The notes below the pieces were generated by a model. That model was not told the DNA's origin. It did not search any database and was given only the letters and a program-made list of their open reading frames with translations. Both the position numbers and the translations under genes were made by a program. DNA of 64,000 nucleotides from Tistrella mobilis KA081020-065 (lineage in GTDB: Bacteria; Pseudomonadota; Alphaproteobacteria; Tistrellales; Tistrellaceae): positions 1,533,501 to 1,597,500 of the forward strand of contig NC_017956.1 of the NCBI RefSeq assembly GCF_000264455.2. The letters run 5' to 3'. Below are positions 1-64,000 of this stretch, one piece after another (within the stretch, counting starts at the first letter, position 1; each line of letters begins with the position of its first letter).

Positions 1-615
1 CCGGCGGAGTCGGTCGGGCGTGCCTTCCGGGGCGTGGAGCTGCGCATCACCGGCCCTGCGGGCGAGGCACTGCCCGCGGGCGAGGTGGGGCGGATCGACA
101 TCCGCAGCCGCATGGTTTCGGCCGGGTACGTGATGGGGGGCGAGGACGGCAGCGGCTTCGTGGCGCTGGAGGAGGGCTGGTCCACGGTGGGCGATCTGGG
201 CCGGTTGGATGCAGACGGACATCTGTACATTCTGGGCCGGGCCGGCGGCATGATCATCACCGGCGGGCTGAACGTCTATCCGGGCGAGGTGGAGGCGGCG
301 ATCGCCGCCCTGCCCGGACTGGGAGAGGCGCTGGTCTTCGGCGTGCCCGACCCCTATTGGGGTGAAGCGGTGGCCGCCGTGCTGCGGGCCGGGCCTGAGA
401 CGCCGCCGGTCGATCTGATCGAGCTGCGCAGCCGGCTGGCCGGGCGGCTGGCGCGCCACAAGCTGCCGCGGATGCTGTGGCATGTGCAGGACTGGCCGCT
501 GGGCAGTTCCGGCAAGATCGCCCGCGGGCGCGTGCGCGCGACGATCGCCGCCGGCGAGGCCGGGCCGCCGCAGTTGCTGGACGAGGGCGTGGCGGGGGCC
601 CTGCCCACCCGGTGA
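1..615 (+). CDS. acyl-CoA synthetase (AMP-forming), C-terminal part, 5' truncated by window
   Basis: The reading frame is open from base 1, so this is the 3' end of a longer gene. It encodes the last 204 residues of an ANL-family adenylate-forming enzyme. Visible motifs are the hinge-type GDLGRLDADGHLYILGR, then GGLNVYPGEVE, and the C-terminal SSGKIARGRV carrying the likely catalytic Lys (residue 172 of the visible part). Such enzymes activate a carboxylic acid to its acyl-AMP and then to the CoA thioester in the cytoplasm. The acid cannot be told from this fragment because the acyl pocket lies upstream. The gene ends 127 bp before a tetR gene on the same strand. Confidence 0.9.
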   Translation, partial: PAESVGRAFRGVELRITGPAGEALPAGEVGRIDIRSRMVSAGYVMGGEDGSGFVALEEGWSTVGDLGRLDADGHLYILGRAGGMIITGGLNVYPGEVEAAIAALPGLGEALVFGVPDPYWGEAVAAVLRAGPETPPVDLIELRSRLAGRLARHKLPRMLWHVQDWPLGSSGKIARGRVRATIAAGEAGPPQLLDEGVAGALPTR

Positions 616-660
616 CCGCCAACCCGGTGACCACACATCGAGATTTCGCCGACGGGTCCA

Positions 661-689
661 TTGACGCCTGAAGGCTGACGAATTATCTC
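661..689 (+). promoter_or_regulatory. sigma-70-type promoter of the tetR gene
   Basis: A -35-like TTGACG (661-666) is followed after 17 bp by a -10-like TATCTC (684-689). It lies 53 bp before the tetR start codon. The -10 hexamer falls inside the inverted repeat at 675-698, the arrangement expected for autorepression. The hexamers are seen directly; activity is inferred. Confidence 0.55.
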
Positions 690-698
690 TTTCGTCAG
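675..698. promoter_or_regulatory. TetR-type operator palindrome
   Basis: Perfect inverted repeat CTGACGAA - 8 nt - TTCGTCAG (675-682 and 691-698). A further copy of the right half, TCGTCAG, follows at 706-712. It overlaps the predicted -10 box and lies 44 bp before the adjacent tetR start. It is most simply the autoregulatory operator of that repressor. Confidence 0.65.
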
Positions 699-741
699 GA
701 ATCAGTCGTCAGATCCGGAGAACGAGGCTCGCCCGCACGCC

Positions 742-1350
742 ATGGCCCCCCGCACCGACCACGACGAAACCCGCGTCCGCATCGCCGACGTCGCCGAAGA
801 GCTGTTCCGGCGGCTGGGCTATGCCAAGACCACGGTCGCCGACATCGCCGCCGAACTCGGCATGTCGCCGGCCAATGTCTATCGCTTCTTCCCGTCGAAG
901 GGCGCGATCGTCGAAAGCATCTGCAGCCGTTATCTGGAAGAGGTGGTGGTGCTTTGCGATCGCATCGCCGACCGGCCGGAGCCGGCGGCGGCACGGATCG
1001 AGGCACTGGTGCTGGGGGTGCTGGACTATCACCGCCGGATCGTGCTGCGCGAACAGCGCATCCACGATGTGGTGGTGATCGCGATTCGCGAGAACTGGCA
1101 GGCGATCCTGGCCCATAAAGACCGGATCCGCACCGTGATGGCCCGGATTCTGGCCGACGGCGTCCGGCGCGGCGAGTTTCCGGGCCTGGATGCCGAAGAT
1201 GCGGCCTCTGCCTTGTTGAGCGCCGGGACCCGCTTCTGTCATCCGATGATGATCGCCGACCATCTGGACGACGATCTGGATGCCGAGGCAAGGCAGATGC
1301 TGCGCTATCTGCTGGCGGGTTTCGCAACCGCCGGACGCCCTGCCGGTTGA
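742..1350 (+). CDS. TetR/AcrR family transcriptional regulator
   Basis: This 202-residue protein has the usual size and layout of a TetR repressor: an N-terminal helix-turn-helix (residues about 29-58, TVADIAAELGMSPANVYRFF) and a variable helical ligand domain. It lies 91 bp upstream of an RND efflux pump on the same strand, so it is the likely local repressor of that pump, inactivated by a pump substrate. A perfect palindrome overlapping its own promoter (675-698) supports autoregulation. I see no copy of that palindrome directly before the membrane-fusion gene, so the pump may be read through from the tetR promoter. The ligand is unknown. Confidence 0.9.
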   Translation: MAPRTDHDETRVRIADVAEELFRRLGYAKTTVADIAAELGMSPANVYRFFPSKGAIVESICSRYLEEVVVLCDRIADRPEPAAARIEALVLGVLDYHRRIVLREQRIHDVVVIAIRENWQAILAHKDRIRTVMARILADGVRRGEFPGLDAEDAASALLSAGTRFCHPMMIADHLDDDLDAEARQMLRYLLAGFATAGRPAG

Positions 1351-1441
1351 CCACCGGACCTCGCGCTGCGGCCGCCCCCCCACCGGCCGTGGTTCATAAA
1401 GCCTGACCGCCGCAGACCGCGGCCGAGGAGCCAGACGATCC

Positions 1442-2590
1442 ATGAACCGCACCGAAACCGGGCCTGCACGCCCTGACCTCGCCCGTTCTGCACGGCGCCC
1501 GGCCGTCCTGTTTCGCAGCGTGTCCGCTGCGGCGCTGATCGTGGCGGCGGTGGGGCTCGCCGGCTGCAAGGAGCAGACCCGCGCCGATGCCCCGCCGCCG
1601 GAACGGCCGGTGAAGGTGGCGACGGTGCGTTATGCCTCTACGGCCGAGACCCGCGATTTCGTGGGCGTGATCCGTGCGCGCACCGAAAGCGCGCTGGGCT
1701 TTCGGGTGGCGGGCAAGCTGGTCGAGCGGCCGGTGGATGTGGGCGACCGGGTGACGGCGGGGCAGGTGGTGGCCAGGCTGGACCGGACCGATCTGGCCCT
1801 GCAGGTGCGCAGCGCCGAGGCCGAGCTGGATGCGGCGCGGTCGAACTACACCCAGGCCAAATCCGACGAGGCGCGCTATGCCAGCCTGCGCTCGCGCGGG
1901 TTTGCCCCGGTGGCCGAATACGAACGTAAGAAGGCGGCACTGGACGCCGCCGCCAGCCGGGTTGAACAGGCCCGCCAGTCGCTGGATCTGGCCCGCAACC
2001 AGCTGGCCTATGGCGACCTGGTCGCCGATGCCGACGGCGTGGTGGTCTCGGTGGGCGCCGAGCCGGGGCAGGTGGTGGCGACCGGCCAGACGGTGGTGAC
2101 GGTCGCCCGCGACGGCCCGCGCGAGGCCGAGGTCGCCCTGCCGGAAAGCTGGTTGACCGAGGCGCGGCGCGCCAACGCGGCTGTCCGGCTCTGGGCCGAT
2201 CGGGGCGATGCCTGGCCTGCCAGCCTGCGCGAACTCGCCCCCCAGGCCGATCCGGTGACCCGCACCTATGCCGCCCGCTTCACCATCGATGCGGCCGGGG
2301 CCGACCTTCCGGCACTGGGCATGACCGCGACCGTAACCCTGGCGCTGCCGGGCAATGGCGAGGTGGCGCGCCTGCCGCTGGCGGCGGTGATGAATGACGG
2401 CTCTGGCGCCTCGGTGTTCGTGGTCGACCCCGATACCTCGATCCTGCATCGCCGCAAGGTGGCGCTGCGCAGCTTCACCGAAGAGGTGGCGCTGGTCGAA
2501 GCCGGGCTGAAGCCCGGCGAACAGGTGGTGACGCTGGGCGTTCACCAGCTGCGCGACGGCGTTGCCGTCCGGATGCTGAAGGACGGCTGA
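1442..2590 (+). CDS. RND efflux periplasmic adaptor (membrane-fusion lipoprotein)
   Basis: This 382-residue HlyD/AcrA-type adaptor links an inner-membrane RND permease to an outer-membrane channel. The N-terminus has a hydrophobic segment ending in the lipobox VGLAGC with Cys42 as the lipidated residue, so it should be anchored in the inner membrane facing the periplasm. A biotinyl-lipoyl-like region (about 85-105), an alpha-helical hairpin rich in Ala/Glu/Arg (about 120-180) and a C-terminal beta-barrel follow. The permease gene starts 55 bp downstream. No outer-membrane factor gene is in the window, so a TolC encoded elsewhere is probably used. Confidence 0.93.
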   Translation: MNRTETGPARPDLARSARRPAVLFRSVSAAALIVAAVGLAGCKEQTRADAPPPERPVKVATVRYASTAETRDFVGVIRARTESALGFRVAGKLVERPVDVGDRVTAGQVVARLDRTDLALQVRSAEAELDAARSNYTQAKSDEARYASLRSRGFAPVAEYERKKAALDAAASRVEQARQSLDLARNQLAYGDLVADADGVVVSVGAEPGQVVATGQTVVTVARDGPREAEVALPESWLTEARRANAAVRLWADRGDAWPASLRELAPQADPVTRTYAARFTIDAAGADLPALGMTATVTLALPGNGEVARLPLAAVMNDGSGASVFVVDPDTSILHRRKVALRSFTEEVALVEAGLKPGEQVVTLGVHQLRDGVAVRMLKDG

Positions 2591-2645
2591 GCTTCCGCTT
2601 CGTCGCCGTCACCCGCTGCTGAAGGCCCGCCGTCGAGAGGCCCCG

Positions 2646-5600
2646 ATGTCCGAAGAGACGCCGCACCGCGCCCCCGGTGCCGACGCCCCCTCCACCCATG
2701 ATGCCCCCTCTGGCCATGACGCCCCCTCTGGCCATGACGCTGCACCTGCTCAGGATCAGGGGCCGGTGCGCTTCAACCTGTCCGCCTGGGCGATCAGCCA
2801 CCGGGCGCTGGTGCTGTTCATGATCCTGATCCTGGGTGTGGGCGGGATCTGGTCCTATATCCAGCTCGGCCGGGCCGAGGATCCGTCGTTCACCATCAAG
2901 ACCATGGTGGTCTCGGCCCGCTGGCCGGGGGCGACCACGCTGGAGATGCAGTCTCAGGTCGCCGACGAGATCGAGAAGAAGCTTCAGGAGCTGCCCCATC
3001 TCGAACGGCTGGATACCTATTCCCAGCCCGGCGCCACATTCGTGCAGGTGACTCTGTCGGATGCGACACCGCCGCGCGACGTGGCGGGGCTGTGGTACCA
3101 GGTGCGCAAGAAGATCGGCGACATACGCAACCGCTTGCCATCGGGCGTGCAGGGGCCGTTCTTCAACGACGAATATGGCGACGTCTATTCGGCGCTCTAC
3201 ATGATCACCGCCGACGGGCTGGACCCGGCCGCCCTTGAAAAGGTGGCCGAGGGCATGCGCAGCCGGCTGCTGAAGGTGCCCGACGTCACCAAGGTCGACG
3301 TGATCGGCAACCAGGATCAGCGGGTCTGGGTGGAATTCAGTCACACGCGCATTGCGACGCTGGGCATCACCCCGCAGGCGATCTTCGAAAGCGTTGCCCG
3401 GCAGAATGCGGTGGCACCGGCAGGGTCCGTCGATACCACCGCCGACCGGGTCTATCTGCGCGTCACCGGCGCCTTCGATGCGGTGGAGCGGATCGCCGCC
3501 ACGCCGATCCAGGCCGGCGGCCGGGTGTTCCGGCTGGGCGACGTGGCGGATGTCCGCCGCGGCTATGAAGATCCGGCCGACTATCTGGTCCGCCAGGGCG
3601 GCAAGACTGCGGTGGGCGTGGGCGTTGCCATGGAAGACGGCGCCAACATCCTGACTCTGGGCGAGAATCTGACCGCGGCCATGGCCGATATCCGTGCCGA
3701 ACTGCCGGTCGGTATCGATGTCGTCCAGATCGCCGATCAGCCGCATGTCGTGGACGAATCGGTCGCCGAATTCGTGAAGGTGTTCATCGAGGCGCTGGTG
3801 ATCGTGCTGGCGGTGAGCTTCCTGTCATTGGGCCTGCGTACCGGTATCGTGGTCGCCTTCTCGGTGCCGCTGGTGCTCGCGATCGTCTTCCTGGTGATGT
3901 TCGCGATCGACATGGACCTGCACCGCATTTCTCTGGGAGCGCTGATCATCGCGCTCGGCCTGCTGGTCGATGATGCGATCATCGCCATCGAGATGATGGT
4001 GGTGAAGATGGAACAGGGCTGGAGCCGGGCGCGCGCCGCCACCTTCGCCTGGACCTCCACCGCCTTCCCGATGCTGACCGGCACGCTGGTCACCGCCGCG
4101 GGCTTCCTGCCGGTCGGTTTCGCCAAATCCAGCTCGGGCGAGTATGCCGGCGCAATCTTCTGGGTGGTGGGCATTGCGCTGATCGCGTCCTGGTTCGTGG
4201 CGGTGATCTTCACGCCCTATCTGGGCTACAAGCTCTTGCCCGATTTCTCGAAGAAGAAGGGCGCCCATCACGACCCGGACGCGGTCTACGACACCCGGAT
4301 CTATCGCATCCTCCGCCGGATGATCGGCTGGTGCGTCGGCCACCGGATCATCGTCATTCTGATGACGGTCGGCATGTTCGCGGCCTCGATCGTCGGCACC
4401 GGCATGGTACAGCAGCAGTTCTTCCCGACATCGACCCGGCCGGAACTGTTCTTCGAACTGCGCATGCCCGAGGGCACGGCGATCGGGGTGACCGATGCCG
4501 CCGCGCGCACGGCGGAACGGCTGCTGGTCGGCGACGAGGACATCCTCTCTTACACCACCTATGTCGGCCAGGGCTCGCCACGCTTCTGGCTGGGCCTGAA
4601 CCCGGTGCTGCCCAACACCGCCTTCGCCCAGATCGTGATCCTGACCCGCGACACCGAGGCGCGGGAACGGGTGAAGGCGCGGCTCGACAAGGCGATCGAA
4701 GAGGGGGCCGTCACTCAGGCGCGCGCCCGCGTCGACCGCTTCGTCTTCGGCCCGCCGGTGGGTTTCCCGGTCCAGTTCCGGGTGGTGGGCGACGACCCGC
4801 TGAAGGTGCGCGAGATCGCCTATCGGGTCCGCGATGTGATGCTGCAGAATGACAAGGTCGTCGACCCGCATCTGAACTGGAACGAGCAGCAGAAAAGCCT
4901 GCGTCTGGTGGTGGATCAGGATCGCGCCCGGGCGCTGGGCATGACGCCGGCCGACATTTCGGAATCGCTCCGCACCCTGCTCGACGGCTACACCATCACC
5001 CAGTATCGCGAGGGCAACGATCTGATCGACGTCGTCGCCCGGGCGGTGCCCGAGGAACGGCTGGATCTGGACCATCTGGCGGGGCTGACGATCGCCACGC
5101 GCGACGGTGTACCCGTGCCGCTCGATCAGGTGGTGCGCATCGACTATGTCTTCGAAGAGCCGATCATCTGGCGCCGCAACCGCGAGATCGTGCTGACCGT
5201 GCGCGGCGACGTGATCGACGGCGTTCAGCCACCCGACGTCACCAATGAACTGCTGCCGGCCCTGGCCGGGCTGAAGGCGGAGCTGCCGGCCGGTTACCGG
5301 ATCGATACCGGCGGCTCGATCGAAGAGAGCGCCAAGGCCAACAAGGCGATCGCGGCGGTGATGCCGGTGATGCTGATCGTGATGCTGACCATCCTGATGG
5401 TTCAGCTGCAGTCGTTCTCGCGGCTCATCCTGGTGATCCTGACCGCACCGCTGGGGCTGATCGGCGCGGTGGGCGCCTTGCTGGTGACCAACCAGCCCTT
5501 CGGCTTCGTGGCTCTGCTGGGGTTGATCGCGCTCGCCGGCATGATCATGCGCAACACCGTGATCCTGATCGACCAGATCGAGGCCGATGTCCGTGCCGGC

Positions 5601-5879
5601 CACAGCCGGGCCCAGGCGATCGTCGATGCCACCGTGCGCCGGTCGCGGCCGGTGGTGCTGACGGCACTGGCCGCCATCCTGGGCATGATCCCGCTGTCGC
5701 ACAGCGTGTTCTGGGGGCCGCTGGCGCTGACCATCATGGGCGGGCTGATGGGTGCCACCGTGCTGACCCTGCTGGCGTTGCCGGCCATCTACGCCCTGTG
5801 GTTCCGGGTACCGCGCACCGAGGTGAAGGCGACCGTGCAGGCCGAGAATCAGGCGGCGCAGGATCACACTCACGGCTGA
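2646..5879 (+). CDS. RND efflux transporter permease
   Basis: This 1077-residue AcrB-type proton-driven exporter has a large periplasmic loop after the first membrane helix (about 48-68), a central helix bundle (about 375-530), a second periplasmic loop, and a final bundle (about 890-1060). The fourth helix keeps the paired acidic residues in GLLVDDAI (Asp442, Asp443), equivalent to AcrB Asp407/Asp408. At the position of AcrB Lys940 this protein has Arg969 (MRNTVILI), which preserves the charge. The N-terminus has an extra hydrophilic tail of about 40 residues with a hexapeptide repeated three times. It is probably co-transcribed with the adaptor gene. The substrate is unknown; a hairpin follows the stop codon. 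Confidence 0.94.
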   Translation: MSEETPHRAPGADAPSTHDAPSGHDAPSGHDAAPAQDQGPVRFNLSAWAISHRALVLFMILILGVGGIWSYIQLGRAEDPSFTIKTMVVSARWPGATTLEMQSQVADEIEKKLQELPHLERLDTYSQPGATFVQVTLSDATPPRDVAGLWYQVRKKIGDIRNRLPSGVQGPFFNDEYGDVYSALYMITADGLDPAALEKVAEGMRSRLLKVPDVTKVDVIGNQDQRVWVEFSHTRIATLGITPQAIFESVARQNAVAPAGSVDTTADRVYLRVTGAFDAVERIAATPIQAGGRVFRLGDVADVRRGYEDPADYLVRQGGKTAVGVGVAMEDGANILTLGENLTAAMADIRAELPVGIDVVQIADQPHVVDESVAEFVKVFIEALVIVLAVSFLSLGLRTGIVVAFSVPLVLAIVFLVMFAIDMDLHRISLGALIIALGLLVDDAIIAIEMMVVKMEQGWSRARAATFAWTSTAFPMLTGTLVTAAGFLPVGFAKSSSGEYAGAIFWVVGIALIASWFVAVIFTPYLGYKLLPDFSKKKGAHHDPDAVYDTRIYRILRRMIGWCVGHRIIVILMTVGMFAASIVGTGMVQQQFFPTSTRPELFFELRMPEGTAIGVTDAAARTAERLLVGDEDILSYTTYVGQGSPRFWLGLNPVLPNTAFAQIVILTRDTEARERVKARLDKAIEEGAVTQARARVDRFVFGPPVGFPVQFRVVGDDPLKVREIAYRVRDVMLQNDKVVDPHLNWNEQQKSLRLVVDQDRARALGMTPADISESLRTLLDGYTITQYREGNDLIDVVARAVPEERLDLDHLAGLTIATRDGVPVPLDQVVRIDYVFEEPIIWRRNREIVLTVRGDVIDGVQPPDVTNELLPALAGLKAELPAGYRIDTGGSIEESAKANKAIAAVMPVMLIVMLTILMVQLQSFSRLILVILTAPLGLIGAVGALLVTNQPFGFVALLGLIALAGMIMRNTVILIDQIEADVRAGHSRAQAIVDATVRRSRPVVLTALAAILGMIPLSHSVFWGPLALTIMGGLMGATVLTLLALPAIYALWFRVPRTEVKATVQAENQAAQDHTHG
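2685..2738 (+). repeat. three tandem 18-bp coding repeats
   Basis: Three in-frame copies of an 18-bp unit lie at 2685-2702, 2703-2720 and 2721-2738. The last two are identical (GCCCCCTCTGGCCATGAC) and the first is diverged. They encode APSTHD, APSGHD, APSGHD in the cytoplasmic N-terminal tail of the RND permease. Copy-number slippage here would stay in frame. Confidence 0.9.
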
Positions 5880-5881
5880 CG

Positions 5882-5915
5882 AAAAACGCCCCGCCGTCCG
5901 GAAGGGCGGCGGGGC
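5882..5915 (-). terminator. Rho-independent terminator between RND permease and znuA
   Basis: A 12-bp stem (5888-5899 pairing with 5904-5915, one G-T pair) encloses a GGAA loop. Read on the minus strand it is followed by TTTTT (5882-5886), so it has full intrinsic-terminator form for znuA. It begins 8 bp after the RND stop codon and may also slow plus-strand transcripts, although the T-run serves only the minus strand. Confidence 0.75.
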
Positions 5916-5978
5916 CAGTCGCTGCTCAGGCGGAGCAGAAGCGGAAGCGTCAGGAACCGACTGCTCCCACCCGGCGCT

Positions 5979-7043
5979 TCAGGCGCCGGGGGCGAGGCAG
6001 TCGGTCATGGAACGCACAAGAGCGGTGATCAGTTCCGGATAGGCGTCGGGGCCGGGGGTGAGATCGGCGCCGACCGGGTCGAGCACGGCACTTTTGGCCG
6101 ATGTGCCCTCGGTCAGCGTTTTCACCAGGCGCGGATCGAATTGCGGTTCTGCGAAGACGCAGGCGACGCCGCCATCGGTGATCCGCTGGCGCAGCTCCGT
6201 GATACGGCGTGCGCCCGGCGGCTGCTCGGGGTTGAGGGTCACCGAGCCGACGCCGGCCAGACCATAGGCGGTCTCGAAATACTGATAGGCGTCGTGGAAG
6301 ACGATGAAGGGCCGCGTCTTCACCGGCGCCAGTTCGGCCGTGACTGTCTGGTCCAGCTTTGCCAGACGCGCATCATAGGCGGCGGCATTGTCGCGATAGC
6401 GCGCGGCATGCTCCGGATCGGCTTCGGCCAGCACATGGGCGATTTCAGCCACCATCGCGCGGGCATTGGCCGGCGACAGCCAGACATGGCCGTCCATGGC
6501 GCCGTGATCGTGGTCGTGATCCCCGTGCCCGTGGTCGTCGTGCCCGTGGTCGTCGTGGGCATGGTCGTCATGGTCATGCCCGTCGTCGTCATGCCCATGA
6601 TCTTCATGGTCATGATCATGATTGTCGTGATCACCATGGGCGTGTTCATGCGGTTCCCAGACCCCGCCTTCGCGGATCGGCAGGGGCTTCACCCCCGGCG
6701 CGTCGATCATGGCGAGCGTGCGGGCCTTGCCGGCCAGACCGTCGACGATCCGGGGCATGAAGCTTTCGACCCCGGGGCCGGCCCAGATCACCACGCCTGC
6801 CCGGTCGAGCAGGCGGGCATCAGAGGGCTTCAGCGCATAGTCATGCGGGCTGGCGGCGCCCTGGACCAGCAGGTCGGGCGTGCCCACGCCGGCCATCACG
6901 CCGGCCGCCAGCGCGTGCAGCGGCTTGATCGTCGCCACGACCACGGGCACGTCAGCCCGTGCCGAAGACGCACCACCAAGGGCGGTTCCGGCCAGCAGCA
7001 GGGCTGCCGCCGCGGTTGCCTGCACACCCGTCATGCCTCGCAT
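5979..7043 (-). CDS. znuA: zinc ABC transporter substrate-binding protein
   Basis: This 354-residue periplasmic metal-binding protein of the cluster A-I (ZnuA) type captures zinc for ZnuB/ZnuC. The start at 7043 was chosen because a strong AGGAGG sits 4 nt upstream and a clean signal peptide follows (cleavage near GASSARA-DVP). A long His/Asp/Gly-rich loop (about residues 131-188) follows the first lobe, as in ZnuA proteins but very extended; it should gather Zn(II). Conserved metal-site contexts include ASPHDYAL, GHVWLSP and FHDAYQYF. The gene is divergent from zur-znuCB across a 100-bp region with Zur-like half-sites, so repression by zinc-loaded Zur is expected. Confidence 0.95.
   Translation of the reverse strand: MRGMTGVQATAAAALLLAGTALGGASSARADVPVVVATIKPLHALAAGVMAGVGTPDLLVQGAASPHDYALKPSDARLLDRAGVVIWAGPGVESFMPRIVDGLAGKARTLAMIDAPGVKPLPIREGGVWEPHEHAHGDHDNHDHDHEDHGHDDDGHDHDDHAHDDHGHDDHGHGDHDHDHGAMDGHVWLSPANARAMVAEIAHVLAEADPEHAARYRDNAAAYDARLAKLDQTVTAELAPVKTRPFIVFHDAYQYFETAYGLAGVGSVTLNPEQPPGARRITELRQRITDGGVACVFAEPQFDPRLVKTLTEGTSAKSAVLDPVGADLTPGPDAYPELITALVRSMTDCLAPGA
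6490..6660 (-). repeat. His/Asp-rich low-complexity coding repeat in znuA
   Basis: Short degenerate repeats of GAC/GAT, CAC/CAT and GGC codons encode dozens of residues made almost only of His, Asp and Gly (HDHDDHAHDDHGHDDHGHGD style). The DNA is simple-sequence-like and could vary in length between strains without breaking the frame if it changes by 3n. Confidence 0.85.
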
Positions 7044-7089
7044 AGGCCCTCCTAGGATCTGCCCGGGCTGGCAATGATCCGGGCATCGA

Positions 7090-7131
7090 TATAACATAAC
7101 TCAGTGAACCCGCAGAGTACGGAATGTTATA
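7090..7131. promoter_or_regulatory. putative Zur operator(s) between znuA and zur
   Basis: TATAACAT (7090-7097) and ATGTTATA (7124-7131) form an inverted pair in the 100-bp divergent gap. Both match half of the known gammaproteobacterial/alphaproteobacterial Zur box (core ATGTTATA-N-TATAACAT), but they are 26 bp apart. They may be two separate, degenerate boxes, one per promoter. The second sits 12 bp before the zur start codon. Confidence 0.6.
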
Positions 7132-7143
7132 GCGTAGCGCAAG

Positions 7144-7701
7144 ATGGCCGATCACGCTCATGACCACGCCCATGCCAGCCCGCGTCCCGCACCCGCCGAG
7201 GGCGCGGCGGACGCCTTTCCGCAGGGCGACCACGATCATCACGCCTGTGTCGCCACCGCGCTCGATGCGGCGGAGCGGATCTGTGCGGCCAATGGCGCAC
7301 GGCTGACCGATCTGCGCCGCCGGGTGCTGGAGCTGGTGCTGGACGGGCACGAGCCGGTGCGCGCCTATGACGTGCTGGACCGGCTGAAGGACGAGCGCAG
7401 CGGCGCCGCACCGCCCACGGTCTATCGGGCGCTCGACTTCCTGCTCGAACAGGGACTGGTGCACCGGATCGAGTCGATGAACGCCTTTGTCGGCTGCGGT
7501 CTGGCCGGGCGCAGCCATGCCGGCCAGTTCCTGATCTGCGATGCCTGCGGCCGGGTGGCCGAGGTGACCGATGCCGGCACCAGCGACCGCCTGGCGGCGC
7601 TGGCCAGGGCGGCCGGCTTCACGCTGAAGCGGCAGATGGTGGAGCTGCACGGGCTTTGCCCCGCCTGCACCACCGCGGCCGGCGAAGGGGATGCCGCATG
7701 A
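7144..7701 (+). CDS. zur: Fur-family zinc uptake regulator
   Basis: This 185-residue Fur-family repressor has a winged helix (about 40-100, APPTVYRALDFLLEQGLVHRIES) followed by the dimerisation domain. The structural zinc cysteines are visible as two CxxC pairs (CDAC and CPAC), and the sequence resembles Zur more than Fur. Unusually, the N-terminus is His-rich (MADHAHDHAH and GDHDHHAC), echoing the ZnuA loop and ZnuC tail. It is the first gene of zur-znuC-znuB; its stop overlaps the znuC start (ATGA). It should repress both divergent transcripts when zinc is sufficient. Confidence 0.92.
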   Translation: MADHAHDHAHASPRPAPAEGAADAFPQGDHDHHACVATALDAAERICAANGARLTDLRRRVLELVLDGHEPVRAYDVLDRLKDERSGAAPPTVYRALDFLLEQGLVHRIESMNAFVGCGLAGRSHAGQFLICDACGRVAEVTDAGTSDRLAALARAAGFTLKRQMVELHGLCPACTTAAGEGDAA

Positions 7702-8564
7702 CCGCGGTCGGCCTGATGTCGGACAGTCGCCCGGCGACCAGGCCCTCCGGGCCGCCACTGGTCGAGATCCGCAACCTGCTGGTGGAGCGCGACGGCCGCC
7801 GGCTGCTGGACGGCATCGACCTTGCCATCGCACCGGGGCGGATCGTCACCCTGATCGGCCCGAACGGGGCCGGCAAGTCGACGCTGGTCAAGGCGGCGCT
7901 CGGCCTGGTGGCGCCGTCCGCCGGCACGGTGGTGCGGCGGCCGGGGCTGCGGATCGGCTATGTGCCGCAATCGCTCGCCGTAGATCGCACCCTGCCGCTG
8001 ACCGCGCGGCGCTTTATGACACTTGCCGATGTCCATGGCCGCCGGCCCAGGGCATCCGAGATCGCCGAGGCCCTGGCCGAAGCCGGGGCGGAAGGTCTGG
8101 AGACCCGGTCCTTCCACAAGCTGTCGGGGGGCGAGGCCAAGCGGGTGATGCTGGCCCGCGCCCTGTTGCAGCAGCCCGATCTGCTGGTGCTGGACGAGGC
8201 GGCGGCCCATCTGGACATGCCCGGCCAGATCGCCTTCTACCGCACGCTGCGGGCGATCCGCGACCGGCGCGGTTGCGGCATCCTGATGGTCAGCCATGAT
8301 CTGCATCTGGTGATGTCGGCGACCGACCATGTGCTGTGCCTGAACGGCCATGTCTGCTGTTCGGGCCACCCCGACGATGTCAGCCGCGACCCGGCCTTCC
8401 TTGCCCTGTTCGGGCCGCTGGGGGCGGATGCGCTGGCGCCCTATCACCACGCCCATGACCATGTGCACGACCATGTCCACGGGCCCGGGGGGTGCACCGC
8501 GGGCTGCGGGCCGGACGAGGTACCGCATGATCATGCTGCCGTCGGCCACCACCATCACCACTGA
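7698..8564 (+). CDS. znuC: zinc ABC transporter ATP-binding protein
   Basis: This 288-residue ATPase energises ZnuB. Seen motifs are Walker A GPNGAGKST (about residue 56), signature LSGGEAKRVMLARALL, Walker B LLVLDEAAAHLD and the H-loop VSHDLH. The ATG at 7698 overlaps the zur stop codon by 4 nt, indicating translational coupling. The C-terminal extension is His-rich (YHHAHDHVHDHVHG, ending in five His), a third His-rich segment in this locus that could sense or hand over cytosolic zinc. Confidence 0.95.
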   Translation: MTAVGLMSDSRPATRPSGPPLVEIRNLLVERDGRRLLDGIDLAIAPGRIVTLIGPNGAGKSTLVKAALGLVAPSAGTVVRRPGLRIGYVPQSLAVDRTLPLTARRFMTLADVHGRRPRASEIAEALAEAGAEGLETRSFHKLSGGEAKRVMLARALLQQPDLLVLDEAAAHLDMPGQIAFYRTLRAIRDRRGCGILMVSHDLHLVMSATDHVLCLNGHVCCSGHPDDVSRDPAFLALFGPLGADALAPYHHAHDHVHDHVHGPGGCTAGCGPDEVPHDHAAVGHHHHH

Positions 8565-8582
8565 CCGGACCCTGTCCCCCTG

Positions 8583-9383
8583 ATGATCTTCGACGCATTC
8601 CTGCTCCGGGCGCTTGCCGGCGGCATCGGTCTCGCCCTGGTGATGGGGCCGCTCGGCTGTTTCGTGGTCTGGCGGCGCATGGCCTATTTCGGCGACACGC
8701 TGGCCCATTCGGCGCTGCTCGGCATCACGCTCGGCACCGTCACCGGGCTCGGCTTCGGGCCGGGCATCGTGATCGCCTGCCTGTCGGTCGCGGTGCTGCT
8801 GGTGATGATGAAGCGTCGCCAGCCGCTTGCCGAAGACACGCTGCTGGGCATCCTGGCCCATTCGGCGCTGTCGCTGGGGCTGGTCGCCATGGCGCTGGCC
8901 GGCAATCCGCGGGTCGACCTGATGGCCTATCTGTTCGGCGACATCCTGGCGATCCATGGCGGCGATCTCTGGTCGATCTGGCTGGGCGGCGCTGCCGTGC
9001 TGGCGGTGCTGGCGCTGCTCTGGCGCCGGCTGCTGACCATCACCGTCGACGAGGATCTGGCCCGCGTGGAGGGCGTGCCGGTGCTGGGCGTGCAACTGGC
9101 CTTCATGGCACTGATCGCGCTGGTGATCGCACTCGCCATGAAGATCGTCGGCGTTCTGCTGGTGACGTCGCTGCTGGTCATCCCGGCCGCCGCCGCGCGG
9201 CGGCTGGCGCCAACCCCTGAGGCAATGGCGGTGATCGCGGCCCTGACCGGCGCCGTGGCGGTCACGCTGGGGCTGGGCGCCTCGCTGTTCTGGGATCTGC
9301 CGTCCGGACCCGCCGTGGTGGTGGCGGCGGCCATGATCTTCGGCCTGGTCACCCTGCTGCCGCAGCGACTGGTGGCGCCATAG
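8583..9383 (+). CDS. znuB: zinc ABC transporter permease
   Basis: This 266-residue ABC-3 family integral membrane protein has about eight hydrophobic segments and forms the zinc channel with ZnuC. It starts 18 bp after znuC. The motif region around MAYFGDTLAHSALLG matches the family pattern near the first helices. With ZnuA across the divergent promoter, the three parts make a complete high-affinity zinc importer. Confidence 0.95.
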   Translation: MIFDAFLLRALAGGIGLALVMGPLGCFVVWRRMAYFGDTLAHSALLGITLGTVTGLGFGPGIVIACLSVAVLLVMMKRRQPLAEDTLLGILAHSALSLGLVAMALAGNPRVDLMAYLFGDILAIHGGDLWSIWLGGAAVLAVLALLWRRLLTITVDEDLARVEGVPVLGVQLAFMALIALVIALAMKIVGVLLVTSLLVIPAAAARRLAPTPEAMAVIAALTGAVAVTLGLGASLFWDLPSGPAVVVAAAMIFGLVTLLPQRLVAP

Positions 9384-9505
9384 CCCGCAAGGCGCGCCGC
9401 ATTACCCTGACGTCTGGCATGCGGCAACACCACGCGCCTTGATTTTTATGTGCGCCAATCTGAACCTCTCTCCCATCACGGCCGACAGGGAGAGGGGCGA
9501 GGCTG

Positions 9506-10546
9506 ATGGCGACCATGATCCATTTCGCGACCAACCGCAGACCGGCACCGAAGACGGTGTTCTCGGAAAGCTTCAACGACGACCCGGACGAGCTGCGCTT
9601 CGGCACCGCAAGCTTCGACGGATCCGCGCTCTATCGCGCGCCGCTGGACGCGGTCGCCGCCAGTGCCGAGGTGACGATCCGGCCCGAGAATCTGGCCCGC
9701 AATCGCCTGGGCAGCACCGATGCCTTCGCCGCCATTCGCCAGGCCGTTTCCGGCAATCGCGATGTGCTTTTGTTTGTTCATGGTTACAATCACAGCTTCC
9801 GCGAGTCGCTGGGGCGGGCCGTGCAGATCCAGCAATGGCTGGCCGATGGCGGGCGGGACATGGTGATGGTTCTGTTCGCCTGGCCGTCGCTCGGCCGCGG
9901 GGTGAGCGGCCGCACCTATCGGGACGAGCGCGGCCGGGCGCAGATGTCGGGCCCGGCGCTCGGCCGGCTGCTGCTCAAGGCCGCCGATTTCCTGCGCGCC
10001 GGCCCGGCCGGGGCGGGGGACCCCGGGGCGGTGTGCATCGCGCGGATTCACCTTCTGGCCCACAGCATGGGCAACTGGGTGCTGCGTGGGGGCATCGGCC
10101 ATATGCGCACCTTCGTCGGCGACAACATTCCGCCGCTGTTCGACGAGGTGATCCTGACGGCCGCGGACGAGGACGACGACACCTTGACCGCGCCGAAAAA
10201 ACTGGCGCCGCTGCTGCGCGGCTGCCGCCGGCTGACGGTCTATTACAACCAGCAGGATCTGGCGCTGAAGGCGAGTGATGTGGCGATGGGCAATCCCGAC
10301 CGGCTGGGCCTGTCGGGTCCGCTCAGGCCCGACACCCTGCCGGCCAAGATTGCCGCGATCAACGTCTCTCCGGCCATCCTGCGCAATCTGACCGGGGATC
10401 GCGCCTGGGAGGACGACCCGACCGGCCACCAGTATTTCCGCAACAATGCCGTGGTGCGTGCCGATATGCTGCATGTGATGACCGGCGCGCTGGACGAGGA
10501 CATCCCGAACCGCAGCCGCCGCCCTGGCTGGTGGCGGCTGGGGTAG
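9506..10546 (+). CDS. alpha/beta hydrolase of the DUF900 type
   Basis: This 346-residue protein has an alpha/beta-hydrolase core. LLFVHGYNHSF (about residue 89) fits the oxyanion strand and LLAHSMGNW (about residue 188) provides the nucleophile Ser in a GxSxG-like turn (AHSMGN). A late His in GHQYFRNN could complete the triad. These features match proteins annotated as DUF900 serine esterases of unknown substrate. There is no signal peptide, so it is probably cytoplasmic. It is monocistronic and convergent with the pot operon, separated from it by a G-run tract. Function beyond hydrolase is not known. Confidence 0.8.
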   Translation: MATMIHFATNRRPAPKTVFSESFNDDPDELRFGTASFDGSALYRAPLDAVAASAEVTIRPENLARNRLGSTDAFAAIRQAVSGNRDVLLFVHGYNHSFRESLGRAVQIQQWLADGGRDMVMVLFAWPSLGRGVSGRTYRDERGRAQMSGPALGRLLLKAADFLRAGPAGAGDPGAVCIARIHLLAHSMGNWVLRGGIGHMRTFVGDNIPPLFDEVILTAADEDDDTLTAPKKLAPLLRGCRRLTVYYNQQDLALKASDVAMGNPDRLGLSGPLRPDTLPAKIAAINVSPAILRNLTGDRAWEDDPTGHQYFRNNAVVRADMLHVMTGALDEDIPNRSRRPGWWRLG

Positions 10547-10592
10547 GGGCGGGTCGGGGCCAGGGTCGGGACGGGGCAGGGGTCGGGACGGG
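10540..10592 (+). repeat. G-run tract with G-quadruplex potential
   Basis: Ten runs of three or more G occur in 53 bp on the plus strand, starting just before the DUF900 gene stop codon and ending before potC. The spacing (GGGG-TA-GGGG-C-GGG-TC-GGGG at 10540-10559) fits the classical quadruplex pattern. It also contains an imperfect tandem repeat of about 16 bp (561-575 and 577-592 of 10 kb). It fills the gap between two convergent genes. Confidence 0.7.
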
Positions 10593-10595
10593 CGA

Positions 10596-11420
10596 TCAGC
10601 CGGCGGGGGCGATGCGCTTGGCGGCCCGCCGGCGGTTCAGCTCCCAGATCACCGCGCCCAGAATGGTGAGCGCGATCAGGATCAGCCCCAGCGCATTGAC
10701 CGCGGGGGTGACACCGGTGCGCACCTTGCTTGCGATATAGACGGTGAGCGGCGTATCGAAGCCGCGCACGAACAGGGTGGTGTTGTAGTTCTCGAAGCTC
10801 TGCAGGAAGGCGATGAAGGCGGCGGCCAGCATGGTCGGCGCCAGAAAGGGCAGGGTGATGCGGCGGAACGAGGTCCAGGGGCTGGCCCCCAGATCGCGCG
10901 CGGCTTCCTCCAGCCCACGGTCGAAGCGCTGCAGCCGCGCCTGGACCATCAGCATCACATAGGCCGCGATATAGGTGGACTGGGCGACGATGATCAGGAA
11001 CAACCCGCCGCCGACCTCGATCTGGCGCCAGAAGACCAGGGTCGAGATGCCGATGATCACGCCCGGCGTCAGCAGGGGAGAGACCATCAGCGCGAAGCCG
11101 AAGCTGCGCGCCCGCCCGCGCAGCCCGTCGAGCAGCAGGGCTGCGGCGGTACCGACCGGCACCGTGACCGCGACCACGCCGGCCGCGGCCAGCAGGCTGG
11201 TGGTCAGCCCTTCCCACATCTGCCTGTCGGACCAGAGGGCGTCGAACCATTTGAGCGTGGTGCCGGCCCAGGGGGTGATGGTGGGCAGGCGGCTGTCGTT
11301 GAAGGTGGCCGCCCCCATCACGATCAGCGGCAGGAAGAGGTAGAACAGAAACAGGCCCAGATAGAGCCGCATCATCATGCGGCCCAGACGGTCTTCGCCG
11401 GTGGCGGTTCCGGTGCTCAT
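10596..11420 (-). CDS. potC: ABC transporter permease, PotC-like (spermidine/putrescine type)
   Basis: This 274-residue inner-membrane permease has about six helices and the cytoplasmic EAA loop (EEAARDLGASPWTSFRRITLP, about residues 164-184) that contacts the ATPase. Its start overlaps the potB stop codon (ATGA), so it is the fourth gene of potD-potA-potB-potC. The family imports polyamines or related cations; exact specificity depends on PotD. Confidence 0.88.
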   Translation of the reverse strand: MSTGTATGEDRLGRMMMRLYLGLFLFYLFLPLIVMGAATFNDSRLPTITPWAGTTLKWFDALWSDRQMWEGLTTSLLAAAGVVAVTVPVGTAAALLLDGLRGRARSFGFALMVSPLLTPGVIIGISTLVFWRQIEVGGGLFLIIVAQSTYIAAYVMLMVQARLQRFDRGLEEAARDLGASPWTSFRRITLPFLAPTMLAAAFIAFLQSFENYNTTLFVRGFDTPLTVYIASKVRTGVTPAVNALGLILIALTILGAVIWELNRRRAAKRIAPAG

Positions 11421-12301
11421 CTCGCGATGTCTCCCACGCCGACCTTGAACACCCGCATCATGATCATGATGAAGCCCATGCAGATCAGCAGCAGCACGAA
11501 GGCATAGGCCGCACCCATATGCCAGTTGCCGCCCTCGAAGAACCAGTCATAGATGATCTGGGTGAACCAGCGGCTGCCGGGCGAGCCGAGCAGGGCCGGT
11601 ACGGCATAGGATCCGGCGGCGAGCATGAAGGTCATGATGCAGCCGGTGGCGATGCCGGGTTTGGCATGGGGGATCACCACCCGGCGGTGGATGCGCGGCC
11701 AGCCGGCCCCCAGATCGCGGGCGGCCTCGATCTGCGCCCGGTCCAGGCTTTCGATCGCGTTGTAGATCGGAAAGACCATGAACAGCACATAGGCATAGAC
11801 CATGCCGACCAGCACCGCGCCGTTGCCGTCGATCCAGCGCACCGGCTGATCGATGACGCCGAGGCCGAGCAGAAGGCCGTTCAGCGGCCCGTTCAGCGCC
11901 AGGATGATGTACCAGGCGAAAGTACGCAGCACCTCGTTGATCCAGAACGGAATGATCAGGATCAGCATCACGGTCGCCGCCCGCCTGCGGGTGGCGACCT
12001 GGGCCAGGTAATAGGCGATGGGGTAGCAGGCGACCAGGGTCAGCAGGGTGACCAGTGCGCTCGCCCAGATCGTCTTGATGAAGATGGCGAAATGGATCTG
12101 GTTCGAGAACAGCGCGGCATAGTTGGCGAAGCTGCGGATGTCCTCCGGTCCGCCGACCTTCGAGGGCGGCAGGTTGGGGCGCAGCGAATAGTCCAACATC
12201 CAGAGCTGCGGCAGCACCACCAGGATCAGCACCCAGACCGCGCTGATCCCCAGAATGGCGAAGGCGAGGGCCGGGCCGCGTCGGCGGATCATGTCACCCA
12301 T
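11417..12301 (-). CDS. potB: ABC transporter permease, PotB-like
   Basis: This permease of about 294 residues has six hydrophobic segments and the EAA motif (IEAARDLGAGWPRIHRRVVIP). The ATG at 12301 overlaps the potA end by 8 nt; an in-frame ATG at 12292, just after the potA stop, is an equally plausible start (291 residues). An open frame extends to 12424, but the extra residues are an out-of-frame reading of potA. It pairs with PotC in the heterodimeric channel. Confidence 0.88.
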   Translation of the reverse strand: MGDMIRRRGPALAFAILGISAVWVLILVVLPQLWMLDYSLRPNLPPSKVGGPEDIRSFANYAALFSNQIHFAIFIKTIWASALVTLLTLVACYPIAYYLAQVATRRRAATVMLILIIPFWINEVLRTFAWYIILALNGPLNGLLLGLGVIDQPVRWIDGNGAVLVGMVYAYVLFMVFPIYNAIESLDRAQIEAARDLGAGWPRIHRRVVIPHAKPGIATGCIMTFMLAAGSYAVPALLGSPGSRWFTQIIYDWFFEGGNWHMGAAYAFVLLLICMGFIMIMMRVFKVGVGDIAR

Positions 12302-13391
12302 CGGCCAGCACCACCGCATCCTGCGGCCCGAAGGCGAGGCCGATGCGCACACCCGGCGCCAGCGGCGGCAGATTGCCGTCATTGACCAGCTGGGCCAGGA
12401 ATTCGGCCGGTAGCCCCGGACCATGGCCCTCGGGCCGGGCGACCAGATGCAGGAAGGGGCCTTCGAAGCGCTGATCGGTCACCACCGCCGGCAGGGCGCC
12501 GATGGCGGAGAGACCCTCGGCGGCGGTCAGGCGCATGCGTTCGGGGCGCACGAACAGGGCGGCCGGCTGGCCGGCCTTGAGCGGTGCCGGTGCGATGCCG
12601 GCCATCGGGCCGAAGGCGGTGTCGACCACCGCCTCGTTGCCGTCCATGCCGGTCACCCGGCCGGGGATGCGGTTGGCCTCGCCCACGAAGCCGGCGACGA
12701 AGGCGGTGCGCGGCCGGTCGTAGAGTTCGGCCGGGGCTGCGACCTGCTGGACGCGGCCGGCGCTCATCACCGCCACCTCGTCGGACATGGCCAGCGCCTC
12801 GCCCTGATCATGGGTGATGTAGATGAAGGTGACGCCGGTGCGCTGCTGCAGGGCGCGGAGTTCGGCCCGCATGTGCTGGCGCAGCTTCAGATCCAGTGCC
12901 GACAGCGGCTCGTCGAGCAGCAGCACCTGGGGCTCCACCGCCAGCGCGCGGGCGATGGCGACGCGCTGACGCTGACCGCCCGAGAGGTCGGTGACCTTCT
13001 TGTCGGCGATGCCGGGCAGGGCGATCACGTCGAGCAGCTTCTCGACCCGCTTGCGGCGCTCGGCCGCGGCGATGCCGCGGACTTCCAGGCCGAAGCCGAT
13101 ATTTTCGGCCACGGTCATCAGCGGGAACAGCGCCAGGTTCTGGAAGATCATGGCGGTCGGCCGCTGTTCGGGCCGCTGGCCGGCCATGTCGCGGCCACCG
13201 ATCAGCACCCGGCCGGAGGTCGGCTCCAGGAACCCGCCGATCATGCGCAGCAGCGTGGTCTTGCCACAGCCCGAGGGGCCCAGGATCGAGAAGAAATGGC
13301 CGGGGGCGATGGTCAGGTCGACGTCGTCGACGGCCGCAGGGCCGGCGCCGAAGCGCATGGTGACGTGTTCAAGGGTGACGCCGTGGCTCAT
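12294..13391 (-). CDS. potA: ABC transporter ATP-binding protein, PotA-like
   Basis: This 365-residue ATPase has Walker A GPSGCGKTT (about 39-47), Q-loop, signature [15 protein letters not shown], Walker B VLLLDEPLSALD, H-loop ITHDQ and a C-terminal TOBE-type beta domain (about 240-360), the architecture of PotA/FbpC ATPases. It follows potD after an 81-bp gap that carries a near-perfect hairpin (13427-13458), which may lower its expression relative to the binding protein. Confidence 0.92.
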   Translation of the reverse strand: MSHGVTLEHVTMRFGAGPAAVDDVDLTIAPGHFFSILGPSGCGKTTLLRMIGGFLEPTSGRVLIGGRDMAGQRPEQRPTAMIFQNLALFPLMTVAENIGFGLEVRGIAAAERRKRVEKLLDVIALPGIADKKVTDLSGGQRQRVAIARALAVEPQVLLLDEPLSALDLKLRQHMRAELRALQQRTGVTFIYITHDQGEALAMSDEVAVMSAGRVQQVAAPAELYDRPRTAFVAGFVGEANRIPGRVTGMDGNEAVVDTAFGPMAGIAPAPLKAGQPAALFVRPERMRLTAAEGLSAIGALPAVVTDQRFEGPFLHLVARPEGHGPGLPAEFLAQLVNDGNLPPLAPGVRIGLAFGPQDAVVLADG

Positions 13392-13426
13392 GGGGTGCCG
13401 TTTCGTCTCCGGTGGGTGGACTCCGA

Positions 13427-13458
13427 AAGCGGCGCCCCCGGGCCCGGGGGCGCCGCTT
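13427..13458 (-). terminator. intra-operon GC palindrome between potD and potA
   Basis: A perfect 32-bp palindrome lies between the potD stop and the potA start. It folds as a 14-bp GC stem with a GGCC loop, followed on the minus strand only by a short TTT. It is probably an attenuator or 3' stabiliser that lets the binding protein be made in excess over the membrane parts, a common pattern in ABC operons. The structure is seen directly; the role is inferred. Confidence 0.6.
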
Positions 13459-13472
13459 CAGGCCGTTCCGGC

Positions 13473-14648
13473 TCAGGCGGACAGGAACTGGTCCTGATAG
13501 CCGTTGCGCTTGGCGACGAACCAGCTTTCCTGCACCGGCCACCACCACAGCTTGTCCAGCGCGTCGCCCGGATAGGCGGCGGCGAAGAAGGCCTTGTTCT
13601 CGGGCGTCAGCAGCGCGTCGGCGCCCTTGACGGTGGAGTTGTAGCCCATGTGGTTGGCCAGCATCGCGCCCGCTTCCGGGGTCAGCAGCCAGTTGATGAA
13701 GGCATAGGCATTGTCGAGGTTGGGCGCCTTGGAGGTGAGGCACACACCTTCCATCCAGGCCAGCGCGCCTTCCTTGGGCGCCACATAGCCGAAGGGCAGG
13801 CCTTCCTTGGACAGGGCGAGCGACGACGAATCCCAGGTCTGGCCGATCACGCAGCCATTGGCGCGGAAGGCGCCCTGGGCCTCGTTTTCGTTGCTCCAGA
13901 ACTGGCCGACATTCTTCTTGTGCTTGATGGCCTCGGCGATGATGACGTCGTAGTTCTTCGTCATCGTGGCCTCGTCCTTGAAGCTGTCGCGATAGGGCGC
14001 GGGCAGCTTGCCTTCGGATTCGAGCCAGAGACCCAGGCCCGCCAGGGCCGAATGGGCGCGGACGGTGACCTTGCCGGCGAAGTCCGGCTTCCACAGATCA
14101 CCGAAGCTGGCCTTGCCGTATTCCAGCGGCGCCTGCTGCTTGTGGAAGGTCAGCGCCTCGGTGCCCCAGTCGACCGGCACGATATAGCGCTTGCCGCTGA
14201 TCACGCCGCCCATGCCGGCCGAGCCCGAAATGGTGGCGGGCAGCAGGCGGTCGAAGGCGACCTTGCCCTCGTCGATCGGCTGCACCAGCTCGAACTCGAC
14301 ATAGTTGGGCACGCGGTCGACGGTCGGCCAGATGATGTCGAAACCGCCGCCCTGGCTGGCGCGGAGCTGGTTCAGCAGCTCGTCATTAGTGCCGTATTCA
14401 GTGCGCACCGGGGTGATGCCGGTGGCCGCCTTGAAGGCGTCCAGCATCTCGTCGGTGACATAGCCGGCCCAGGCGAAGATCCGGACCTCGCCACCTGCCG
14501 CGCGGGCCGGGTTCAGGATCGCCGGACCCGTGAGGGCGAGGGCGGCGCCGCCGAGAGCCGAGGCCTTGAGCAGGCCACGGCGGGTGAAGGCACGGGCCGC
14601 GGCGGCGGTCCCGGCCGCCACGGAGTTGGCATCGACCTTGTCGGTCAT
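13473..14648 (-). CDS. potD: polyamine-type ABC transporter substrate-binding protein
   Basis: This 391-residue periplasmic binding protein (PotD/PotF type) has an N-terminal twin-arginine-like signal (TRRGLLKASALGGAALALTG) ending near NPARA-AG, suggesting export folded by Tat. EVRIFAWAGYVTDEMLDAF opens the mature lobe as in PotD proteins. The ATG at 14648 has AGGAG 7 nt upstream, so I preferred it over an in-frame start 12 codons earlier. It leads the potDABC operon. Putrescine or spermidine is the family default but not proven here. Confidence 0.88.
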   Translation of the reverse strand: MTDKVDANSVAAGTAAAARAFTRRGLLKASALGGAALALTGPAILNPARAAGGEVRIFAWAGYVTDEMLDAFKAATGITPVRTEYGTNDELLNQLRASQGGGFDIIWPTVDRVPNYVEFELVQPIDEGKVAFDRLLPATISGSAGMGGVISGKRYIVPVDWGTEALTFHKQQAPLEYGKASFGDLWKPDFAGKVTVRAHSALAGLGLWLESEGKLPAPYRDSFKDEATMTKNYDVIIAEAIKHKKNVGQFWSNENEAQGAFRANGCVIGQTWDSSSLALSKEGLPFGYVAPKEGALAWMEGVCLTSKAPNLDNAYAFINWLLTPEAGAMLANHMGYNSTVKGADALLTPENKAFFAAAYPGDALDKLWWWPVQESWFVAKRNGYQDQFLSA

Positions 14649-15165
14649 CGTCGGCTCCTCTCGAACGCAGTCTGGATCCGGCACCGGGGCGTATCGCCCG
14701 ACCCGGAGGGCTGTTTCAGGCAGGGGCTGCGGAGGGTGACCTTGTGCCCGGCGTACGTCTTCCCGCGATGGACTGCCAATGCAGGTCGACGTTCACGCTC
14801 CCCGAAACGCTTTCGCTGCGCGGGGTAGCATCGCACGTCACCGATCATTCGCAAAGACGGGACCGCACCACCTGGGGTGGCGGTCTATCCCGGTTGCGAC
14901 GGAGGCCCCTCCCGCTCCCTGATCCGGCGCACCATAGTCCGATTGCGTGTCGCTTTTTTGACGACCCGGTATCGATCCGTGACACCGCGGCGAATTTCGG
15001 CTTCCGCCGTGGCGCGGGGCCGGTCCGGGCGCTAAACTTCGGCTCCGGAGCCCGTGCTGCCCGCCACGCGGATTGTGCATCTGCGGTGCCAGGGCTCCGG
15101 CGCGCGACACCGGACGTTCCGGGGTCCCGGAGCGTCTGACACCTTGGAACGAGGGAAGCCGGCCG
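14649..15165. other. 517-bp divergent intergenic region
   Basis: I see no convincing gene here; open frames across it lack family features. It must contain the leftward potD promoter and the rightward usp promoter. Possible sites are a small palindrome CGAAACGCTTTCG (14803-14815), reminiscent of LacI-type operators but with an odd centre, and the 12-bp palindrome GGCTCCGGAGCC (15041-15052). No good -35/-10 pair stands out. Confidence 0.5.
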
Positions 15166-16020
15166 ATGAAGACGATACTGGTCCCCATGCATGGCGACGA
15201 TGGCGACGCCGTGGCGCTCGAGACCGCCCATTCCGTCGCGCAGCATTTCAAGAGCCATATCGAAGCCCTGCTGATCCGCCACGACCCGCAGATCCTGGCC
15301 GGTGACGGCCTGGTCATCCCGTCGGACTATCTGGTCGAGATGGGCAATCGCTGGCAGAACATGGCCGAGCGGGTGCGCAAGGTGTATGAGGAGACGGTCA
15401 CCCGGCTGGGCATTCAGAAGGCCGAGATCGATGCCGGCGGTGCGGCACTCGGCTGCCCGACCGCTTCCTGGCGCGAGCTTTCGGGCCAGGAAGCCGAGGT
15501 GGTCGGCCATCAGTCGCGGGTCTTCGATCTGACCATCGTCGCCCGCCCCGACGATCCGGCGCGCGACCTCTGGCGGGTGACCGCCGAGGCGGTGCTGTTC
15601 GACGGCGGCCGGCCGGTTCTGGTCACCCCGCAGGCCCCGCGCGCCGAGCTGGGCCGCAAGGTGCTGGTCGCCTGGAACGGCAGCACCGAGACCGCGCAAT
15701 GCGTGGCGATGGCGATGCCCTGGCTGACCACCGCCGACGAGGTGCTGGTGCTGGCGGTGAAGGGCGGCATGGTGCCCGGTCCCTCGGCCGAGGAACTGGC
15801 GCGGCATCTGGCCCGCAACGGCGTCGCCGCCGGCGCGCGCACGCTGGACGAGGGTGACCGCAGCGTCGCCGAGGTGATCATCGCCGAGGCCCATGCCATG
15901 GGCGCCGACCTGATCGTGAAGGGCGCCTATACCCAGAGCCGCTTCCGGCAGATGATCTTCGGCGGCGTCACCAACGACCTGCTGCACCGTTCGCCGCTGC
16001 CGGTGCTGTTCGCGCATTGA
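15166..16020 (+). CDS. universal stress protein (UspA family, two-domain)
   Basis: This 284-residue protein has one Usp-like unit at the N-terminus (MKTILVPMHGDDGDAVAL) and a second from about residue 163 (RKVLVAWNGSTETAQ). It ends with the nucleotide-binding-like GAYTQSRFRQMIFGGVTND and SPLPVLFAH, typical of the family. Tandem Usp proteins bind nucleotides and support stress survival; the specific role is unknown. The ATG at 15166 was chosen because the family N-terminus begins exactly there with GAGGG about 10 nt upstream. It stands alone between the pot operon and a convergent MFS gene. Confidence 0.88.
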   Translation: MKTILVPMHGDDGDAVALETAHSVAQHFKSHIEALLIRHDPQILAGDGLVIPSDYLVEMGNRWQNMAERVRKVYEETVTRLGIQKAEIDAGGAALGCPTASWRELSGQEAEVVGHQSRVFDLTIVARPDDPARDLWRVTAEAVLFDGGRPVLVTPQAPRAELGRKVLVAWNGSTETAQCVAMAMPWLTTADEVLVLAVKGGMVPGPSAEELARHLARNGVAAGARTLDEGDRSVAEVIIAEAHAMGADLIVKGAYTQSRFRQMIFGGVTNDLLHRSPLPVLFAH

Positions 16021-16030
16021 TGTCGGAACC

Positions 16031-16054
16031 GGGGCGAGGCTCAGCCCTCGCTCC
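16031..16054. terminator. possible bidirectional hairpin between usp and MFS genes
   Basis: GGGGCGAGGC and GCCCTCGCTCC flank the MFS stop codon and can pair with one bulge. The structure lies in the 20-bp gap of two convergent genes, where a shared terminator is expected. There is no T-run, so support is weak. Confidence 0.35.
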
Positions 16055-17318
16055 GGCCCGATGCGGCACTTCCTGCAAGGCCGGCCTCGATCCGCGGCAG
16101 GCGGGTCCAGGCGTATGCGGCCCCTGCCGCCGCGATCAGGGCGGCCGCGAGCAGGGGCAGGGTGATGCCGACCAGATCGGCGGCGCTGCCGATGGCGAGC
16201 GCGCCCAGCGCCGGCACGCCGCGCATGACGACGAGATAAAGCCCGATCACCCGGCCCCGGCGGTCGGGCGGCGCATGCAGCTGCAGCAGGGTCTGGATCG
16301 AGATGCCGTTGGAGGTGATGGCGAAGCCGACCAGGGTCAGCAGGGCGATCGCCACCGGTTCGGTGGGGGCGAGGGCCGACAGCGCCGTACCGACGGCGCC
16401 GAGGGCGGTGGCCACCACCGCCACCTGCACCAGGCGTCGTTCGCCCGCACCGATCGCCATCCACAGCCCCGCCGCCAGCGCGCCGATGCCGATGGCGGCG
16501 GTGAAGGCGGCATAGCCGCCGGCACCGGCACCGAAATGGCCATCGGCCAGGGCCGGCAGGATCTCGGGCAAGGCGCGGGCGCCGAGGCTGGCGAAACAGA
16601 GCAGAGCGAGCAGCGGCCCGATACCCCCATGGCGCACGGCGAAGGCCAGGCCGTCTCGGAAATCGGCGATCAGGCCGGGGCGGGTGGCGGTGCGCGCGCG
16701 GCCGCTGCCGGCGTCTTCCGCCACCGGTACGCGCAGGCGAATCAGCTGCACCAGGAACAGGATCAGCGTCAGCGGATAGGCGGCAAAAGCGGCCGTGCCG
16801 TCCTCCAGCGCCAGCAGCGGGGCGGCGATCGCCGGGCCCAGGAAGCGTGCCAGGTTAAAGAGGCTGGCATTCAGCGCGACCGCGGCTGGCAGATCGTCGC
16901 GCGGCACCAGTTCGGGCACCAGCGCCAGACGTGCCGGCTGACCGAAGGCGGTGACCACGCCCAGCACCAGACCCAGCGCCACCAGCCAGCCGATGGTGAT
17001 CAGCCCGGTCGCCACCAGGGTGAAGGCGGTCAGGGACTGGACCAGCATCAGGCCCTGGGTGGCGATGATCAGCCGGCGGCGGTCCAGCCGGTCGGCCAGC
17101 GCGCCGACCGCGGGGCTCAGGATCACCGTCGGCAGCAACTCGCACATGGCGAGCACGCCCAGCCAGGCGCCGGACCCCGTCAGCTTCCAGGCCATCCAAC
17201 CGATGGCGAGGCGCTGCACCCACATGCCGATCAGCGAGGTGGCATTGCCGATCGTATACTGGCGATAGGCGGGTGCGGCGAGCGCACGGAAAAGCGGCTT
17301 CAGCCGGTTGCGGGCCAT
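16041..17318 (-). CDS. MFS transporter (DHA3/EntS-like)
   Basis: This 425-residue protein has 12 predicted hydrophobic segments and the MFS loop motif between helices 2 and 3 (GALADRLDRRRLIIATQ, about 75-91). A symmetrical loop (about PPDRRGRVIGLY) lies in the second half. The pattern resembles EntS-type exporters with YRQYTIGNATSLIGMWVQRLAIGW at the start. The substrate is unknown. The gene is divergent from the HAD phosphatase; a 7-bp hairpin CCGGGCG-gtca-CGCCCGG (17347-17364) lies in the 207-bp gap. Confidence 0.88.
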   Translation of the reverse strand: MARNRLKPLFRALAAPAYRQYTIGNATSLIGMWVQRLAIGWMAWKLTGSGAWLGVLAMCELLPTVILSPAVGALADRLDRRRLIIATQGLMLVQSLTAFTLVATGLITIGWLVALGLVLGVVTAFGQPARLALVPELVPRDDLPAAVALNASLFNLARFLGPAIAAPLLALEDGTAAFAAYPLTLILFLVQLIRLRVPVAEDAGSGRARTATRPGLIADFRDGLAFAVRHGGIGPLLALLCFASLGARALPEILPALADGHFGAGAGGYAAFTAAIGIGALAAGLWMAIGAGERRLVQVAVVATALGAVGTALSALAPTEPVAIALLTLVGFAITSNGISIQTLLQLHAPPDRRGRVIGLYLVVMRGVPALGALAIGSAADLVGITLPLLAAALIAAAGAAYAWTRLPRIEAGLAGSAASGRSEG

Positions 17319-17525
17319 GGGGGGGTGGGTCCGGGAGCGGTTGGTGCCGGGCGGTCACGCCCGGGCAGGTATGCCCCGGGATTGTGGGCCGGCCATGGCG
17401 GGGATCGCAAGCCCGGTGACGGGGGCGGCCCGCAGCCATGCGCAGGACGCAGGCTTGATCCCGCCGCCCGGCTCGGGCATGGTCCGGCGATCAGGACGGG
17501 AACCAGGGGGGAGAGGGCAGCTGCC

Positions 17526-18263
17526 ATGACCATCGGGGCGGAACGGCCCAGGATCGAAGCGATCCTGTTCGACAAGGACGGCACGCTGGTCGATTTCGAT
17601 GCCAGCTGGGGCCCTGTCAATCGCCGGGTCGCCGAGCGTCTGGCGCGGGGCGATCTCCGCCTGGCCCATCGCCTGCTTGAAGCGGCCGGCCACGACCCCG
17701 AAACCGACCGGGTGCTGCCCGGATCCCTGTTTGCAATGGGCGACAGCATCAGCCTGGCGCGGACCTGGTCGCCCTTCCTGCCCGGCCAGCCCGATGCGCT
17801 GCGGCTGTCGCGAGAGATCGATCGCATGTTCGTGAGCTTCGGCGCCGGCGCGGCCCAGCCGGTCTGCGATCTGCCGGCGCTGTTCGGCGCATTGCGCGCC
17901 GGCGGCCTGCGGCTCGGCATCGCCACCAATGACAGCGCCGCAGGGGCTGAGGCCCTGGTCGCCCAGTGCGGGCTGCATGCCCATCTGGACTTCGTCGCCG
18001 GCTATGACAGCGGCCATGGCGCCAAGCCCGGGCCGGGCATGCTGACCGCCTTTGCCGCCACGATCGGCCGGCCTGCTTCCGTGGTGGCCGTGGTGGGCGA
18101 CAGCCTGCACGACGTCGCCCTGGCGCGGGCGGGTGGTGCAGGACTTGCCGTGGTGGTGAAGGGCGGGGCGCGCATCGACCCCACGGTTGCCGCGGCCGCC
18201 GATCTGGTGCTTGACCGGCTTGAGGATGTAACCGGGCTGGTCCCTAAGCTCGCGGCCGGCTGA
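17526..18263 (+). CDS. HAD-superfamily hydrolase (phosphoglycolate-phosphatase-like)
   Basis: This 245-residue cytoplasmic phosphatase shows the HAD motifs in order: I, ILFDKDGTLVDF (nucleophile Asp near 16, acid/base Asp near 18); II, IATND; III, Lys in GAKPGPGML; IV, VVGDSLHDVALARAGG. The cap between motifs I and II is helical (type C1), as in Gph/beta-phosphoglucomutase relatives. The start follows a GAGAGGG sequence. The upstream open frame is a non-coding extension. The substrate cannot be fixed from sequence. Confidence 0.87.
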   Translation: MTIGAERPRIEAILFDKDGTLVDFDASWGPVNRRVAERLARGDLRLAHRLLEAAGHDPETDRVLPGSLFAMGDSISLARTWSPFLPGQPDALRLSREIDRMFVSFGAGAAQPVCDLPALFGALRAGGLRLGIATNDSAAGAEALVAQCGLHAHLDFVAGYDSGHGAKPGPGMLTAFAATIGRPASVVAVVGDSLHDVALARAGGAGLAVVVKGGARIDPTVAAAADLVLDRLEDVTGLVPKLAAG

Positions 18264-18272
18264 GCGGTCGGC

Positions 18273-19073
18273 TCACCCGAGAGCGGGGGCCGCCAGAAAC
18301 AGGATCACCATCCCGGCCGCAAGCCCCGGGCCGAAAGGCAGGCGGCGGTCGGCCGAGACCTTGACCGCGAGCAGCCCCGCCAGGGCGACGGTGAGTGCGG
18401 CCCCCAGCGCCAGCCCCCAGGGCAGCGCCGCGCCCAGCCAGGCACCGCCGGCGGCCGCCAGTTTCACATCACCCATGCCGATGCCGTCGCGCCCGCGCCC
18501 CAGCCGATAGGCCATGGCGACCAGCCACATGCCGCCGAAGCCCGCGGCTGCGGCAAGCGTGCGCTCGCCCAGTGCGGCATCGTCGGGGGAGGCGAGCAGA
18601 CCCAGGATCAGCAGCCCCCAGGTCAGCGGATCGGGCAGGCGGCCCTGGAGCAGATCGGCCGCGCCGAGGGCGGCACAGCCGGCGGCCAGGATCGCGACCT
18701 GTGCTGGCGGCGCGGGAGAGCCGATCAGCAGGCCGACCAGAACCGCCAGGGCGGCGAGCAGCCCGGCGCCCAGGGCGGCACGACCGGGGGAGGCCGGCGG
18801 CGTCCAGCCGAAGCCGTCTGCCTCGGGTGCGATCGCCCCTGCATCCTGCCGGTTCCGCTGGTGCCGCCAGGCCTCGGCATCCTCTTCGGCCGTGGTGGCG
18901 CGGCGGCCGCGGGTGATCAGGCGGCGGAGATGATCGACGCGCGATCTGACGGGGCCGGCGCGGCCTTCATTGCGGGCGATGGCGGCGGCGATGGCATAGC
19001 GGGCGAGGCCCCAGCCGCCCGCGGCAGCGGCGAGCGTCGGAACCAGGCCCTGGATCATGCCGCTCATCGCCAC
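18273..19073 (-). CDS. A24-family prepilin peptidase (TadV/CpaA-like)
   Basis: This 266-residue membrane protein contains the two aspartate contexts of type IV prepilin peptidases: AADLLQGRLPDPLTW (first Asp, about residue 139) and GIGMGDVKLAAAGG (GxGD, about residue 198). At least six hydrophobic segments surround them. The first 90 residues are a polar, Arg-rich extension without the zinc-binding CxxC pairs of large PilD enzymes, so it is the short form and probably lacks the methylase domain. No pilin or Tad genes are nearby. It converges on the HAD gene with only 9 bp between stops. Confidence 0.82.
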   Translation of the reverse strand: MAMSGMIQGLVPTLAAAAGGWGLARYAIAAAIARNEGRAGPVRSRVDHLRRLITRGRRATTAEEDAEAWRHQRNRQDAGAIAPEADGFGWTPPASPGRAALGAGLLAALAVLVGLLIGSPAPPAQVAILAAGCAALGAADLLQGRLPDPLTWGLLILGLLASPDDAALGERTLAAAAGFGGMWLVAMAYRLGRGRDGIGMGDVKLAAAGGAWLGAALPWGLALGAALTVALAGLLAVKVSADRRLPFGPGLAAGMVILFLAAPALG

Positions 19074-19105
19074 CTCCCCATGACAGGCTACATCATCGGC
19101 ATCGT

Positions 19106-19777
19106 TCAGCGTGGCGGCAGGGCCGCCGTGCCGGCATCGATCGCCCAGACCACCAGCTCCTGCAGGAACCGGTCGGTCGCGGCGTCGAAGGCGTTGATCA
19201 CCGGCTGCACGCCGTCGGTCACGGCCGGCTGGCGGATCTCGAACCGCTTCTGGGCCACGATCCGCCGGTCGGGCATGGTGACCAGCCGGGTGTTGACCTC
19301 CAGCCGGATCACCGGTGCGCCCGCGCCTTCGGCCGGGTACTGCGCCTGATAGTTCAGCAGTTCCGACTGCAGGGTGAAATCGGGCCTGAGCCCGACCGAG
19401 GCCGGCGCCACCGAGACATGCGAGCGGGCGTTCAGGAAGGCATCGACCATCAGCGACTGCATCATGCCGGTGGTGCGGTCGGTCCAGTTGGCCTTGGCGA
19501 AATAGCCGATCTCGGACCGTCCGCGCTGCAACACCACCCGCGAGGTATCCAGGGCGGCGGAGGCCGTGGGCCGTTCGACCGACAGCTGCCAGTCCGGGCC
19601 GCCGGTCGCCACCCCCGGGATCTGTTCGGGCGCCGTCAGACGATAGAGCTGCGGCGGATCGCCGAGCAGCAGCGAGCCCGGCGAGCAGGCGGAGAGGACG
19701 AGCGCCGCGGTGGCGGCGAGCATGCCGGTCCGCAACACGGCGCGACGGTTGATCTGGGGTGCGGTCGCGTCAGTCAC
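19106..19777 (-). CDS. ABC-type transport auxiliary lipoprotein (PqiC/DUF330-like)
   Basis: This 223-residue protein starts with an Arg-rich segment and a hydrophobic stretch ending in the lipobox VLSAC (Cys31), so it is a lipoprotein, presumably at the outer membrane. The rest fits the ABC_trans_aux family that accompanies MCE/Mla transporters. Its start overlaps the mlaD-like stop by 8 nt, making it the last gene of the lipid-transport operon. Confidence 0.85.
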   Translation of the reverse strand: MTDATAPQINRRAVLRTGMLAATAALVLSACSPGSLLLGDPPQLYRLTAPEQIPGVATGGPDWQLSVERPTASAALDTSRVVLQRGRSEIGYFAKANWTDRTTGMMQSLMVDAFLNARSHVSVAPASVGLRPDFTLQSELLNYQAQYPAEGAGAPVIRLEVNTRLVTMPDRRIVAQKRFEIRQPAVTDGVQPVINAFDAATDRFLQELVVWAIDAGTAALPPR

Positions 19778-20768
19778 CGGGGGTGTATCCCTGTTGCTGG
19801 CCGCCGAGCAGGAAGCGCTGCGGGTCGCGCTCGATCTGCACGGCGAGGCTGTTCAAGGTGGTGACGAGGCTGCGGGCCTCGGCCAGCAGCGCCGTCAGTT
19901 CATAAAGGCCGTTGGACGTAAAGTCGTTGATCGGCGTGCGGTTTTCGTCGATCAGGCTGTTGAGGTTGCGGTTGGTGCCGCGCAGCTCGGTGAGCAGCTG
20001 GGTCGCCCCCTGATCGATATTGCCGACTGTGCTGCGCAGCTCGGTGAGCGTCCGGCTCAGCTGGCTGTCGAGATTGCCCGCCGTGCCTTCAAGCTTCGTC
20101 ATCATGCCGTCGAAGCGTTCGGCGGCGGCGCGGGCCGCCGCGACCGTCGCCTCTGCATCAGCCATCACCTTGTCGAGCCGTTCGGGGTTCTGCGCGATCG
20201 CACCGCTCACCGTCTTCAGATCCGACAGGGTGGCCGTGATCATGGCGCGGTTTTCGGGACCGAAGACCTCGTTGGCCTGATCGAGCAGGGTGATGGCGCG
20301 CGAGATCAGATCCGGAGCGCCGGCGATGATCTGGTCGATCCGCGAGGCCTTGGACGGGATCACCCGATGGCCGCTGGGGCTTTCGGCCCGTATCCCCGTG
20401 GTGGCGAGTGCACCGGAATCATCGGTGTCGAGCAGGATATAGGCGCCGCCGGTGATGCCCTGCAGGGCGAGCGTCGCCACGGTGTTGGGACCGATCGGCG
20501 TGGTCTCGGCGATGTCGGCGGTGACCAGGATGTAATCCGGGTTCTGGGGCGCGATGCGGATCGAGGCGATCTGCCCCACCGGGATGCCCCGATAGCTGAC
20601 CGGATCGCCGGTCCTGAGGCCGGTGATCGCCTGGGCGAAGAAGATGTCGTACTGGGTATAGGACTGGTCGGAGCGGCTGCCCGCCACCCAGAGCACGAAG
20701 CCCACGAGCCCGATGAGCAGGACCAGCACGAAGCTGCCGACGATCAGATGATTGGCACGGGTTTCCAT
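19770..20768 (-). CDS. mlaD: MlaD/MCE-domain lipid-transport substrate-binding protein
   Basis: This 332-residue protein has an N-terminal membrane anchor (about 7-29), one MCE domain (about 35-115, VSYRGIPVGQIASIRI pattern) and a long helical tail with heptad character (about 170-290). Such proteins form periplasmic hexamers that carry phospholipids between membranes. This protein is longer than E. coli MlaD (about 180 residues) because of the helical tail, as in many proteobacterial homologues. It lies between the ATPase and lipoprotein genes. Confidence 0.9.
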   Translation of the reverse strand: METRANHLIVGSFVLVLLIGLVGFVLWVAGSRSDQSYTQYDIFFAQAITGLRTGDPVSYRGIPVGQIASIRIAPQNPDYILVTADIAETTPIGPNTVATLALQGITGGAYILLDTDDSGALATTGIRAESPSGHRVIPSKASRIDQIIAGAPDLISRAITLLDQANEVFGPENRAMITATLSDLKTVSGAIAQNPERLDKVMADAEATVAAARAAAERFDGMMTKLEGTAGNLDSQLSRTLTELRSTVGNIDQGATQLLTELRGTNRNLNSLIDENRTPINDFTSNGLYELTALLAEARSLVTTLNSLAVQIERDPQRFLLGGQQQGYTPGD

Positions 20769-20786
20769 CGGTTTCGTCCCCGGTGT

Positions 20787-21638
20787 TCAACGGGCCGGCG
20801 GCGCATCCGGCCGCGCCTCGGGTTCGGGAGTGCCGGCCGAAGCCCGCGGCATCTCCGTCGCCCTGAGCGCGGCGCGGCCGCGCGGCCCGCCGAAATAGGA
20901 TTGCAGCCATGGATGCGGGTCGCGGGCAAGCTCGGCGATCGGCGCAATGCGGATCTGCTTGTCGACGAGTGCGGCGACCCGGTCGCAGATGGCGTGCAGG
21001 GTGTCGAGGTCGTGGGTGACCAGCATGACGGTCACCCCCAGCGCGTGGTTGAGGTCCAGGATCAGCTGGTCGAAGCCCTCGGCCGAAATCGGATCGAGGC
21101 CGGCGGTCGGTTCGTCGAGCAGGAGAAGCTCGGGGTCGAGCGCCAGCGCCCGGGCGAGGCCGGCGCGCTTGCGCATGCCGCCCGAAAGTTCCGAGGGCAG
21201 CTTGCCGCCATCCCCCGGCTTGAGGCCCACCAGCACCAGCTTCTCGATCGCGAGCCGATGCGCGGTGTCGGCCCGGACATTGGCATGTTCGATCAGCGGC
21301 ATGGCGACGTTTTCGGCAATGGTCAGCTGGCTGAACAGCGCGCCGTCCTGGAACAGCATGCCCATGCGCCGCTGGCGGCGGCTGCGCGCGGCATCGTCGG
21401 AGCCGGTGATTTCTTCACCCAGCAGGCGGATGCGGCCCTCGGCCGGATGGATCAGGCCCAGGATCGTCCGCAGCATCACCGACTTGCCCGAGCCAGAGCC
21501 GCCGACCACGCCCATGATCTCGCCGCGATCGACGGTGAAGCTCAGATGATCGTGGATGACGGTGCTGCCGAAGCGGGTCACCAGCCCCTCGACCTCGACG
21601 ATCGGTTCCCCGGAGGGTTTGCGTGTCGAACTGGTCAT
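20787..21638 (-). CDS. mlaF: Mla-type ABC transporter ATP-binding protein
   Basis: This 283-residue ATPase has Walker A GGSGSGKSV (about 43-51), signature LSGGMRKRAGLARAL, Walker B LLLLDEPTAGLD and H-loop VTHDL. GGMRKR with a Met-Arg-Lys series is typical of MlaF/Ttg2A. The C-terminal extension past residue 245 is rich in Ala/Pro/Arg and has no recognised domain. It begins 4 bp after the permease gene and powers that MlaE partner. Confidence 0.92.
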   Translation of the reverse strand: MTSSTRKPSGEPIVEVEGLVTRFGSTVIHDHLSFTVDRGEIMGVVGGSGSGKSVMLRTILGLIHPAEGRIRLLGEEITGSDDAARSRRQRRMGMLFQDGALFSQLTIAENVAMPLIEHANVRADTAHRLAIEKLVLVGLKPGDGGKLPSELSGGMRKRAGLARALALDPELLLLDEPTAGLDPISAEGFDQLILDLNHALGVTVMLVTHDLDTLHAICDRVAALVDKQIRIAPIAELARDPHPWLQSYFGGPRGRAALRATEMPRASAGTPEPEARPDAPPAR

Positions 21639-21642
21639 GCCC

Positions 21643-22836
21643 TCACACCCCCAGGATCGAGAACAGGACCGAGAACAGCGCGTCGAGCAGGATCACCACG
21701 AACACGCCTTCGACCACCGAGGCGGTGGTCGCCCGGCCGACAGCCGCCGCCGACCGGCCGACCCGGAGGCCCTGGAAGCAGCCGATCACCGCGATCATCG
21801 CCGCGAAGATCGGCGCCTTGACCATGCCGACCAGGAAAGTGGTCAGCGTGATCGCCGTGCCGAGCTGGCGGAAGTACTGCGAAAACGAGATGTCGAGGGC
21901 GAGCAGCGCCATCACCGCGCCGCCGAAGATGCCCATCATGTCGGCGAAGAAGGTGAGCAGGGGCAGGGTGATCATCAGCGCCAGCATGCGCGGCATCACC
22001 AGCAGGTCGACCGGGTCGAGGCCCAGCGTGCGGATCGCATCGACCTCTTCGTTCAGCGTCATCGAGCCGATCTCTGCCGTGAAGGCACTGCCCGAGCGGC
22101 CGGCGACGATGATCGCCGTCAACAGGATGCCCATTTCACGCAGCACGCCGACACCGACCAGATTGACGGTGAAGATCTCGGCGCCGAACTGGCGGAGCTG
22201 GTCTGCACCCTGATAGGCCAGCACCACACCGATCAGAAAGCCCAGCAGGCCTACGATCGGCATGGCGTCCAGGCCGGTGCGCTCGATATGGCTGACCAGC
22301 GCCGTCCAGCGCATCCGCCGTGGCTGGAAGACGGTGCGCATCAGCGCGATGGTCACGAGGCCGATGAAGGCCACCAGGTCGCGCGCTTCCTTGAACGCCC
22401 CGATCGTGGCGCGGCCCAGGGTTTCGACCATGCCGAGGAAGCCACCGGCACGGCGGCGGGTGCCGCAATCGACCGAGGCCGCCGGCATCAATGTCTTCAG
22501 CAGATCGCGATAACGGTCATCGCCGCCGGCGACCGCAAGCCGGCCGTCGGTCTGCTCAGGGGCTTCCGAGACACCGGCGAGCGTCAGCAGCATCAGCCCG
22601 CCATTGGCATCCATGGCGGTGACCTCACCGATATCGATCTCGCCGGCCGGCGGTTCCTTGCCCCGCCGGATCCGCTCGATCCGGTCGAGCCTTGCGGTCG
22701 TCCAGTCGCCGCGGACCACGAGCCTGCGCCCGTGGGGGCCGTCGGTCCAGCTGGCCTCGGGCCAACGGGTCTCGGGCGAATTGGTCTGTGTGATGTCGGA
22801 AGCGTCGGATCGACGCGGTCCGGCGCCTGTCGGCAT
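21643..22836 (-). CDS. mlaE: MlaE-family permease with N-terminal STAS-like domain
   Basis: The 397-residue product has two parts. Residues about 30-125 have the beta-alpha pattern of a STAS/MlaB domain (RRLVVRGDWTTARLDRI, EIDIGEVTAMDANGGLMLL). Residues about 145-397 are the MlaE permease, with five hydrophobic helices and the conserved segment GRSGSAFTAEIGSMTLNEEVDA. E. coli encodes MlaB and MlaE separately; here they are fused, and no separate mlaB is seen. First gene of mlaE-F-D-lipoprotein. The ATG has GGGAGAGG upstream. Confidence 0.9.
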   Translation of the reverse strand: MPTGAGPRRSDASDITQTNSPETRWPEASWTDGPHGRRLVVRGDWTTARLDRIERIRRGKEPPAGEIDIGEVTAMDANGGLMLLTLAGVSEAPEQTDGRLAVAGGDDRYRDLLKTLMPAASVDCGTRRRAGGFLGMVETLGRATIGAFKEARDLVAFIGLVTIALMRTVFQPRRMRWTALVSHIERTGLDAMPIVGLLGFLIGVVLAYQGADQLRQFGAEIFTVNLVGVGVLREMGILLTAIIVAGRSGSAFTAEIGSMTLNEEVDAIRTLGLDPVDLLVMPRMLALMITLPLLTFFADMMGIFGGAVMALLALDISFSQYFRQLGTAITLTTFLVGMVKAPIFAAMIAVIGCFQGLRVGRSAAAVGRATTASVVEGVFVVILLDALFSVLFSILGV

Positions 22837-22961
22837 GCACCTCTCCCGGCTGATTGCCTCACATCCGCGCCAAGTTAGTCGGTTTCCGGGTGGAAGGCCA
22901 AGCCGGCGCGACGTGACTCAATCATGTTACACGGGATCGGACTGTTCGGATGCGCCACACA

Positions 22962-24497
22962 TCACTTTTTTTGCGCCGCAGTGTAAAGCCCGGCATGCTC
23001 GCTCCGCAGCCGCGCCTTTTCGATCTTGCCCATGGTGTTGCGCGGCAGCCGGTCGACCACCAGCACCCGCTTCGGGCATTTATAGGCAGCAAGCGCGGCA
23101 CGCAGGGCCGGCAGGATCCGGGCCTCGTCGGGCCGGGGCGCCCCCTGGGCCGGCTCCACGACGGCGGTCACCGCCTCGCCGAAATCGGCATGGGGCAGGC
23201 CGATCACCGCGCTTTCGCCCACCCCCTCCATGTCGTCGAGCAGGATTTCGACCTCGCGGGGGTAGACATTGTAGCCACCGGTGATGATCAGGTCTTTCGA
23301 CCGGCCGACGATCGACAGCCGGCCGTCGGCGTCGGCGCGGGCGAGATCACCGGTGCGGAAGAAGCCGTCAGCGGTAAAGGCCTCGGCCGTCGCTTCGGGG
23401 CGGTGCCAGTAGCCGCGGAACACCGCCGGCCCGCGGATCTGCAGCTCGCCGGTCTCGCCGGCCGGCAGGGGCATGTCGCCGGCGCCGGCGATCCGCGCCT
23501 CGATGCCGGGCAGGGGGTAGCCGATGCTGCCCGGGCGGCGCTCGCCGTCGAGCGGGTTGGACACCACGATGCTCATCTCGGTCGCGCCATAGCGCTCGAG
23601 GATGGCGTGGCCGGTGGCCGCTTCGAATCGTCGGAACAGATCGGGGCCGAGCGGGGCCGAACCGGCGGTGGCGAGCCGGAGCTTCAGACAGTCGGCGGCC
23701 CCGAAACCCGGCAGGTCGAGCAGCCGGGCATAGAAGGTCGGTACGCCCATGAACACCGTCGACTCGGGCAGGCGGGCCCGGACCGTCTCCGCGTCGAAGC
23801 GCGGCAGCAGGATCATGCTGCCGCCGGCGGCAAGGATGGTGCCGGCGGCGACGAAGAGGCCATGGGCATGAAACAGCGGCAGGGCGTGCAGCAGCACGTC
23901 GGACGAGGTCATGCCCCAGGCGGTGCAGAGAGTCTCGACATTGCTGCGCAGGTTGTCGTGGCTGAGCAGCGCACCCTTGGGCCTGCCGGTGGTGCCCGAG
24001 GTGTAGAGCATGGCCGCCGGATCGTCAGGCCCGAGCTCAGGTGCAGGTGCCGCCACGCCGCCCGCGATGGCGGCATCGGCCGCGGCGGCGAGATCGCCCT
24101 CGCCCCGGGTGCCGAGGGTGCGAAGCGCGGTGCCCTCGGGGATTGCCGCGCGGCATTGATCGACCGCTGCCGGGTCGGTGACGAAGATCCGGGGGGCGGC
24201 ATCCGCGAGCAGGGGGCCAAGTTCGGCCGGGGTGTAGGCGGTGTTGAGCGGCAGGAACACCGCGCCTGCCCGCAGCGTGCCGAGGAAGAGGGCGATGGCA
24301 TCGACGCTCTTCTCCACCCGCACCGCCACCCGGTCGCCCGGCTGCACCCCGGCCGCAGCCAGGGCGGAGGCGAAGCCCCGGGCCCGTACCCCAAGCGCCC
24401 GCGCGGTCACCGTGCCGCCATCGCCGGTCCGGATGGCGATGGCGTCGGGGCTGCGGGCAAGGCCCGCATCGATCAGGGCGTGCAGGGTACGGGTCAT
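22962..24497 (-). CDS. matB: malonyl-CoA synthetase-like acyl-CoA ligase (MatB type)
   Basis: This 511-residue ANL-family ligase shows A3 YTSGTTGRPKGALLSH (about 174), the MatB-like pocket HALPLFHAHGLFVA, MGVPTFYARLL, A5 ERYGATEM, hinge GDLARADADGRLSIVGR and terminal Lys in NTMGKIEKARL. MatB converts malonate or methylmalonate, ATP and CoA to the CoA thioester; the HxHGLFVA and VPTFYxRLL pattern is what points to that branch. It is the distal gene of gntR-crotonase-matB on the minus strand, 43 bp after the crotonase. No MatA decarboxylase gene is in the window. A different short dicarboxylate remains possible. Confidence 0.8.
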   Translation of the reverse strand: MTRTLHALIDAGLARSPDAIAIRTGDGGTVTARALGVRARGFASALAAAGVQPGDRVAVRVEKSVDAIALFLGTLRAGAVFLPLNTAYTPAELGPLLADAAPRIFVTDPAAVDQCRAAIPEGTALRTLGTRGEGDLAAAADAAIAGGVAAPAPELGPDDPAAMLYTSGTTGRPKGALLSHDNLRSNVETLCTAWGMTSSDVLLHALPLFHAHGLFVAAGTILAAGGSMILLPRFDAETVRARLPESTVFMGVPTFYARLLDLPGFGAADCLKLRLATAGSAPLGPDLFRRFEAATGHAILERYGATEMSIVVSNPLDGERRPGSIGYPLPGIEARIAGAGDMPLPAGETGELQIRGPAVFRGYWHRPEATAEAFTADGFFRTGDLARADADGRLSIVGRSKDLIITGGYNVYPREVEILLDDMEGVGESAVIGLPHADFGEAVTAVVEPAQGAPRPDEARILPALRAALAAYKCPKRVLVVDRLPRNTMGKIEKARLRSEHAGLYTAAQKK

Positions 24498-24540
24498 CGG
24501 CTGAGGGCTTCCGGTGGTGATGCGGGTGAAAGCGGGAGGG

Positions 24541-25356
24541 TCAGTTGCCGGTGAAGGCGGGCGCGCGGCGCTCGGTCAGCGCGGCCAGACCCTCGGCATA
24601 GTCGGCGCTGCCATTGCAGGCGGCGATTGCCGCGCGGGCGGCGGTGACGGCGGCGGCGTCCTCGGGGCGGGTGGCGGCGCGGACCGAGTATTTCGACGCC
24701 CGGATCGAGAGCGGCGCGTTTTCGCGCAGCGTGTCGAGGATGGCCTCGACATGGCCGTCGAGCGCGTCGACCGGCAGCACGGCGTTCACCAGCCCCATCG
24801 CCTTCGCCGCGGCGGCGTCATAGCGCTTTGCGGTCATCAGCAATTCGCGGGCGGGGGCGGCGCCGATCGCGTCGACCAGCCGGCGGACGCCGGTTTCGTG
24901 ATAGCCGATGCCGAGCCGGGCGGCGGGGATGCCGAAGGTCGCACGCTCGTCGGCATAGCGCAGGTCGCAGGCCAGCGCGACACCCATGCCGGCGCCGATG
25001 CAGGCGCCGTGGATCAGCGCGATGGTCGGCACCGGCATCGCTTCCAGGGCCGCCGAGGCGGCTTCCACCGCCGCATCGTACCGCTTCGGCCCCTCGGTGC
25101 CCGACCGGGCCTCGTTGAACTCGCTGAGATCGGCGCCCGATACGAAGGCGCGCTCGCCATGGCCGCGCACGACCACGGCGTGCAGCTCGCCCGGCCTCAT
25201 GTCGCGCAGCCCGGCCAGATGCTCTGCCATCGCCACCCACATGCCGTAGCTGACGGCATTGCGCTTGGCCGGGTTGCGGATTTCCAGCACGGCAACGCCG
25301 CGGTCGAGGGAAAGCGTGACCGCCGGGGTGTCGGCGGCCTGGGTCTGGTCGGTCAT
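24541..25356 (-). CDS. crotonase-family protein, hydratase glutamates absent
   Basis: This 271-residue enoyl-CoA hydratase/isomerase-fold protein retains the oxyanion-hole segments (FVSGADLSEF and HGACIGAGMGVALACD). Aligned by eye to rat enoyl-CoA hydratase, Glu144 is replaced by Gly125 and Glu164 by Ala145, so simple hydration is doubtful. A Tyr (Tyr152, in RLGIGY) falls where E. coli methylmalonyl-CoA decarboxylase has its active-site Tyr140, although that enzyme's His66 is not conserved. It lies between gntR and matB, so it probably acts on a CoA ester made by MatB. Decarboxylase is a hypothesis only. Confidence 0.82.
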   Translation of the reverse strand: MTDQTQAADTPAVTLSLDRGVAVLEIRNPAKRNAVSYGMWVAMAEHLAGLRDMRPGELHAVVVRGHGERAFVSGADLSEFNEARSGTEGPKRYDAAVEAASAALEAMPVPTIALIHGACIGAGMGVALACDLRYADERATFGIPAARLGIGYHETGVRRLVDAIGAAPARELLMTAKRYDAAAAKAMGLVNAVLPVDALDGHVEAILDTLRENAPLSIRASKYSVRAATRPEDAAAVTAARAAIAACNGSADYAEGLAALTERRAPAFTGN

Positions 25357-25413
25357 CTGTCTGCCTTCCGGGGAGGGGATCTGTGGGGCGTGAAGTCCGG
25401 GTCGAACGAAAAC

Positions 25414-26100
25414 TCAGCCGGTCTCGGCAAGGCCGGGCGGCGGGCGAAGGATGAAGTCGCGCAGCACATCGCCCTGGATGACGACATGGGCGCGCATCAG
25501 ATCGGCGGCGCGGTCGGCCTCTCCGGCCAGAATCGCGGCCATCACCTCGCCATGCTCGTCGTCAGACCGGCCGAGCCGGCCGGGGCTGCGGCCCTGATGC
25601 AGGCGATAGGGCCGCAGCCGGTCGCGCAGCCGCTGGGTTTCCTGTTCCAGATAGCGGTTATGGGCGGCTTCGTAGATCAGCTCGTGGAAGCGCTCGTTGA
25701 CCTCGTAATAGGCGTTCACATCGCCCTTCACCGCCTGGGCATGGGCGTCGGCGCAGGCCTGCTGCAGGGCGACACGGCCACGCTCGGTGATCCGGCGGGC
25801 GGCGAGGCGGGCGCAGAGCCCTTCCAGCTCGGCCATCACCTCGAACATTTCCAGCACCGACGACATCGTGGGCCGGGCGACCACCGCCCGCTGCCGGGGG
25901 CGGGTTTCGATCAGCCCGCTTTCCGCCAGTCGCCGCACCGCTTCGCGCACCGGGGTGCGCGAGACGCCATAGCGTTCGGCGAGATGGGTTTCCTCGACGA
26001 CGGAACCTGGCGGCAGCTCGCCCGACAGGATGTCGTCGGCCAGGCGCTTCTGAACGCTTTCCGCAATCGTCGGGCGGCGTGGGCGGGTCTGCTCGGTCAT
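25414..26100 (-). CDS. GntR-family regulator, FCD subfamily
   Basis: This 228-residue regulator has an N-terminal winged helix (about 10-75, LAERYGVSRTPVREAVRRLAESGLIE) and an all-helical FCD ligand domain (about 85-215) with metal-site-like Asp/His residues. FCD regulators usually sense organic acids and repress uptake and catabolic genes. The ATG at 26100 is preferred; a GTG at 26139 would add 13 residues. It is divergent from the TRAP operon and upstream of the crotonase and matB genes, so it likely controls both. A palindrome in the shared gap (26228-26243) is a candidate operator. Confidence 0.88.
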   Translation of the reverse strand: MTEQTRPRRPTIAESVQKRLADDILSGELPPGSVVEETHLAERYGVSRTPVREAVRRLAESGLIETRPRQRAVVARPTMSSVLEMFEVMAELEGLCARLAARRITERGRVALQQACADAHAQAVKGDVNAYYEVNERFHELIYEAAHNRYLEQETQRLRDRLRPYRLHQGRSPGRLGRSDDEHGEVMAAILAGEADRAADLMRAHVVIQGDVLRDFILRPPPGLAETG

Positions 26101-26199
26101 CGGGTCCCGGATCCGGTTTGCGGGTGCATGCGTCTGCACATTCTAGGGTGCGGTCGTCCAAAGTGTCGCGGCTTCGGGTGCGGCGCAACAGTATTCCTT

Positions 26200-26243
26200 T
26201 TGCAGTGCAATGCATCCCGTATTTAGAAAAGTATATACACTTT
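26200..26243. promoter_or_regulatory. divergent operator region between gntR and TRAP genes
   Basis: Two palindromes lie in an unusually AT-rich part of the 220-bp divergent gap: TTGCAGTGCAA (26200-26210, centre G) and AAAGTATATACACTTT (26228-26243, arms AAAGT/ACTTT around a GTATATAC core). FCD-type GntR proteins commonly bind GT-N-TAC-like palindromes, so the second is the better operator candidate. It lies 78 bp before the TRAP small permease start. Confidence 0.55.
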
Positions 26244-26320
26244 GATCGGCGCCGCCTACACTGATGTTCATCACGAAGCCTGCCGGGCAAACCGGCGGCG
26301 ATCCCTCGGGGAGGACCTTC

Positions 26321-26836
26321 ATGAAAGTGATCCTGGCCGGCGCCGACCGCCTGGCCCGTGCCGCCTTTGCACTCTCGGCCGTGCTGGTGATGTGCCTGGC
26401 GGTGTTCGTGTTCTACGAGGTGGTCGCCCGCTACGTCGTCGGCCGGCCGACCATCTGGGTGAACGAGGTCAGCGGCTATCTGCTGGTTGCGACCACCTTC
26501 CTTGCCGGTGGATGGGTCCTGCGCCAGGGCGGCCATGTCCGCATGGAAATGCTGGAAGAAATGACCGGGCCGCGGGGTCGGGCGGCGCTGGCGCTGTTCG
26601 GCAACCTGATCGCCGGCGCCGTGGGCGCCGCCATGACCTGGACCGGCGCCTGGATGGCCTATGACAGCTGGGATTTCGGCTGGGAAAGCCCCACCATGCT
26701 CGCCACCCCGCTCTGGCTGCCGCAGGCCGCGATCCCGGTGGGGGCGGCGGTGCTGACCCTGTCGGCGCTTGCCGGGGCGCTGGATGCCGTCACCCGTCTG
26801 ACCGGTTCCGCCGCGGCACCCGAGGTGCGGTCATGA
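26321..26836 (+). CDS. TRAP transporter small permease (DctQ-like)
   Basis: This 171-residue membrane protein has four hydrophobic helices, the normal DctQ size, with RPTIWVNEVSGYLLV typical of the family. The ATG at 26321 was chosen because GGAGG lies 6 nt upstream and the preceding 19 residues read as non-coding. It overlaps the large permease gene by 4 nt (ATGA) and supports assembly of the QM membrane unit. Confidence 0.9.
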   Translation: MKVILAGADRLARAAFALSAVLVMCLAVFVFYEVVARYVVGRPTIWVNEVSGYLLVATTFLAGGWVLRQGGHVRMEMLEEMTGPRGRAALALFGNLIAGAVGAAMTWTGAWMAYDSWDFGWESPTMLATPLWLPQAAIPVGAAVLTLSALAGALDAVTRLTGSAAAPEVRS

Positions 26837-28119
26837 CCGGTGGCGTCGTCGCTCTTATCCTGCTGCTGGGCTTCGTCTTCTTTGCCGTACCGATCGGCTT
26901 CGCACTGTCGGGTGCGACGCTGGCCGGGCTGCTCGCCTTCGGCGATGCGGGGGCGTTGACCGCGCTTTCCAACATCAGCTGGGGGGCCACCTCGGAATTC
27001 GTGCTGACCGCGGTGCCGCTGTTCATTCTGATGAGCGAGATCATCAGCTTCACCGGAATCGGCCGCGACCTGTTCCTGGCGATCGAGCGCTGGCTGGGCC
27101 GGCTGCCCGGAGGGCTTGCCATGACCGGCGTGGTGGCCTGTGCCGCCTTCGGCGCCGTCGCCGGCACCGGCGTCGGTGTGGCCGCGGTGATCGGCGGCGT
27201 GGCCATCCCCGAAATGGTCCGTCGCGGCTATACGCGCGAGATGTCGACCGGCACGGTCGCCGCCTCCAGCGCACTCGGCATGATCATTCCGCCCAGCCTG
27301 CCGCTGATCCTCTACGGCGTGGTGACCGAAACCCCGATCGCCGATCTGTTCCTGGCCGGCCTGGTGCCGGGGGCGCTGATCATCGCCGCCTTCTGCCTGT
27401 ACATCATGGTCGCCGTCTCGCTGGGCCACGGCATCGAGCCCGACGCGCCGCGGCCGCGCTTCACCTGGGCGGAGCGGCTGGCCTCGATCCGTCTGGCCGG
27501 CCCGACGGTGGTGCTGATCGTGGCGGTCATCGGCAGCATCTATGTCGGCATCGCGACGCCGACCGAGGCGGCTGCCGTGGGCGTGATCGGCGCGCTGCTG
27601 CTGGCGGCGGTGTCGGGCAAGCTCAGCTGGCCGGCCTTCCGCACCGCACTTGTCAATGCCACCCGCACCTCCTGCATGGTGATGTTCGTGCTGATCGGCG
27701 CCATGCTGTTCGGCTATCTGCTGGGCCTGCTGCGCGTGCCCCAGGGGTTGAGCGACTGGGTGCTGCATATGGGGCTGTCGCGCTGGGCCGTCTTCGCTCT
27801 GCTGATGGCCGCCTATTTCGTGCTCGGCATGTTCCTGGAGGTCACCTCGATCATCCTGATCACCATGCCGATCGTGTACCCGACCATCATCAAGCTGGGT
27901 TTCGACCCGGTCTGGTTCGCGATGGTGCTGATCGTGAACATGTCCTTCGCCGTGATCACGCCGCCGGTCGGGCTCTGCCTGTATGTCGCCAAATCCTGCC
28001 TGCCTGGTACCAGCATTTCCCAGGTCGTGCGCGGAACGTTGCCTTTCATGGGGCTGCTGGCGGCGGTGATCGTGGTGCTCTGCCTTTTCCCCGAGCTCGT
28101 CACCGGCTTCATCCGCTGA
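26833..28119 (+). CDS. TRAP transporter large permease (DctM-like)
   Basis: This 428-residue permease has about twelve hydrophobic segments; it is the Na+-coupled translocation subunit of the TRAP family. Family-like stretches include AGTGVGVAAVIGGVAIPEM and SALGMIIPPSLPLILYG. It is translationally coupled to the small permease and followed by the binding protein gene after 78 bp containing a hairpin. Confidence 0.94.
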   Translation: MTGGVVALILLLGFVFFAVPIGFALSGATLAGLLAFGDAGALTALSNISWGATSEFVLTAVPLFILMSEIISFTGIGRDLFLAIERWLGRLPGGLAMTGVVACAAFGAVAGTGVGVAAVIGGVAIPEMVRRGYTREMSTGTVAASSALGMIIPPSLPLILYGVVTETPIADLFLAGLVPGALIIAAFCLYIMVAVSLGHGIEPDAPRPRFTWAERLASIRLAGPTVVLIVAVIGSIYVGIATPTEAAAVGVIGALLLAAVSGKLSWPAFRTALVNATRTSCMVMFVLIGAMLFGYLLGLLRVPQGLSDWVLHMGLSRWAVFALLMAAYFVLGMFLEVTSIILITMPIVYPTIIKLGFDPVWFAMVLIVNMSFAVITPPVGLCLYVAKSCLPGTSISQVVRGTLPFMGLLAAVIVVLCLFPELVTGFIR

Positions 28120-28127
28120 CGCCTGCC

Positions 28128-28153
28128 GGCCGGCGGCCCCGAGGCTGCCGGCC
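28128..28153 (+). terminator. intra-operon hairpin between DctM and DctP genes
   Basis: An 11-bp stem (28128-28138 with 28143-28153, one G-T pair) has a CCGA loop and is followed by CAAAACCC, not a T-run. It lies between the permease stop and the strong Shine-Dalgarno (GGGAGGA) of the binding-protein gene. It may act as a processing or stability element that allows higher binding-protein output rather than as a full terminator. Confidence 0.5.
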
Positions 28154-28197
28154 CAAAACCCAATGACAGTCGAACTCGTCCAAAGGGAGGACACGCC

Positions 28198-29241
28198 ATG
28201 CCCCTGTTCCGGACCAATGCGCGCCGCCCGCGGCTGCGCGCCCGGCTCGCCGCCGGTGTCGCCGCGGCGACCCTCGCCCTGATCTCGGCCGGTGCCGCGA
28301 GTGCCGCCGAGGTGACACTCCGCTTCGGCCATTATTTCGCGACCGAGGATTTCCGCGGCCGTACCGCGCAGTACCTGGCCGACCGCATCCAGACCCTGTC
28401 GAAGACGATCAAGGTCGAGGTCTTCCCGGCCGAGAGCCTGGTGAAAGGCCGCGAAGGACTGCAGGCGACGGCTCAGGGCACCGTCGACATGTATTCCATC
28501 TATGCGGGCTACATCACCGGCCAGGCCAAGCTGCTCAACATCTTCACCCTGCCGTTCCCGCCGGCGAGCTATGACGATGCCGCCCAGGCGAAGTTTGCGT
28601 CCGATCCGGAGGTCCGTGAGGTCATCGACCGCTCGCTCGGCCGCTTCGGCGTGCGCATGCTGGGCGTGATCAACAGCTCGGGCGATGTCGGCATGTTCAT
28701 GCGCGACCCGATCGAGAGCGTCGCCGACCTGAACGGCCGCAAGATCCGCGGCGCCGGCGGCCTCTCCGACGAAGCGCTGCGTGCCATGGGCGCCTCGATC
28801 GTGTTCATGAGCGCGGCCGAACAGTTCCTGGCGCTGCAGACCGGCACGGTGGACGGCATCGCCACCACCTGGTCGTCCTATGTGAACAACAATCTCGCGA
28901 CCGTCGCACCGGTGCATGTCGACGCCAATCTGGTGCGCTCGCCCTATCTGCTGATCATGAACGGCCGCAAATGGCAGGCGCTGGATGCCGAGCAGCAGAA
29001 GGCGGTGGAACAGGCAGTGGCCGAGACCATCACCTGGTCGACCGAGAACTTCAAGGCCGAGCAGGACAAGCTTTATGCCGAGATCAAGAAGCTGGCCAAG
29101 GTGAGCCAGGATCTCTCGGCCGAGGATCGCGCCCGCATCGACGAGCTGATGAAGCCGATCTATCAGGGCTATGTCGATGCCCATGGCGAGGACGGCGCCA
29201 AGCTGATGGAGCTGTGGAAGCGCTATGCCGGGGTCTCCTGA
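28198..29241 (+). CDS. TRAP transporter substrate-binding protein (DctP family)
   Basis: This 347-residue periplasmic receptor has a signal peptide (cleavage near GAASA-AEV) and a DctP core. RKIRGAGGLSDEALRAMGAS (about 180-199) carries the conserved Arg that normally salt-bridges the substrate carboxylate. It therefore probably binds an organic acid and delivers it to the adjacent QM permease. The strong Shine-Dalgarno and preceding hairpin fit high expression. Its 3' end overlaps the next gene by 17 bp, linking uptake with a CoA-transferase. Confidence 0.93.
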   Translation: MPLFRTNARRPRLRARLAAGVAAATLALISAGAASAAEVTLRFGHYFATEDFRGRTAQYLADRIQTLSKTIKVEVFPAESLVKGREGLQATAQGTVDMYSIYAGYITGQAKLLNIFTLPFPPASYDDAAQAKFASDPEVREVIDRSLGRFGVRMLGVINSSGDVGMFMRDPIESVADLNGRKIRGAGGLSDEALRAMGASIVFMSAAEQFLALQTGTVDGIATTWSSYVNNNLATVAPVHVDANLVRSPYLLIMNGRKWQALDAEQQKAVEQAVAETITWSTENFKAEQDKLYAEIKKLAKVSQDLSAEDRARIDELMKPIYQGYVDAHGEDGAKLMELWKRYAGVS

Positions 29242-30460
29242 TCGGGATCAGGTGGGCCGGACGGCAGGCGAGGGGGCCCCGCGCGGCCCCCTCGCCGGGC
29301 TGACCGTGCTCGACCTGTCGCGGGTGCGCTCGGGCCCGGCGGCGACGCGACTGCTCGCCGACTGGGGTGCACGGGTGATCCGCATAGAACCGCCCGAGAC
29401 CGCTTCGGGTGGCGACGGCATGATGGGGCGCGAGGGCAGCGATTTCGCCAATCTGAACCGCGGCAAGGCCAGCATGACGCTGGACCTGAAGGCGCCGGAG
29501 GGGCTGGATCTCTTCCGCCGTCTGGTCGCGCGCGCCGATGTGGTGATCGAGAATTTCCGCCCCGACGTGAAACAGCGCCTCGGCATCGCCTGGGAGGATC
29601 TGAAACCGATCAACCCCGCCCTGGTGATGGCCTCGATCTCGGGCTTCGGCCAGGACGGGCCCTATGCCGGGCGGCCGGGTTTCGACCAGATCGCCCAGGG
29701 CATGGGCGGGCTGATGTCGGTGACCGGGCTGCCGGGGCAGGGGCCCGTGCGAGCCGGCATCCCCGTGGCCGATCTGACGGCGGGGATGTTCTGCGCGCTG
29801 GGCATCCTGGCGGCCCTGCTGCATGCGCGTGCGACCGGCGAGGGCCAGTGGCTGCACACCTCGCTGCTGGAAGCCCAGGTCTTCATGATGGACTTCCAGG
29901 CCGCCCGCACCCTGGTCGAGGGCGAGGTGCCGGCCCAGGCCGGCAACAACCACCCGACCTCGATCCCGACCGGTGTTTTCCCGACCGCGGACCGGCCGAT
30001 CAATCTGGCGGTGGCAGGCGAGGTGATCTGGCAGCGCTTCTGCAAAGTGGCAGAGCTGGAGCATCTGGCAGCCGATCCGGATTTCGCCGATCGGGAGGCG
30101 CGGCTCGTCAATCGTGACCGGTTGAATGGGCTGATCGCCGAGCGGTTGAAAGCCCGGACGGCGGACGAGTGGACGCGTGTGTTCAACGCCGCCGGCGTGC
30201 CGGCCGGGCCGATCAACGACATGGCCCAGGTCTTCGCCGATGACCAGGTCCGCCATCTGCGGCTCGCAACCCCCGTCGACCTGCCGGGGCACGCGGCTGG
30301 CAGCACGGCGCTGCTGCGGCTGCCGGTCACGCTGACCACGACCCCGGGCGGCATCGCGGGGCCGCCGCCGGCGCTCGGCGCCGATACGGATCGCGTGCTG
30401 AGCGATCTGGGTCTTGCAGCCGATGCGATCGACGGCTTGCGGGACCGGGGCGTCATCTGA
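29225..30460 (+). CDS. CaiB/BaiF-type (class III) CoA-transferase
   Basis: This protein of up to 411 residues has the family N-terminus GLTVLDLSRVRSGPAATRLLADWGARVIRIE, NRGKASMTLDLK, and AGIPVADLTAG, where Asp183 is the expected acyl-anhydride nucleophile. It moves CoA between carboxylates. The start at 29225 overlaps the dctP end; GTG at 29252 is an alternative that still overlaps no family residues. Being coupled to the TRAP receptor, it probably activates the imported acid, as an alternative or complement to the MatB-like ligase. Confidence 0.9.
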   Translation: MPGSPDRDQVGRTAGEGAPRGPLAGLTVLDLSRVRSGPAATRLLADWGARVIRIEPPETASGGDGMMGREGSDFANLNRGKASMTLDLKAPEGLDLFRRLVARADVVIENFRPDVKQRLGIAWEDLKPINPALVMASISGFGQDGPYAGRPGFDQIAQGMGGLMSVTGLPGQGPVRAGIPVADLTAGMFCALGILAALLHARATGEGQWLHTSLLEAQVFMMDFQAARTLVEGEVPAQAGNNHPTSIPTGVFPTADRPINLAVAGEVIWQRFCKVAELEHLAADPDFADREARLVNRDRLNGLIAERLKARTADEWTRVFNAAGVPAGPINDMAQVFADDQVRHLRLATPVDLPGHAAGSTALLRLPVTLTTTPGGIAGPPPALGADTDRVLSDLGLAADAIDGLRDRGVI

Positions 30461-30509
30461 TCTGATCTGACCGGTCCGTCACCGTCCTCGATCGAGGGGA
30501 AACACGCCT

Positions 30510-31304
30510 ATGTCCATGCCCGAAGCCGGGCGCATCCGCGTCGACACCCAGGGCGCGGTCGCCACCCTGGTCATCGACAATCCCGACCGGCGCAATGCCA
30601 TCGGCCTGCACATGTGGCACGCGATGGCCCAGGCGCTGGACGAGCTTTCGGCCGATACCAGCATCCGCGCCCTGGTGATCCGGGGCGAGGGCAGCCGTGC
30701 CTTTGCCTCTGGGGCCGACATCTCCCGCTTCGACCAGGAACGGTCGGAACCGGCGGGCGTGCAGGCCTATGCCGAGGCCACGAGGTCGGTGCTGCATCGC
30801 ATCGCCCGCAGCCGGCTGCCGGTGATCGCGATGATCCACGGCGCCTGTGTCGGCGGCGGGCTCAACCTCGCTCTCGCCTGCGATATCCGGATCTCCGACG
30901 AGCATGCGGTCTTCGCCATTCCGGCAGCGAAGCTGGGCGTGGGCTATGGCCGCGAGGCGCTGGCCCGGCTTGCCGCCGCGGTCGGCCCGGCCCGGGCGCG
31001 GGAAATGGTGGTCTCGGCCCGCCGGCTGGAGGCGAGCCAGGCCCTGGCCTGGGGGCTGGTGTCGGATGTGGTGCCGCATGTGGCGCTGGCCGATGTGGTC
31101 ACCGAACGGGCCCAGATGTTGGCCGGTCTGGCGCCGCTGACGATCATGGCGGCCAAGCTGTCGGTCGAACATGTGCTGCTGGGCGACCCGGCCATGGCCG
31201 AGGCCGCCGATCTGGCGGTCGATGCCTGCTTCGCCAGCGACGACTATGTCGAGGGTCGGCGGGCCTTCGGCGAGAAGCGGGCGCCGGTCTTCGACGGCAG
31301 ATAG
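30510..31304 (+). CDS. crotonase-family protein, hydratase glutamates absent (second copy)
   Basis: This 264-residue crotonase-fold protein resembles the one at 24541-25356. Oxyanion-hole segments FASGADISRF and HGACVGGGLNLALACD are present. The hydratase Glu144 and Glu164 positions hold Asn119 and Ala139, while Tyr146 (KLGVGY) occupies the Tyr140 position of E. coli methylmalonyl-CoA decarboxylase. It follows the CoA-transferase by 49 bp in the TRAP operon. It could catalyse decarboxylation, isomerisation or another enolate reaction on the CoA ester, but ordinary hydration looks unlikely. Confidence 0.85.
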   Translation: MSMPEAGRIRVDTQGAVATLVIDNPDRRNAIGLHMWHAMAQALDELSADTSIRALVIRGEGSRAFASGADISRFDQERSEPAGVQAYAEATRSVLHRIARSRLPVIAMIHGACVGGGLNLALACDIRISDEHAVFAIPAAKLGVGYGREALARLAAAVGPARAREMVVSARRLEASQALAWGLVSDVVPHVALADVVTERAQMLAGLAPLTIMAAKLSVEHVLLGDPAMAEAADLAVDACFASDDYVEGRRAFGEKRAPVFDGR

Positions 31305-31414
31305 AGGCACGGGCCGTTCCCTATAATGCGGCGAGGTTGCAGACTGCCGGCTTGACGTCGGAGGCGACCTCGCCGGATCATCGGCGGGTCACGCGACCAG
31401 CCAGGGGAGTGCCG

Positions 31415-32389
31415 GTGTTCACTTTCGACGGCCTGCATCCGCAGGCGCAGCTGTTCATCGACATGCTGCGCGCCAGCCCGCCACCGCCCTATGACCAGAT
31501 GGCGCTGGGCGAGGCGCGTGCCCTGTTCCGCGACACCATGCTCCGCTTCCGCGGCCCTGTGCAGGGCGGTGTGGCGGTAAATGCCCTGGTGCTGAAGGGG
31601 GCCGCCGGCGACCGGCCCGCGCGCATCTATCGGCCGGATGGTTGCGACGGAAGCCCTGCGCCGGCCCTGCTGTTCCTGCATGGCGGCGGCTGGGTGCTGG
31701 GCGATCTGGATACCCATGACGACATCTGCCGCCGGCTGGCGGTCGGATCGGGGGCCGTGGTCATCTCGTTCGATTATCGTCTGGCCCCCGAACATCCGTT
31801 TCCGGCCGGGTTCGACGATGCCGTCGCGGCCTTCCGCGATCTGGCGGGGCGGGCCGGCGCGCTGGGGCTCGACCCGGCCCGGCTGGCGATCGGCGGTGAC
31901 AGCGCCGGCGGCAATCTGGCCGCGGCGGCCGCGATCGCGCTCCGCGATGCCGGCGATGCGGTGCAGCCGGTCTTCCAGCTGCTGATCTATCCCGCAACCG
32001 ATCTGGGCACTGGCGAAAAGCGCGAGAAGAAGCCCGGCGAAGGACTGTTCCTGACCGAGCGGCTGCTGCGCTGGTTCCGCGCCTGCTATATCCCCGATCA
32101 GGCTGTTTCGCTGGAAGATCCGCGGCTGTCGCCGATCCACGCGCCAAGCCTGGCCGGGCTGCCACCCGCCCATATTCTGACCGCGCGTTTCGACCCGCTG
32201 CAGAGCGAGGGAGAGGCCTATGCCGCGGTGCTGAAGGCGGCCGGCGTTGCGGCCGACCACCATTGCGCCGAAGGCATGTTCCACGGCTTCCTGCACATGA
32301 CCGCCTGGTTCGCGGATGCGCGCAGCGCCATTGACGGTCTGGCCCGGCGGCTGGCGCAGGGGCTGGCTGCCACGACCCCCGGGAGATGA
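31415..32389 (+). CDS. alpha/beta hydrolase of the hormone-sensitive lipase family
   Basis: This 324-residue esterase-like enzyme has the HSL oxyanion motif HGGGW (89-93) and nucleophile motif GDSAGG (Ser163), with Asp in TARFDPLQSEG and His in EGMFHGFL completing the triad. The GTG at 31415 is preferred because AGGGGAG lies 5 nt upstream; an in-frame GTG at 31409 is too close to it. It follows the crotonase by 110 bp on the same strand and may release the acid taken up by the island from an ester. No signal peptide. Confidence 0.87.
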   Translation: MFTFDGLHPQAQLFIDMLRASPPPPYDQMALGEARALFRDTMLRFRGPVQGGVAVNALVLKGAAGDRPARIYRPDGCDGSPAPALLFLHGGGWVLGDLDTHDDICRRLAVGSGAVVISFDYRLAPEHPFPAGFDDAVAAFRDLAGRAGALGLDPARLAIGGDSAGGNLAAAAAIALRDAGDAVQPVFQLLIYPATDLGTGEKREKKPGEGLFLTERLLRWFRACYIPDQAVSLEDPRLSPIHAPSLAGLPPAHILTARFDPLQSEGEAYAAVLKAAGVAADHHCAEGMFHGFLHMTAWFADARSAIDGLARRLAQGLAATTPGR

Positions 32390-32396
32390 GGCGGTG

Positions 32397-32924
32397 ATGC
32401 CTGGCCTGCCGCAGGTTCTGCTGGTCAGACCCGAGGGTGATGCCCTGACCGCCGCCGCCTGGCGGACCGGCCTTGCCGCCGTGACCGCGACGCCGCCGAT
32501 CGAGGTGACGGCGTCTGATCTGCCGGGACGCCTGGCCGATCATCCGGACCTCTTGATCGTGATGCCGCTGCGCCGGCCGCTGACGGCGGCCGAGGACGGG
32601 ATCCGTGCCCTGCTCGGGCGGCTGCCGGCCCGCCGGCTGCTGGTGGTGGCGGCCGAAGGCGACCGGCCGCCGGCCGTGCTTGCCGCGGGCCTGCTGGCGG
32701 CCGGGGCGGCCGGTGTGCTGGATGATCCGGGCACGCCCGAGGCGCTGTTTGCCGCGGTTGCCCGCAGCCTGCTGCGGATTGCCGATGGCGGCCGGGTGCT
32801 GCCCGACCAGCCCGACGCCCAGGGCCCGGGCGCCGAACTTGCCGGCCGGATCGCCGCCGAAATCGCGGCCATCGGCTGGCGCCGCCCCCCGGCCGACGAA
32901 GACGACCCCGAACCGGTTTCCTGA
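32397..32924 (+). CDS. hypothetical protein resembling a degenerate response-regulator receiver
   Basis: I do not recognise a named family for this 175-residue protein. Residues about 5-130 follow the beta-alpha order of NarL/LuxR-type receivers: LLVRPEGDALTAAAW, then DLLIVMPLRRP, RRLLVVAAEGDRPP, and GLLAAGAAGVLDDPGTPE followed by GGRVLPD. At the phospho-Asp position by eye there is Met, and the conserved Lys is replaced by Asp, so it should not be phosphorylated. No HTH follows; the C-terminus is short and acidic. It sits 8 bp after the hydrolase and 35 bp before the amidase, clearly within the operon. Confidence 0.72.
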   Translation: MPGLPQVLLVRPEGDALTAAAWRTGLAAVTATPPIEVTASDLPGRLADHPDLLIVMPLRRPLTAAEDGIRALLGRLPARRLLVVAAEGDRPPAVLAAGLLAAGAAGVLDDPGTPEALFAAVARSLLRIADGGRVLPDQPDAQGPGAELAGRIAAEIAAIGWRRPPADEDDPEPVS

Positions 32925-32958
32925 GCGCCTACCTCTCCCCCCTGAAAGGCCGACCATC

Positions 32959-34371
32959 ATGAGCCTGCCCGACGATCTCTGCTTCGCCGACGCATCATCG
33001 CTGGTCGAGGCCTATGCCGCCCGGCGGGTTTCGCCGGTGGAGGTGGCCGAGGCCTGCCTTGCGCGCATCGCCGAGGTTCAGCCCGAGCTGAACCCCTGCG
33101 CCTTCCTCGACCCCGAAACCACCCGGTCCCAGGCGCGGGCTTCGGAACTGCGCTGGATCGCGGGTGAGCCGGCGGGGCCGCTCGACGGCGTGCCGGCCAC
33201 CATCAAGGACCTGCTCCTCTCGGCCGGCTGGCCGACGCTGCGCGGCAGCCGCGCGGTCGACCCCGGGCAGGACTGGGACGAGGATTCGCCGGCCGTGGCC
33301 CGGCTGCGTGAAAGCGGCGTGGTTTTCACCGCCAAGACCACCACGCCCGAATTCGGCCACAAAGGGGTGACCGACAGCCCGCTTGCCGGCATCACCCGCA
33401 ATCCCTGGGACAGCGACCGCACACCCGGCGGCTCGTCGGGCGGGGCGGCAGTGGCGGCGGCGACCGGGCTGGGCGTGCTCAATATCGGCACCGATGGCGG
33501 CGGGTCGATCCGCATCCCCGCCAGCTTCACCGGCATTTTCGGCCTGAAGCCGAGCTTCGGCCGGGTGCCGGCCTGGCCGGCCAGCCCGCTGTCCAGCGTG
33601 TCGCATGTCGGGCCGATGACCCGGACCGTGCGCGATGCAGCGCTGATGCTGGCGGTGCTGGCCCGGCCTGATGCGCGCGACTGGTACGCGAAACCGTTTC
33701 CGGTGGAGGATTTCACCGCCGAGCTGGAAGAGGGCGTGCGCGGGCTCCGCATCGGCTATGCGCCGACCATTAATGACGAGCCGGTCGACGACGACGTTGC
33801 CGCCGCGGTCGATGCCGCGATCGACGTTTTCCGTGCCGAAGGCGCGATGGTCGAGCCGGTGACGGTGGATCTGCCCGAAACCCGCCGGATCTTTCAGATC
33901 ATCTGGACCACGGGCGCGGCCCTGATGGCCGCGGGCATGAGCGACGACCAGCGCCGCCGGCTGGACCAGACCCTGATGGCGGCGGCCAATATCGGCCAGG
34001 GCTTCGATGCCGTGACACTCGCCCAGGCGCAGTTCCGCCGCGCGGGGCTGGCGGCGCATATGGCCGGGCTGCATCGGCGCTTCGATGTGATCCTGACGCC
34101 GACCCTGCCGGATACCGCCTTCAAGGCCGGGCGCAACCATCCGGGCGATCCGGCGGCGACCACCTGGAACGACTGGACGCCCTTTACCTACCCGTTCAAC
34201 CTGACCGGCCAGCCGGCGGCCTCGATCCCCTGTGGCTTCGATCGCGACGGCCTGCCGGTCGGGCTGCAGATCGTGGGGCCGGTGGGGGCGGATGCGCTGG
34301 TTCTGCGGGTGGCGCGAGCCTTCGAGCGGGTGCGCCCGATCCCCCTGCCGCCGCGCAGCGCCGAAGACTGA
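32959..34371 (+). CDS. amidase signature family hydrolase
   Basis: This 470-residue enzyme has the Ser-cisSer-Lys triad: Lys83 (VPATIKDLL), cis-Ser159 (TPGGSSGGAA) and nucleophile Ser183 (GTDGGGSIRIPAS). Family members hydrolyse amides, including GatA relatives, but no gatB or gatC is nearby, so it is probably catabolic. Length is typical. It ends the co-directional run that begins with the TRAP genes; the substrate might be an amide precursor of the imported acid. No signal peptide is visible. Confidence 0.9.
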   Translation: MSLPDDLCFADASSLVEAYAARRVSPVEVAEACLARIAEVQPELNPCAFLDPETTRSQARASELRWIAGEPAGPLDGVPATIKDLLLSAGWPTLRGSRAVDPGQDWDEDSPAVARLRESGVVFTAKTTTPEFGHKGVTDSPLAGITRNPWDSDRTPGGSSGGAAVAAATGLGVLNIGTDGGGSIRIPASFTGIFGLKPSFGRVPAWPASPLSSVSHVGPMTRTVRDAALMLAVLARPDARDWYAKPFPVEDFTAELEEGVRGLRIGYAPTINDEPVDDDVAAAVDAAIDVFRAEGAMVEPVTVDLPETRRIFQIIWTTGAALMAAGMSDDQRRRLDQTLMAAANIGQGFDAVTLAQAQFRRAGLAAHMAGLHRRFDVILTPTLPDTAFKAGRNHPGDPAATTWNDWTPFTYPFNLTGQPAASIPCGFDRDGLPVGLQIVGPVGADALVLRVARAFERVRPIPLPPRSAED

Positions 34372-34406
34372 GCCCCGCCGTCACTGGCGGGAAAATAAAC
34401 CATGGG

Positions 34407-34412
34407 TATAAT
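34407..34412 (+). promoter_or_regulatory. -10-like TATAAT upstream of the GST gene
   Basis: A perfect TATAAT lies in a locally AT-rich stretch between amidase and GST genes, with no good -35 match 17 bp upstream. An inverted repeat TTCTC-AAAAC-GAGAA (34428-34442) follows just downstream, a possible operator. The GST start is 118 bp away. Confidence 0.35.
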
Positions 34413-34529
34413 GATCGCCGGATAGAGTTCTCAAAACGAGAAGAGTGCCAGAACGAGACTGGTCCGGACGCTCAGACCTGCGGCGGCTCGTGCCCGGTGG
34501 CCGGGATGTCGCGCAGACAGGAGAGGACG

Positions 34530-35468
34530 ATGACGGAGATCATCCTCCATCACTACGATTCGTCGCCTTTTGCCGAGAAGGCCCGGTTGATGCTGGGCTT
34601 CAAGGGGCTGACCTGGAATTCGGTGGTCCAGCCGATCTGGGCGCCGAAGCCGAAGCTGACGCCGTTGACCGGCGGCTATCGCCGCACGCCGGTCATGCAG
34701 ATCGGGGCCGACGTTTATGTCGACACCAATCTGATCGCCGAAGAGCTGGAGCGCCGCCATCCGCAGCCGACCCTGTTCCCCGAGAACGGCACCGCCGCCG
34801 GCGGCTGGGGCGGCCTGCTCGCCTTCTCGCTCTGGGCCGAGCGCATGCTGTTCTGGCCGGCGGTGCGCTATGCCATGGCGTTCAATGCCGACAAGCTGCC
34901 GCCGGAACTTCTGGAAGACCGTGCGCGGATGAACGGCGCGCCGCGGGCCGATGTGGAGCGGATGAAGGCGGCGGCGCCGATGTTCAAGGAACAGCTCCAC
35001 AATGCGCTTGCCGTGCTCGACGATGCGCTGGGGCAGGGCACGCTCTATCTGTTCGGCGACGAGCCGAGCCTGGCGGATTTCGCCGCCTATCATCCGATCT
35101 GGTTCCTAGAGAACAACGGCCGCAAGGTCGGCGGGGTGATGGCCGAATATCTGAACGCCCAGGCCTGGAACGGCCGTGTGCGTGAGTTCCGCCACGGCAC
35201 GCGCATCGAGATGGAGCCGGATGCCGCACTCGCCATCGCCCGCGAAGCGACCCCGCTGCCGCCCGAGACGATGGGGGAGGCGGACGACAATGCCCCGCAG
35301 CCCGGCACCAGTGTGACGGTCACGCCCGAGGATTTCGGCAAGGACCCGGTGGCCGGCGAGGTGACCGCGATCAGCCGGCGGCGGATCAGCATCCGGCGCG
35401 AGGATCCCGCGCTGGGAGAGATCGCCGTGCACTTCCCCCGCATCGGCTACGTTGTCCGACCCGCCTGA
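34530..35468 (+). CDS. glutathione S-transferase family protein
   Basis: This 312-residue protein has an N-terminal thioredoxin-like GST domain (residues 1-80, IILHHYDSSPFAEKARLMLGFKG, with TPVMQIGADVYVDTN placing the cis-Pro) and a helical C-terminal domain (about 95-230). About 80 further residues at the end form a beta-rich tail not present in basic GSTs. The ATG has AGGAG 6 nt upstream. It may detoxify or isomerise an electrophilic substrate. A strong hairpin follows at 35496. Confidence 0.87.
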   Translation: MTEIILHHYDSSPFAEKARLMLGFKGLTWNSVVQPIWAPKPKLTPLTGGYRRTPVMQIGADVYVDTNLIAEELERRHPQPTLFPENGTAAGGWGGLLAFSLWAERMLFWPAVRYAMAFNADKLPPELLEDRARMNGAPRADVERMKAAAPMFKEQLHNALAVLDDALGQGTLYLFGDEPSLADFAAYHPIWFLENNGRKVGGVMAEYLNAQAWNGRVREFRHGTRIEMEPDAALAIAREATPLPPETMGEADDNAPQPGTSVTVTPEDFGKDPVAGEVTAISRRRISIRREDPALGEIAVHFPRIGYVVRPA

Positions 35469-35529
35469 ACGGTATACCGTAAGCGCCGCCTGCCGGATGC
35501 CGCCCGCGAGCCCGCTCGCGGGCGGCATC
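35469..35529 (+). terminator. 12-bp palindrome plus strong hairpin after the GST gene
   Basis: Directly after the GST stop lies ACGGTATACCGT (35469-35480), a perfect palindrome that could be a GntR-type operator. It is followed by a perfect 15-bp stem with a CCCG loop (35496-35510 and 35515-35529). No T-run follows, so the second element is a GC-only terminator or 3' stabiliser. It separates the GST gene from the next gene by 101 bp. Confidence 0.55.
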
Positions 35530-35569
35530 GTCGCGACGGCCGCCCCACATCCCTTGCCGGAGCCGTTCC

Positions 35570-36178
35570 ATGACACGGATCGTCGACTGCTACCTGCCGC
35601 TGATGTCGCCCTGGGCCTATCTGGGCCATGACCGCTTCGTGGCGATCGCCGATCGTGGCCGCGCCGTCATTCGCTGGCATCCGGTGGATTTTGCGAAGAT
35701 CTTCGCAGCGTCGGGCGGGGTGCCGCTGAAACAGCGCCCGGTGCAGCGCCAGACCTATCGCATGTACGAGCTGAAGCGCTGGCGCGACCGGCTGGGCGTG
35801 CCGCTGGAGCTGGAGCCGCGCTTCTTCCCGGTCGACGACACCCGGGCGGCGCATCTGGTGCTGCAGGCCATGGCCGAGGGCGTGGATCCCGCCGGGCTGA
35901 TCGGCGGCGTGCTCGGCGCGGTCTGGGCCGAGGGGCGGGACATCACGGATACCGAAACGCTCGCCGACCTGCTGCGGCGTGAGGGGCTGGATGCGGCGCT
36001 GCTCGATCGCGCCGATGCGGCGACCGCGGATCTGGCGGCGAAGCGCGCCGCCATGACCGACAATGCCATTGCGGCCGGCGTGTTCGGCGCGCCCACCTAT
36101 ATCTTCGACGGCGAACCCTTCTGGGGCCAGGACCGTCTCGACTTCCTGGCCGAGCGCCTGGGCGTCACGCTGGATTGA
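35570..36178 (+). CDS. DsbA-family protein, 2-hydroxychromene-2-carboxylate isomerase-like
   Basis: This 202-residue kappa-GST/DsbA-fold protein has SPWAYLGHDRF near residue 10 in place of a redox CxxC, and ends with GAPTYIFDGEPFWGQDRLD, both diagnostic of the HCCA isomerase family. NahD-type members isomerise an aromatic-pathway intermediate using glutathione, but no naphthalene genes are present, so the real substrate is open. It lies beside a GST and an aldo/keto reductase, suggesting shared electrophile or aromatic metabolism. Confidence 0.87.
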   Translation: MTRIVDCYLPLMSPWAYLGHDRFVAIADRGRAVIRWHPVDFAKIFAASGGVPLKQRPVQRQTYRMYELKRWRDRLGVPLELEPRFFPVDDTRAAHLVLQAMAEGVDPAGLIGGVLGAVWAEGRDITDTETLADLLRREGLDAALLDRADAATADLAAKRAAMTDNAIAAGVFGAPTYIFDGEPFWGQDRLDFLAERLGVTLD

Positions 36179-36300
36179 CGCCCGCCGCCGCCGGACCATC
36201 TCTCCCCCCGCATCGGGGGCAAACACAACAAGACGTCCTCCCCTGCGCCGCCCGCGCGCCGACGCGGCGGACCCTATCCTTCCGCTTCCGGAGATGAGCC

Positions 36301-37134
36301 ATGCCTGACCAGACCATCATCGACGTCAAGGGTGCCCGGGTTCCGGCGCTCGGCTTCGGCACCTGGCAGATCACCGGCCGGGCCTGCGTACGTGCGGTGC
36401 GCACCGCGCTCGACCTCGGCTACCGGCATATCGATACCGCGCAGATTTATGACAACGAGGCCGAGGTGGGCGAGGCGATCGCCGAGTCCGCGATCGACCG
36501 CTCGGAAGTCTTCCTGACCACCAAGGTCTGGTATGAACGACTGGCCGCCGGCACGCTTGAGGCATCGGTGGACGAGTCGCTGAAGAAGCTTCAGGTCGAT
36601 CAGGTCGACCTGCTGCTGATCCACTGGCCGAACCCGAAGATCGATCTGGCCGAGACCATGCGCGCGCTCGAAGGCGTGAAGGCGGCCGGCCGGGCGAAGC
36701 TGATCGGCCTCAGCAACTTCCCGGTCGCGCTGATGAAGCGCGTGGTCGAAGAGCTGGGCGTGGACGTCGCCGCCGATCAGGTGGAATACCACCCCTATCT
36801 GAACCAGGATCCGGTGCTGGCCTATGCCCGTGCCCATGGCATGATGGTCACCGCCTACAGCCCGCTGGCCCGCGGCAAGGTCGCCGACGACCCGGTGATC
36901 CGCGAGATCGCCGAGGCGCACGACGCTTCTCCGGCGCAGGTGGTGCTGCGCTGGCTGATCGATCAGCCCATGGTCAGCGCCATCCCGAAGGCCGGCAGCG
37001 AAGCCCATATCCGCGCCAATCTGGCAGCACTCGACATCCGGTTGAGCGATGCCGAGCGGGCGAAGATCGATGCGCTGCGCGGCAACGGCCGGATGATCAA
37101 TCCGTCCTTCGCACCCGAATGGGATGCCGCCTGA
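36301..37134 (+). CDS. aldo/keto reductase (2,5-diketo-D-gluconate reductase-like)
   Basis: This 277-residue (alpha/beta)8-barrel oxidoreductase has the catalytic tetrad: Asp and Tyr in IDTAQIYDNE, Lys in LTTKVWYERL, His in LLLIHWPNPK. The NADP-binding end IPKAGSEAHIRANL matches AKR enzymes. It reduces an aldehyde or ketone with NADPH. A long tract of poor coding quality (36179-36300) precedes the ATG. It converges on the nitroreductase gene. Confidence 0.9.
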   Translation: MPDQTIIDVKGARVPALGFGTWQITGRACVRAVRTALDLGYRHIDTAQIYDNEAEVGEAIAESAIDRSEVFLTTKVWYERLAAGTLEASVDESLKKLQVDQVDLLLIHWPNPKIDLAETMRALEGVKAAGRAKLIGLSNFPVALMKRVVEELGVDVAADQVEYHPYLNQDPVLAYARAHGMMVTAYSPLARGKVADDPVIREIAEAHDASPAQVVLRWLIDQPMVSAIPKAGSEAHIRANLAALDIRLSDAERAKIDALRGNGRMINPSFAPEWDAA

Positions 37135-37145
37135 CCAGCAGTGAC

Positions 37146-37184
37146 GGCCGGCGCAGGGCGGGGACTACCCTCCCAGCGCCGGCC
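37146..37184. terminator. bidirectional hairpin between convergent genes
   Basis: GGCCGGCGC (37146-37154) pairs with GCGCCGGCC (37176-37184), and the enclosed GGGCGGG / CCCTCCC can extend the stem with one mismatch. It lies in the 58-bp gap between the aldo/keto reductase and nitroreductase stops. No T-run is present. Confidence 0.5.
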
Positions 37185-37192
37185 TCCGCGTC

Positions 37193-37924
37193 TCAGTCTG
37201 CGAAACCCTGGAAGGTTGCGAAGCCTTCCACCGGTTCACGCGGGGTCTGGAGCCGGGCGGTCACGTCGTCGGGATCGCCATGGCCTATGGCGATGCCGCA
37301 GACCACCTGTTCGGTTTCGGGATAGCCGATCTCGTCGCGCAGGATGCCGTCATACATGGCGAAGGCGGCCTGCGGGCAGGTCTGCAGGCCCATCGCTTCG
37401 GCTGCCAGCAGGACCTGACCGACGAAGATCCCGACATCCACCCAGGATCCCTGTTCCATGTCGCGGTCGATGGTGACGATCAGCCCGACCGGGGCGTCGA
37501 AGAAGGTGAAGTTGCGCCGCTCCTGCGCCTGCATGCGATCCTGATCGCCCTTGCCGATGCCGAGCAGGCCGTAGAGCGACCAGCCGAGCGCCCGACGGCG
37601 ATCCTGATAGGGCGCCCGCCACTTCACCGGATAGTATGTATAGCCCCAGGCGGCGCGCGGGGCGCCGGCGGCGTGGTCGGCGGTCAGTGCAGCCACCACG
37701 CGCGCGCGGGCGGCACCGGCCAGGACGTGGACTTTCCAGGGCTGGATGTTCGATCCGCTGGGGGCGCGGGCCGCCAGGGCCAGGATCCGTTCCACCGTCT
37801 CCCGCGGGACCGGATCGGGTCGGAAGGCGCGGGTGCTGCGCCGGCCGGCCATGGTTTCTCCCACGCGGCGCGATGCAGCCGCCACGGCTGCGGCGATACG
37901 GGCCGGATCTTCTGAATTCGTCAT
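37193..37924 (-). CDS. nitroreductase family flavoprotein
   Basis: This 243-residue FMN-dependent NAD(P)H oxidoreductase has RSTRAFRPDPVPRETVERIL and AARAPSGSNIQPWKVHVL (FMN contacts) near the N-terminus, and EQVVCGIAIGHGDPDD near the end. The ATG at 37924 gives the usual N-terminus; the in-frame upstream start adds 15 unlikely residues. It may reduce nitro or quinone compounds. It is divergent from the histidine kinase gene (155-bp gap). Confidence 0.9.
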   Translation of the reverse strand: MTNSEDPARIAAAVAAASRRVGETMAGRRSTRAFRPDPVPRETVERILALAARAPSGSNIQPWKVHVLAGAARARVVAALTADHAAGAPRAAWGYTYYPVKWRAPYQDRRRALGWSLYGLLGIGKGDQDRMQAQERRNFTFFDAPVGLIVTIDRDMEQGSWVDVGIFVGQVLLAAEAMGLQTCPQAAFAMYDGILRDEIGYPETEQVVCGIAIGHGDPDDVTARLQTPREPVEGFATFQGFAD

Positions 37925-38078
37925 GGGTTCCGTCCATGTTTCCTTTACTCTCGTCGGGCAGAATGCCATGAAAATTGGTCCGTTGCGCCCTGCCCGACGC
38001 GCTTCGGAACCATGTGTGGTGCGGCGGCGACGTTCGCGCCGGGTTTCCGGTGACGGCCTTCGGAAGGGCGGCTGACAT

Positions 38079-40022
38079 ATGTTTCTGGAGTTCGTCCACG
38101 GCGCTGGCGGGCACTATGCCGAAAGCGGCTACGATACGCGGCTGGTCGTGCTGTCGGTCGCGGTCGCACTGTTCGCGTCCTACGCGGCGCTGCAGACCGT
38201 CGGCCGGATTCCAACTGCAGGGCCCCGGATGCGCGCCGTGTGGATCACGGCTGGCAGCGTGGTGCTGGGCGGCGGCATCTGGTCGATGCATTTCATCGGG
38301 ATGCTTGCCCATGAACTGCCCTTTCCGGTCGATTACGACCTGAACCTGACCGTCGGCTCCCTGATCATCGCCGTGCTGATGACGTGGCTGGGGCTTGCCT
38401 GGGTATCGCGGGCCGGGAACCACCCGGGTGCCCTGCTGGGCGCCGGGATCACCACCGGTGCCGGCGTGGTGGGCATGCACTATATGGGCATGGAAGCCAT
38501 GCGCATGCCCGCCCGGCTGCTCTACGAGCCCTGGACCTTCGCGCTGAGTGTCGCCATAGCCCTGGTCGCGGCAACCGCAGCACTGGCCATTGCCCGGCGG
38601 GAGGTTTCCATCCCGGCCAAGCTGGGCGCATCGGTGGTCATGGCGGTGGCGATCTGCGGCATGCATTACACCGGCATGGCGGCAGCCCGTTTCGAACCCG
38701 GCCAGACCATGGCGCTCGGCCGGCTGCTCTGGCTCGAGGCGTCCGCCTATGCCGTGCATCCCCAGGTGATCGCCGTGCTGGTGGCGGTCAGCGCCGCGCT
38801 GGTGGTGACCATCATCATCGCCTCGGCCACCATCGACAAACGCTTCGCCCTGTCGGCCGCGCGCGAGGCGGAGACGCTGCGCTTGGGCAGCCGGCGGATG
38901 TCGGCGCTGCTGGCCACCGGATCCGATCTGATCGTGGTTGCCGATGCCGATCACGCGATCAGGGATGTGGTGGGCCCGGCCGATCTGGTTGCGATCGCCC
39001 GCGCCCGGCCCCTGGCGCGGATGGTGGTCACCGAGGATCGGGAGCGCCTGCGCGCGCTGTTCGAGCGTGTGCTGACCGGTGGCGAACGCACGGCGACCGA
39101 GGAATTGCGTGTCGATATGGGCGCCCGAGGGGTGCGGGCCTGCGACGTGAAACTCCGCGACCTGCGCGACGAAGCGGCGGTGGCGGCCCTGGTGGTGACC
39201 TTCCACGATGTCGAGGAACGCGCCGCGGTGCAGGCGGCGCTTGCCGAGGCGCGGGATCTGGCCGATGCGGCCAGCCGGGCGAAGTCGCGCTTCATCTCGA
39301 TGATGAGCCACGAACTGCGCACACCTCTGGCGGCGGTGCTGGGCTATGCCGATCTGATGACGGCGCGCCTGCATGGGCCCCTCGGTTCCGAGGTCTATGA
39401 CGGCTATGTCGACGAGATTTCCCGCGCCGGCCGGCGGCTGATTTCGGTGGTCGACGCGATCATCGGGCTCGGTCGGATCGACGGCGGCGAAGAGCGCTGC
39501 GAGCTGCGCAGCTTCGATGCCCAGTCCGCCATCCGGTCGGCGATGCGGAGTGCCGCAGATCGGGCGCGTCGCGGCGGTGTCCGGCTGGACCATGTCGATG
39601 ACGGGCCGGTGGAGGTTCTGGGCGATCCGCGGCTGGCGGTGCGGGTGCTCGACTATCTGATCGACAATGCCATCAAGTTCACCGAGGCCGATGGCGAGGT
39701 GGTGCTGCTGGTGGAGCGGCGCGAGGACGGCACCGGCGCGATCACCATCACCGACAGCGGGTCGGGCATTCCGGCCGACAGCCTGGACCGGGTGACGGAC
39801 GCCTTCTTCCAGGCCGATGACGGCCTGTCGCGGCGCTTCGAGGGCGCCGGTCTTGGCCTGACCGTCGCCAAGGCCCTGGCGGAATTGCAGGGCGGGCGGA
39901 TCGAGATCGAGAGCACCTACGGCTTCGGCACGGTCGCGCGGCTGGTGCTGCCGCTGTCGGACGATGCCGGGCCCGACGGCCCGGCCGGTCCGGACGCCGA
40001 GGTGGAGGATGCCCTGGGCTGA
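38079..40022 (+). CDS. MHYT-domain membrane histidine kinase
   Basis: This 647-residue sensor kinase has an N-terminal seven-helix MHYT domain with three motif copies (MHFIGM, MHYMGM, MHYTGM; about residues 70-215), thought to bind copper and sense a diatomic gas. A poorly conserved PAS-like region follows, then HisKA with the phospho-acceptor His411 (MMSHELRTPLAAVLGYADLM) and the HATPase domain (LIDNAIKFTEADGEV, GAGLGLTVAKALAELQGG). No receiver domain or adjacent response-regulator gene is present, so its partner lies elsewhere. A small hairpin TGCGGCC-GGCTTG-GGCCGCA (40081-40100) follows. Confidence 0.92.
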   Translation: MFLEFVHGAGGHYAESGYDTRLVVLSVAVALFASYAALQTVGRIPTAGPRMRAVWITAGSVVLGGGIWSMHFIGMLAHELPFPVDYDLNLTVGSLIIAVLMTWLGLAWVSRAGNHPGALLGAGITTGAGVVGMHYMGMEAMRMPARLLYEPWTFALSVAIALVAATAALAIARREVSIPAKLGASVVMAVAICGMHYTGMAAARFEPGQTMALGRLLWLEASAYAVHPQVIAVLVAVSAALVVTIIIASATIDKRFALSAAREAETLRLGSRRMSALLATGSDLIVVADADHAIRDVVGPADLVAIARARPLARMVVTEDRERLRALFERVLTGGERTATEELRVDMGARGVRACDVKLRDLRDEAAVAALVVTFHDVEERAAVQAALAEARDLADAASRAKSRFISMMSHELRTPLAAVLGYADLMTARLHGPLGSEVYDGYVDEISRAGRRLISVVDAIIGLGRIDGGEERCELRSFDAQSAIRSAMRSAADRARRGGVRLDHVDDGPVEVLGDPRLAVRVLDYLIDNAIKFTEADGEVVLLVERREDGTGAITITDSGSGIPADSLDRVTDAFFQADDGLSRRFEGAGLGLTVAKALAELQGGRIEIESTYGFGTVARLVLPLSDDAGPDGPAGPDAEVEDALG

Positions 40023-40126
40023 CTGCCGTGGCGGGCGGGCTTGGCGAGGGCGGCCCAGTTGCTTCATGATGCGTGACAGATGCGGCCGGCTTGGGCCGCA
40101 GCCCCTTCACGCCGGGAGTGACGACC

Positions 40127-41785
40127 GTGATCCAATCGACGACGGCCCGAATGTCGGCGCCCGCGACGCTGTGTCATCGGCTGCGCCATGGTCTGCTGAG
40201 GGCCTGTGCCGCCCTGGCCATCGGCCTTTTCGCAGCCCAGGGGCTACCGGCCGGAGAGGCGCGGGCGGCCACGCCACCCGACACATTGGTGATGGCGCAT
40301 TATATTGATGACGTAACAAGTTTCGACCCGGCGGAGAGTTTCGAGCTGGCCACCGGCGAGATTCTGAACAACGTCTATCTGCGCCTGACCGTGCCCGATC
40401 CGGATGATTTCACGAAGATCCTGGGCGGGGCGGCCGAGAGCTGGACGATCTCGGATGACGGGCTCACCTACACCTTCACCATGCGGCCGGGGGTGAAATT
40501 TCATACCGGACGGCCGTTGACCGCCCATGATGCCGCCTTCTCGTTGCAGCGGGTGGTGAAGCTTGCCAAATCGCCGGTCTTCATCCTGAACGCGCTGGGC
40601 TGGACGCCCGAAAACGTCGACCGGATGGTGGTGGCGAAGGACGACACCACCCTGGTGCTGACCATGTCGGAGCCCTTCGCGCCGAGCTATGTGCTGAACA
40701 GCCTGTCATCCAGCGTCGGCGCCGTGGTCGACCGCACCGAGGCGCTGGCGCATGAGACCGATGGCGATCTGGGCAATGGCTGGCTGAAGACCAACACCGC
40801 CGGCAGCGGCGCCTATCGCCTGGTGACCTGGCGGCCGAAAGAGGCCGTGGTGCTGGAGGCGAACCCGGATTTTTACATGGGCGCGCCGAAGATGAAGCGG
40901 GTGATCATCCGCCATGTGCCCGAGCCCACCGCCCAGCGACTGCTGCTGGAGAAGGGCGATGTGGATATCGCCCGCCGGCTCGGCACCGAACAGCTGAAGG
41001 GCATCGCCGGCAATCCCGATCTCAAGGTCGAAACCGAGCCCAAGGCGACGATCTATTATCTGGCGATGAACCAGAAAGTGCCGGCGCTGACCGAGCCCAA
41101 GGTGCGTGAGGCGATCCGCCGGGCGATCGACTATCAGGGCATCGCCGCGAACCTGCTGGAAGGGCTCTACCGGCCGCATCAGTCGATCCTGGGCGCCGGC
41201 AGTTTTGCGGCCCTAGACGATCTGCCCTATACCCGCGATGTGGAAAAGGCGAAAGCGCTGATGGTCGAAGCCGGCCATCCCGACGGGCTGGACCTGACCA
41301 TCGACGTCTCGGGCACGGCGCCCTATCGTGACATCGCCCAGGCACTGCAGGCCAATCTGGCCGATATCGGCATCCGGCTGAAGATCGTGACCGCCGATAC
41401 CCGGCAGGTGCTGACCAAGTACCGGGCGCGCGGCCACGAGCTGCTGCTGATGTACTGGTCGCCGGATTATGGCGACCCCAATTCGACGGTCGACTATTTC
41501 GCCCGCAACCCCGACAACGCCGATACCGGCACCGCCAAGACCATTGCCTGGCGCAATGCCTGGAAGAATGACGAGTTGGGTGAGATGGCCCGCGCGGCGG
41601 TGCTGGAACGTGACGATGCCAGACGTGTCGAGCTTTATCACGACATCCAGCGCCGGCTGCGCGAGGAGGGGCCGGTGGCGGTGATGTTCCAGCAGACCGA
41701 GCCGACCGCGATGCGCAAGCCGGTTGAAGGCTGGATCTCGGGCCCGGCCTTCGACACCTATATCTACTGGCGGATCACGAAGTGA
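40127..41785 (+). CDS. dppA: ABC transporter substrate-binding protein (DppA/OppA family)
   Basis: This roughly 552-residue SBP_bac_5 protein has a signal peptide (LLRACAALAIGLFAAQGLPA, cleavage near EARA-ATPP) and a large two-lobed core (GGAAESWTISDDGLTYTFTM, WRPKEAVVLEANPDFY). The GTG at 40127 is preferred because GGGAG sits 8 nt upstream; ATG 40151 is possible. Such receptors bind oligopeptides, nickel chelates or opines. Its stop overlaps the dppB start (GTGA), beginning a tightly coupled five-gene operon. Confidence 0.9.
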   Translation: MIQSTTARMSAPATLCHRLRHGLLRACAALAIGLFAAQGLPAGEARAATPPDTLVMAHYIDDVTSFDPAESFELATGEILNNVYLRLTVPDPDDFTKILGGAAESWTISDDGLTYTFTMRPGVKFHTGRPLTAHDAAFSLQRVVKLAKSPVFILNALGWTPENVDRMVVAKDDTTLVLTMSEPFAPSYVLNSLSSSVGAVVDRTEALAHETDGDLGNGWLKTNTAGSGAYRLVTWRPKEAVVLEANPDFYMGAPKMKRVIIRHVPEPTAQRLLLEKGDVDIARRLGTEQLKGIAGNPDLKVETEPKATIYYLAMNQKVPALTEPKVREAIRRAIDYQGIAANLLEGLYRPHQSILGAGSFAALDDLPYTRDVEKAKALMVEAGHPDGLDLTIDVSGTAPYRDIAQALQANLADIGIRLKIVTADTRQVLTKYRARGHELLLMYWSPDYGDPNSTVDYFARNPDNADTGTAKTIAWRNAWKNDELGEMARAAVLERDDARRVELYHDIQRRLREEGPVAVMFQQTEPTAMRKPVEGWISGPAFDTYIYWRITK

Positions 41786-42828
41786 AGGCAGCGCCTGCGG
41801 GGCTGCGCATGGTGCGGGTGACGGCCGGCTTCATGGCCGGCCTTGCCGTCACCCTGCTCGGCCTGATCGTCGTCACCTTTCTGATCGGCCGGGTGGTGCC
41901 GATCGATCCGGCGCTGGTCGTCGCCGGCGACAGGGCCAGCCCCGAGGCCTATGCCGCAGCCCGCACGGCGCTGGGGCTGGACCTGCCGCTGCATGAACAG
42001 CTGGCGGTCTATGTCTGGAATGTGCTGAACGGCGACCTGGGTCGATCGACCATGACCGGGCTGACGGTGGCCGAGGATGTGGCACGGGTCTTCCCGGCCA
42101 CCATCGAACTCGCGGTTGCAGGCACCCTGATCGGTGTCGGGCTGGGGGTGCCGCTGGGGGTGCTGGCGGCGGCACGCGCCGGCCGGCTGGCCGATCATGC
42201 GGTGCGGGCGGTGGCCCTGGTCGGCTATTCGGTGCCGGTGTTCTGGCTGGGGCTGGTCGGGTTGCTGGTCTTCTACGCCCGGCTCGGCTGGGTGGCAGGG
42301 CCCGGCCGGCTGGATGTCGCCTGGGCCTATACCATCCCCGAGGTGACCGGCTTCGTGCTGATCGACACGGCGCTGGCGGGGGAGCCCGAGGCGATGGTGG
42401 ACGCCCTGCGCCACCTGATCCTGCCCGCCTCGATTCTTGGTTATTTCTCCATGGCTTATGTGGCACGGATGACCCGGTCGCTCATGATCGGAGAGCTGTC
42501 GCAGGACTATGTCGTCGCCGCCCGGGCCAAGGGCGTGCCCGAAGTCCGGATCCTGTGGGGCCATGCCTTCCGCAATGTCGCGGTCCCGCTGGTGACGGTG
42601 ATCGCGCTGACCTTCGCCCATCTGCTGGAAGGTGCGGTGCTGACCGAAACCGTCTTCGCCTGGCCCGGCATCGGGCTCTACATCACCCAGGCGCTGTTCG
42701 CGGCCGACATGAATGCGGTGCTGGGTGGTACGCTTGCCGTCGGGCTCGGCTTCGTGCTGATCAACCGCACGGCCGACCTGATCCATCGCCGGCTGGATGC
42801 GCGGATGCGGCAGGAGGTGCGGGCATGA
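41782..42828 (+). CDS. dppB: ABC transporter permease, DppB-like
   Basis: This 348-residue permease has six hydrophobic helices, the DppB/OppB N-terminal domain (LGLDLPLHEQLAVYVWNVLNGDLG) and the EAA-loop region (YVVAARAKGVPEVRILWGHAFRN). The GTG start overlaps the dppA stop by 4 nt, and its own stop overlaps dppC. Confidence 0.92.
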   Translation: MKAAPAGLRMVRVTAGFMAGLAVTLLGLIVVTFLIGRVVPIDPALVVAGDRASPEAYAAARTALGLDLPLHEQLAVYVWNVLNGDLGRSTMTGLTVAEDVARVFPATIELAVAGTLIGVGLGVPLGVLAAARAGRLADHAVRAVALVGYSVPVFWLGLVGLLVFYARLGWVAGPGRLDVAWAYTIPEVTGFVLIDTALAGEPEAMVDALRHLILPASILGYFSMAYVARMTRSLMIGELSQDYVVAARAKGVPEVRILWGHAFRNVAVPLVTVIALTFAHLLEGAVLTETVFAWPGIGLYITQALFAADMNAVLGGTLAVGLGFVLINRTADLIHRRLDARMRQEVRA

Positions 42829-43742
42829 TCGGGGTCGCGTCCCTTGCCCGCATCGCTGCCCGCACGCCCCGCAGCCGGGCCGAGGCGCGGCGCTATGCGG
42901 CGGCGGGTTTCCTGGCCCGGGCGCTGGCCAATCCGGCGACCGTGATCGGCACCCTGATCGTGCTGGCCCTGATCCTGGCGGCTGCCCTGGCGCCGGTGCT
43001 GGCACCTTATGATCCGATCGATCAGGTCCTGAACGATCGGCTGCAAGCCCCTGGCGCAGAGCATTTTCTGGGGACCGACCATCTGGGCCGTGACATCCTT
43101 TCGCGCATCCTGTACGGGGCGCGGATCACGCTGGCGGTGGTGCTGTCGGTCGCGGTGATCGTGGGGCCGGTGGGGCTTGCGATCGGCATCGCCGCCGGCT
43201 ATTTCGGCGGCCGCGTCGATGCAGTGCTGATGGGGCTGACCGATATCGTCATGGCCTTCCCGCGGCTGGTGCTGGCACTGGCGCTGGCGGCGGTGCTGGG
43301 CCCCGGCATCGGCAATGCGGTGGTGGCGATCGCGGTCACCGGCTGGCCGGCCTATGCCCGGCTGGCCCGGGCCGAGGCGAAGCTGGTGCGGGAGCGGGAA
43401 TTCGTCCAGGCCGCCCGGCTGGCCGGGGCCTCGGATCTCAGGATTCTGGTGCTGCATGTGGCGCCGCTCTGCCTGTCCTCGGTGATCGTGCGGCTGACGC
43501 TCGACATGGCCGGCGTGATCCTGATCTTTGCCGGGCTGGGCTTTCTGGGCCTGGGCGCCCAGGCACCGGCGCCGGAATGGGGGGCGATGGTCGCGACCGG
43601 CCGCGATTACATCATCGATCAATGGTGGGTGGCGACCCTGCCGGGTGCGGCGATCTTCGTGGTCAGCATGGGCTTCAACCTGCTGGGCGACGGGCTGCGC
43701 GACGTGCTGGACCCGCGCGCCCAGACCGGGGGTGAGGCATGA
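42825..43742 (+). CDS. dppC: ABC transporter permease, DppC-like
   Basis: This 305-residue permease carries the DppC signature HFLGTDHLGRDILSRILYGAR (about 80-100) and an EAA loop (FVQAARLAGASDLRILVLHV). It overlaps the upstream dppB and downstream dppD by 4 nt each (ATGA). Upstream open frame to 42555 is a shadow of dppB. Confidence 0.92.
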   Translation: MIGVASLARIAARTPRSRAEARRYAAAGFLARALANPATVIGTLIVLALILAAALAPVLAPYDPIDQVLNDRLQAPGAEHFLGTDHLGRDILSRILYGARITLAVVLSVAVIVGPVGLAIGIAAGYFGGRVDAVLMGLTDIVMAFPRLVLALALAAVLGPGIGNAVVAIAVTGWPAYARLARAEAKLVREREFVQAARLAGASDLRILVLHVAPLCLSSVIVRLTLDMAGVILIFAGLGFLGLGAQAPAPEWGAMVATGRDYIIDQWWVATLPGAAIFVVSMGFNLLGDGLRDVLDPRAQTGGEA

Positions 43743-44587
43743 GTGGCGGCGCAGCTCTGCTCGACATCGGCAATCTCGCGGTGTCGTTCCCGGGACCCGA
43801 GGGGCCGGTCCGGGCGGTACGCGAGGTCTCACTGTCGCTGGCCCCCGGGGAACGGCTGGCGATCGTGGGCGAAAGCGGTTCCGGCAAGTCGATCTCGATG
43901 CGGGCGGTGATGGGGCTGCTGCCGCGCCAGGCCCGCATGACCGCCGACCGGCTGGCCTTCGACGGCATCGATCTGATCGAGGGCGGCGAGCGGTCCATCC
44001 GGCGCCTGCGTGGCCGGCGCATCGCCATGGTGATGCAGGATCCGAAGGCCGCACTCGATCCGGTGATGACCGCGGGTGCGCAGATCGCCGAGGGTCTGCG
44101 GCTGCATCGTGGCCTCGGTCGCCGCGCGGCCCGGGCTGCGGCGCTGGAACTGCTGGCCGCGGTGCGCATCGACCGGCCGGAACGGGTGCTGGACCTGCAT
44201 CCGCACCAGATGTCGGGCGGCATGGCCCAGCGGGTGATGATCGCGATGATGCTGGCGGGGGAACCCGACCTGCTGATCGCCGACGAGCCGACCTCGGCAC
44301 TCGACGTCTCGGTGCGCGGCGAGATTCTGGAGCTGATCGACGGGCTGGTCACCGAGCGGGGCATGGGGCTGGTACTGATTTCCCATGATCTGGATCTGGT
44401 GGCGGCCTTTGCCGATCGGGTTGCGGTGATGTATGCCGGCCGGGTGATGGAAACGCTGGCCGCCGGCGCACTCGATCATGCCGGACATCCCTATACCCGC
44501 GGGCTGATCGGCTGCCGGCCGCGGCTGGATGCCCATGTGGCGCCGCTGCCGGTGCTGGTCCGCGACCCGGCGTGGAAGGACGGATGA
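43739..44587 (+). CDS. dppD: ABC transporter ATP-binding protein, DppD-like
   Basis: This 282-residue ATPase has Walker [10 protein letters not shown] (about 44-52), signature MSGGMAQRVMIAMML, Walker [13 protein letters not shown], and the C-terminal HPYTRGLIGCRP segment typical of peptide/nickel ATPases. It works with DppF as a heterodimer. Confidence 0.93.
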   Translation: MSGGAALLDIGNLAVSFPGPEGPVRAVREVSLSLAPGERLAIVGESGSGKSISMRAVMGLLPRQARMTADRLAFDGIDLIEGGERSIRRLRGRRIAMVMQDPKAALDPVMTAGAQIAEGLRLHRGLGRRAARAAALELLAAVRIDRPERVLDLHPHQMSGGMAQRVMIAMMLAGEPDLLIADEPTSALDVSVRGEILELIDGLVTERGMGLVLISHDLDLVAAFADRVAVMYAGRVMETLAAGALDHAGHPYTRGLIGCRPRLDAHVAPLPVLVRDPAWKDG

Positions 44588-45405
44588 TGATCGAGGTCCA
44601 GGGGCTGACCGTGCGCTTTCAGGGCCTGGCCGCGGTCGACCAGGTGTCGCTGAGCGTCGCCCGGGGCGAGGCGGTGGGCGTGGTCGGGGAAAGCGGGTCG
44701 GGCAAGTCGACCCTGCTGCGCGCGATCGCGGGCCTGCTGTCGCCGGATGGCGGTCGCGTGATGTTCGATGGCCGGCCGGTGGTCACGGCCGGACGCCAGA
44801 GCCTGGCCGACCGGCGGGCGCGGGCGCGGCTGATGCAGATGGTGTTTCAGGACCCGTCCACGGCCCTGCATCCGCGGCACACGGTCGACCGGATCCTGGC
44901 CGAGCCGCTGGTGATCCACGGGGTGGGGGAGGTGGAGCGGCGGATTGCGGCGGCGATGGCGGCGGTGGGGCTGGATGCGTCGCTGCGCTTCCGTTTTCCG
45001 CACCAGCTGTCAGGCGGCCAGCGCCAGCGGGTCGCGATCGCGCGGGCGCTGATCCTGGAGCCCAGGGTTCTGCTGCTCGACGAGCCGACCTCGGCGCTGG
45101 ACGTGTCGGTCCAGGCCGAGGTGCTGAACCTGCTCGACCGGCTGCGCGCCGATCATGGCCTGACCCTGCTGATGGTCGGCCATGATCTGGCGGTCGTCGC
45201 CCATCTCTGCACCCGGGCGCTGGTGATGCATCGCGGCCGGGCGGTGGAGGAACTCACCCGGGCGGATATTCATGGGGCGAAGGCGCGGGATCCCTATACG
45301 CAGGCACTGCTGGCGGCGGCCAGGGATCCGCGCGCGGCTCATTCGGCGGCGATGTCGGCGACGGGCGGATCGAAGGCCGTCACCTCGGGCAGCGCCCCGC
45401 GATAA
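44584..45405 (+). CDS. dppF: ABC transporter ATP-binding protein, DppF-like
   Basis: This 273-residue ATPase has Walker [10 protein letters not shown], signature [15 protein letters not shown] and Walker [13 protein letters not shown], and [14 protein letters not shown] near the end. The ATG at 44584 overlaps the dppD stop. The last 22 codons overlap the 3' end of the convergent molybdopterin oxidoreductase gene by 67 bp. Confidence 0.92.
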
Positions 45406-47654
45406 GGTTCGACCTCGACCAGGGTCGAATGGGCGGTGGGGGCCTGGGACACGGCCGAGGTCGGGCGATCTGCGGTCAGTACATTCGGGTTGCCGTGCTT
45501 GTCCAGGCTGCCCGGAGCCACCGGTTCCGCCGGATCGTACCAGGCGCCGGTGGCGAGGCGGATCACCCCCGGCATGACATCGGCGGTGACCACCGCGCCG
45601 GCGAGCGTGGCGCCGCGGTCGTTGAAGACCCGCACCACCATGCCGTCGCTGATGCCGCGCCGGGCGGCATCCTCCGGGTGGATATGGACCGGCTCCCGGC
45701 CATGGATCTTGGCGCTGCGGCTGAGTTCGGCCGAATCGAGCTGGCCGTGCAGCCGGGTTTTGGGCTGGTGGCTCAGCATGTGCAGCGGGTAGCGGGCGGC
45801 CAGCGGCGCGCCCAGCCATTCATCGGGCTCGATCCAGACCGGATGGCCGGGGCAGTGCGGATCGCCGAACGAGGCGACCCGGGCCGAGAACAGCTCGATC
45901 AGCCCCGAAGGCGTGTTGAGCGGGTGGGCGGCCGGGTCCTGGCGCAGATCGCCGAACATGGTGAAGGGTTCGTCGAGGGGCGGCACCTCGATATGGCCGG
46001 CCGCCCAGAAACTGTCGAACTCCGGGAAAGGCATGCCGCGGGCGGCATTGGCCCCGGCGGCTTCGGCATAGATCCGGCGCAGCCAGCCCATCTCGTCGAG
46101 CCCTTCGGTGAAGGCCTCTTCCAGGCCCAGCCGTCGGGCGAGGGCGGTGAAGATGGCGAAATCGTCGCGGGCCTCGCCCACCGGCTCGATCGCCTTGTGC
46201 ATCGCCAGGATGAAGCGGTCGCGGCCGCTGGCGCCGATGTCGTTGCGCTCCAGCGTCGTGGTCGCCGGCAGCACGATATCGGCATGGCGGGCGGTCGCCG
46301 TCCAGTACTGTTCGTGGACGACCACGGTCTCGGGCCGGCGGAACGCCTGGACCAGCCGGTTCAGATCCTGGTGATGGTGGAAGGGGTTGCCGCCGCACCA
46401 GTAGACCAGGCGGATATCGGGATAGGTGAGGTCTTCGCCGTCATAGCGATAGCGGCCGCCGGGGGTCAGCATCATGTCGGAGATGCGTGCCACGGGGATG
46501 AAGCTGCCGGTCGGGTTCATGCCCATCGGCAGGCGCGGCGAGGTCATGCCCCGCCGCGGCACGCCCATATTGCCCAGCGAGGCGAGGCCGAGGGCGAAGC
46601 CGCCACCCGGCAGCCCGACATGGCCGGCCATGCAGGCGAGCGCAATCGCCGCCCAATAGGCCTGTTCGCCGCGATCGGCACGCTGCAGGGACCAGGAGGC
46701 ATTGATGAAGGAACGCTGGCGCGTGAGGCCGCGGGCCAGCGCCCGGATGGTGTCTGCGTCGAGGCCGGTGATCGCCGCCGCCCAGTCCGGGGTCTTGGGC
46801 ACACCATCGGCGCGGCCTTCGACATAGGCGATCACCCGGTCGGCGCCGACGGTGCAGCGGGCCAGAAACTCATGGTCGACCACGCCGTCATCGAGCAGGA
46901 CATGGATCATGGCCAGCATGGCGGCGGTGTCGGTATTGGGGCGGATGGTCAGCCATTCAGCACCATCCGGCACGTCTTCCTTCGACGGCGTGATGCAGAC
47001 CACGCGGATGCCGGCATCCAGGATCTTCTGCAGCCAGTCGCGGCCTTCATGGGCGCCCATGCCGCCGGCTTCGATCTGCATGTTGATCCGCGGCAGGCCG
47101 CCGAAACAGATCATCAGCCGGCAGTGCTGCAGGATCCCGTCCCAGGACGAGACGGGGCCCTGGACGGCATCGATCGATCCCAGGATATGGGGAAGGATCG
47201 TGATCGCAGCGGCATAGCTGTAATTCTGCACCTGGGTGGTGAAGCCGCCGCCGACGTTCAGGAAGCGATGGAGCTGCGATTTGGCGTGGTGGAAACGCCC
47301 GGCCGAGGACCAGCCATAGGATCCGCCGAAGATCGACTCATGGCCGTGCTCGCGCCGCACCCGGGCGACCTCGGCCGCGACCATGTCGAGCGCCTCGTCC
47401 CAGGGAACGGCGACGAAATCCTCGGCGCCGCGGCGCTCGCGGCCGCGATCGGGGGCATTGCCGAGCCAGCTGCGGCGCACCGACGGGCGGGCGACCCGCG
47501 CCCGGTTGTGAACCGCGTCCGGCATGGTCCGGACCATGTCCGAGGGGTAGGGATCGCCTTCGCGCGGGATCGCCTCCACCAGACGGCCATCGCGGACGAC
47601 GGCGGTGAAGGCACCCCAATGGGAGGCAGTCGGAACACGGCGGATATCGGACAT
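45339..47654 (-). CDS. molybdopterin-dependent oxidoreductase (DMSO reductase family, BisC/TorA-like)
   Basis: This 771-residue enzyme has no Tat signal and no N-terminal [4Fe-4S] cysteines, as in cytoplasmic biotin/methionine sulfoxide reductase (BisC) rather than periplasmic TorA. GGSYGWSSAGRFHHAKSQ (about 111-127) places Ser117 at the position of the Mo-ligating Ser of DMSO reductase. Cofactor-binding segments (NPFHHHQDLNRL, VVHEQYWTATARHADIVLPA, LHMLSHQPKTRLHGQLD) are present. It probably reduces an S- or N-oxide. The ATG at 47654 begins the conserved region. It lies 49 bp after the deacylase gene on the same strand, so it may be part of the TRAP-TAXI operon. Confidence 0.88.
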   Translation of the reverse strand: MSDIRRVPTASHWGAFTAVVRDGRLVEAIPREGDPYPSDMVRTMPDAVHNRARVARPSVRRSWLGNAPDRGRERRGAEDFVAVPWDEALDMVAAEVARVRREHGHESIFGGSYGWSSAGRFHHAKSQLHRFLNVGGGFTTQVQNYSYAAAITILPHILGSIDAVQGPVSSWDGILQHCRLMICFGGLPRINMQIEAGGMGAHEGRDWLQKILDAGIRVVCITPSKEDVPDGAEWLTIRPNTDTAAMLAMIHVLLDDGVVDHEFLARCTVGADRVIAYVEGRADGVPKTPDWAAAITGLDADTIRALARGLTRQRSFINASWSLQRADRGEQAYWAAIALACMAGHVGLPGGGFALGLASLGNMGVPRRGMTSPRLPMGMNPTGSFIPVARISDMMLTPGGRYRYDGEDLTYPDIRLVYWCGGNPFHHHQDLNRLVQAFRRPETVVVHEQYWTATARHADIVLPATTTLERNDIGASGRDRFILAMHKAIEPVGEARDDFAIFTALARRLGLEEAFTEGLDEMGWLRRIYAEAAGANAARGMPFPEFDSFWAAGHIEVPPLDEPFTMFGDLRQDPAAHPLNTPSGLIELFSARVASFGDPHCPGHPVWIEPDEWLGAPLAARYPLHMLSHQPKTRLHGQLDSAELSRSAKIHGREPVHIHPEDAARRGISDGMVVRVFNDRGATLAGAVVTADVMPGVIRLATGAWYDPAEPVAPGSLDKHGNPNVLTADRPTSAVSQAPTAHSTLVEVEPYRGALPEVTAFDPPVADIAAE

Positions 47655-47703
47655 GGCGGACACGGTTCTCGGTTCTGATGGCCCGGACGCGGGGGCAGGA
47701 TGA

Positions 47704-48723
47704 TCAGGCGCTCTGGAGGGTCCGGGACTCCCAGGCGGTGGCGACGAAGCCGATGCGGTCGCCGGTCGCCACCACCGGATCACGGCGGGCGGCGATGACC
47801 AGGACCGGCTCGGCGAAGGTCACGGTGTCGACGATATCGCCGAAAATGTCCGTGATCACGCCCAATGGCGATCCGGGCTGAAGAATGTCACCGGGTGTGC
47901 AGGCGGCCCGGAACAGACCACCGGTATCGGCCGTGACGTGGCGGCGCTTCAGAACCTTGCGCAGCATGCCGCCGGGGGCCGGGCGATCCTCGAACATCCC
48001 GATCTCGGCGGCGGTCCGGCGCAGACCCGCCGAGCCCTGTTCGACATAGGGCCATTCGATCCGGCTGCCGGCACCCAGCTCGACCATGAAGGCGGCTTTG
48101 CCAAGCGCCTGGAACTGGTAGTCGATGGCGCCTGAGATGTTGCCCGGCAGCTCGCCCGCGGCCTTCACCGTCGGCATCAGGCAGGCGACGCTGGGGTCAT
48201 AGAAGGAGAGGTGGCGCAGCAGCACATCCTCGGCCACCGGACCGTCGGGATGCAGCTTGTAGACGCCATAGGGCTTCGCCTCGAAATGGGCGGTGAGCGT
48301 GTGCAGGCTGACCAGACAGTCGCCTGCGCGCTCGATCTCGCGCCAGAGCCGGTCGGCGACCCGCTGGGTGGTCAGGCCGCCGGCGGCGCCGGGGAATTGC
48401 TGGTCGATGTCGAGCCCGTCCTGCGGCGCCGTCTTGGCCCGGGCATCGAAGGCGAGCGGATTGGCGGCCGGGATCACGATGCAGGCGCCGCGCATGGCGG
48501 CGAGGTCGAGATTGCGGACGAAATCGAGTGCCGCCAGCGTGCCGTTGACCTCGTCGCCATGGACGGTGGCGGTCACCCAGAGGGTGGGGCCGTCGGCCGC
48601 ACCACGGGCGGCGATATACGGGATGGAAATCTCGGCGCCGGTCGCCGTGGAACCGGCGACCAGGCGGCCCTGGCCGCGGCTCGCGGGGGCGAGCCGGGCG
48701 AGATGATCGGTGATGATTGTCAC
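47704..48723 (-). CDS. succinylglutamate desuccinylase/aspartoacylase family (M14-type) deacylase
   Basis: This 339-residue zinc enzyme has metal ligands His55 and Glu58 (TVHGDEVNG) and His141 (SLHTLTAHF), with Glu215 (FMVELGAG) as probable catalytic base. The family removes acyl groups from N-acyl amino acids; DoeB of ectoine breakdown is a relative, but no other ectoine genes are seen. The GTG at 48723 overlaps the TRAP permease stop by 4 nt, so it is coupled to import and likely hydrolyses the imported compound. Confidence 0.85.
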   Translation of the reverse strand: MTIITDHLARLAPASRGQGRLVAGSTATGAEISIPYIAARGAADGPTLWVTATVHGDEVNGTLAALDFVRNLDLAAMRGACIVIPAANPLAFDARAKTAPQDGLDIDQQFPGAAGGLTTQRVADRLWREIERAGDCLVSLHTLTAHFEAKPYGVYKLHPDGPVAEDVLLRHLSFYDPSVACLMPTVKAAGELPGNISGAIDYQFQALGKAAFMVELGAGSRIEWPYVEQGSAGLRRTAAEIGMFEDRPAPGGMLRKVLKRRHVTADTGGLFRAACTPGDILQPGSPLGVITDIFGDIVDTVTFAEPVLVIAARRDPVVATGDRIGFVATAWESRTLQSA

Positions 48724-50693
48724 GAGGCGGGGTCTCTTCCGTGGGGGGAGGCGGTTCCGGCCGTGGCGGCCCCGGCCTTGCGGCGAAGGTCCAGGGTGTA
48801 GCACAGCCAGAACAGGGCGAAGCTGCCGGCCAGGATGGCGATCTGATAGATCAGGCCGACATGTTCGGAGGGCAGCAGAAGCAGCGCGAAGAGCAGGGCC
48901 GCCGCACGGGTCGCGCGCGACAGCGGCACCTTCAGCCAGCCGATCGAGGCGACCGAGATGGCGAAGATCGCGATCGCCATCAGCAGGCAGACATAGGCGA
49001 TCTCGCCGATCGTGCCCTGGGCCAGGAATTCGGGGTGGTAGATGAAGACATAGGGGATCGCGAAGACCGGCAGGCCCAGGCGTACCGCATGCATGCTGGT
49101 CCGCCAGGGATCGGCATTGCCGACCGCGGCGGCGGCGAAGGAGGCGACGGCCAAGGGCGGTGTGATGTTCGAGATCACGGCATAGTAGAAGATGAACATA
49201 TGCACCGCGATCGGCGCCACGCCGAAATCGACGAAGGCCGGGGCCAGGATCACGGCCAGCACCACATAGACGGCACTGGTCGGCATGCCCATGCCCATGA
49301 TCACCGCGACCATCATGGTGAGCGCCAGCGCGAGCGGCAGGATGCCGTGCGAGGTTTCGATGATGATCGTGGCCATGCGATAGCCGAGGCCGGTCATCGA
49401 CACCACGCCGACGATGATGCCGCCCACCGCACAGGCGGCGGTGATCGGCGCGATCAGCTTGGGCGCGTTGATCAGGGCGTCGGCGAAGATCCGGGCGAGA
49501 CCGCGCACGCCCTTGCGGCGATCGAAGATCACGATCATCGCCGCCAGCATGCCGATGGCCCAGACGCCGGCCCGCGCCGGGGTATAGCCCGAGACCAGGG
49601 CCCAGACCATGAAGATCACCGGGACCAGCAGATAGCCGCGCGAGCGCAGCACCGGCCAGACCTTCGGCATTTCCTCGTCTTCAGCGGGCCGCAGGTTCAG
49701 CCGCCGGGCTTCCAGATCGACCATCACGAAGACGGTGGCGAAATAGAAGATCGCCGGCAGGATCGCGGCGATCATGATGTCGCCATAGGGGACGCCCAGC
49801 GTCTCCATCATGATGAAGGCGGCAGCGCCCATGATCGGCGGCATGATCTGCCCGCCCGTGGACGCCACGGCTTCAACGCCGCCCGCGAATGAGCCCGAGA
49901 AGCCGCCGCGTTTCATGGCCGGGATGGTGAAGCTGCCCGTGGTCACCACATTGGCGGTGGAGCTGCCCGAAAGCATGGAGAAAAAGGCGGAAGAGACGAC
50001 AGCGGTCTTGGCCGGCCCGCCGACGATCCGGCCGGTGAGGGCGCGCGCCAGATCGGTGAAGAACTCGCCGGCGCCCGAGGCGACCAGCAGCGAGCCGAAC
50101 AGCACGAACAGGAAGATGTAGCTGGCGGTCACCGCCAGCGGCACCGTCCAGATGCCGTCGACCGTGAGGTACATCTGCTCGATGACCCGGTCGATGGAAT
50201 AGCCCCGGTGCCAGAACGGATAGGGCAGGCTGTCGCCGACCTGGGTATAGACCAGGAAGACGAGGGTGATCACGACCATCGGCCAGCCGATGCTGCGCCG
50301 GACGACATCCAGCACCACCAGCAGCAGCAGGGCGCCCAGCACGCGCTCGGCGGTCAGCAGCCGGGTCATGTATTCCATGCGCTCGGAAATGCGGGTCTGG
50401 TCGAAGACCAGGAACAGGGTCGAGGCCAGCACCACGATCAGCATCGCCGTATCCCAGGCGAGGCCGATCCAGCGTTTTGCCCCGGTCTCCGGCGCCCGCA
50501 TCGAGGCGGCGGTCAGCAGCAGCACCGCGAAGGCCAGCGCCAGATGGATGGGACGATAGGCCAGCGCCGGCGCTTCGCCGAAGATGCCCGCATGGATGTG
50601 GAAGAGCGACATGCCGATCGCGACGGCGTGGGCGGCATGGCGCAGCACGGTGCGAAGGCCTGAGCCCTCGCCCGCTGCGGAGACGGTGGTCAT
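48720..50693 (-). CDS. TRAP transporter fused permease (4TM-12TM type)
   Basis: The 657-residue protein combines the small Q-like part (first four hydrophobic helices, about 1-180) and the large M-like permease in one chain, the form that pairs with TAXI receptors. Segments such as GSSTANVVTTGSFTIPAMKRGG and GGQIMPPIMGAAAFIMMETL are typical. It follows the TAXI gene after a 79-bp gap with a hairpin and is coupled to the deacylase gene. Confidence 0.92.
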   Translation of the reverse strand: MTTVSAAGEGSGLRTVLRHAAHAVAIGMSLFHIHAGIFGEAPALAYRPIHLALAFAVLLLTAASMRAPETGAKRWIGLAWDTAMLIVVLASTLFLVFDQTRISERMEYMTRLLTAERVLGALLLLVVLDVVRRSIGWPMVVITLVFLVYTQVGDSLPYPFWHRGYSIDRVIEQMYLTVDGIWTVPLAVTASYIFLFVLFGSLLVASGAGEFFTDLARALTGRIVGGPAKTAVVSSAFFSMLSGSSTANVVTTGSFTIPAMKRGGFSGSFAGGVEAVASTGGQIMPPIMGAAAFIMMETLGVPYGDIMIAAILPAIFYFATVFVMVDLEARRLNLRPAEDEEMPKVWPVLRSRGYLLVPVIFMVWALVSGYTPARAGVWAIGMLAAMIVIFDRRKGVRGLARIFADALINAPKLIAPITAACAVGGIIVGVVSMTGLGYRMATIIIETSHGILPLALALTMMVAVIMGMGMPTSAVYVVLAVILAPAFVDFGVAPIAVHMFIFYYAVISNITPPLAVASFAAAAVGNADPWRTSMHAVRLGLPVFAIPYVFIYHPEFLAQGTIGEIAYVCLLMAIAIFAISVASIGWLKVPLSRATRAAALLFALLLLPSEHVGLIYQIAILAGSFALFWLCYTLDLRRKAGAATAGTASPHGRDPAS

Positions 50694-50727
50694 CCTGGAT
50701 CTTCTTCCGGACGAGGATGCGTCGGAC

Positions 50728-50766
50728 GGGCGCGGGCGGGGCCGGGGTCACCGGGCGCCCGCGCCC
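50728..50766 (-). terminator. intra-operon hairpin between TAXI receptor and TRAP permease genes
   Basis: An 11-bp perfect GC stem (50728-50738 with 50756-50766) encloses a smaller CCGG/CCGG stem. It lies just downstream of the TAXI stop on the minus strand, with no clear T-run. It is placed to raise receptor over permease expression by attenuation or 3' protection. Confidence 0.55.
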
Positions 50767-50772
50767 TGCGCC

Positions 50773-51741
50773 TCACTTCGCGAGGACGCCGGCTTCCTGA
50801 TAGGCGCGCAGCGCACCCGGATGGATGGTGATACCGGGCATGGCGGCCATGTCGGCCGGCTCCAGCCGGGCCAGGGCGGCATGGGCGCCCTGCAGACGCT
50901 TGAACTTTTCGATCAGCGTCTTCGTCAGCCAATAGGCCTCGTCCTCGGGCATCTCGTCCGAGGCGATCATCATCATCGAGGTGCCGACGGTCGGGATCGC
51001 GGCATCCTGGCCCGGATAGGTGCCGGCCGGGATTTCGGCGCGGGCATAACCGGGGTTCAGCTCCTGAAGCTTTGCCGCCAGCGCGTCATCGATGGTCAGA
51101 AAGCGAATGTCGGAGGTGCTGGCAAGCTCGGTGAAAAAGCTGGCCGGATAGTTCGCGACCGAGACCATACCGACCGAATGATGGTCCTTGATCTGGTCGG
51201 TCTGGAAGCTGAGACCGCCGCGGACGATGTCGATCTTCGACGCATCGGTGCCGGTGGCGGCGAGCAGGTCGTCGAAGATCAGTGCGGTGGCCTGGCCCAC
51301 CGGCTGCGAGGCGAAGCGCTTGCCGGCAAGGTCGCCGATCGACTGGACGCCCGAATCGCCCGCGACCGCGATATGGGCCAGCATCGAGGTGAACGAGGCG
51401 ATGCCGCGGACATTGGTGATCGGCTCCTGGAAGGGCGGCTTGCCGGCGGCGGCGACGCTGGGCACGATGCTCATGGTCAGGCCCAGCTCTCCCGTCCCGC
51501 GTGAGACGCCGACGACGTTGGAGGTGCCGCCGCCCATTTCGGCATTGGCGCGCACGCCCTCGTCACCCAGGATGGCGGCGACGCCTGCGGCGGTGGCATA
51601 GAACGAGCTGCCGGTCGGGCCGGCGAGGATGGTGAGCGATTTCGGCTTGCCCTCGTCGGCGGCGAAGCCGGGGGCTGCGTGCAGCATCAGGGCCGCGACG
51701 GCGGCGGCGCCGAGCATGCGGCGATCGATGGTCCGGAACAT
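50773..51741 (-). CDS. TAXI-family TRAP transporter solute receptor
   Basis: This 322-residue protein starts with a signal peptide (MLGAAAVAALMLHAAPGFA, cleavage near GFA-ADE) and shows the TAXI core LTILAGPTGSSFYATAAGVA, where the Gly-Ser-rich loop binds the ligand, and GGGTSNVVGVSRGTGELG. It feeds the fused permease downstream. Its ligand is unknown; TAXI receptors often take glutamate-like or other carboxylated compounds. The iclR gene lies 137 bp upstream on the same strand. Confidence 0.92.
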   Translation of the reverse strand: MFRTIDRRMLGAAAVAALMLHAAPGFAADEGKPKSLTILAGPTGSSFYATAAGVAAILGDEGVRANAEMGGGTSNVVGVSRGTGELGLTMSIVPSVAAAGKPPFQEPITNVRGIASFTSMLAHIAVAGDSGVQSIGDLAGKRFASQPVGQATALIFDDLLAATGTDASKIDIVRGGLSFQTDQIKDHHSVGMVSVANYPASFFTELASTSDIRFLTIDDALAAKLQELNPGYARAEIPAGTYPGQDAAIPTVGTSMMMIASDEMPEDEAYWLTKTLIEKFKRLQGAHAALARLEPADMAAMPGITIHPGALRAYQEAGVLAK

Positions 51742-51801
51742 GTAGCCTCACGTGTTTCTTGATGGGCTGCGTCTTGCGCGGTGGCAGTGCCCGCGGGGGC
51801 G

Positions 51802-51816
51802 TGGCACCGGCTTTGC
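51802..51816 (+). promoter_or_regulatory. sigma-54 consensus-like element on the plus strand
   Basis: TGGCACCGGCTTTGC has GG and GC 10 nt apart and the full TGGCAC-N5-TTGC pattern. Transcription from it would run rightward, antisense to iclR and toward the DMT permease about 1 kb away. No enhancer-binding protein is adjacent. It may be a chance match; see findings. Confidence 0.35.
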
Positions 51817-51878
51817 GCGGCGGGTCTCCATCCGGCGGCGGATCTCTGGCGGATCCGTCCGGCCGGGATGTGTCGATG

Positions 51879-52646
51879 TCAGGCGGTGCCGAAGGGATAG
51901 GTTTCGGCACCCAGGCGGAAGGACAGGCTGCGCGCGGCAGCCTGCAGATCCGCCACATGGGCCTCGGCCGCGTCGGGCTCGTAGCCTTGAAGCGGCATGA
52001 TGAAGCTGAGGGCGGCACGGATGTGTTCGTGCTCGCCGAAGACCGGAACCGCGATCGCCACCAGGCCGGGCGCGCTCTCGCCCGCGGTGACGGCGGCGCC
52101 GGCGGCGCGAACCTCGGCCAGATGGTCGGCAAGGCCGGCCGGATCGGTGATGGTCTTGGGCGTGATCTGGGGCAGGCCGTGGGCCGCGATCAGCCGGTCG
52201 AGCACCTCGGGTCCATCGAAGGCGGTCAGGATCTTGCCGGCCGCGGTGGCGTGGAACGGCACCGACATGCCCACGCGCCAGCGGCTGTCGACGAAGAACG
52301 GCCCTTCCACCGCCAGCAGATGGAAGACGGTGTCGCCCTCGCGCACGCTCAACACCGCGGAATGGCCGCAGCGATCGACCAGCTCCCGCATGATCGGCAG
52401 CGCCTGACGGGTGAGGACATGCGTATGGGCATAGGCGACGCCGACCAGAAAGCTCATCGGCCCGACCCGGTATTTGCGGGTGACCGGATCCTGATCCAGG
52501 AAACCCTGCTCGCGGAAGGTGGCCAGCACCTTCGAGACCTGGCTTTTGGCAAGCCCGGTCCGCTCGCAGATGTCGGTGATGCCGAGCGGCTGACGTGTGG
52601 TGGAGAAGGCGCCGTAGATGGCGAGGGCCGAGGTCAAAGACTTCAT
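51879..52646 (-). CDS. IclR-family transcriptional regulator
   Basis: This 255-residue regulator has an N-terminal winged helix (about 8-60, GITDICERTGLAKSQVSKVLATFREQG) and an IclR effector domain with the Cys-less pocket around GHSAVLSVREGDTVFHLLAVEG. The ATG at 52646 has AGGA about 9 nt upstream. Inverted GTTTCC boxes overlap its ribosome-binding region, a strong hint of autoregulation. It probably controls the TAXI-TRAP operon beginning 137 bp downstream. Confidence 0.9.
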   Translation of the reverse strand: MKSLTSALAIYGAFSTTRQPLGITDICERTGLAKSQVSKVLATFREQGFLDQDPVTRKYRVGPMSFLVGVAYAHTHVLTRQALPIMRELVDRCGHSAVLSVREGDTVFHLLAVEGPFFVDSRWRVGMSVPFHATAAGKILTAFDGPEVLDRLIAAHGLPQITPKTITDPAGLADHLAEVRAAGAAVTAGESAPGLVAIAVPVFGEHEHIRAALSFIMPLQGYEPDAAEAHVADLQAAARSLSFRLGAETYPFGTA

Positions 52647-52652
52647 CAAGAA

Positions 52653-52703
52653 GTTTCCTATTGGGAAACCATGTTTCCAAATAAGCTTAAGCCCCTCGTT
52701 TCC
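52653..52703. promoter_or_regulatory. IclR-type operator array (GTTTCC boxes)
   Basis: Half-sites lie at 52653-52658 (GTTTCC), 52664-52669 (GGAAAC), 52673-52678 (GTTTCC) and 52698-52703 (GTTTCC). The first three form two overlapping inverted repeats with 5- and 3-bp spacers, resembling the GGAAA/TTTCC core known for IclR proteins. They begin 7 bp before the iclR ATG, covering its ribosome-binding region. Confidence 0.65.
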
Positions 52704-52842
52704 TGCCCGTCAATCATGTTCTGCATGCATGGGTCGGCCGGGTTGCCCCTGGGTGGAATTCCGCGTATGACCAGAAGACACAATGGTTTACCGGCAACGC
52801 ACCGGTGGCCCGAGGAACCGCCCGAGGAGATCCCCCGTACCG

Positions 52843-53763
52843 ATGGCGAGCGTGAGCGAGGCCGGCTGCCGGCCGGTGCAGCCCAACCGGCTGGATGCCG
52901 GCGCGGCGCTGATGATGGTGGTGCTGTGCGCCTGTTGGGGCCTGCAGCAGGTGGCCGTGAAGATGGCGGTCGCCGATGGTGCCGCCCCCATGGCCCAGGC
53001 GGCGCTGCGCTCGATCGGTGCCACCATCATCGTGGGCGTGGTGGTGCTGGCACTCGGCCGCCGCCGGGGCGTGATCCCCATGGGCACGATCTGGCCGGGG
53101 ATCGGGGCAGGGCTGCTTTTCGCGCTGGAATTTGCGCTGCTCTATACCGGGCTGTCGCTGACCACCGCGTCGCGGGCGGTGGTGTTTCTGTACACCGCCC
53201 CCTTCGTGGTCGCGATCGGCGGCCATCTGCTGATCCCGGGCGAACGTCTGGGCCGCTGGCAGGTGATGGGGCTGCTGGCGGCCTTCGGCGGCATCGTCGC
53301 GGCCTTCGCCGACGGGCTGGTCGAAGGCGGCGGATCGATCGCGGGCGACCTGCTGATGGTCGCGGCCGCCATCGCCTGGGGGCTGACCACCCTGCTGATC
53401 AAGGGCAGCGTGCTCTCGCGCACGGCGCCACTGGTGACGCTGCTTTATCAGCTGGGCGTCTCGGCCGTGGCGCTGGTGGTGCTGGCGCTGGTCATGGGCG
53501 CCGATCTCGCCATTCCGCTGACCGATACGGTGATCGGTGCCATGGCATTTCAGATCGTCGGCGTGGCCAGCCTGTCCTATCTGGGCTGGTTCGTGCTGAT
53601 CTCGCGCTATCCGGCCTCCAGGCTCTCGGCCTTCAGCTTTCTGACCCCGCTCTTCGGTGTCGGGGCGGCGGCGGCCGTGCTGGGTGACGCACTGACGCCC
53701 GCCTTCGCGATCGCACTGGTGCTGGTCGCGGGCGGGATCTGGATGGTGAACCGGCCGTCCTGA
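52843..53763 (+). CDS. EamA/DMT-family transporter
   Basis: This 306-residue protein has ten hydrophobic helices in two EamA repeats (about 20-150 and 165-300), as in drug/metabolite exporters. The ATG at 52843 is chosen because the preceding 20 residues are polar and Arg-rich; ATG 52783 is possible. The gene is divergent from iclR and convergent with acxC. The substrate is unknown. Its stop codon lies in the loop of a perfect 10-bp hairpin. Confidence 0.88.
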   Translation: MASVSEAGCRPVQPNRLDAGAALMMVVLCACWGLQQVAVKMAVADGAAPMAQAALRSIGATIIVGVVVLALGRRRGVIPMGTIWPGIGAGLLFALEFALLYTGLSLTTASRAVVFLYTAPFVVAIGGHLLIPGERLGRWQVMGLLAAFGGIVAAFADGLVEGGGSIAGDLLMVAAAIAWGLTTLLIKGSVLSRTAPLVTLLYQLGVSAVALVVLALVMGADLAIPLTDTVIGAMAFQIVGVASLSYLGWFVLISRYPASRLSAFSFLTPLFGVGAAAAVLGDALTPAFAIALVLVAGGIWMVNRPS

Positions 53764-53775
53764 ACGGACGGCCGG
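53751..53775 (+). terminator. hairpin terminator spanning the DMT permease stop codon
   Basis: CCGGCCGTCC (53751-53760) and GGACGGCCGG (53766-53775) form a perfect 10-bp stem whose 5-nt loop contains the TGA stop, followed by CTTTCC. It probably ends the DMT transcript and may also block read-through from the convergent acxC. Confidence 0.7.
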
Positions 53776-53794
53776 CTTTCCGGATGTCGAAACG

Positions 53795-54301
53795 TCAGGC
53801 GCTGGCGCGTTCGGGGACGGCAAGCCCCAGCCAGTCGCGGTAGAAGGTCGGGATATCCGGCTCGAAATCATGCAGCACCGGATACCAGGGCGTCGGTGCC
53901 TCGACGTCCAGCAGCACGCCGCAGTCCGGGCAGCAGTATTCGCGATAGACCTGCCAGGCCGGATCGGGCGCCATCAGCTTCGGGTAGACCTCGTTCAGCG
54001 CCGCTTCGGTGTCACGGACGCAGACCAGCGCTTCCAGCTTCCAGTTCCGGTCATGATCGCAGAAGACATGGCCGCAGCTGCACTTGATCTTCCAGTGCTT
54101 CGCTGCATCCTGAACGATGAACAGGTGCGGCCCCAGCGGCAGCAGGATCCGGTCCGGCCAGGCGGCGCGCGACTGCAGCACCTCGATATATTTCACGAAC
54201 CGGTCGGCATCCTTGGGCATGGAGAGCATGCGATGGACGACATCCGGATCCAGGCGGCCGTCGACCAGATCGGCAACCTGTTTCGGGGTATAGCTCGACA
54301 T
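53795..54301 (-). CDS. acxC: acetone carboxylase gamma subunit
   Basis: This 168-residue subunit matches the Xanthobacter gamma subunit in length and zinc-site layout. Cys74 and Cys76 (KCSCGHVFC, with Cys81) and Cys123/124/127 (CCPDCG) are the probable zinc ligands. Acetone carboxylase converts acetone, bicarbonate and ATP to acetoacetate, AMP and phosphate as an alpha2beta2gamma2 complex in the cytoplasm. Third gene of acxABC, 101 bp after acxB. Confidence 0.93.
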   Translation of the reverse strand: MSSYTPKQVADLVDGRLDPDVVHRMLSMPKDADRFVKYIEVLQSRAAWPDRILLPLGPHLFIVQDAAKHWKIKCSCGHVFCDHDRNWKLEALVCVRDTEAALNEVYPKLMAPDPAWQVYREYCCPDCGVLLDVEAPTPWYPVLHDFEPDIPTFYRDWLGLAVPERASA

Positions 54302-54401
54302 CTGCGGACTTCCTTACAAGAGATTGTGATTTCGGGAAAATGAGGGGGCATCGCCGGGGCGGGCGCCGGGGGAGGAAGACCGGCCCGGCGATGCCCGCGC
54401 C

Positions 54402-56720
54402 TCACTCCTCCACCAGACGGATCGTGGTCACGTCGGGCAGGGCCGAGAGGTCCATGCGGTGCTTCGAACCGAAGGAGGGGATGCCCAGTTCGCTCTCCTC
54501 GATCGTCCAGTCGGCCGGCAGATCCCAAAAGCTGCGGAACTGGTCGAGGAACTTGCCCGAAAGCCCGAAGCTGGTGGCGTACATGTGCCGGACCGGCAGC
54601 GACGCCTCCTTGGCCAGGATCCGCTCCCGCTCCTCCGCCATCCACGCGCGGGTCGGGCGGCTGCGGGCGATGCGCTCGCGGCGGATCTCGGCGCGGCGCC
54701 GGGCGGTCGCCTCGCGGTCGACCTGCCAGCGGCCGCCGGCGACCTTCGTCGCCACGGCGCCATGGACCGAGGCGGCATAGCGGGGCAGCAGGGCGCGCTC
54801 GTTCAGATCCTGCTCGATCGCCGCCGGGTCGCGGTCCAGCGGATCGCCGAAGCCCGGCCCGCCGCGGATGTAGTTCAGGTAGAGATCGTGGTTCTCGAAT
54901 ACCGCCTCGGTGGTCATCGCCTGATGGTCGCGTTTGACCCGGGCGCTGCGATCGATGCGGGTTTCGTATTCCGGATGATCGGGATCGAGATCTGCGCCGA
55001 AGGGCAGGGGCTCGCCCGCGGCGATCCGGCGGGCGATGCCGGTGTCATGGGCCTCGAAACGGTAGCCGGTGGCGGAGGGATAGCCGCCCATCAGCCCCCA
55101 GTCGCTGACCATGTAGCCATTGCCCATGAAATACATGGTCCAGTCTTCGGCCTTCCAGACCATGCGCAGGGTCTCGAAGCCGCAGCCGCCGCGGTATTTG
55201 CCATAGCCGCCCGAATTGGCCTTCACGTTGCGGCCCAGATAGATCAGGGGCTCGGCCAGCTCCCAGATCTCCATGTCGCCCATATCGCCTTCGGGGTTCC
55301 AGATCGCGGCGGCATGGTTCAGCCCGTCGCGGATCGCCGAGGCGCCGGTGCCGGTGGCCGCGGTCTCGAAACTGTTGACCGCATGCACCTCGCCGTCCTG
55401 GTTGATGCCGCCGCCCTGCAGCCAGTTGGAGGTGTTGCCGTTGCCGGCATTGACCTCTTCCAGATAGCCGCGGCCGTAATAGGCGGTCGACACGCCGCGC
55501 CAGAGGGCGCTCCAGCTCGACACCAGGAAATGCCAGGCATAGGCATGGCCGGTGCGCCGGTCGTCGGGGTTCATCCAGGTGCCCTTGGGCAGCCGGAATT
55601 TCGTGCCGTAATAGGCGCCGTCATTGATCCGCTCGGTCGGCACCAGGGTCTGGGTCATCATCACCCATATGCCGCTGGTGAAGGCGACCTGATTGGCATT
55701 GTAGGTGTGCCAGCCCCAGCGGCTCGCGCCCTCGAAATCGAGCCGCCACGAGGCATCGGCATTGATGGTCATCTCGACCGGCGCATGCATGATGCTGTCG
55801 ATCTTGGCGAAGGCCGAGGGGCAGCCGATGTCTTCATGCGCATAGGGCACGTCGACGAAGGCGACCTTGCGATAGGTACCGGGGATGGTCATCGCCTTCA
55901 CCCGGCTCTGCAGGCCGCGGCGGCCTTCCTCGATCACCTCGTAGGCGAAGCTCTCCCAGTGGTCGACGCCGTGTTCTTCCAGCACCTCTTCCACCAGATC
56001 GCGGATCATGTGGCAGCCGGCGATGCGGGTGCGCTCGTCCAGGATCCAGTATTTGGTGGTGCGCACCGAGCGCTGGCTTTCATGCAGCCAGTCGCGCAGG
56101 GGCACATCGTTGATGCCGGTCTTGCGGCAGGTGATCTGATAGCCGTCGCCGAAGCGCTGGATCTGGCCGGTGGACATGGAGCCGGGGCCGACCGATCCGG
56201 TGTCGATCACATGGGTGACGCCGCCGACCCAGCCGACCAGCTTGTCCTGCCAGAAGATCGGCACGATGGTCGCGATGTCGCAGGGGTGGACATTGCCGAT
56301 CGAGCAGTCGTTGTTGGTGAACATGTCACCGGGGGAAATGCCGGGATTGGTCTCCCAGCCATTCTCGATCATGTATTTGATCGCAGCCCCCATGGTGCCG
56401 ACATGGATGATGATGCCGGTGGAGGTCAGCACGCAGTCGCCGGCGGCGTTATAAAGGGTGAAGCACAGCTCGCCCTCCTGTTCGACGATCGGCGAGGCCG
56501 CGATCTTCTTGGCGGTCTCGCGGGCATGAACCAGGCCGCCGCGGAGCTTCGAGAACATCTTCTCATAGCCGATCGGGTCGGACTGCTTGAGCGCCAGGGT
56601 CTCGAGCCCGGCATAGTGGCCGGTCTTTGCCGTGAGATCGAGCACCCGGGCCCGGTTCTCCTTCAGGGTCAGGCCGCCGCGGACCAGGCCCTCGCGTCGT
56701 TCGGACGACATCACGTTCAT
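54402..56720 (-). CDS. acxB: acetone carboxylase alpha subunit (HyuB-like)
   Basis: This 772-residue hydantoinase-B-type subunit (Xanthobacter AcxB is of similar length) carries the metal centre and acetone carboxylation site. Family segments include VLTSTGIIIHVGTMGAAIKYM, FTNNDCSIGNVHPCDI and GGGINQDGEVHAVNSF. It needs the beta subunit, which makes the phosphorylated intermediates. Middle gene of the operon, 51 bp after acxA. Confidence 0.93.
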   Translation of the reverse strand: MNVMSSERREGLVRGGLTLKENRARVLDLTAKTGHYAGLETLALKQSDPIGYEKMFSKLRGGLVHARETAKKIAASPIVEQEGELCFTLYNAAGDCVLTSTGIIIHVGTMGAAIKYMIENGWETNPGISPGDMFTNNDCSIGNVHPCDIATIVPIFWQDKLVGWVGGVTHVIDTGSVGPGSMSTGQIQRFGDGYQITCRKTGINDVPLRDWLHESQRSVRTTKYWILDERTRIAGCHMIRDLVEEVLEEHGVDHWESFAYEVIEEGRRGLQSRVKAMTIPGTYRKVAFVDVPYAHEDIGCPSAFAKIDSIMHAPVEMTINADASWRLDFEGASRWGWHTYNANQVAFTSGIWVMMTQTLVPTERINDGAYYGTKFRLPKGTWMNPDDRRTGHAYAWHFLVSSWSALWRGVSTAYYGRGYLEEVNAGNGNTSNWLQGGGINQDGEVHAVNSFETAATGTGASAIRDGLNHAAAIWNPEGDMGDMEIWELAEPLIYLGRNVKANSGGYGKYRGGCGFETLRMVWKAEDWTMYFMGNGYMVSDWGLMGGYPSATGYRFEAHDTGIARRIAAGEPLPFGADLDPDHPEYETRIDRSARVKRDHQAMTTEAVFENHDLYLNYIRGGPGFGDPLDRDPAAIEQDLNERALLPRYAASVHGAVATKVAGGRWQVDREATARRRAEIRRERIARSRPTRAWMAEERERILAKEASLPVRHMYATSFGLSGKFLDQFRSFWDLPADWTIEESELGIPSFGSKHRMDLSALPDVTTIRLVEE

Positions 56721-56770
56721 CTGATGCAGGTCCTTCGTCTGATGAGGTTTTTCAGGGAAGCGGGTGTCGG

Positions 56771-58948
56771 TCAGCCGCGGCCGGTCTCGATCAGGTGGAA
56801 CAGCCGGTGGCCGTCGAGCCGGGTGGCGAAACCGCGGGGCAGCACGAAGGTCGTGGCCGGGCTTTCGATGATGGCGGGCCCCTCGATCCGGTTGCCGGCC
56901 TTCAGGTCTTCCATCCGCCAGATGGTCGCGTCTTCCCAGCGGCCGCTGCGATAGAAGCGGCGGGTGCCGAGGCGTGCGCTTTCGGGCGGCACCGGCCCGG
57001 CCTCGGGCTCTTCCGGCAGGACCGGCTTGGTGGTGGTGACCACGCCGCGCATGATCGCACCGGTGACGCTGAAGCCGAGTTCGGGCGAACGGGCGGCATC
57101 GGCATAGACCCGGGCATAGGTCTCATCGAATGCATCGACCAGCGCATCCCAATCCGCGGGCGTGGCGGCGCTGGTGATCGGCGAGATGATCTCCAGATCG
57201 TTGAGCTGCCCCAGATACTGCATGCGATAGCCCGGCCGGAGCATCACGTCTTCCGGCTTGAAGCCGTTGATCGCGAACTCTTCGATCACCCGGTCGGCCA
57301 GCTCCGCCCAGGCCTGTTGAAGCGTGGCGCAGGCGCGGGTCTTGGCCTCGTCGTCGGCGACGGCCGGGATCGCCACGTCGACGCTCTTGTCATAGCGGTA
57401 TTCGAAATCGGCAGTGGCACAGCCGAAAGCCGAGAAACCCGCCGCCCAGGCCGGAACGACCACATCCCGGAAGCCCAGCCCTTCGGTATAGCCATAGGTG
57501 TGCACCGGACCGGCGCCGCCATAGGAGAAGCACACGAAATCGCCCGGGCTGTAGCCCTTGGCGCTGATCGTCGCCCGGAGATAGTCGCGGAGCGACAGAT
57601 CGAGCAGTTCGATCACCCCGGCGGCTGCGGCTTCGACCGTCAGCCCCAGCGGTTCGGCAAGCTGGTGGCGGATCGCCTCATGCGCGCGGGCGACATCCAG
57701 CTTGACCGCCCCGCCCAGGAAGTTGTCGGGGTTGAGATAGCCCAGCACCACATGACAGTCCGAGACGGTGACCGTGTCGATGCCGCTCTCGGCCCAGCAC
57801 ACGCCCACCCGATAGCCGGCACTGTCGGGGCCGAGCTTGATCGCGCCGGTATGGGGGTCGAGCCGCACGAAACTGCCGGCGCCGGCGCCCACCGAGTCCA
57901 TCGCCACCAGCGGCAGCGACAGCACCAGACGGGCCATGTCGGGGTCGGAAGCGATGGCGAAATTGCCCTTGGTGATCAGGGCCATATCGAAGCTGGTGCC
58001 ACCGATGTCGGAACAGGCGATGTTGTCATAGCCCAGCATCTGGCCCAGGAAGCGCGCGCCGATCACCCCGCCGATCGGCCCCGAGACCAGGGTCCGGGCC
58101 AGTTCCTTGGCCTTCCAGCTGATCGTGCCGCCATGGCTGGCCATGACCCGCAGATCGAACCGGCCGCCGACCTCGCGCATCCGGTCGCTGATCTTCGTCA
58201 GTGTGCGGCGCGAGGGCTCCGCCGCATAGGCCTCCAGAATGGTGGTGTTGGTGCGGTGGCTTTCCTTGCGCACCGGGTAGTAGTCGACCGAGGCGAAGAC
58301 CGGCACATCCGCGCCCAGCTCGCGGGTGACCTCGATCGCGATGTCGCGGACGCGCCGCTCGTGGGTGCCGTTCTTGTAGGAATGCAGCAGGCTGATCACC
58401 AGCGCCTTCGCCCCCGCCGAGACCAGCTCGCGGACGGCGGTGCGGACCTCGTCTTCCCGCAGCGGGATGACCACCTGGCCCTGGCTGTCGATCCGCTCGG
58501 TCACACCGCGGGTCCGCTCGGGCGGCACCAGGGGCTGGTCGTAGCGGTGGGTGTTCAGGTGAATGCGGTCTTCGAAACCATAGCCCAGATAGCTCTGGAT
58601 CGCCCGGCCCATGCGGTGATGGTCTTCAAGCCCGCGATTGACGATCAGCCCGACCTCCAGCCCCTTGCGCTGAACCACGCGGTTCAGCATCGCGGTGCCG
58701 GAATAGACGCAGGTGACGAGTTCGTCATAGACCTCTTCCACCCCGCGCGACCATTGCTCCAGCGCGTCGGCGGAGCTTTCCATCACCGCGCGGGCCTCGT
58801 CCTCGGGATTGCTCTGCGCCTTGCCGACCACGAAATGGCCGTCGGCGCGCACGAAGAAGGTGTCGGTCATCGTGCCGCCGGCATCGATGCCCATCACCTG
58901 CACCGGAACCGGGGTCCGGGCGTCCTCCGTCGTCTGTGCGCGTGTCAT
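56771..58948 (-). CDS. acxA: acetone carboxylase beta subunit (HyuA-like)
   Basis: This 725-residue hydantoinase-A-type subunit starts with the ATP-binding VMGIDAGGTMTDTFF (about 18-32) and includes CSDIGGTSFDMAL and SYGGAGPVHTYGY. It activates acetone and bicarbonate by ATP-dependent phosphorylation for the alpha subunit. The ATG at 58948 has GGGAGGA 4-5 nt upstream and gives family length; the frame open to 59911 upstream is non-coding. A consensus sigma-54 promoter lies 62 bp before the start, and the activator gene is divergent. Confidence 0.94.
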   Translation of the reverse strand: MTRAQTTEDARTPVPVQVMGIDAGGTMTDTFFVRADGHFVVGKAQSNPEDEARAVMESSADALEQWSRGVEEVYDELVTCVYSGTAMLNRVVQRKGLEVGLIVNRGLEDHHRMGRAIQSYLGYGFEDRIHLNTHRYDQPLVPPERTRGVTERIDSQGQVVIPLREDEVRTAVRELVSAGAKALVISLLHSYKNGTHERRVRDIAIEVTRELGADVPVFASVDYYPVRKESHRTNTTILEAYAAEPSRRTLTKISDRMREVGGRFDLRVMASHGGTISWKAKELARTLVSGPIGGVIGARFLGQMLGYDNIACSDIGGTSFDMALITKGNFAIASDPDMARLVLSLPLVAMDSVGAGAGSFVRLDPHTGAIKLGPDSAGYRVGVCWAESGIDTVTVSDCHVVLGYLNPDNFLGGAVKLDVARAHEAIRHQLAEPLGLTVEAAAAGVIELLDLSLRDYLRATISAKGYSPGDFVCFSYGGAGPVHTYGYTEGLGFRDVVVPAWAAGFSAFGCATADFEYRYDKSVDVAIPAVADDEAKTRACATLQQAWAELADRVIEEFAINGFKPEDVMLRPGYRMQYLGQLNDLEIISPITSAATPADWDALVDAFDETYARVYADAARSPELGFSVTGAIMRGVVTTTKPVLPEEPEAGPVPPESARLGTRRFYRSGRWEDATIWRMEDLKAGNRIEGPAIIESPATTFVLPRGFATRLDGHRLFHLIETGRG

Positions 58949-59009
58949 GTGTCCTCCCAGGATCTGTCGTTGGCGGGGGCGATCGGCGTCGCCCTCGGAA
59001 GACATGAAT

Positions 59010-59025
59010 GGCAAGCGGCGTGCCA
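59010..59025 (-). promoter_or_regulatory. sigma-54 (-24/-12) promoter of acxABC
   Basis: On the minus strand TGGCACGCCGCTTGCC matches the sigma-54 consensus (GG-N10-GC, TGGCAC-N5-TTGC) exactly. The expected start point near 59000 gives a leader of about 50 nt before the acxA ATG at 58948. The divergent gene codes for a sigma-54 activator, making function very likely. Confidence 0.88.
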
Positions 59026-59115
59026 GACGGGCGAAATCTTCGCAAAGCCTTATGGCATATCGGATTGCGGATTCTGTTGCGGTGCCGTTTCGCGGCCGCA
59101 CCGGTCGCGTGCGGC

Positions 59116-59152
59116 CGTCCGGATGTCGGTCGGGCGTCCGGAAACCGGACGC
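59116..59152. promoter_or_regulatory. upstream activator site for the acx sigma-54 regulator
   Basis: A perfect 19-bp palindrome GCGTCCGG-AAA-CCGGACGC (59134-59152) lies about 110 bp upstream of the -24 element, with an extra CGTCCGGA half-site at 59116-59123. Position and symmetry fit an enhancer-binding-protein site. It is also about 110 bp before the activator's own ATG, allowing autoregulation. Confidence 0.65.
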
Positions 59153-59264
59153 CTCTCGCGCGGATGGGGGCGTCCTGCGGTATCGAGGCGGGTGGACAGG
59201 TCGTGGGAGAGTGGTGCAAGCTGCTGTCCCAACGATAAAAATCCGTGTTGGGGAGGACGCCGTC

Positions 59265-61199
59265 ATGCAAGGGGAAACCCAACCCCCGGGCGATCCGCCG
59301 TCCGTGCCGTCGGTTTTCGACGCCTGGGAGACGCTGGTCACCGGTGATGCCCGCGCCGTCGCCGGCGTGCGGGATCTGGTCGAAAACAGCTGGCGCCGCT
59401 GCCTGAAGACCGGCGTCGACCCCGCCGGACGCGAGGCGCCGCTGGTCTGTTCCGAAGACCGGCTGGGCCTGCGCCGGGAGCGTGCCGAGGATCTGCGCGG
59501 CGCCGCCGCCCCGGTGATGGGCGATGCCCGCGCCTTCCTGGCCGAGACCGGCACCATGATGGTGCTGGCCGATCCCGACGGGGTGGTGCTGGATGTCGAA
59601 GGCGATGGCCGCACCCGCGACCGGGGCGAGGTGATCCGCCTGATGCCGGGCGCCGACTGGACCGAGACCGCAAGCGGCACCAATGCGATCGGCACGGCGC
59701 TGGCCCTGGGGGCGCCCGTGCAGATCCATGCGGTGGAGCATTTCTGCGCCGGCATCAAGCAATGGACCTGTTCGGCGGCGGTGATCCGCGATCCGGTGGA
59801 CCGCACGGCGCTTGGCGTACTGGACATCTCAGGGCTTTCGGGCGCCCATAACGCCCATTGCCTGGCGCTGGCGGTAACGGCGGCGGGGCGGATCGAGGGG
59901 CGGATCGCCAAGCGCGATCTGAACCTGCGCGCCCGGCTGATCGAGGCGGTGTTGAGCGAGGAGCGCTGGCCGATGGACCGGCTGGTGGTTTTCGATCATC
60001 GCGGCCGGCCGGTGCGGATCGGCGATCGCGCCCGGCGGCTGCTGAAGGAGATGGCGCTGGATCCGGCACGGACCGGCACCGGCGGCGCGGCGCTGCCCGA
60101 CTGGCTGAAGATTGAAGCCGCCGAGCCGGTTTTCGATGCTGCGCGCCGGATCGGGGCGGTCTGCGTGGTGCCGCAGGGCCGACCGCATTTGCCCGGCGGG
60201 GCGCGGGCGCGCGATCTGACCCCGCCCCCGATCTGCGAGCGGCCGGCCGACCCCTTCGACGAGGTGATCGGCGACAGCCCGCCGATGATCAAGGCCAAGG
60301 CCACCGCCCGGCGCTTGGCCGGGGTGGAGGTGCCGGTTCTGCTGACCGGCCCTACGGGCACCGGCAAGGAGGTCTTCGCCCGGGCGATCCATCGGGCGAG
60401 TGCGATGGGGCAGGGCGCGTTCGTCGCGGTCAATTGCGGCGCGCTGGCCCGCGATCTGCTGGCGACGGAGCTGTTCGGCTATGCCGAGGGCGCCTTCACC
60501 GGCGCGCGCAAGGGCGGCATGGCCGGCAAGTTCGAGGCGGCCCATGACGGCACGCTGTTCCTGGACGAGATCGGCGAGATGCCGGCCGAGCTGCAGGCCC
60601 ATCTGCTGCGCGTGCTGGAGCAGGGGGCGGTGGTGCGGGTGGGGGAGGCGCATGAGCGGCCAGTCCGCGTGCGGCTGATCGCCGCCACCCATCGCGACCT
60701 GCCGGCCGAGGTCGCGGCCGGACGCTTCCGCGCCGATCTCTATTTCCGGATCGCGGTGACGGCCATCACCCTGCCGCCGCTGGCCGAACGCGGCCCCGAC
60801 ATCGCCCGGCTGGCCTGTCATTTCGCCGCGTCGGCCGCCCGGCGCCACGGGCTGGTCCGCCATCCGCCCGCGGACGAGGCGCTGGCCAGGCTCGCCACCC
60901 ATGACTGGCCCGGCAATGTCCGCGAGTTGCGCAATGTGATCGAACAGGCGACCATCCTGACCCTCGCCGACCGGATCGAGGCCGCCGATCTGCCGGCCAC
61001 GATCGGGGCCGGCCATGTCCTGCGGCCGCAGCCGGCAGAGACGGCGGTCAGCCTGGACGAGGCCGAGGTTCAGGCGATCCTGGCCGCGGCGACCGAAACC
61101 GGCTGGAACCTTGCCGCGACCGCCCGCCGGCTGGGCATCGCCAAGAGCACGCTTTACGAGAAGTTGCGCCGCCACGGCATCCGGCGGCCGGGCGGCTGA
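59265..61199 (+). CDS. acxR: sigma-54-dependent activator of acetone carboxylase (AcoR/AcxR family)
   Basis: This 644-residue regulator has an N-terminal GAF-type sensor (about 85-230, [19 protein letters not shown]), a central AAA+ domain (Walker [16 protein letters not shown] near 360, sigma-54 contact GAFTGA near 408, Walker [11 protein letters not shown]) and a C-terminal Fis-type HTH (about 600-640, [20 protein letters not shown]). It should activate acxABC with RNA polymerase-sigma54 when acetone or a related inducer is present. The ATG at 59265 has GGGGAGGA 7 nt upstream. Confidence 0.93.
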
Positions 61200-61205
61200 C
61201 GAGGC

Positions 61206-61682
61206 TCAGGGCAGGTCGGCCGGATCGTCGATGACCTTGCGGAAATGATGCACCCAGAGCTTGCGGGCGATGGCGGCATCCGGATCGGCCGACGAACCGC
61301 GGACCGCGAAGCTGAGCAGGGTGGGGTGCAGCCCGGCATCGAACAGCCGGAAGCCCGCGGCCATCACGCAGGTATCCGCCTGGATGCCGGCCACCAGCAC
61401 CTGTGCGGGTTTCAGCGCCGCCAGATGCCGGATGGCGGCATCGGGCGGCAGATAGCCATGTTTCACGAACACCCGGTCGACCGGAACCAGGCAGCGGTCG
61501 CTGGTCCGCGGTGTCCAGCCGACCTGCGCCGCGAACGGCACCTGTGTCTCGTCGTGGAGTTCGATGGTGGCGACCGACGGGTAGCGGCGGGCAAGGGCGG
61601 CGATCCGGTCGACCAGCGCGGCCGAGGGTGCAAAGGTTTCCTGGACGTCGACGACGAGCAGGGCGGCGGACGGGTTGGACAT
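61206..61682 (-). CDS. isochorismatase-like cysteine hydrolase
   Basis: This 158-residue alpha/beta protein has the triad Asp (LLVVDVQETF, about residue 12), Lys (VFVKHGY, about 73) and Cys (VAGIQADTCVMAAG, about 105). It is shorter than most members (180-220), with a compact end. Relatives include nicotinamidases and N-carbamoyl hydrolases; the substrate is unknown. It converges on acxR with 6 bp between stops. The start at 61682 begins the first beta-strand; the longer open frame lacks family features. Confidence 0.85.
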   Translation of the reverse strand: MSNPSAALLVVDVQETFAPSAALVDRIAALARRYPSVATIELHDETQVPFAAQVGWTPRTSDRCLVPVDRVFVKHGYLPPDAAIRHLAALKPAQVLVAGIQADTCVMAAGFRLFDAGLHPTLLSFAVRGSSADPDAAIARKLWVHHFRKVIDDPADLP

Positions 61683-61783
61683 GTTGACGGCCGTTGATCT
61701 TTCTGCACTCTGGGCGGGTGTTCGACCGTGCGATGATCGGCTAATGAGCGCGGAGCTGTAAACCCGGGGGACGTGCCATTTCC

Positions 61784-62737
61784 GTGACGACGACATCATC
61801 GGCCGATCAGGCCCCGGACGCACCCCCGGCATCCGCTACCCCTGTGACGGTCGATCGCCTGGCACTGCGGGAGCGGGTGGCCCGGGCCGCGATCATCTCG
61901 GCCCTGCCGATGCTGGCGCTGACCGCGGTGGCGGCCTTCGGCTCGTCCTCGGTGGCGCTTCTGGCCGATTTCCTGCTGTCGATGCTCGATACCGCCTCGC
62001 TGGCGGTGGCCTGGACGGTGGCCCGGCTTGCGCGGCAGGGGCGGCCGATCCGCCTGGAACACGGGCTGGAGCGGCTGGAAAGCCTGGCGGCGGCCGGGAC
62101 CGGCATCTTCCTGGTGCTGTCGATGATGCTGGTGATCACGCTGGCGGTGATCGATCTGGTCGAAGGGGCATCGGCGCCGACCGGCCCGGCGGTGGCGTTG
62201 GGGCTTGCGGTCAACGGCGTCTATCTGGTGGTCAACGCCACCATCCTCGCCCGGTTGCGCCGGGCAGTGACATCCGACCCGTCGCCCTTGCTGAAGGCGC
62301 AGGCCCGCCTGTTCGTCGACAAGGTCACGTCGAACCTGCTGATGGTGGTGGCACTGGGCCTGGGTTGGGCGATGGCCGGCCATCCGGCCGGGGGCTGGAT
62401 CGATCCCGTCGCCAGCCTGCTGATCGTGGCCTCCATGGCCTGGTGGGGGTTCCAGATCATGCGCAATGCGCTGGGCGAGCTGATCGACGCCGCCTGCGGC
62501 GAAGAGGTCCACATGCCGGTGGTGACGGCGCTGGGCCGGCATTTCGACCTGTATGACGATCTGGGCCGCATCCGGACCCGGCGGGCCGGCGGTCAGGCGG
62601 TGGTGGAGATCGAGCTTGGGTTCGCCGCGGATCTCTCGATCGGCGAGATCGCCGCCCGCAGCCGCCGGATCGGCGCAGAGATCGAGGCGATGGTTCCGGC
62701 GAGCCGTGTGACCATTCATCCCTTCGCCGTCGACTGA
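61784..62737 (+). CDS. cation diffusion facilitator-like transporter with altered metal site
   Basis: This 317-residue protein has six hydrophobic helices and a C-terminal CDF domain (about 225-317). The usual first-site ligands are displaced: helix 2 reads [15 protein letters not shown], with only the later Asp of DxxxD at its place, and helix 5 reads LFVDKVTSN where FieF has HxxxD. It may use another ion or have lost transport. The GTG start has no strong Shine-Dalgarno. It is divergent from the isochorismatase-like gene. Confidence 0.82.
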
Positions 62738-62944
62738 TCGGGGGCTGTTGCACTTTGACGCGGTGCGGTAATCTTTTTCGCATTTGCGGTAGATATACCC
62801 TCGCATATTCCGCGGAAAATCACCGGCATAAAAGATCATTGCGCGTGCCCGGGGTGGCGGTAACACTGTTTTCAGAAGAACGAGGTGACGGCCATACGCG
62901 ATGCCGTCCCCGCCCGCGAGGAAACCCCAGCCGAAGAGGGCCGC

Positions 62945-64000
62945 ATGACGCAGTCGTCCCGTCATCCCGAGACCACCGGCGCCAATGTCCCGGTCACCGA
63001 CGAGCCTCTGCCCTACTGGGCATCGAGCTATCCGCCGGGCATCGACTGGCGCCTGCCCTGGCAGCCGCGGGCGGTGACGACGGTGCTGGCCTCGGCCGTG
63101 GCCGAATTCGGCCCGAAGCCGATGGTCTCCTTCGGTGAGACCAGCTTCACCTATGCCGAGATCGACCGGCTGTCAGACCGCGCTGCGGCGGGGCTCGCGC
63201 GGCTGGGGGTGGGGCCGGGGCGGCAGCTGGGGCTTTATCTGCCCAACACGCCCGTCTATCCGATCATGTTCTTTGCCGCGATGAAGCTGGGCGCGATCGT
63301 GGTGAATATGAGCCCGCTCGACGCGCTGCGCGAGCTGCGCCACAAGGTGGAGGACGGCCAGGTGGCCGTGCTGGTGACCCTGGCCCTGCCGCCCTTTGCC
63401 GAGACCGCGCTGAAGCTGGCCGACGAGACCGGGCTCGGCACGCTGGTGATGGCCCGGCGGCCCGACGGTCTGCCCGGCGATGGGCCGGTCCCGCTGCCCG
63501 ACGACCCGCGGGTGCATGACTATCAGGACGTCATCGCCTGTACCGACCCGGTGACGCCGGCCGCGATTGCCGATCCGGCCGAAGAGGTGGCGGTGCTGCA
63601 ATATACCGGCGGAACCACCGGCGTGCCCAAGGCCGCGATGCTGACCCACGCCAATCTGATGGTGGCGACGGAGATGCAGCATGCCTGGACGATGACCGGA
63701 GAGGATGCGCTGCTGAAGCGCGGCGAAGAGACCATGCTGCTGGTCCTGCCGCTGTTCCATATCTACGCGCTGTCCCCCTGCTTCCTGCGGGCGGTCGATG
63801 CGGGCTGGCATGTGATCCTGCATCCGCGTTTCGACGCGGCTACGGTGCTGCGCGATCTGTCTGCCCGCAAGGTGACCATCTTCCCCGGCGTGCCCACCAT
63901 GTATACCGCCATGCTGGCGCTGCCCGAGTTCCGCCAGACCGATCTCTCGGCGCTGAAGACCTGTGCGTCGGGTGGGGCGCCGCTGCCGGTCGAGGTGCGC
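62945..64000 (+). CDS. long-chain acyl-CoA synthetase, N-terminal part, truncated by window end
   Basis: The frame is open to the last base, giving 352 residues. It shows the FadD-type start PYWASSYPPGIDWRL, A3 LQYTGGTTGVPKAAMLTHANL (about 219-239) and PLFHIYAL, all typical of fatty-acid CoA ligases. The ATG at 62945 has AAGAGGG 5-6 nt upstream; GTG 62885 in the same frame is less likely. A locally AT-rich stretch (62755-62860) before it, with TTGACG at 62755, probably holds the promoter. Confidence 0.9.
   Translation, partial: MTQSSRHPETTGANVPVTDEPLPYWASSYPPGIDWRLPWQPRAVTTVLASAVAEFGPKPMVSFGETSFTYAEIDRLSDRAAAGLARLGVGPGRQLGLYLPNTPVYPIMFFAAMKLGAIVVNMSPLDALRELRHKVEDGQVAVLVTLALPPFAETALKLADETGLGTLVMARRPDGLPGDGPVPLPDDPRVHDYQDVIACTDPVTPAAIADPAEEVAVLQYTGGTTGVPKAAMLTHANLMVATEMQHAWTMTGEDALLKRGEETMLLVLPLFHIYALSPCFLRAVDAGWHVILHPRFDAATVLRDLSARKVTIFPGVPTMYTAMLALPEFRQTDLSALKTCASGGAPLPVEVR

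Follow-up and report, generated by a model that had tools for sequence, protein, structure and literature searches.

A paired AcxR operator predicted upstream of the sigma-54 promoter of the acetone carboxylase genes in Tistrella mobilis

Introduction

Which DNA does the activator AcxR bind when it switches on the acetone carboxylase genes acxABC? The question is raised by a 64,000-nucleotide stretch of Tistrella mobilis KA081020-065 (the window), in which acxR and acxABC diverge from a common intergenic region that carries a sigma-54 promoter and a long palindrome. The switch by RpoN and AcxR is itself already known, since both control acxABC in Xanthobacter autotrophicus Py2 (Sluis et al. 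2002, as cited in PMC2244623). In Cupriavidus metallidurans CH34, a sigma-54 site is located in the acxR–acxA gap between the divergently ordered genes, and induction of acx on acetone or 2-propanol is given as a personal communication (PMC2864759). The window resembles both systems in its enzyme genes, activator type and sigma-54 control, and CH34 also in the site within the gap and the divergent gene order. An operator sequence for AcxR was not found in the literature searched, as far as the accessible portions of these sources extend, and may be mentioned in Sluis et al. 2002.

Results

The acx locus and its sigma-54 promoter

The three enzyme genes are encoded on the minus strand, comprising acxA for the beta subunit (56771–58948; hydantoinase A family), acxB for the alpha subunit (54402–56720; hydantoinase B family) and acxC for the gamma subunit (53795–54301; PF08882), all assigned by Pfam. 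NCBIfam returned only acetophenone carboxylase and caprolactamase models for the acx products, far under their cut-offs. Acetone carboxylase is nevertheless the correct name, because AcxA is 70–80% identical to AcxA from acx loci elsewhere. The divergent acxR (59265–61199, plus strand) encodes a protein of 644 amino acids with a GAF domain, a sigma-54 AAA+ domain whose GAFTGA loop is intact, and a Fis-type helix-turn-helix. RpoN is also encoded in the genome (PF00309, E 2.4e-16), which comprises 6.5 Mb in five contigs. On the 3' side of acxC and on the same strand, positions 48720–52649 encode an IclR-type regulator, a TAXI-type TRAP solute-binding protein and an apparent TRAP permease; these TRAP genes possibly tie uptake to the acetone locus.

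The sigma-54 promoter of acxABC (TGGCACGCCGCTTGCC) is located at 59010–59025 on the minus strand, as the sequence-only reading had proposed. Read from 59025 to 59010, TGGCACG-CCGC-TTGC-C matches all 11 fixed bases of TGGCACGN4TTGC and departs from the consensus in its final base, C in place of W. This score was equalled in 0.07% of trials on one strand of the shuffled intergenic region. Transcription of acxA is predicted to start near 58999, which gives a leader of about 50 nt in which GGGAGGA stands ahead of the ATG. Furthermore, 80 of 82 loci, the window included, have a -24/-12 site scoring at least 13 in the 260 bp that precede acxA, as compared with 1.7% of shuffled sequences, which makes sigma-54 control a general feature of these loci. 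For a separate sigma-54 promoter facing acxR, no candidate surpassed the near-symmetrical reading of the acxA site itself.

Two abutting dyads lie upstream of the promoter

Upstream of the promoter, GCGTCCGGAAACCGGACGC at 59134–59152 forms an exact 19-bp palindrome between acxA and the divergent activator gene, again at the position first proposed, and the symmetry remains perfect out to 21 bp (59133–59153). Its arms, GCGTCCGG-AAA-CCGGACGC, score 23.6 bits, and it lies 112 bp upstream of acxR, with its centre 118 bp upstream of the -24 T. What had been taken as an extra half-site beside it turned out to be a whole second dyad of 19 bp, CCGTCCGGATGTCGGTCGG at 59115–59133, which is degenerate (CCGTCCGG-ATG-TCGGTCGG), scores 16.7 bits with a per-position chance below 3e-6, is centred 99 bp upstream of the -24 T and abuts the first dyad exactly. 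A second species of the genus (L006) shares both dyads without a single difference: an unbroken identical run of about 49 bases spans them, and the adjoining spacer has many changes. A palindrome alone is not decisive in GC-rich DNA; it becomes so through its conservation, and the dyad at 59134–59152 is very probably the docking site of AcxR, a prediction made from sequence comparison.

The dyad is conserved before acxA

Seventy-five dereplicated stretches upstream of the -24 element were searched for a 19-bp palindrome by expectation maximisation, starting from seeds unrelated to the window palindrome. The blind search converged on VCGTCCGGAWTCCGGACGB with a log-likelihood of 534.6, as compared with 13–17 in shuffles. 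With the motif matrix fitted on the same loci that it scored, the best dyad per locus reaches a median of 19.2 bits (75 loci), and 84% of the 75 loci have a dyad above 14 bits, a level exceeded in none of 548 coding segments and in 0.07% of shuffles; this is the conservation near acxR orthologues on which the sequence-only reading had staked its palindrome. The exception to shared fitting is a hold-out motif trained with no alphaproteobacterial loci, under which the window site ranked first at 23.0 bits and none of 2000 shuffles scored as high. In addition, the 48 loci without acxR beside the acxA promoter yield the same motif, and the dyad therefore belongs to the control of acxA rather than to the acxR leader.

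Within the Alphaproteobacteria, where acx was found in 4 of 387 genomes in a class search with a strict cut-off, the dyads of L011, L015 and L062 are weak. In the Acidocella locus (L009), no dyad was found upstream of acxA despite a K-helix AcxR; its AcxA is 80% identical to that of the window, and its acxR lies several kb downstream in the opposite orientation. In two loci (L074 and L051), the upstream DNA amounted to only about 210 bp, and both stand outside the judgement on the dyad. The acx-like loci of Shinella and Sinorhizobium, with about 39% AcxA identity, carry a different helix-turn-helix regulator divergent from acxA (L107:3127-3906 and L108:3134-3913), and the acx dyad was not seen in either. 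In Paraburkholderia (L017, L018 and L021), each acx cluster encodes two AcxR-like activators, which flank acxABC on its upstream and downstream sides.

Spacing and helical phasing

Across the loci, the dyad centres lie 85–148 bp upstream of the -24 element. Most loci contain two dyads, spaced mostly by 19, 24 or 30 bp, and the window falls in the 19-bp class. The centres are phased at about 10.5–10.75 bp relative to the promoter (R 0.40; nominal p 4e-8, with kinship of the sequences uncorrected). Between operator and promoter, 30 of the 75 loci contain a sequence that agrees with the IHF consensus at 8 or more of its 9 positions, and most of these sites have their centre around -36 or -24 when counted from the -24 T; in the last 75 bp, matches occur at a rate of 40% versus 3.6% in shuffles. 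In the window, the best match between operator and promoter is 7 of 9, with no clear IHF site. The region had been described as a complete sigma-54 control region; its promoter, dyads and intact AcxR bear this out, and the word goes a little too far in that the IHF site of many relatives, which at 30 of 75 loci does not strictly define such operons, is not recognisable here.

The dyad varies with the activator

Four Geobacteraceae loci (L046, L047, L058 and L061) encode a distant activator with 33–34% identity and a recognition helix of SRATFY or SRTTFY. The dyad was not found in any of the four, three of which contain a different inverted repeat of the GAGAC/GTCTC type; sigma-54-like sites are present in three of the four. 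In addition, the outermost arm base is T in 3 of 86 half-sites with the IAKSTLY helix, as compared with 21 of 38 where the helix is of the AR or SR class (Fisher p 1e-10), a link that represents few independent changes because the K-helix proteins form one clade of the AcxR tree, which was built with the quick version rather than the careful search.

The GAFTGA loop is absent from AcxR in seven plasmid loci (L099, L100, L102, L103, L104, L106 and L111) from Paracoccus, Cereibacter, Rhodobacter, Rhodovulum and Martelella; six of these genes lie at L099:2041-3867, L100:2000-3829, L102:2086-3843, L103:2054-3847, L104:2262-3845 and L106:1997-3838. By alignment, the glycines and lysine of the P-loop are retained in these proteins, whose members L099, L102, L103 and L104 have lost the Walker B acidic pair as well. 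The seven proteins form one clade with full support. No -24/-12 site was found before acxA in these seven loci, and their GAFTGA-bearing relatives L098, L101 and L105 keep theirs. A related dyad is kept nonetheless, clean in L100, L106 and L111 (the TTGTCCGAAAACCGGACAA type) and degenerate in L099 and L102–L104. Since the dyad persists where both GAFTGA and the -24/-12 site are gone, it follows AcxR and not sigma-54.

Alternative readings of the dyads

The dyads could instead bind another regulator encoded elsewhere, with AcxR using other DNA. In eight loci (L040, L041, L049, L050, L064, L080, L084 and L087), the dyad is present and the sampled DNA contains no acxR, which lends this reading some weight, but acxR may sit beyond the sampled stretch in each of them. 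Moreover, a separate regulator would leave it unaccounted for that the dyad is absent where the activator is of the Geobacteraceae type, that its outermost base shifts with the helix class of AcxR, and that it survives where AcxR has lost GAFTGA, and we regard this possibility as improbable.

A role in RNA is less probable still. The palindrome, 112 bp upstream of acxR, would fall within the acxR leader if transcription of the gene began above it, and could then act as a hairpin or terminator rather than as a protein site. No T-run follows it, however, and the dyad keeps its helix-phased distance from the acxA promoter even in loci that have acxR downstream, at a great distance or on the same strand, so this explanation appears very improbable. 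The least probable of all is a chance feature of GC-rich intergenic DNA. Counts of palindromes fit this explanation as far as they go, in that loose matches are as frequent genome-wide as in a reversed control, and the sole other exact consensus match in the genome lies within a prophage-like gene. Such counts are insufficient by themselves, and chance is ruled out by conservation: motif discovery, the hold-out prediction, the footprint in the sister species and the dyads before acxA in other genomes all speak against it. The same kind of scan offered little for a wider AcxR regulon in this genome, with 69 consensus matches at two or fewer mismatches versus 44 in the reversed control, a mild excess on which we do not build, and a look for open frames at the four matches ranking next after the prophage-like gene gave no clear picture.

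Discussion

The preferred reading, on the sequence comparisons above, is that the divergent acxR/acxABC region is a control region in which an AcxR oligomer on the paired dyads drives the sigma-54 promoter by DNA looping, and we hold it to be highly probable. AcxR, with its GAF sensor, AAA+ ATPase and Fis-type helix-turn-helix, would bind as an oligomer to the two adjoining dyads at 59115–59152, whose predicted consensus is VCGTYCGGAWTYCGRACGB and whose centres precede the predicted start point of acxA by about 125 and 144 bp. The signal would be acetone or a related compound. Bound AcxR may then loop onto the sigma-54 RNA polymerase waiting at 59010–59025, and its hydrolysis of ATP would lead to transcription of acxABC.

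In Thauera butanivorans, BmoR of the PBMO system is an alcohol-responsive enhancer-binding protein with an inverted-repeat UAS and a sigma-54 promoter, for which IHF or an intrinsic bend has been proposed (PMC8899819). The BmoR UAS lies 193 bp upstream (PMC8899819), whereas the acx operator is nearer and mostly paired. As regards the Xanthobacter and CH34 systems, two abutting conserved dyads are defined in the window, whereas an activator site is not described in the accessible portions of those accounts. To the known switch, our analysis adds a predicted operator sequence, the pairing and phasing of its dyads, and an offshoot without sigma-54 features.

The offshoot has a parallel in the NtrC proteins of Rhodobacter capsulatus and Caulobacter, which are enhancer-binding proteins that lack GAFTGA and act at sigma-70 promoters (PMC10274813). 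The GAFTGA-less AcxR of the Rhodobacterales and Martelella plasmid loci resembles them in this respect, whereas the AcxR of the window has an intact GAFTGA. We think it reasonably likely that the dyad is the general operator of AcxR and that the partner polymerase has changed in evolution. The Rhodobacterales/Martelella plasmid clade would have dropped GAFTGA and the -24/-12 site and kept a TTGTCCG-AAA-CGGACAA-type dyad at most about 150 bp from the acxA start, turning a sigma-54 enhancer into an ordinary activator site for the housekeeping polymerase.

The analysis provides a specific predicted operator for AcxR, a protein for which no binding site was found in the literature searched. As a marker, this operator may help to find AcxR targets, and the natural variants of recognition helix and operator are material for tests of specificity. 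Furthermore, the plasmid loci present an apparent natural switch from sigma-54 to sigma-70 inside one regulator family, with the operator kept.
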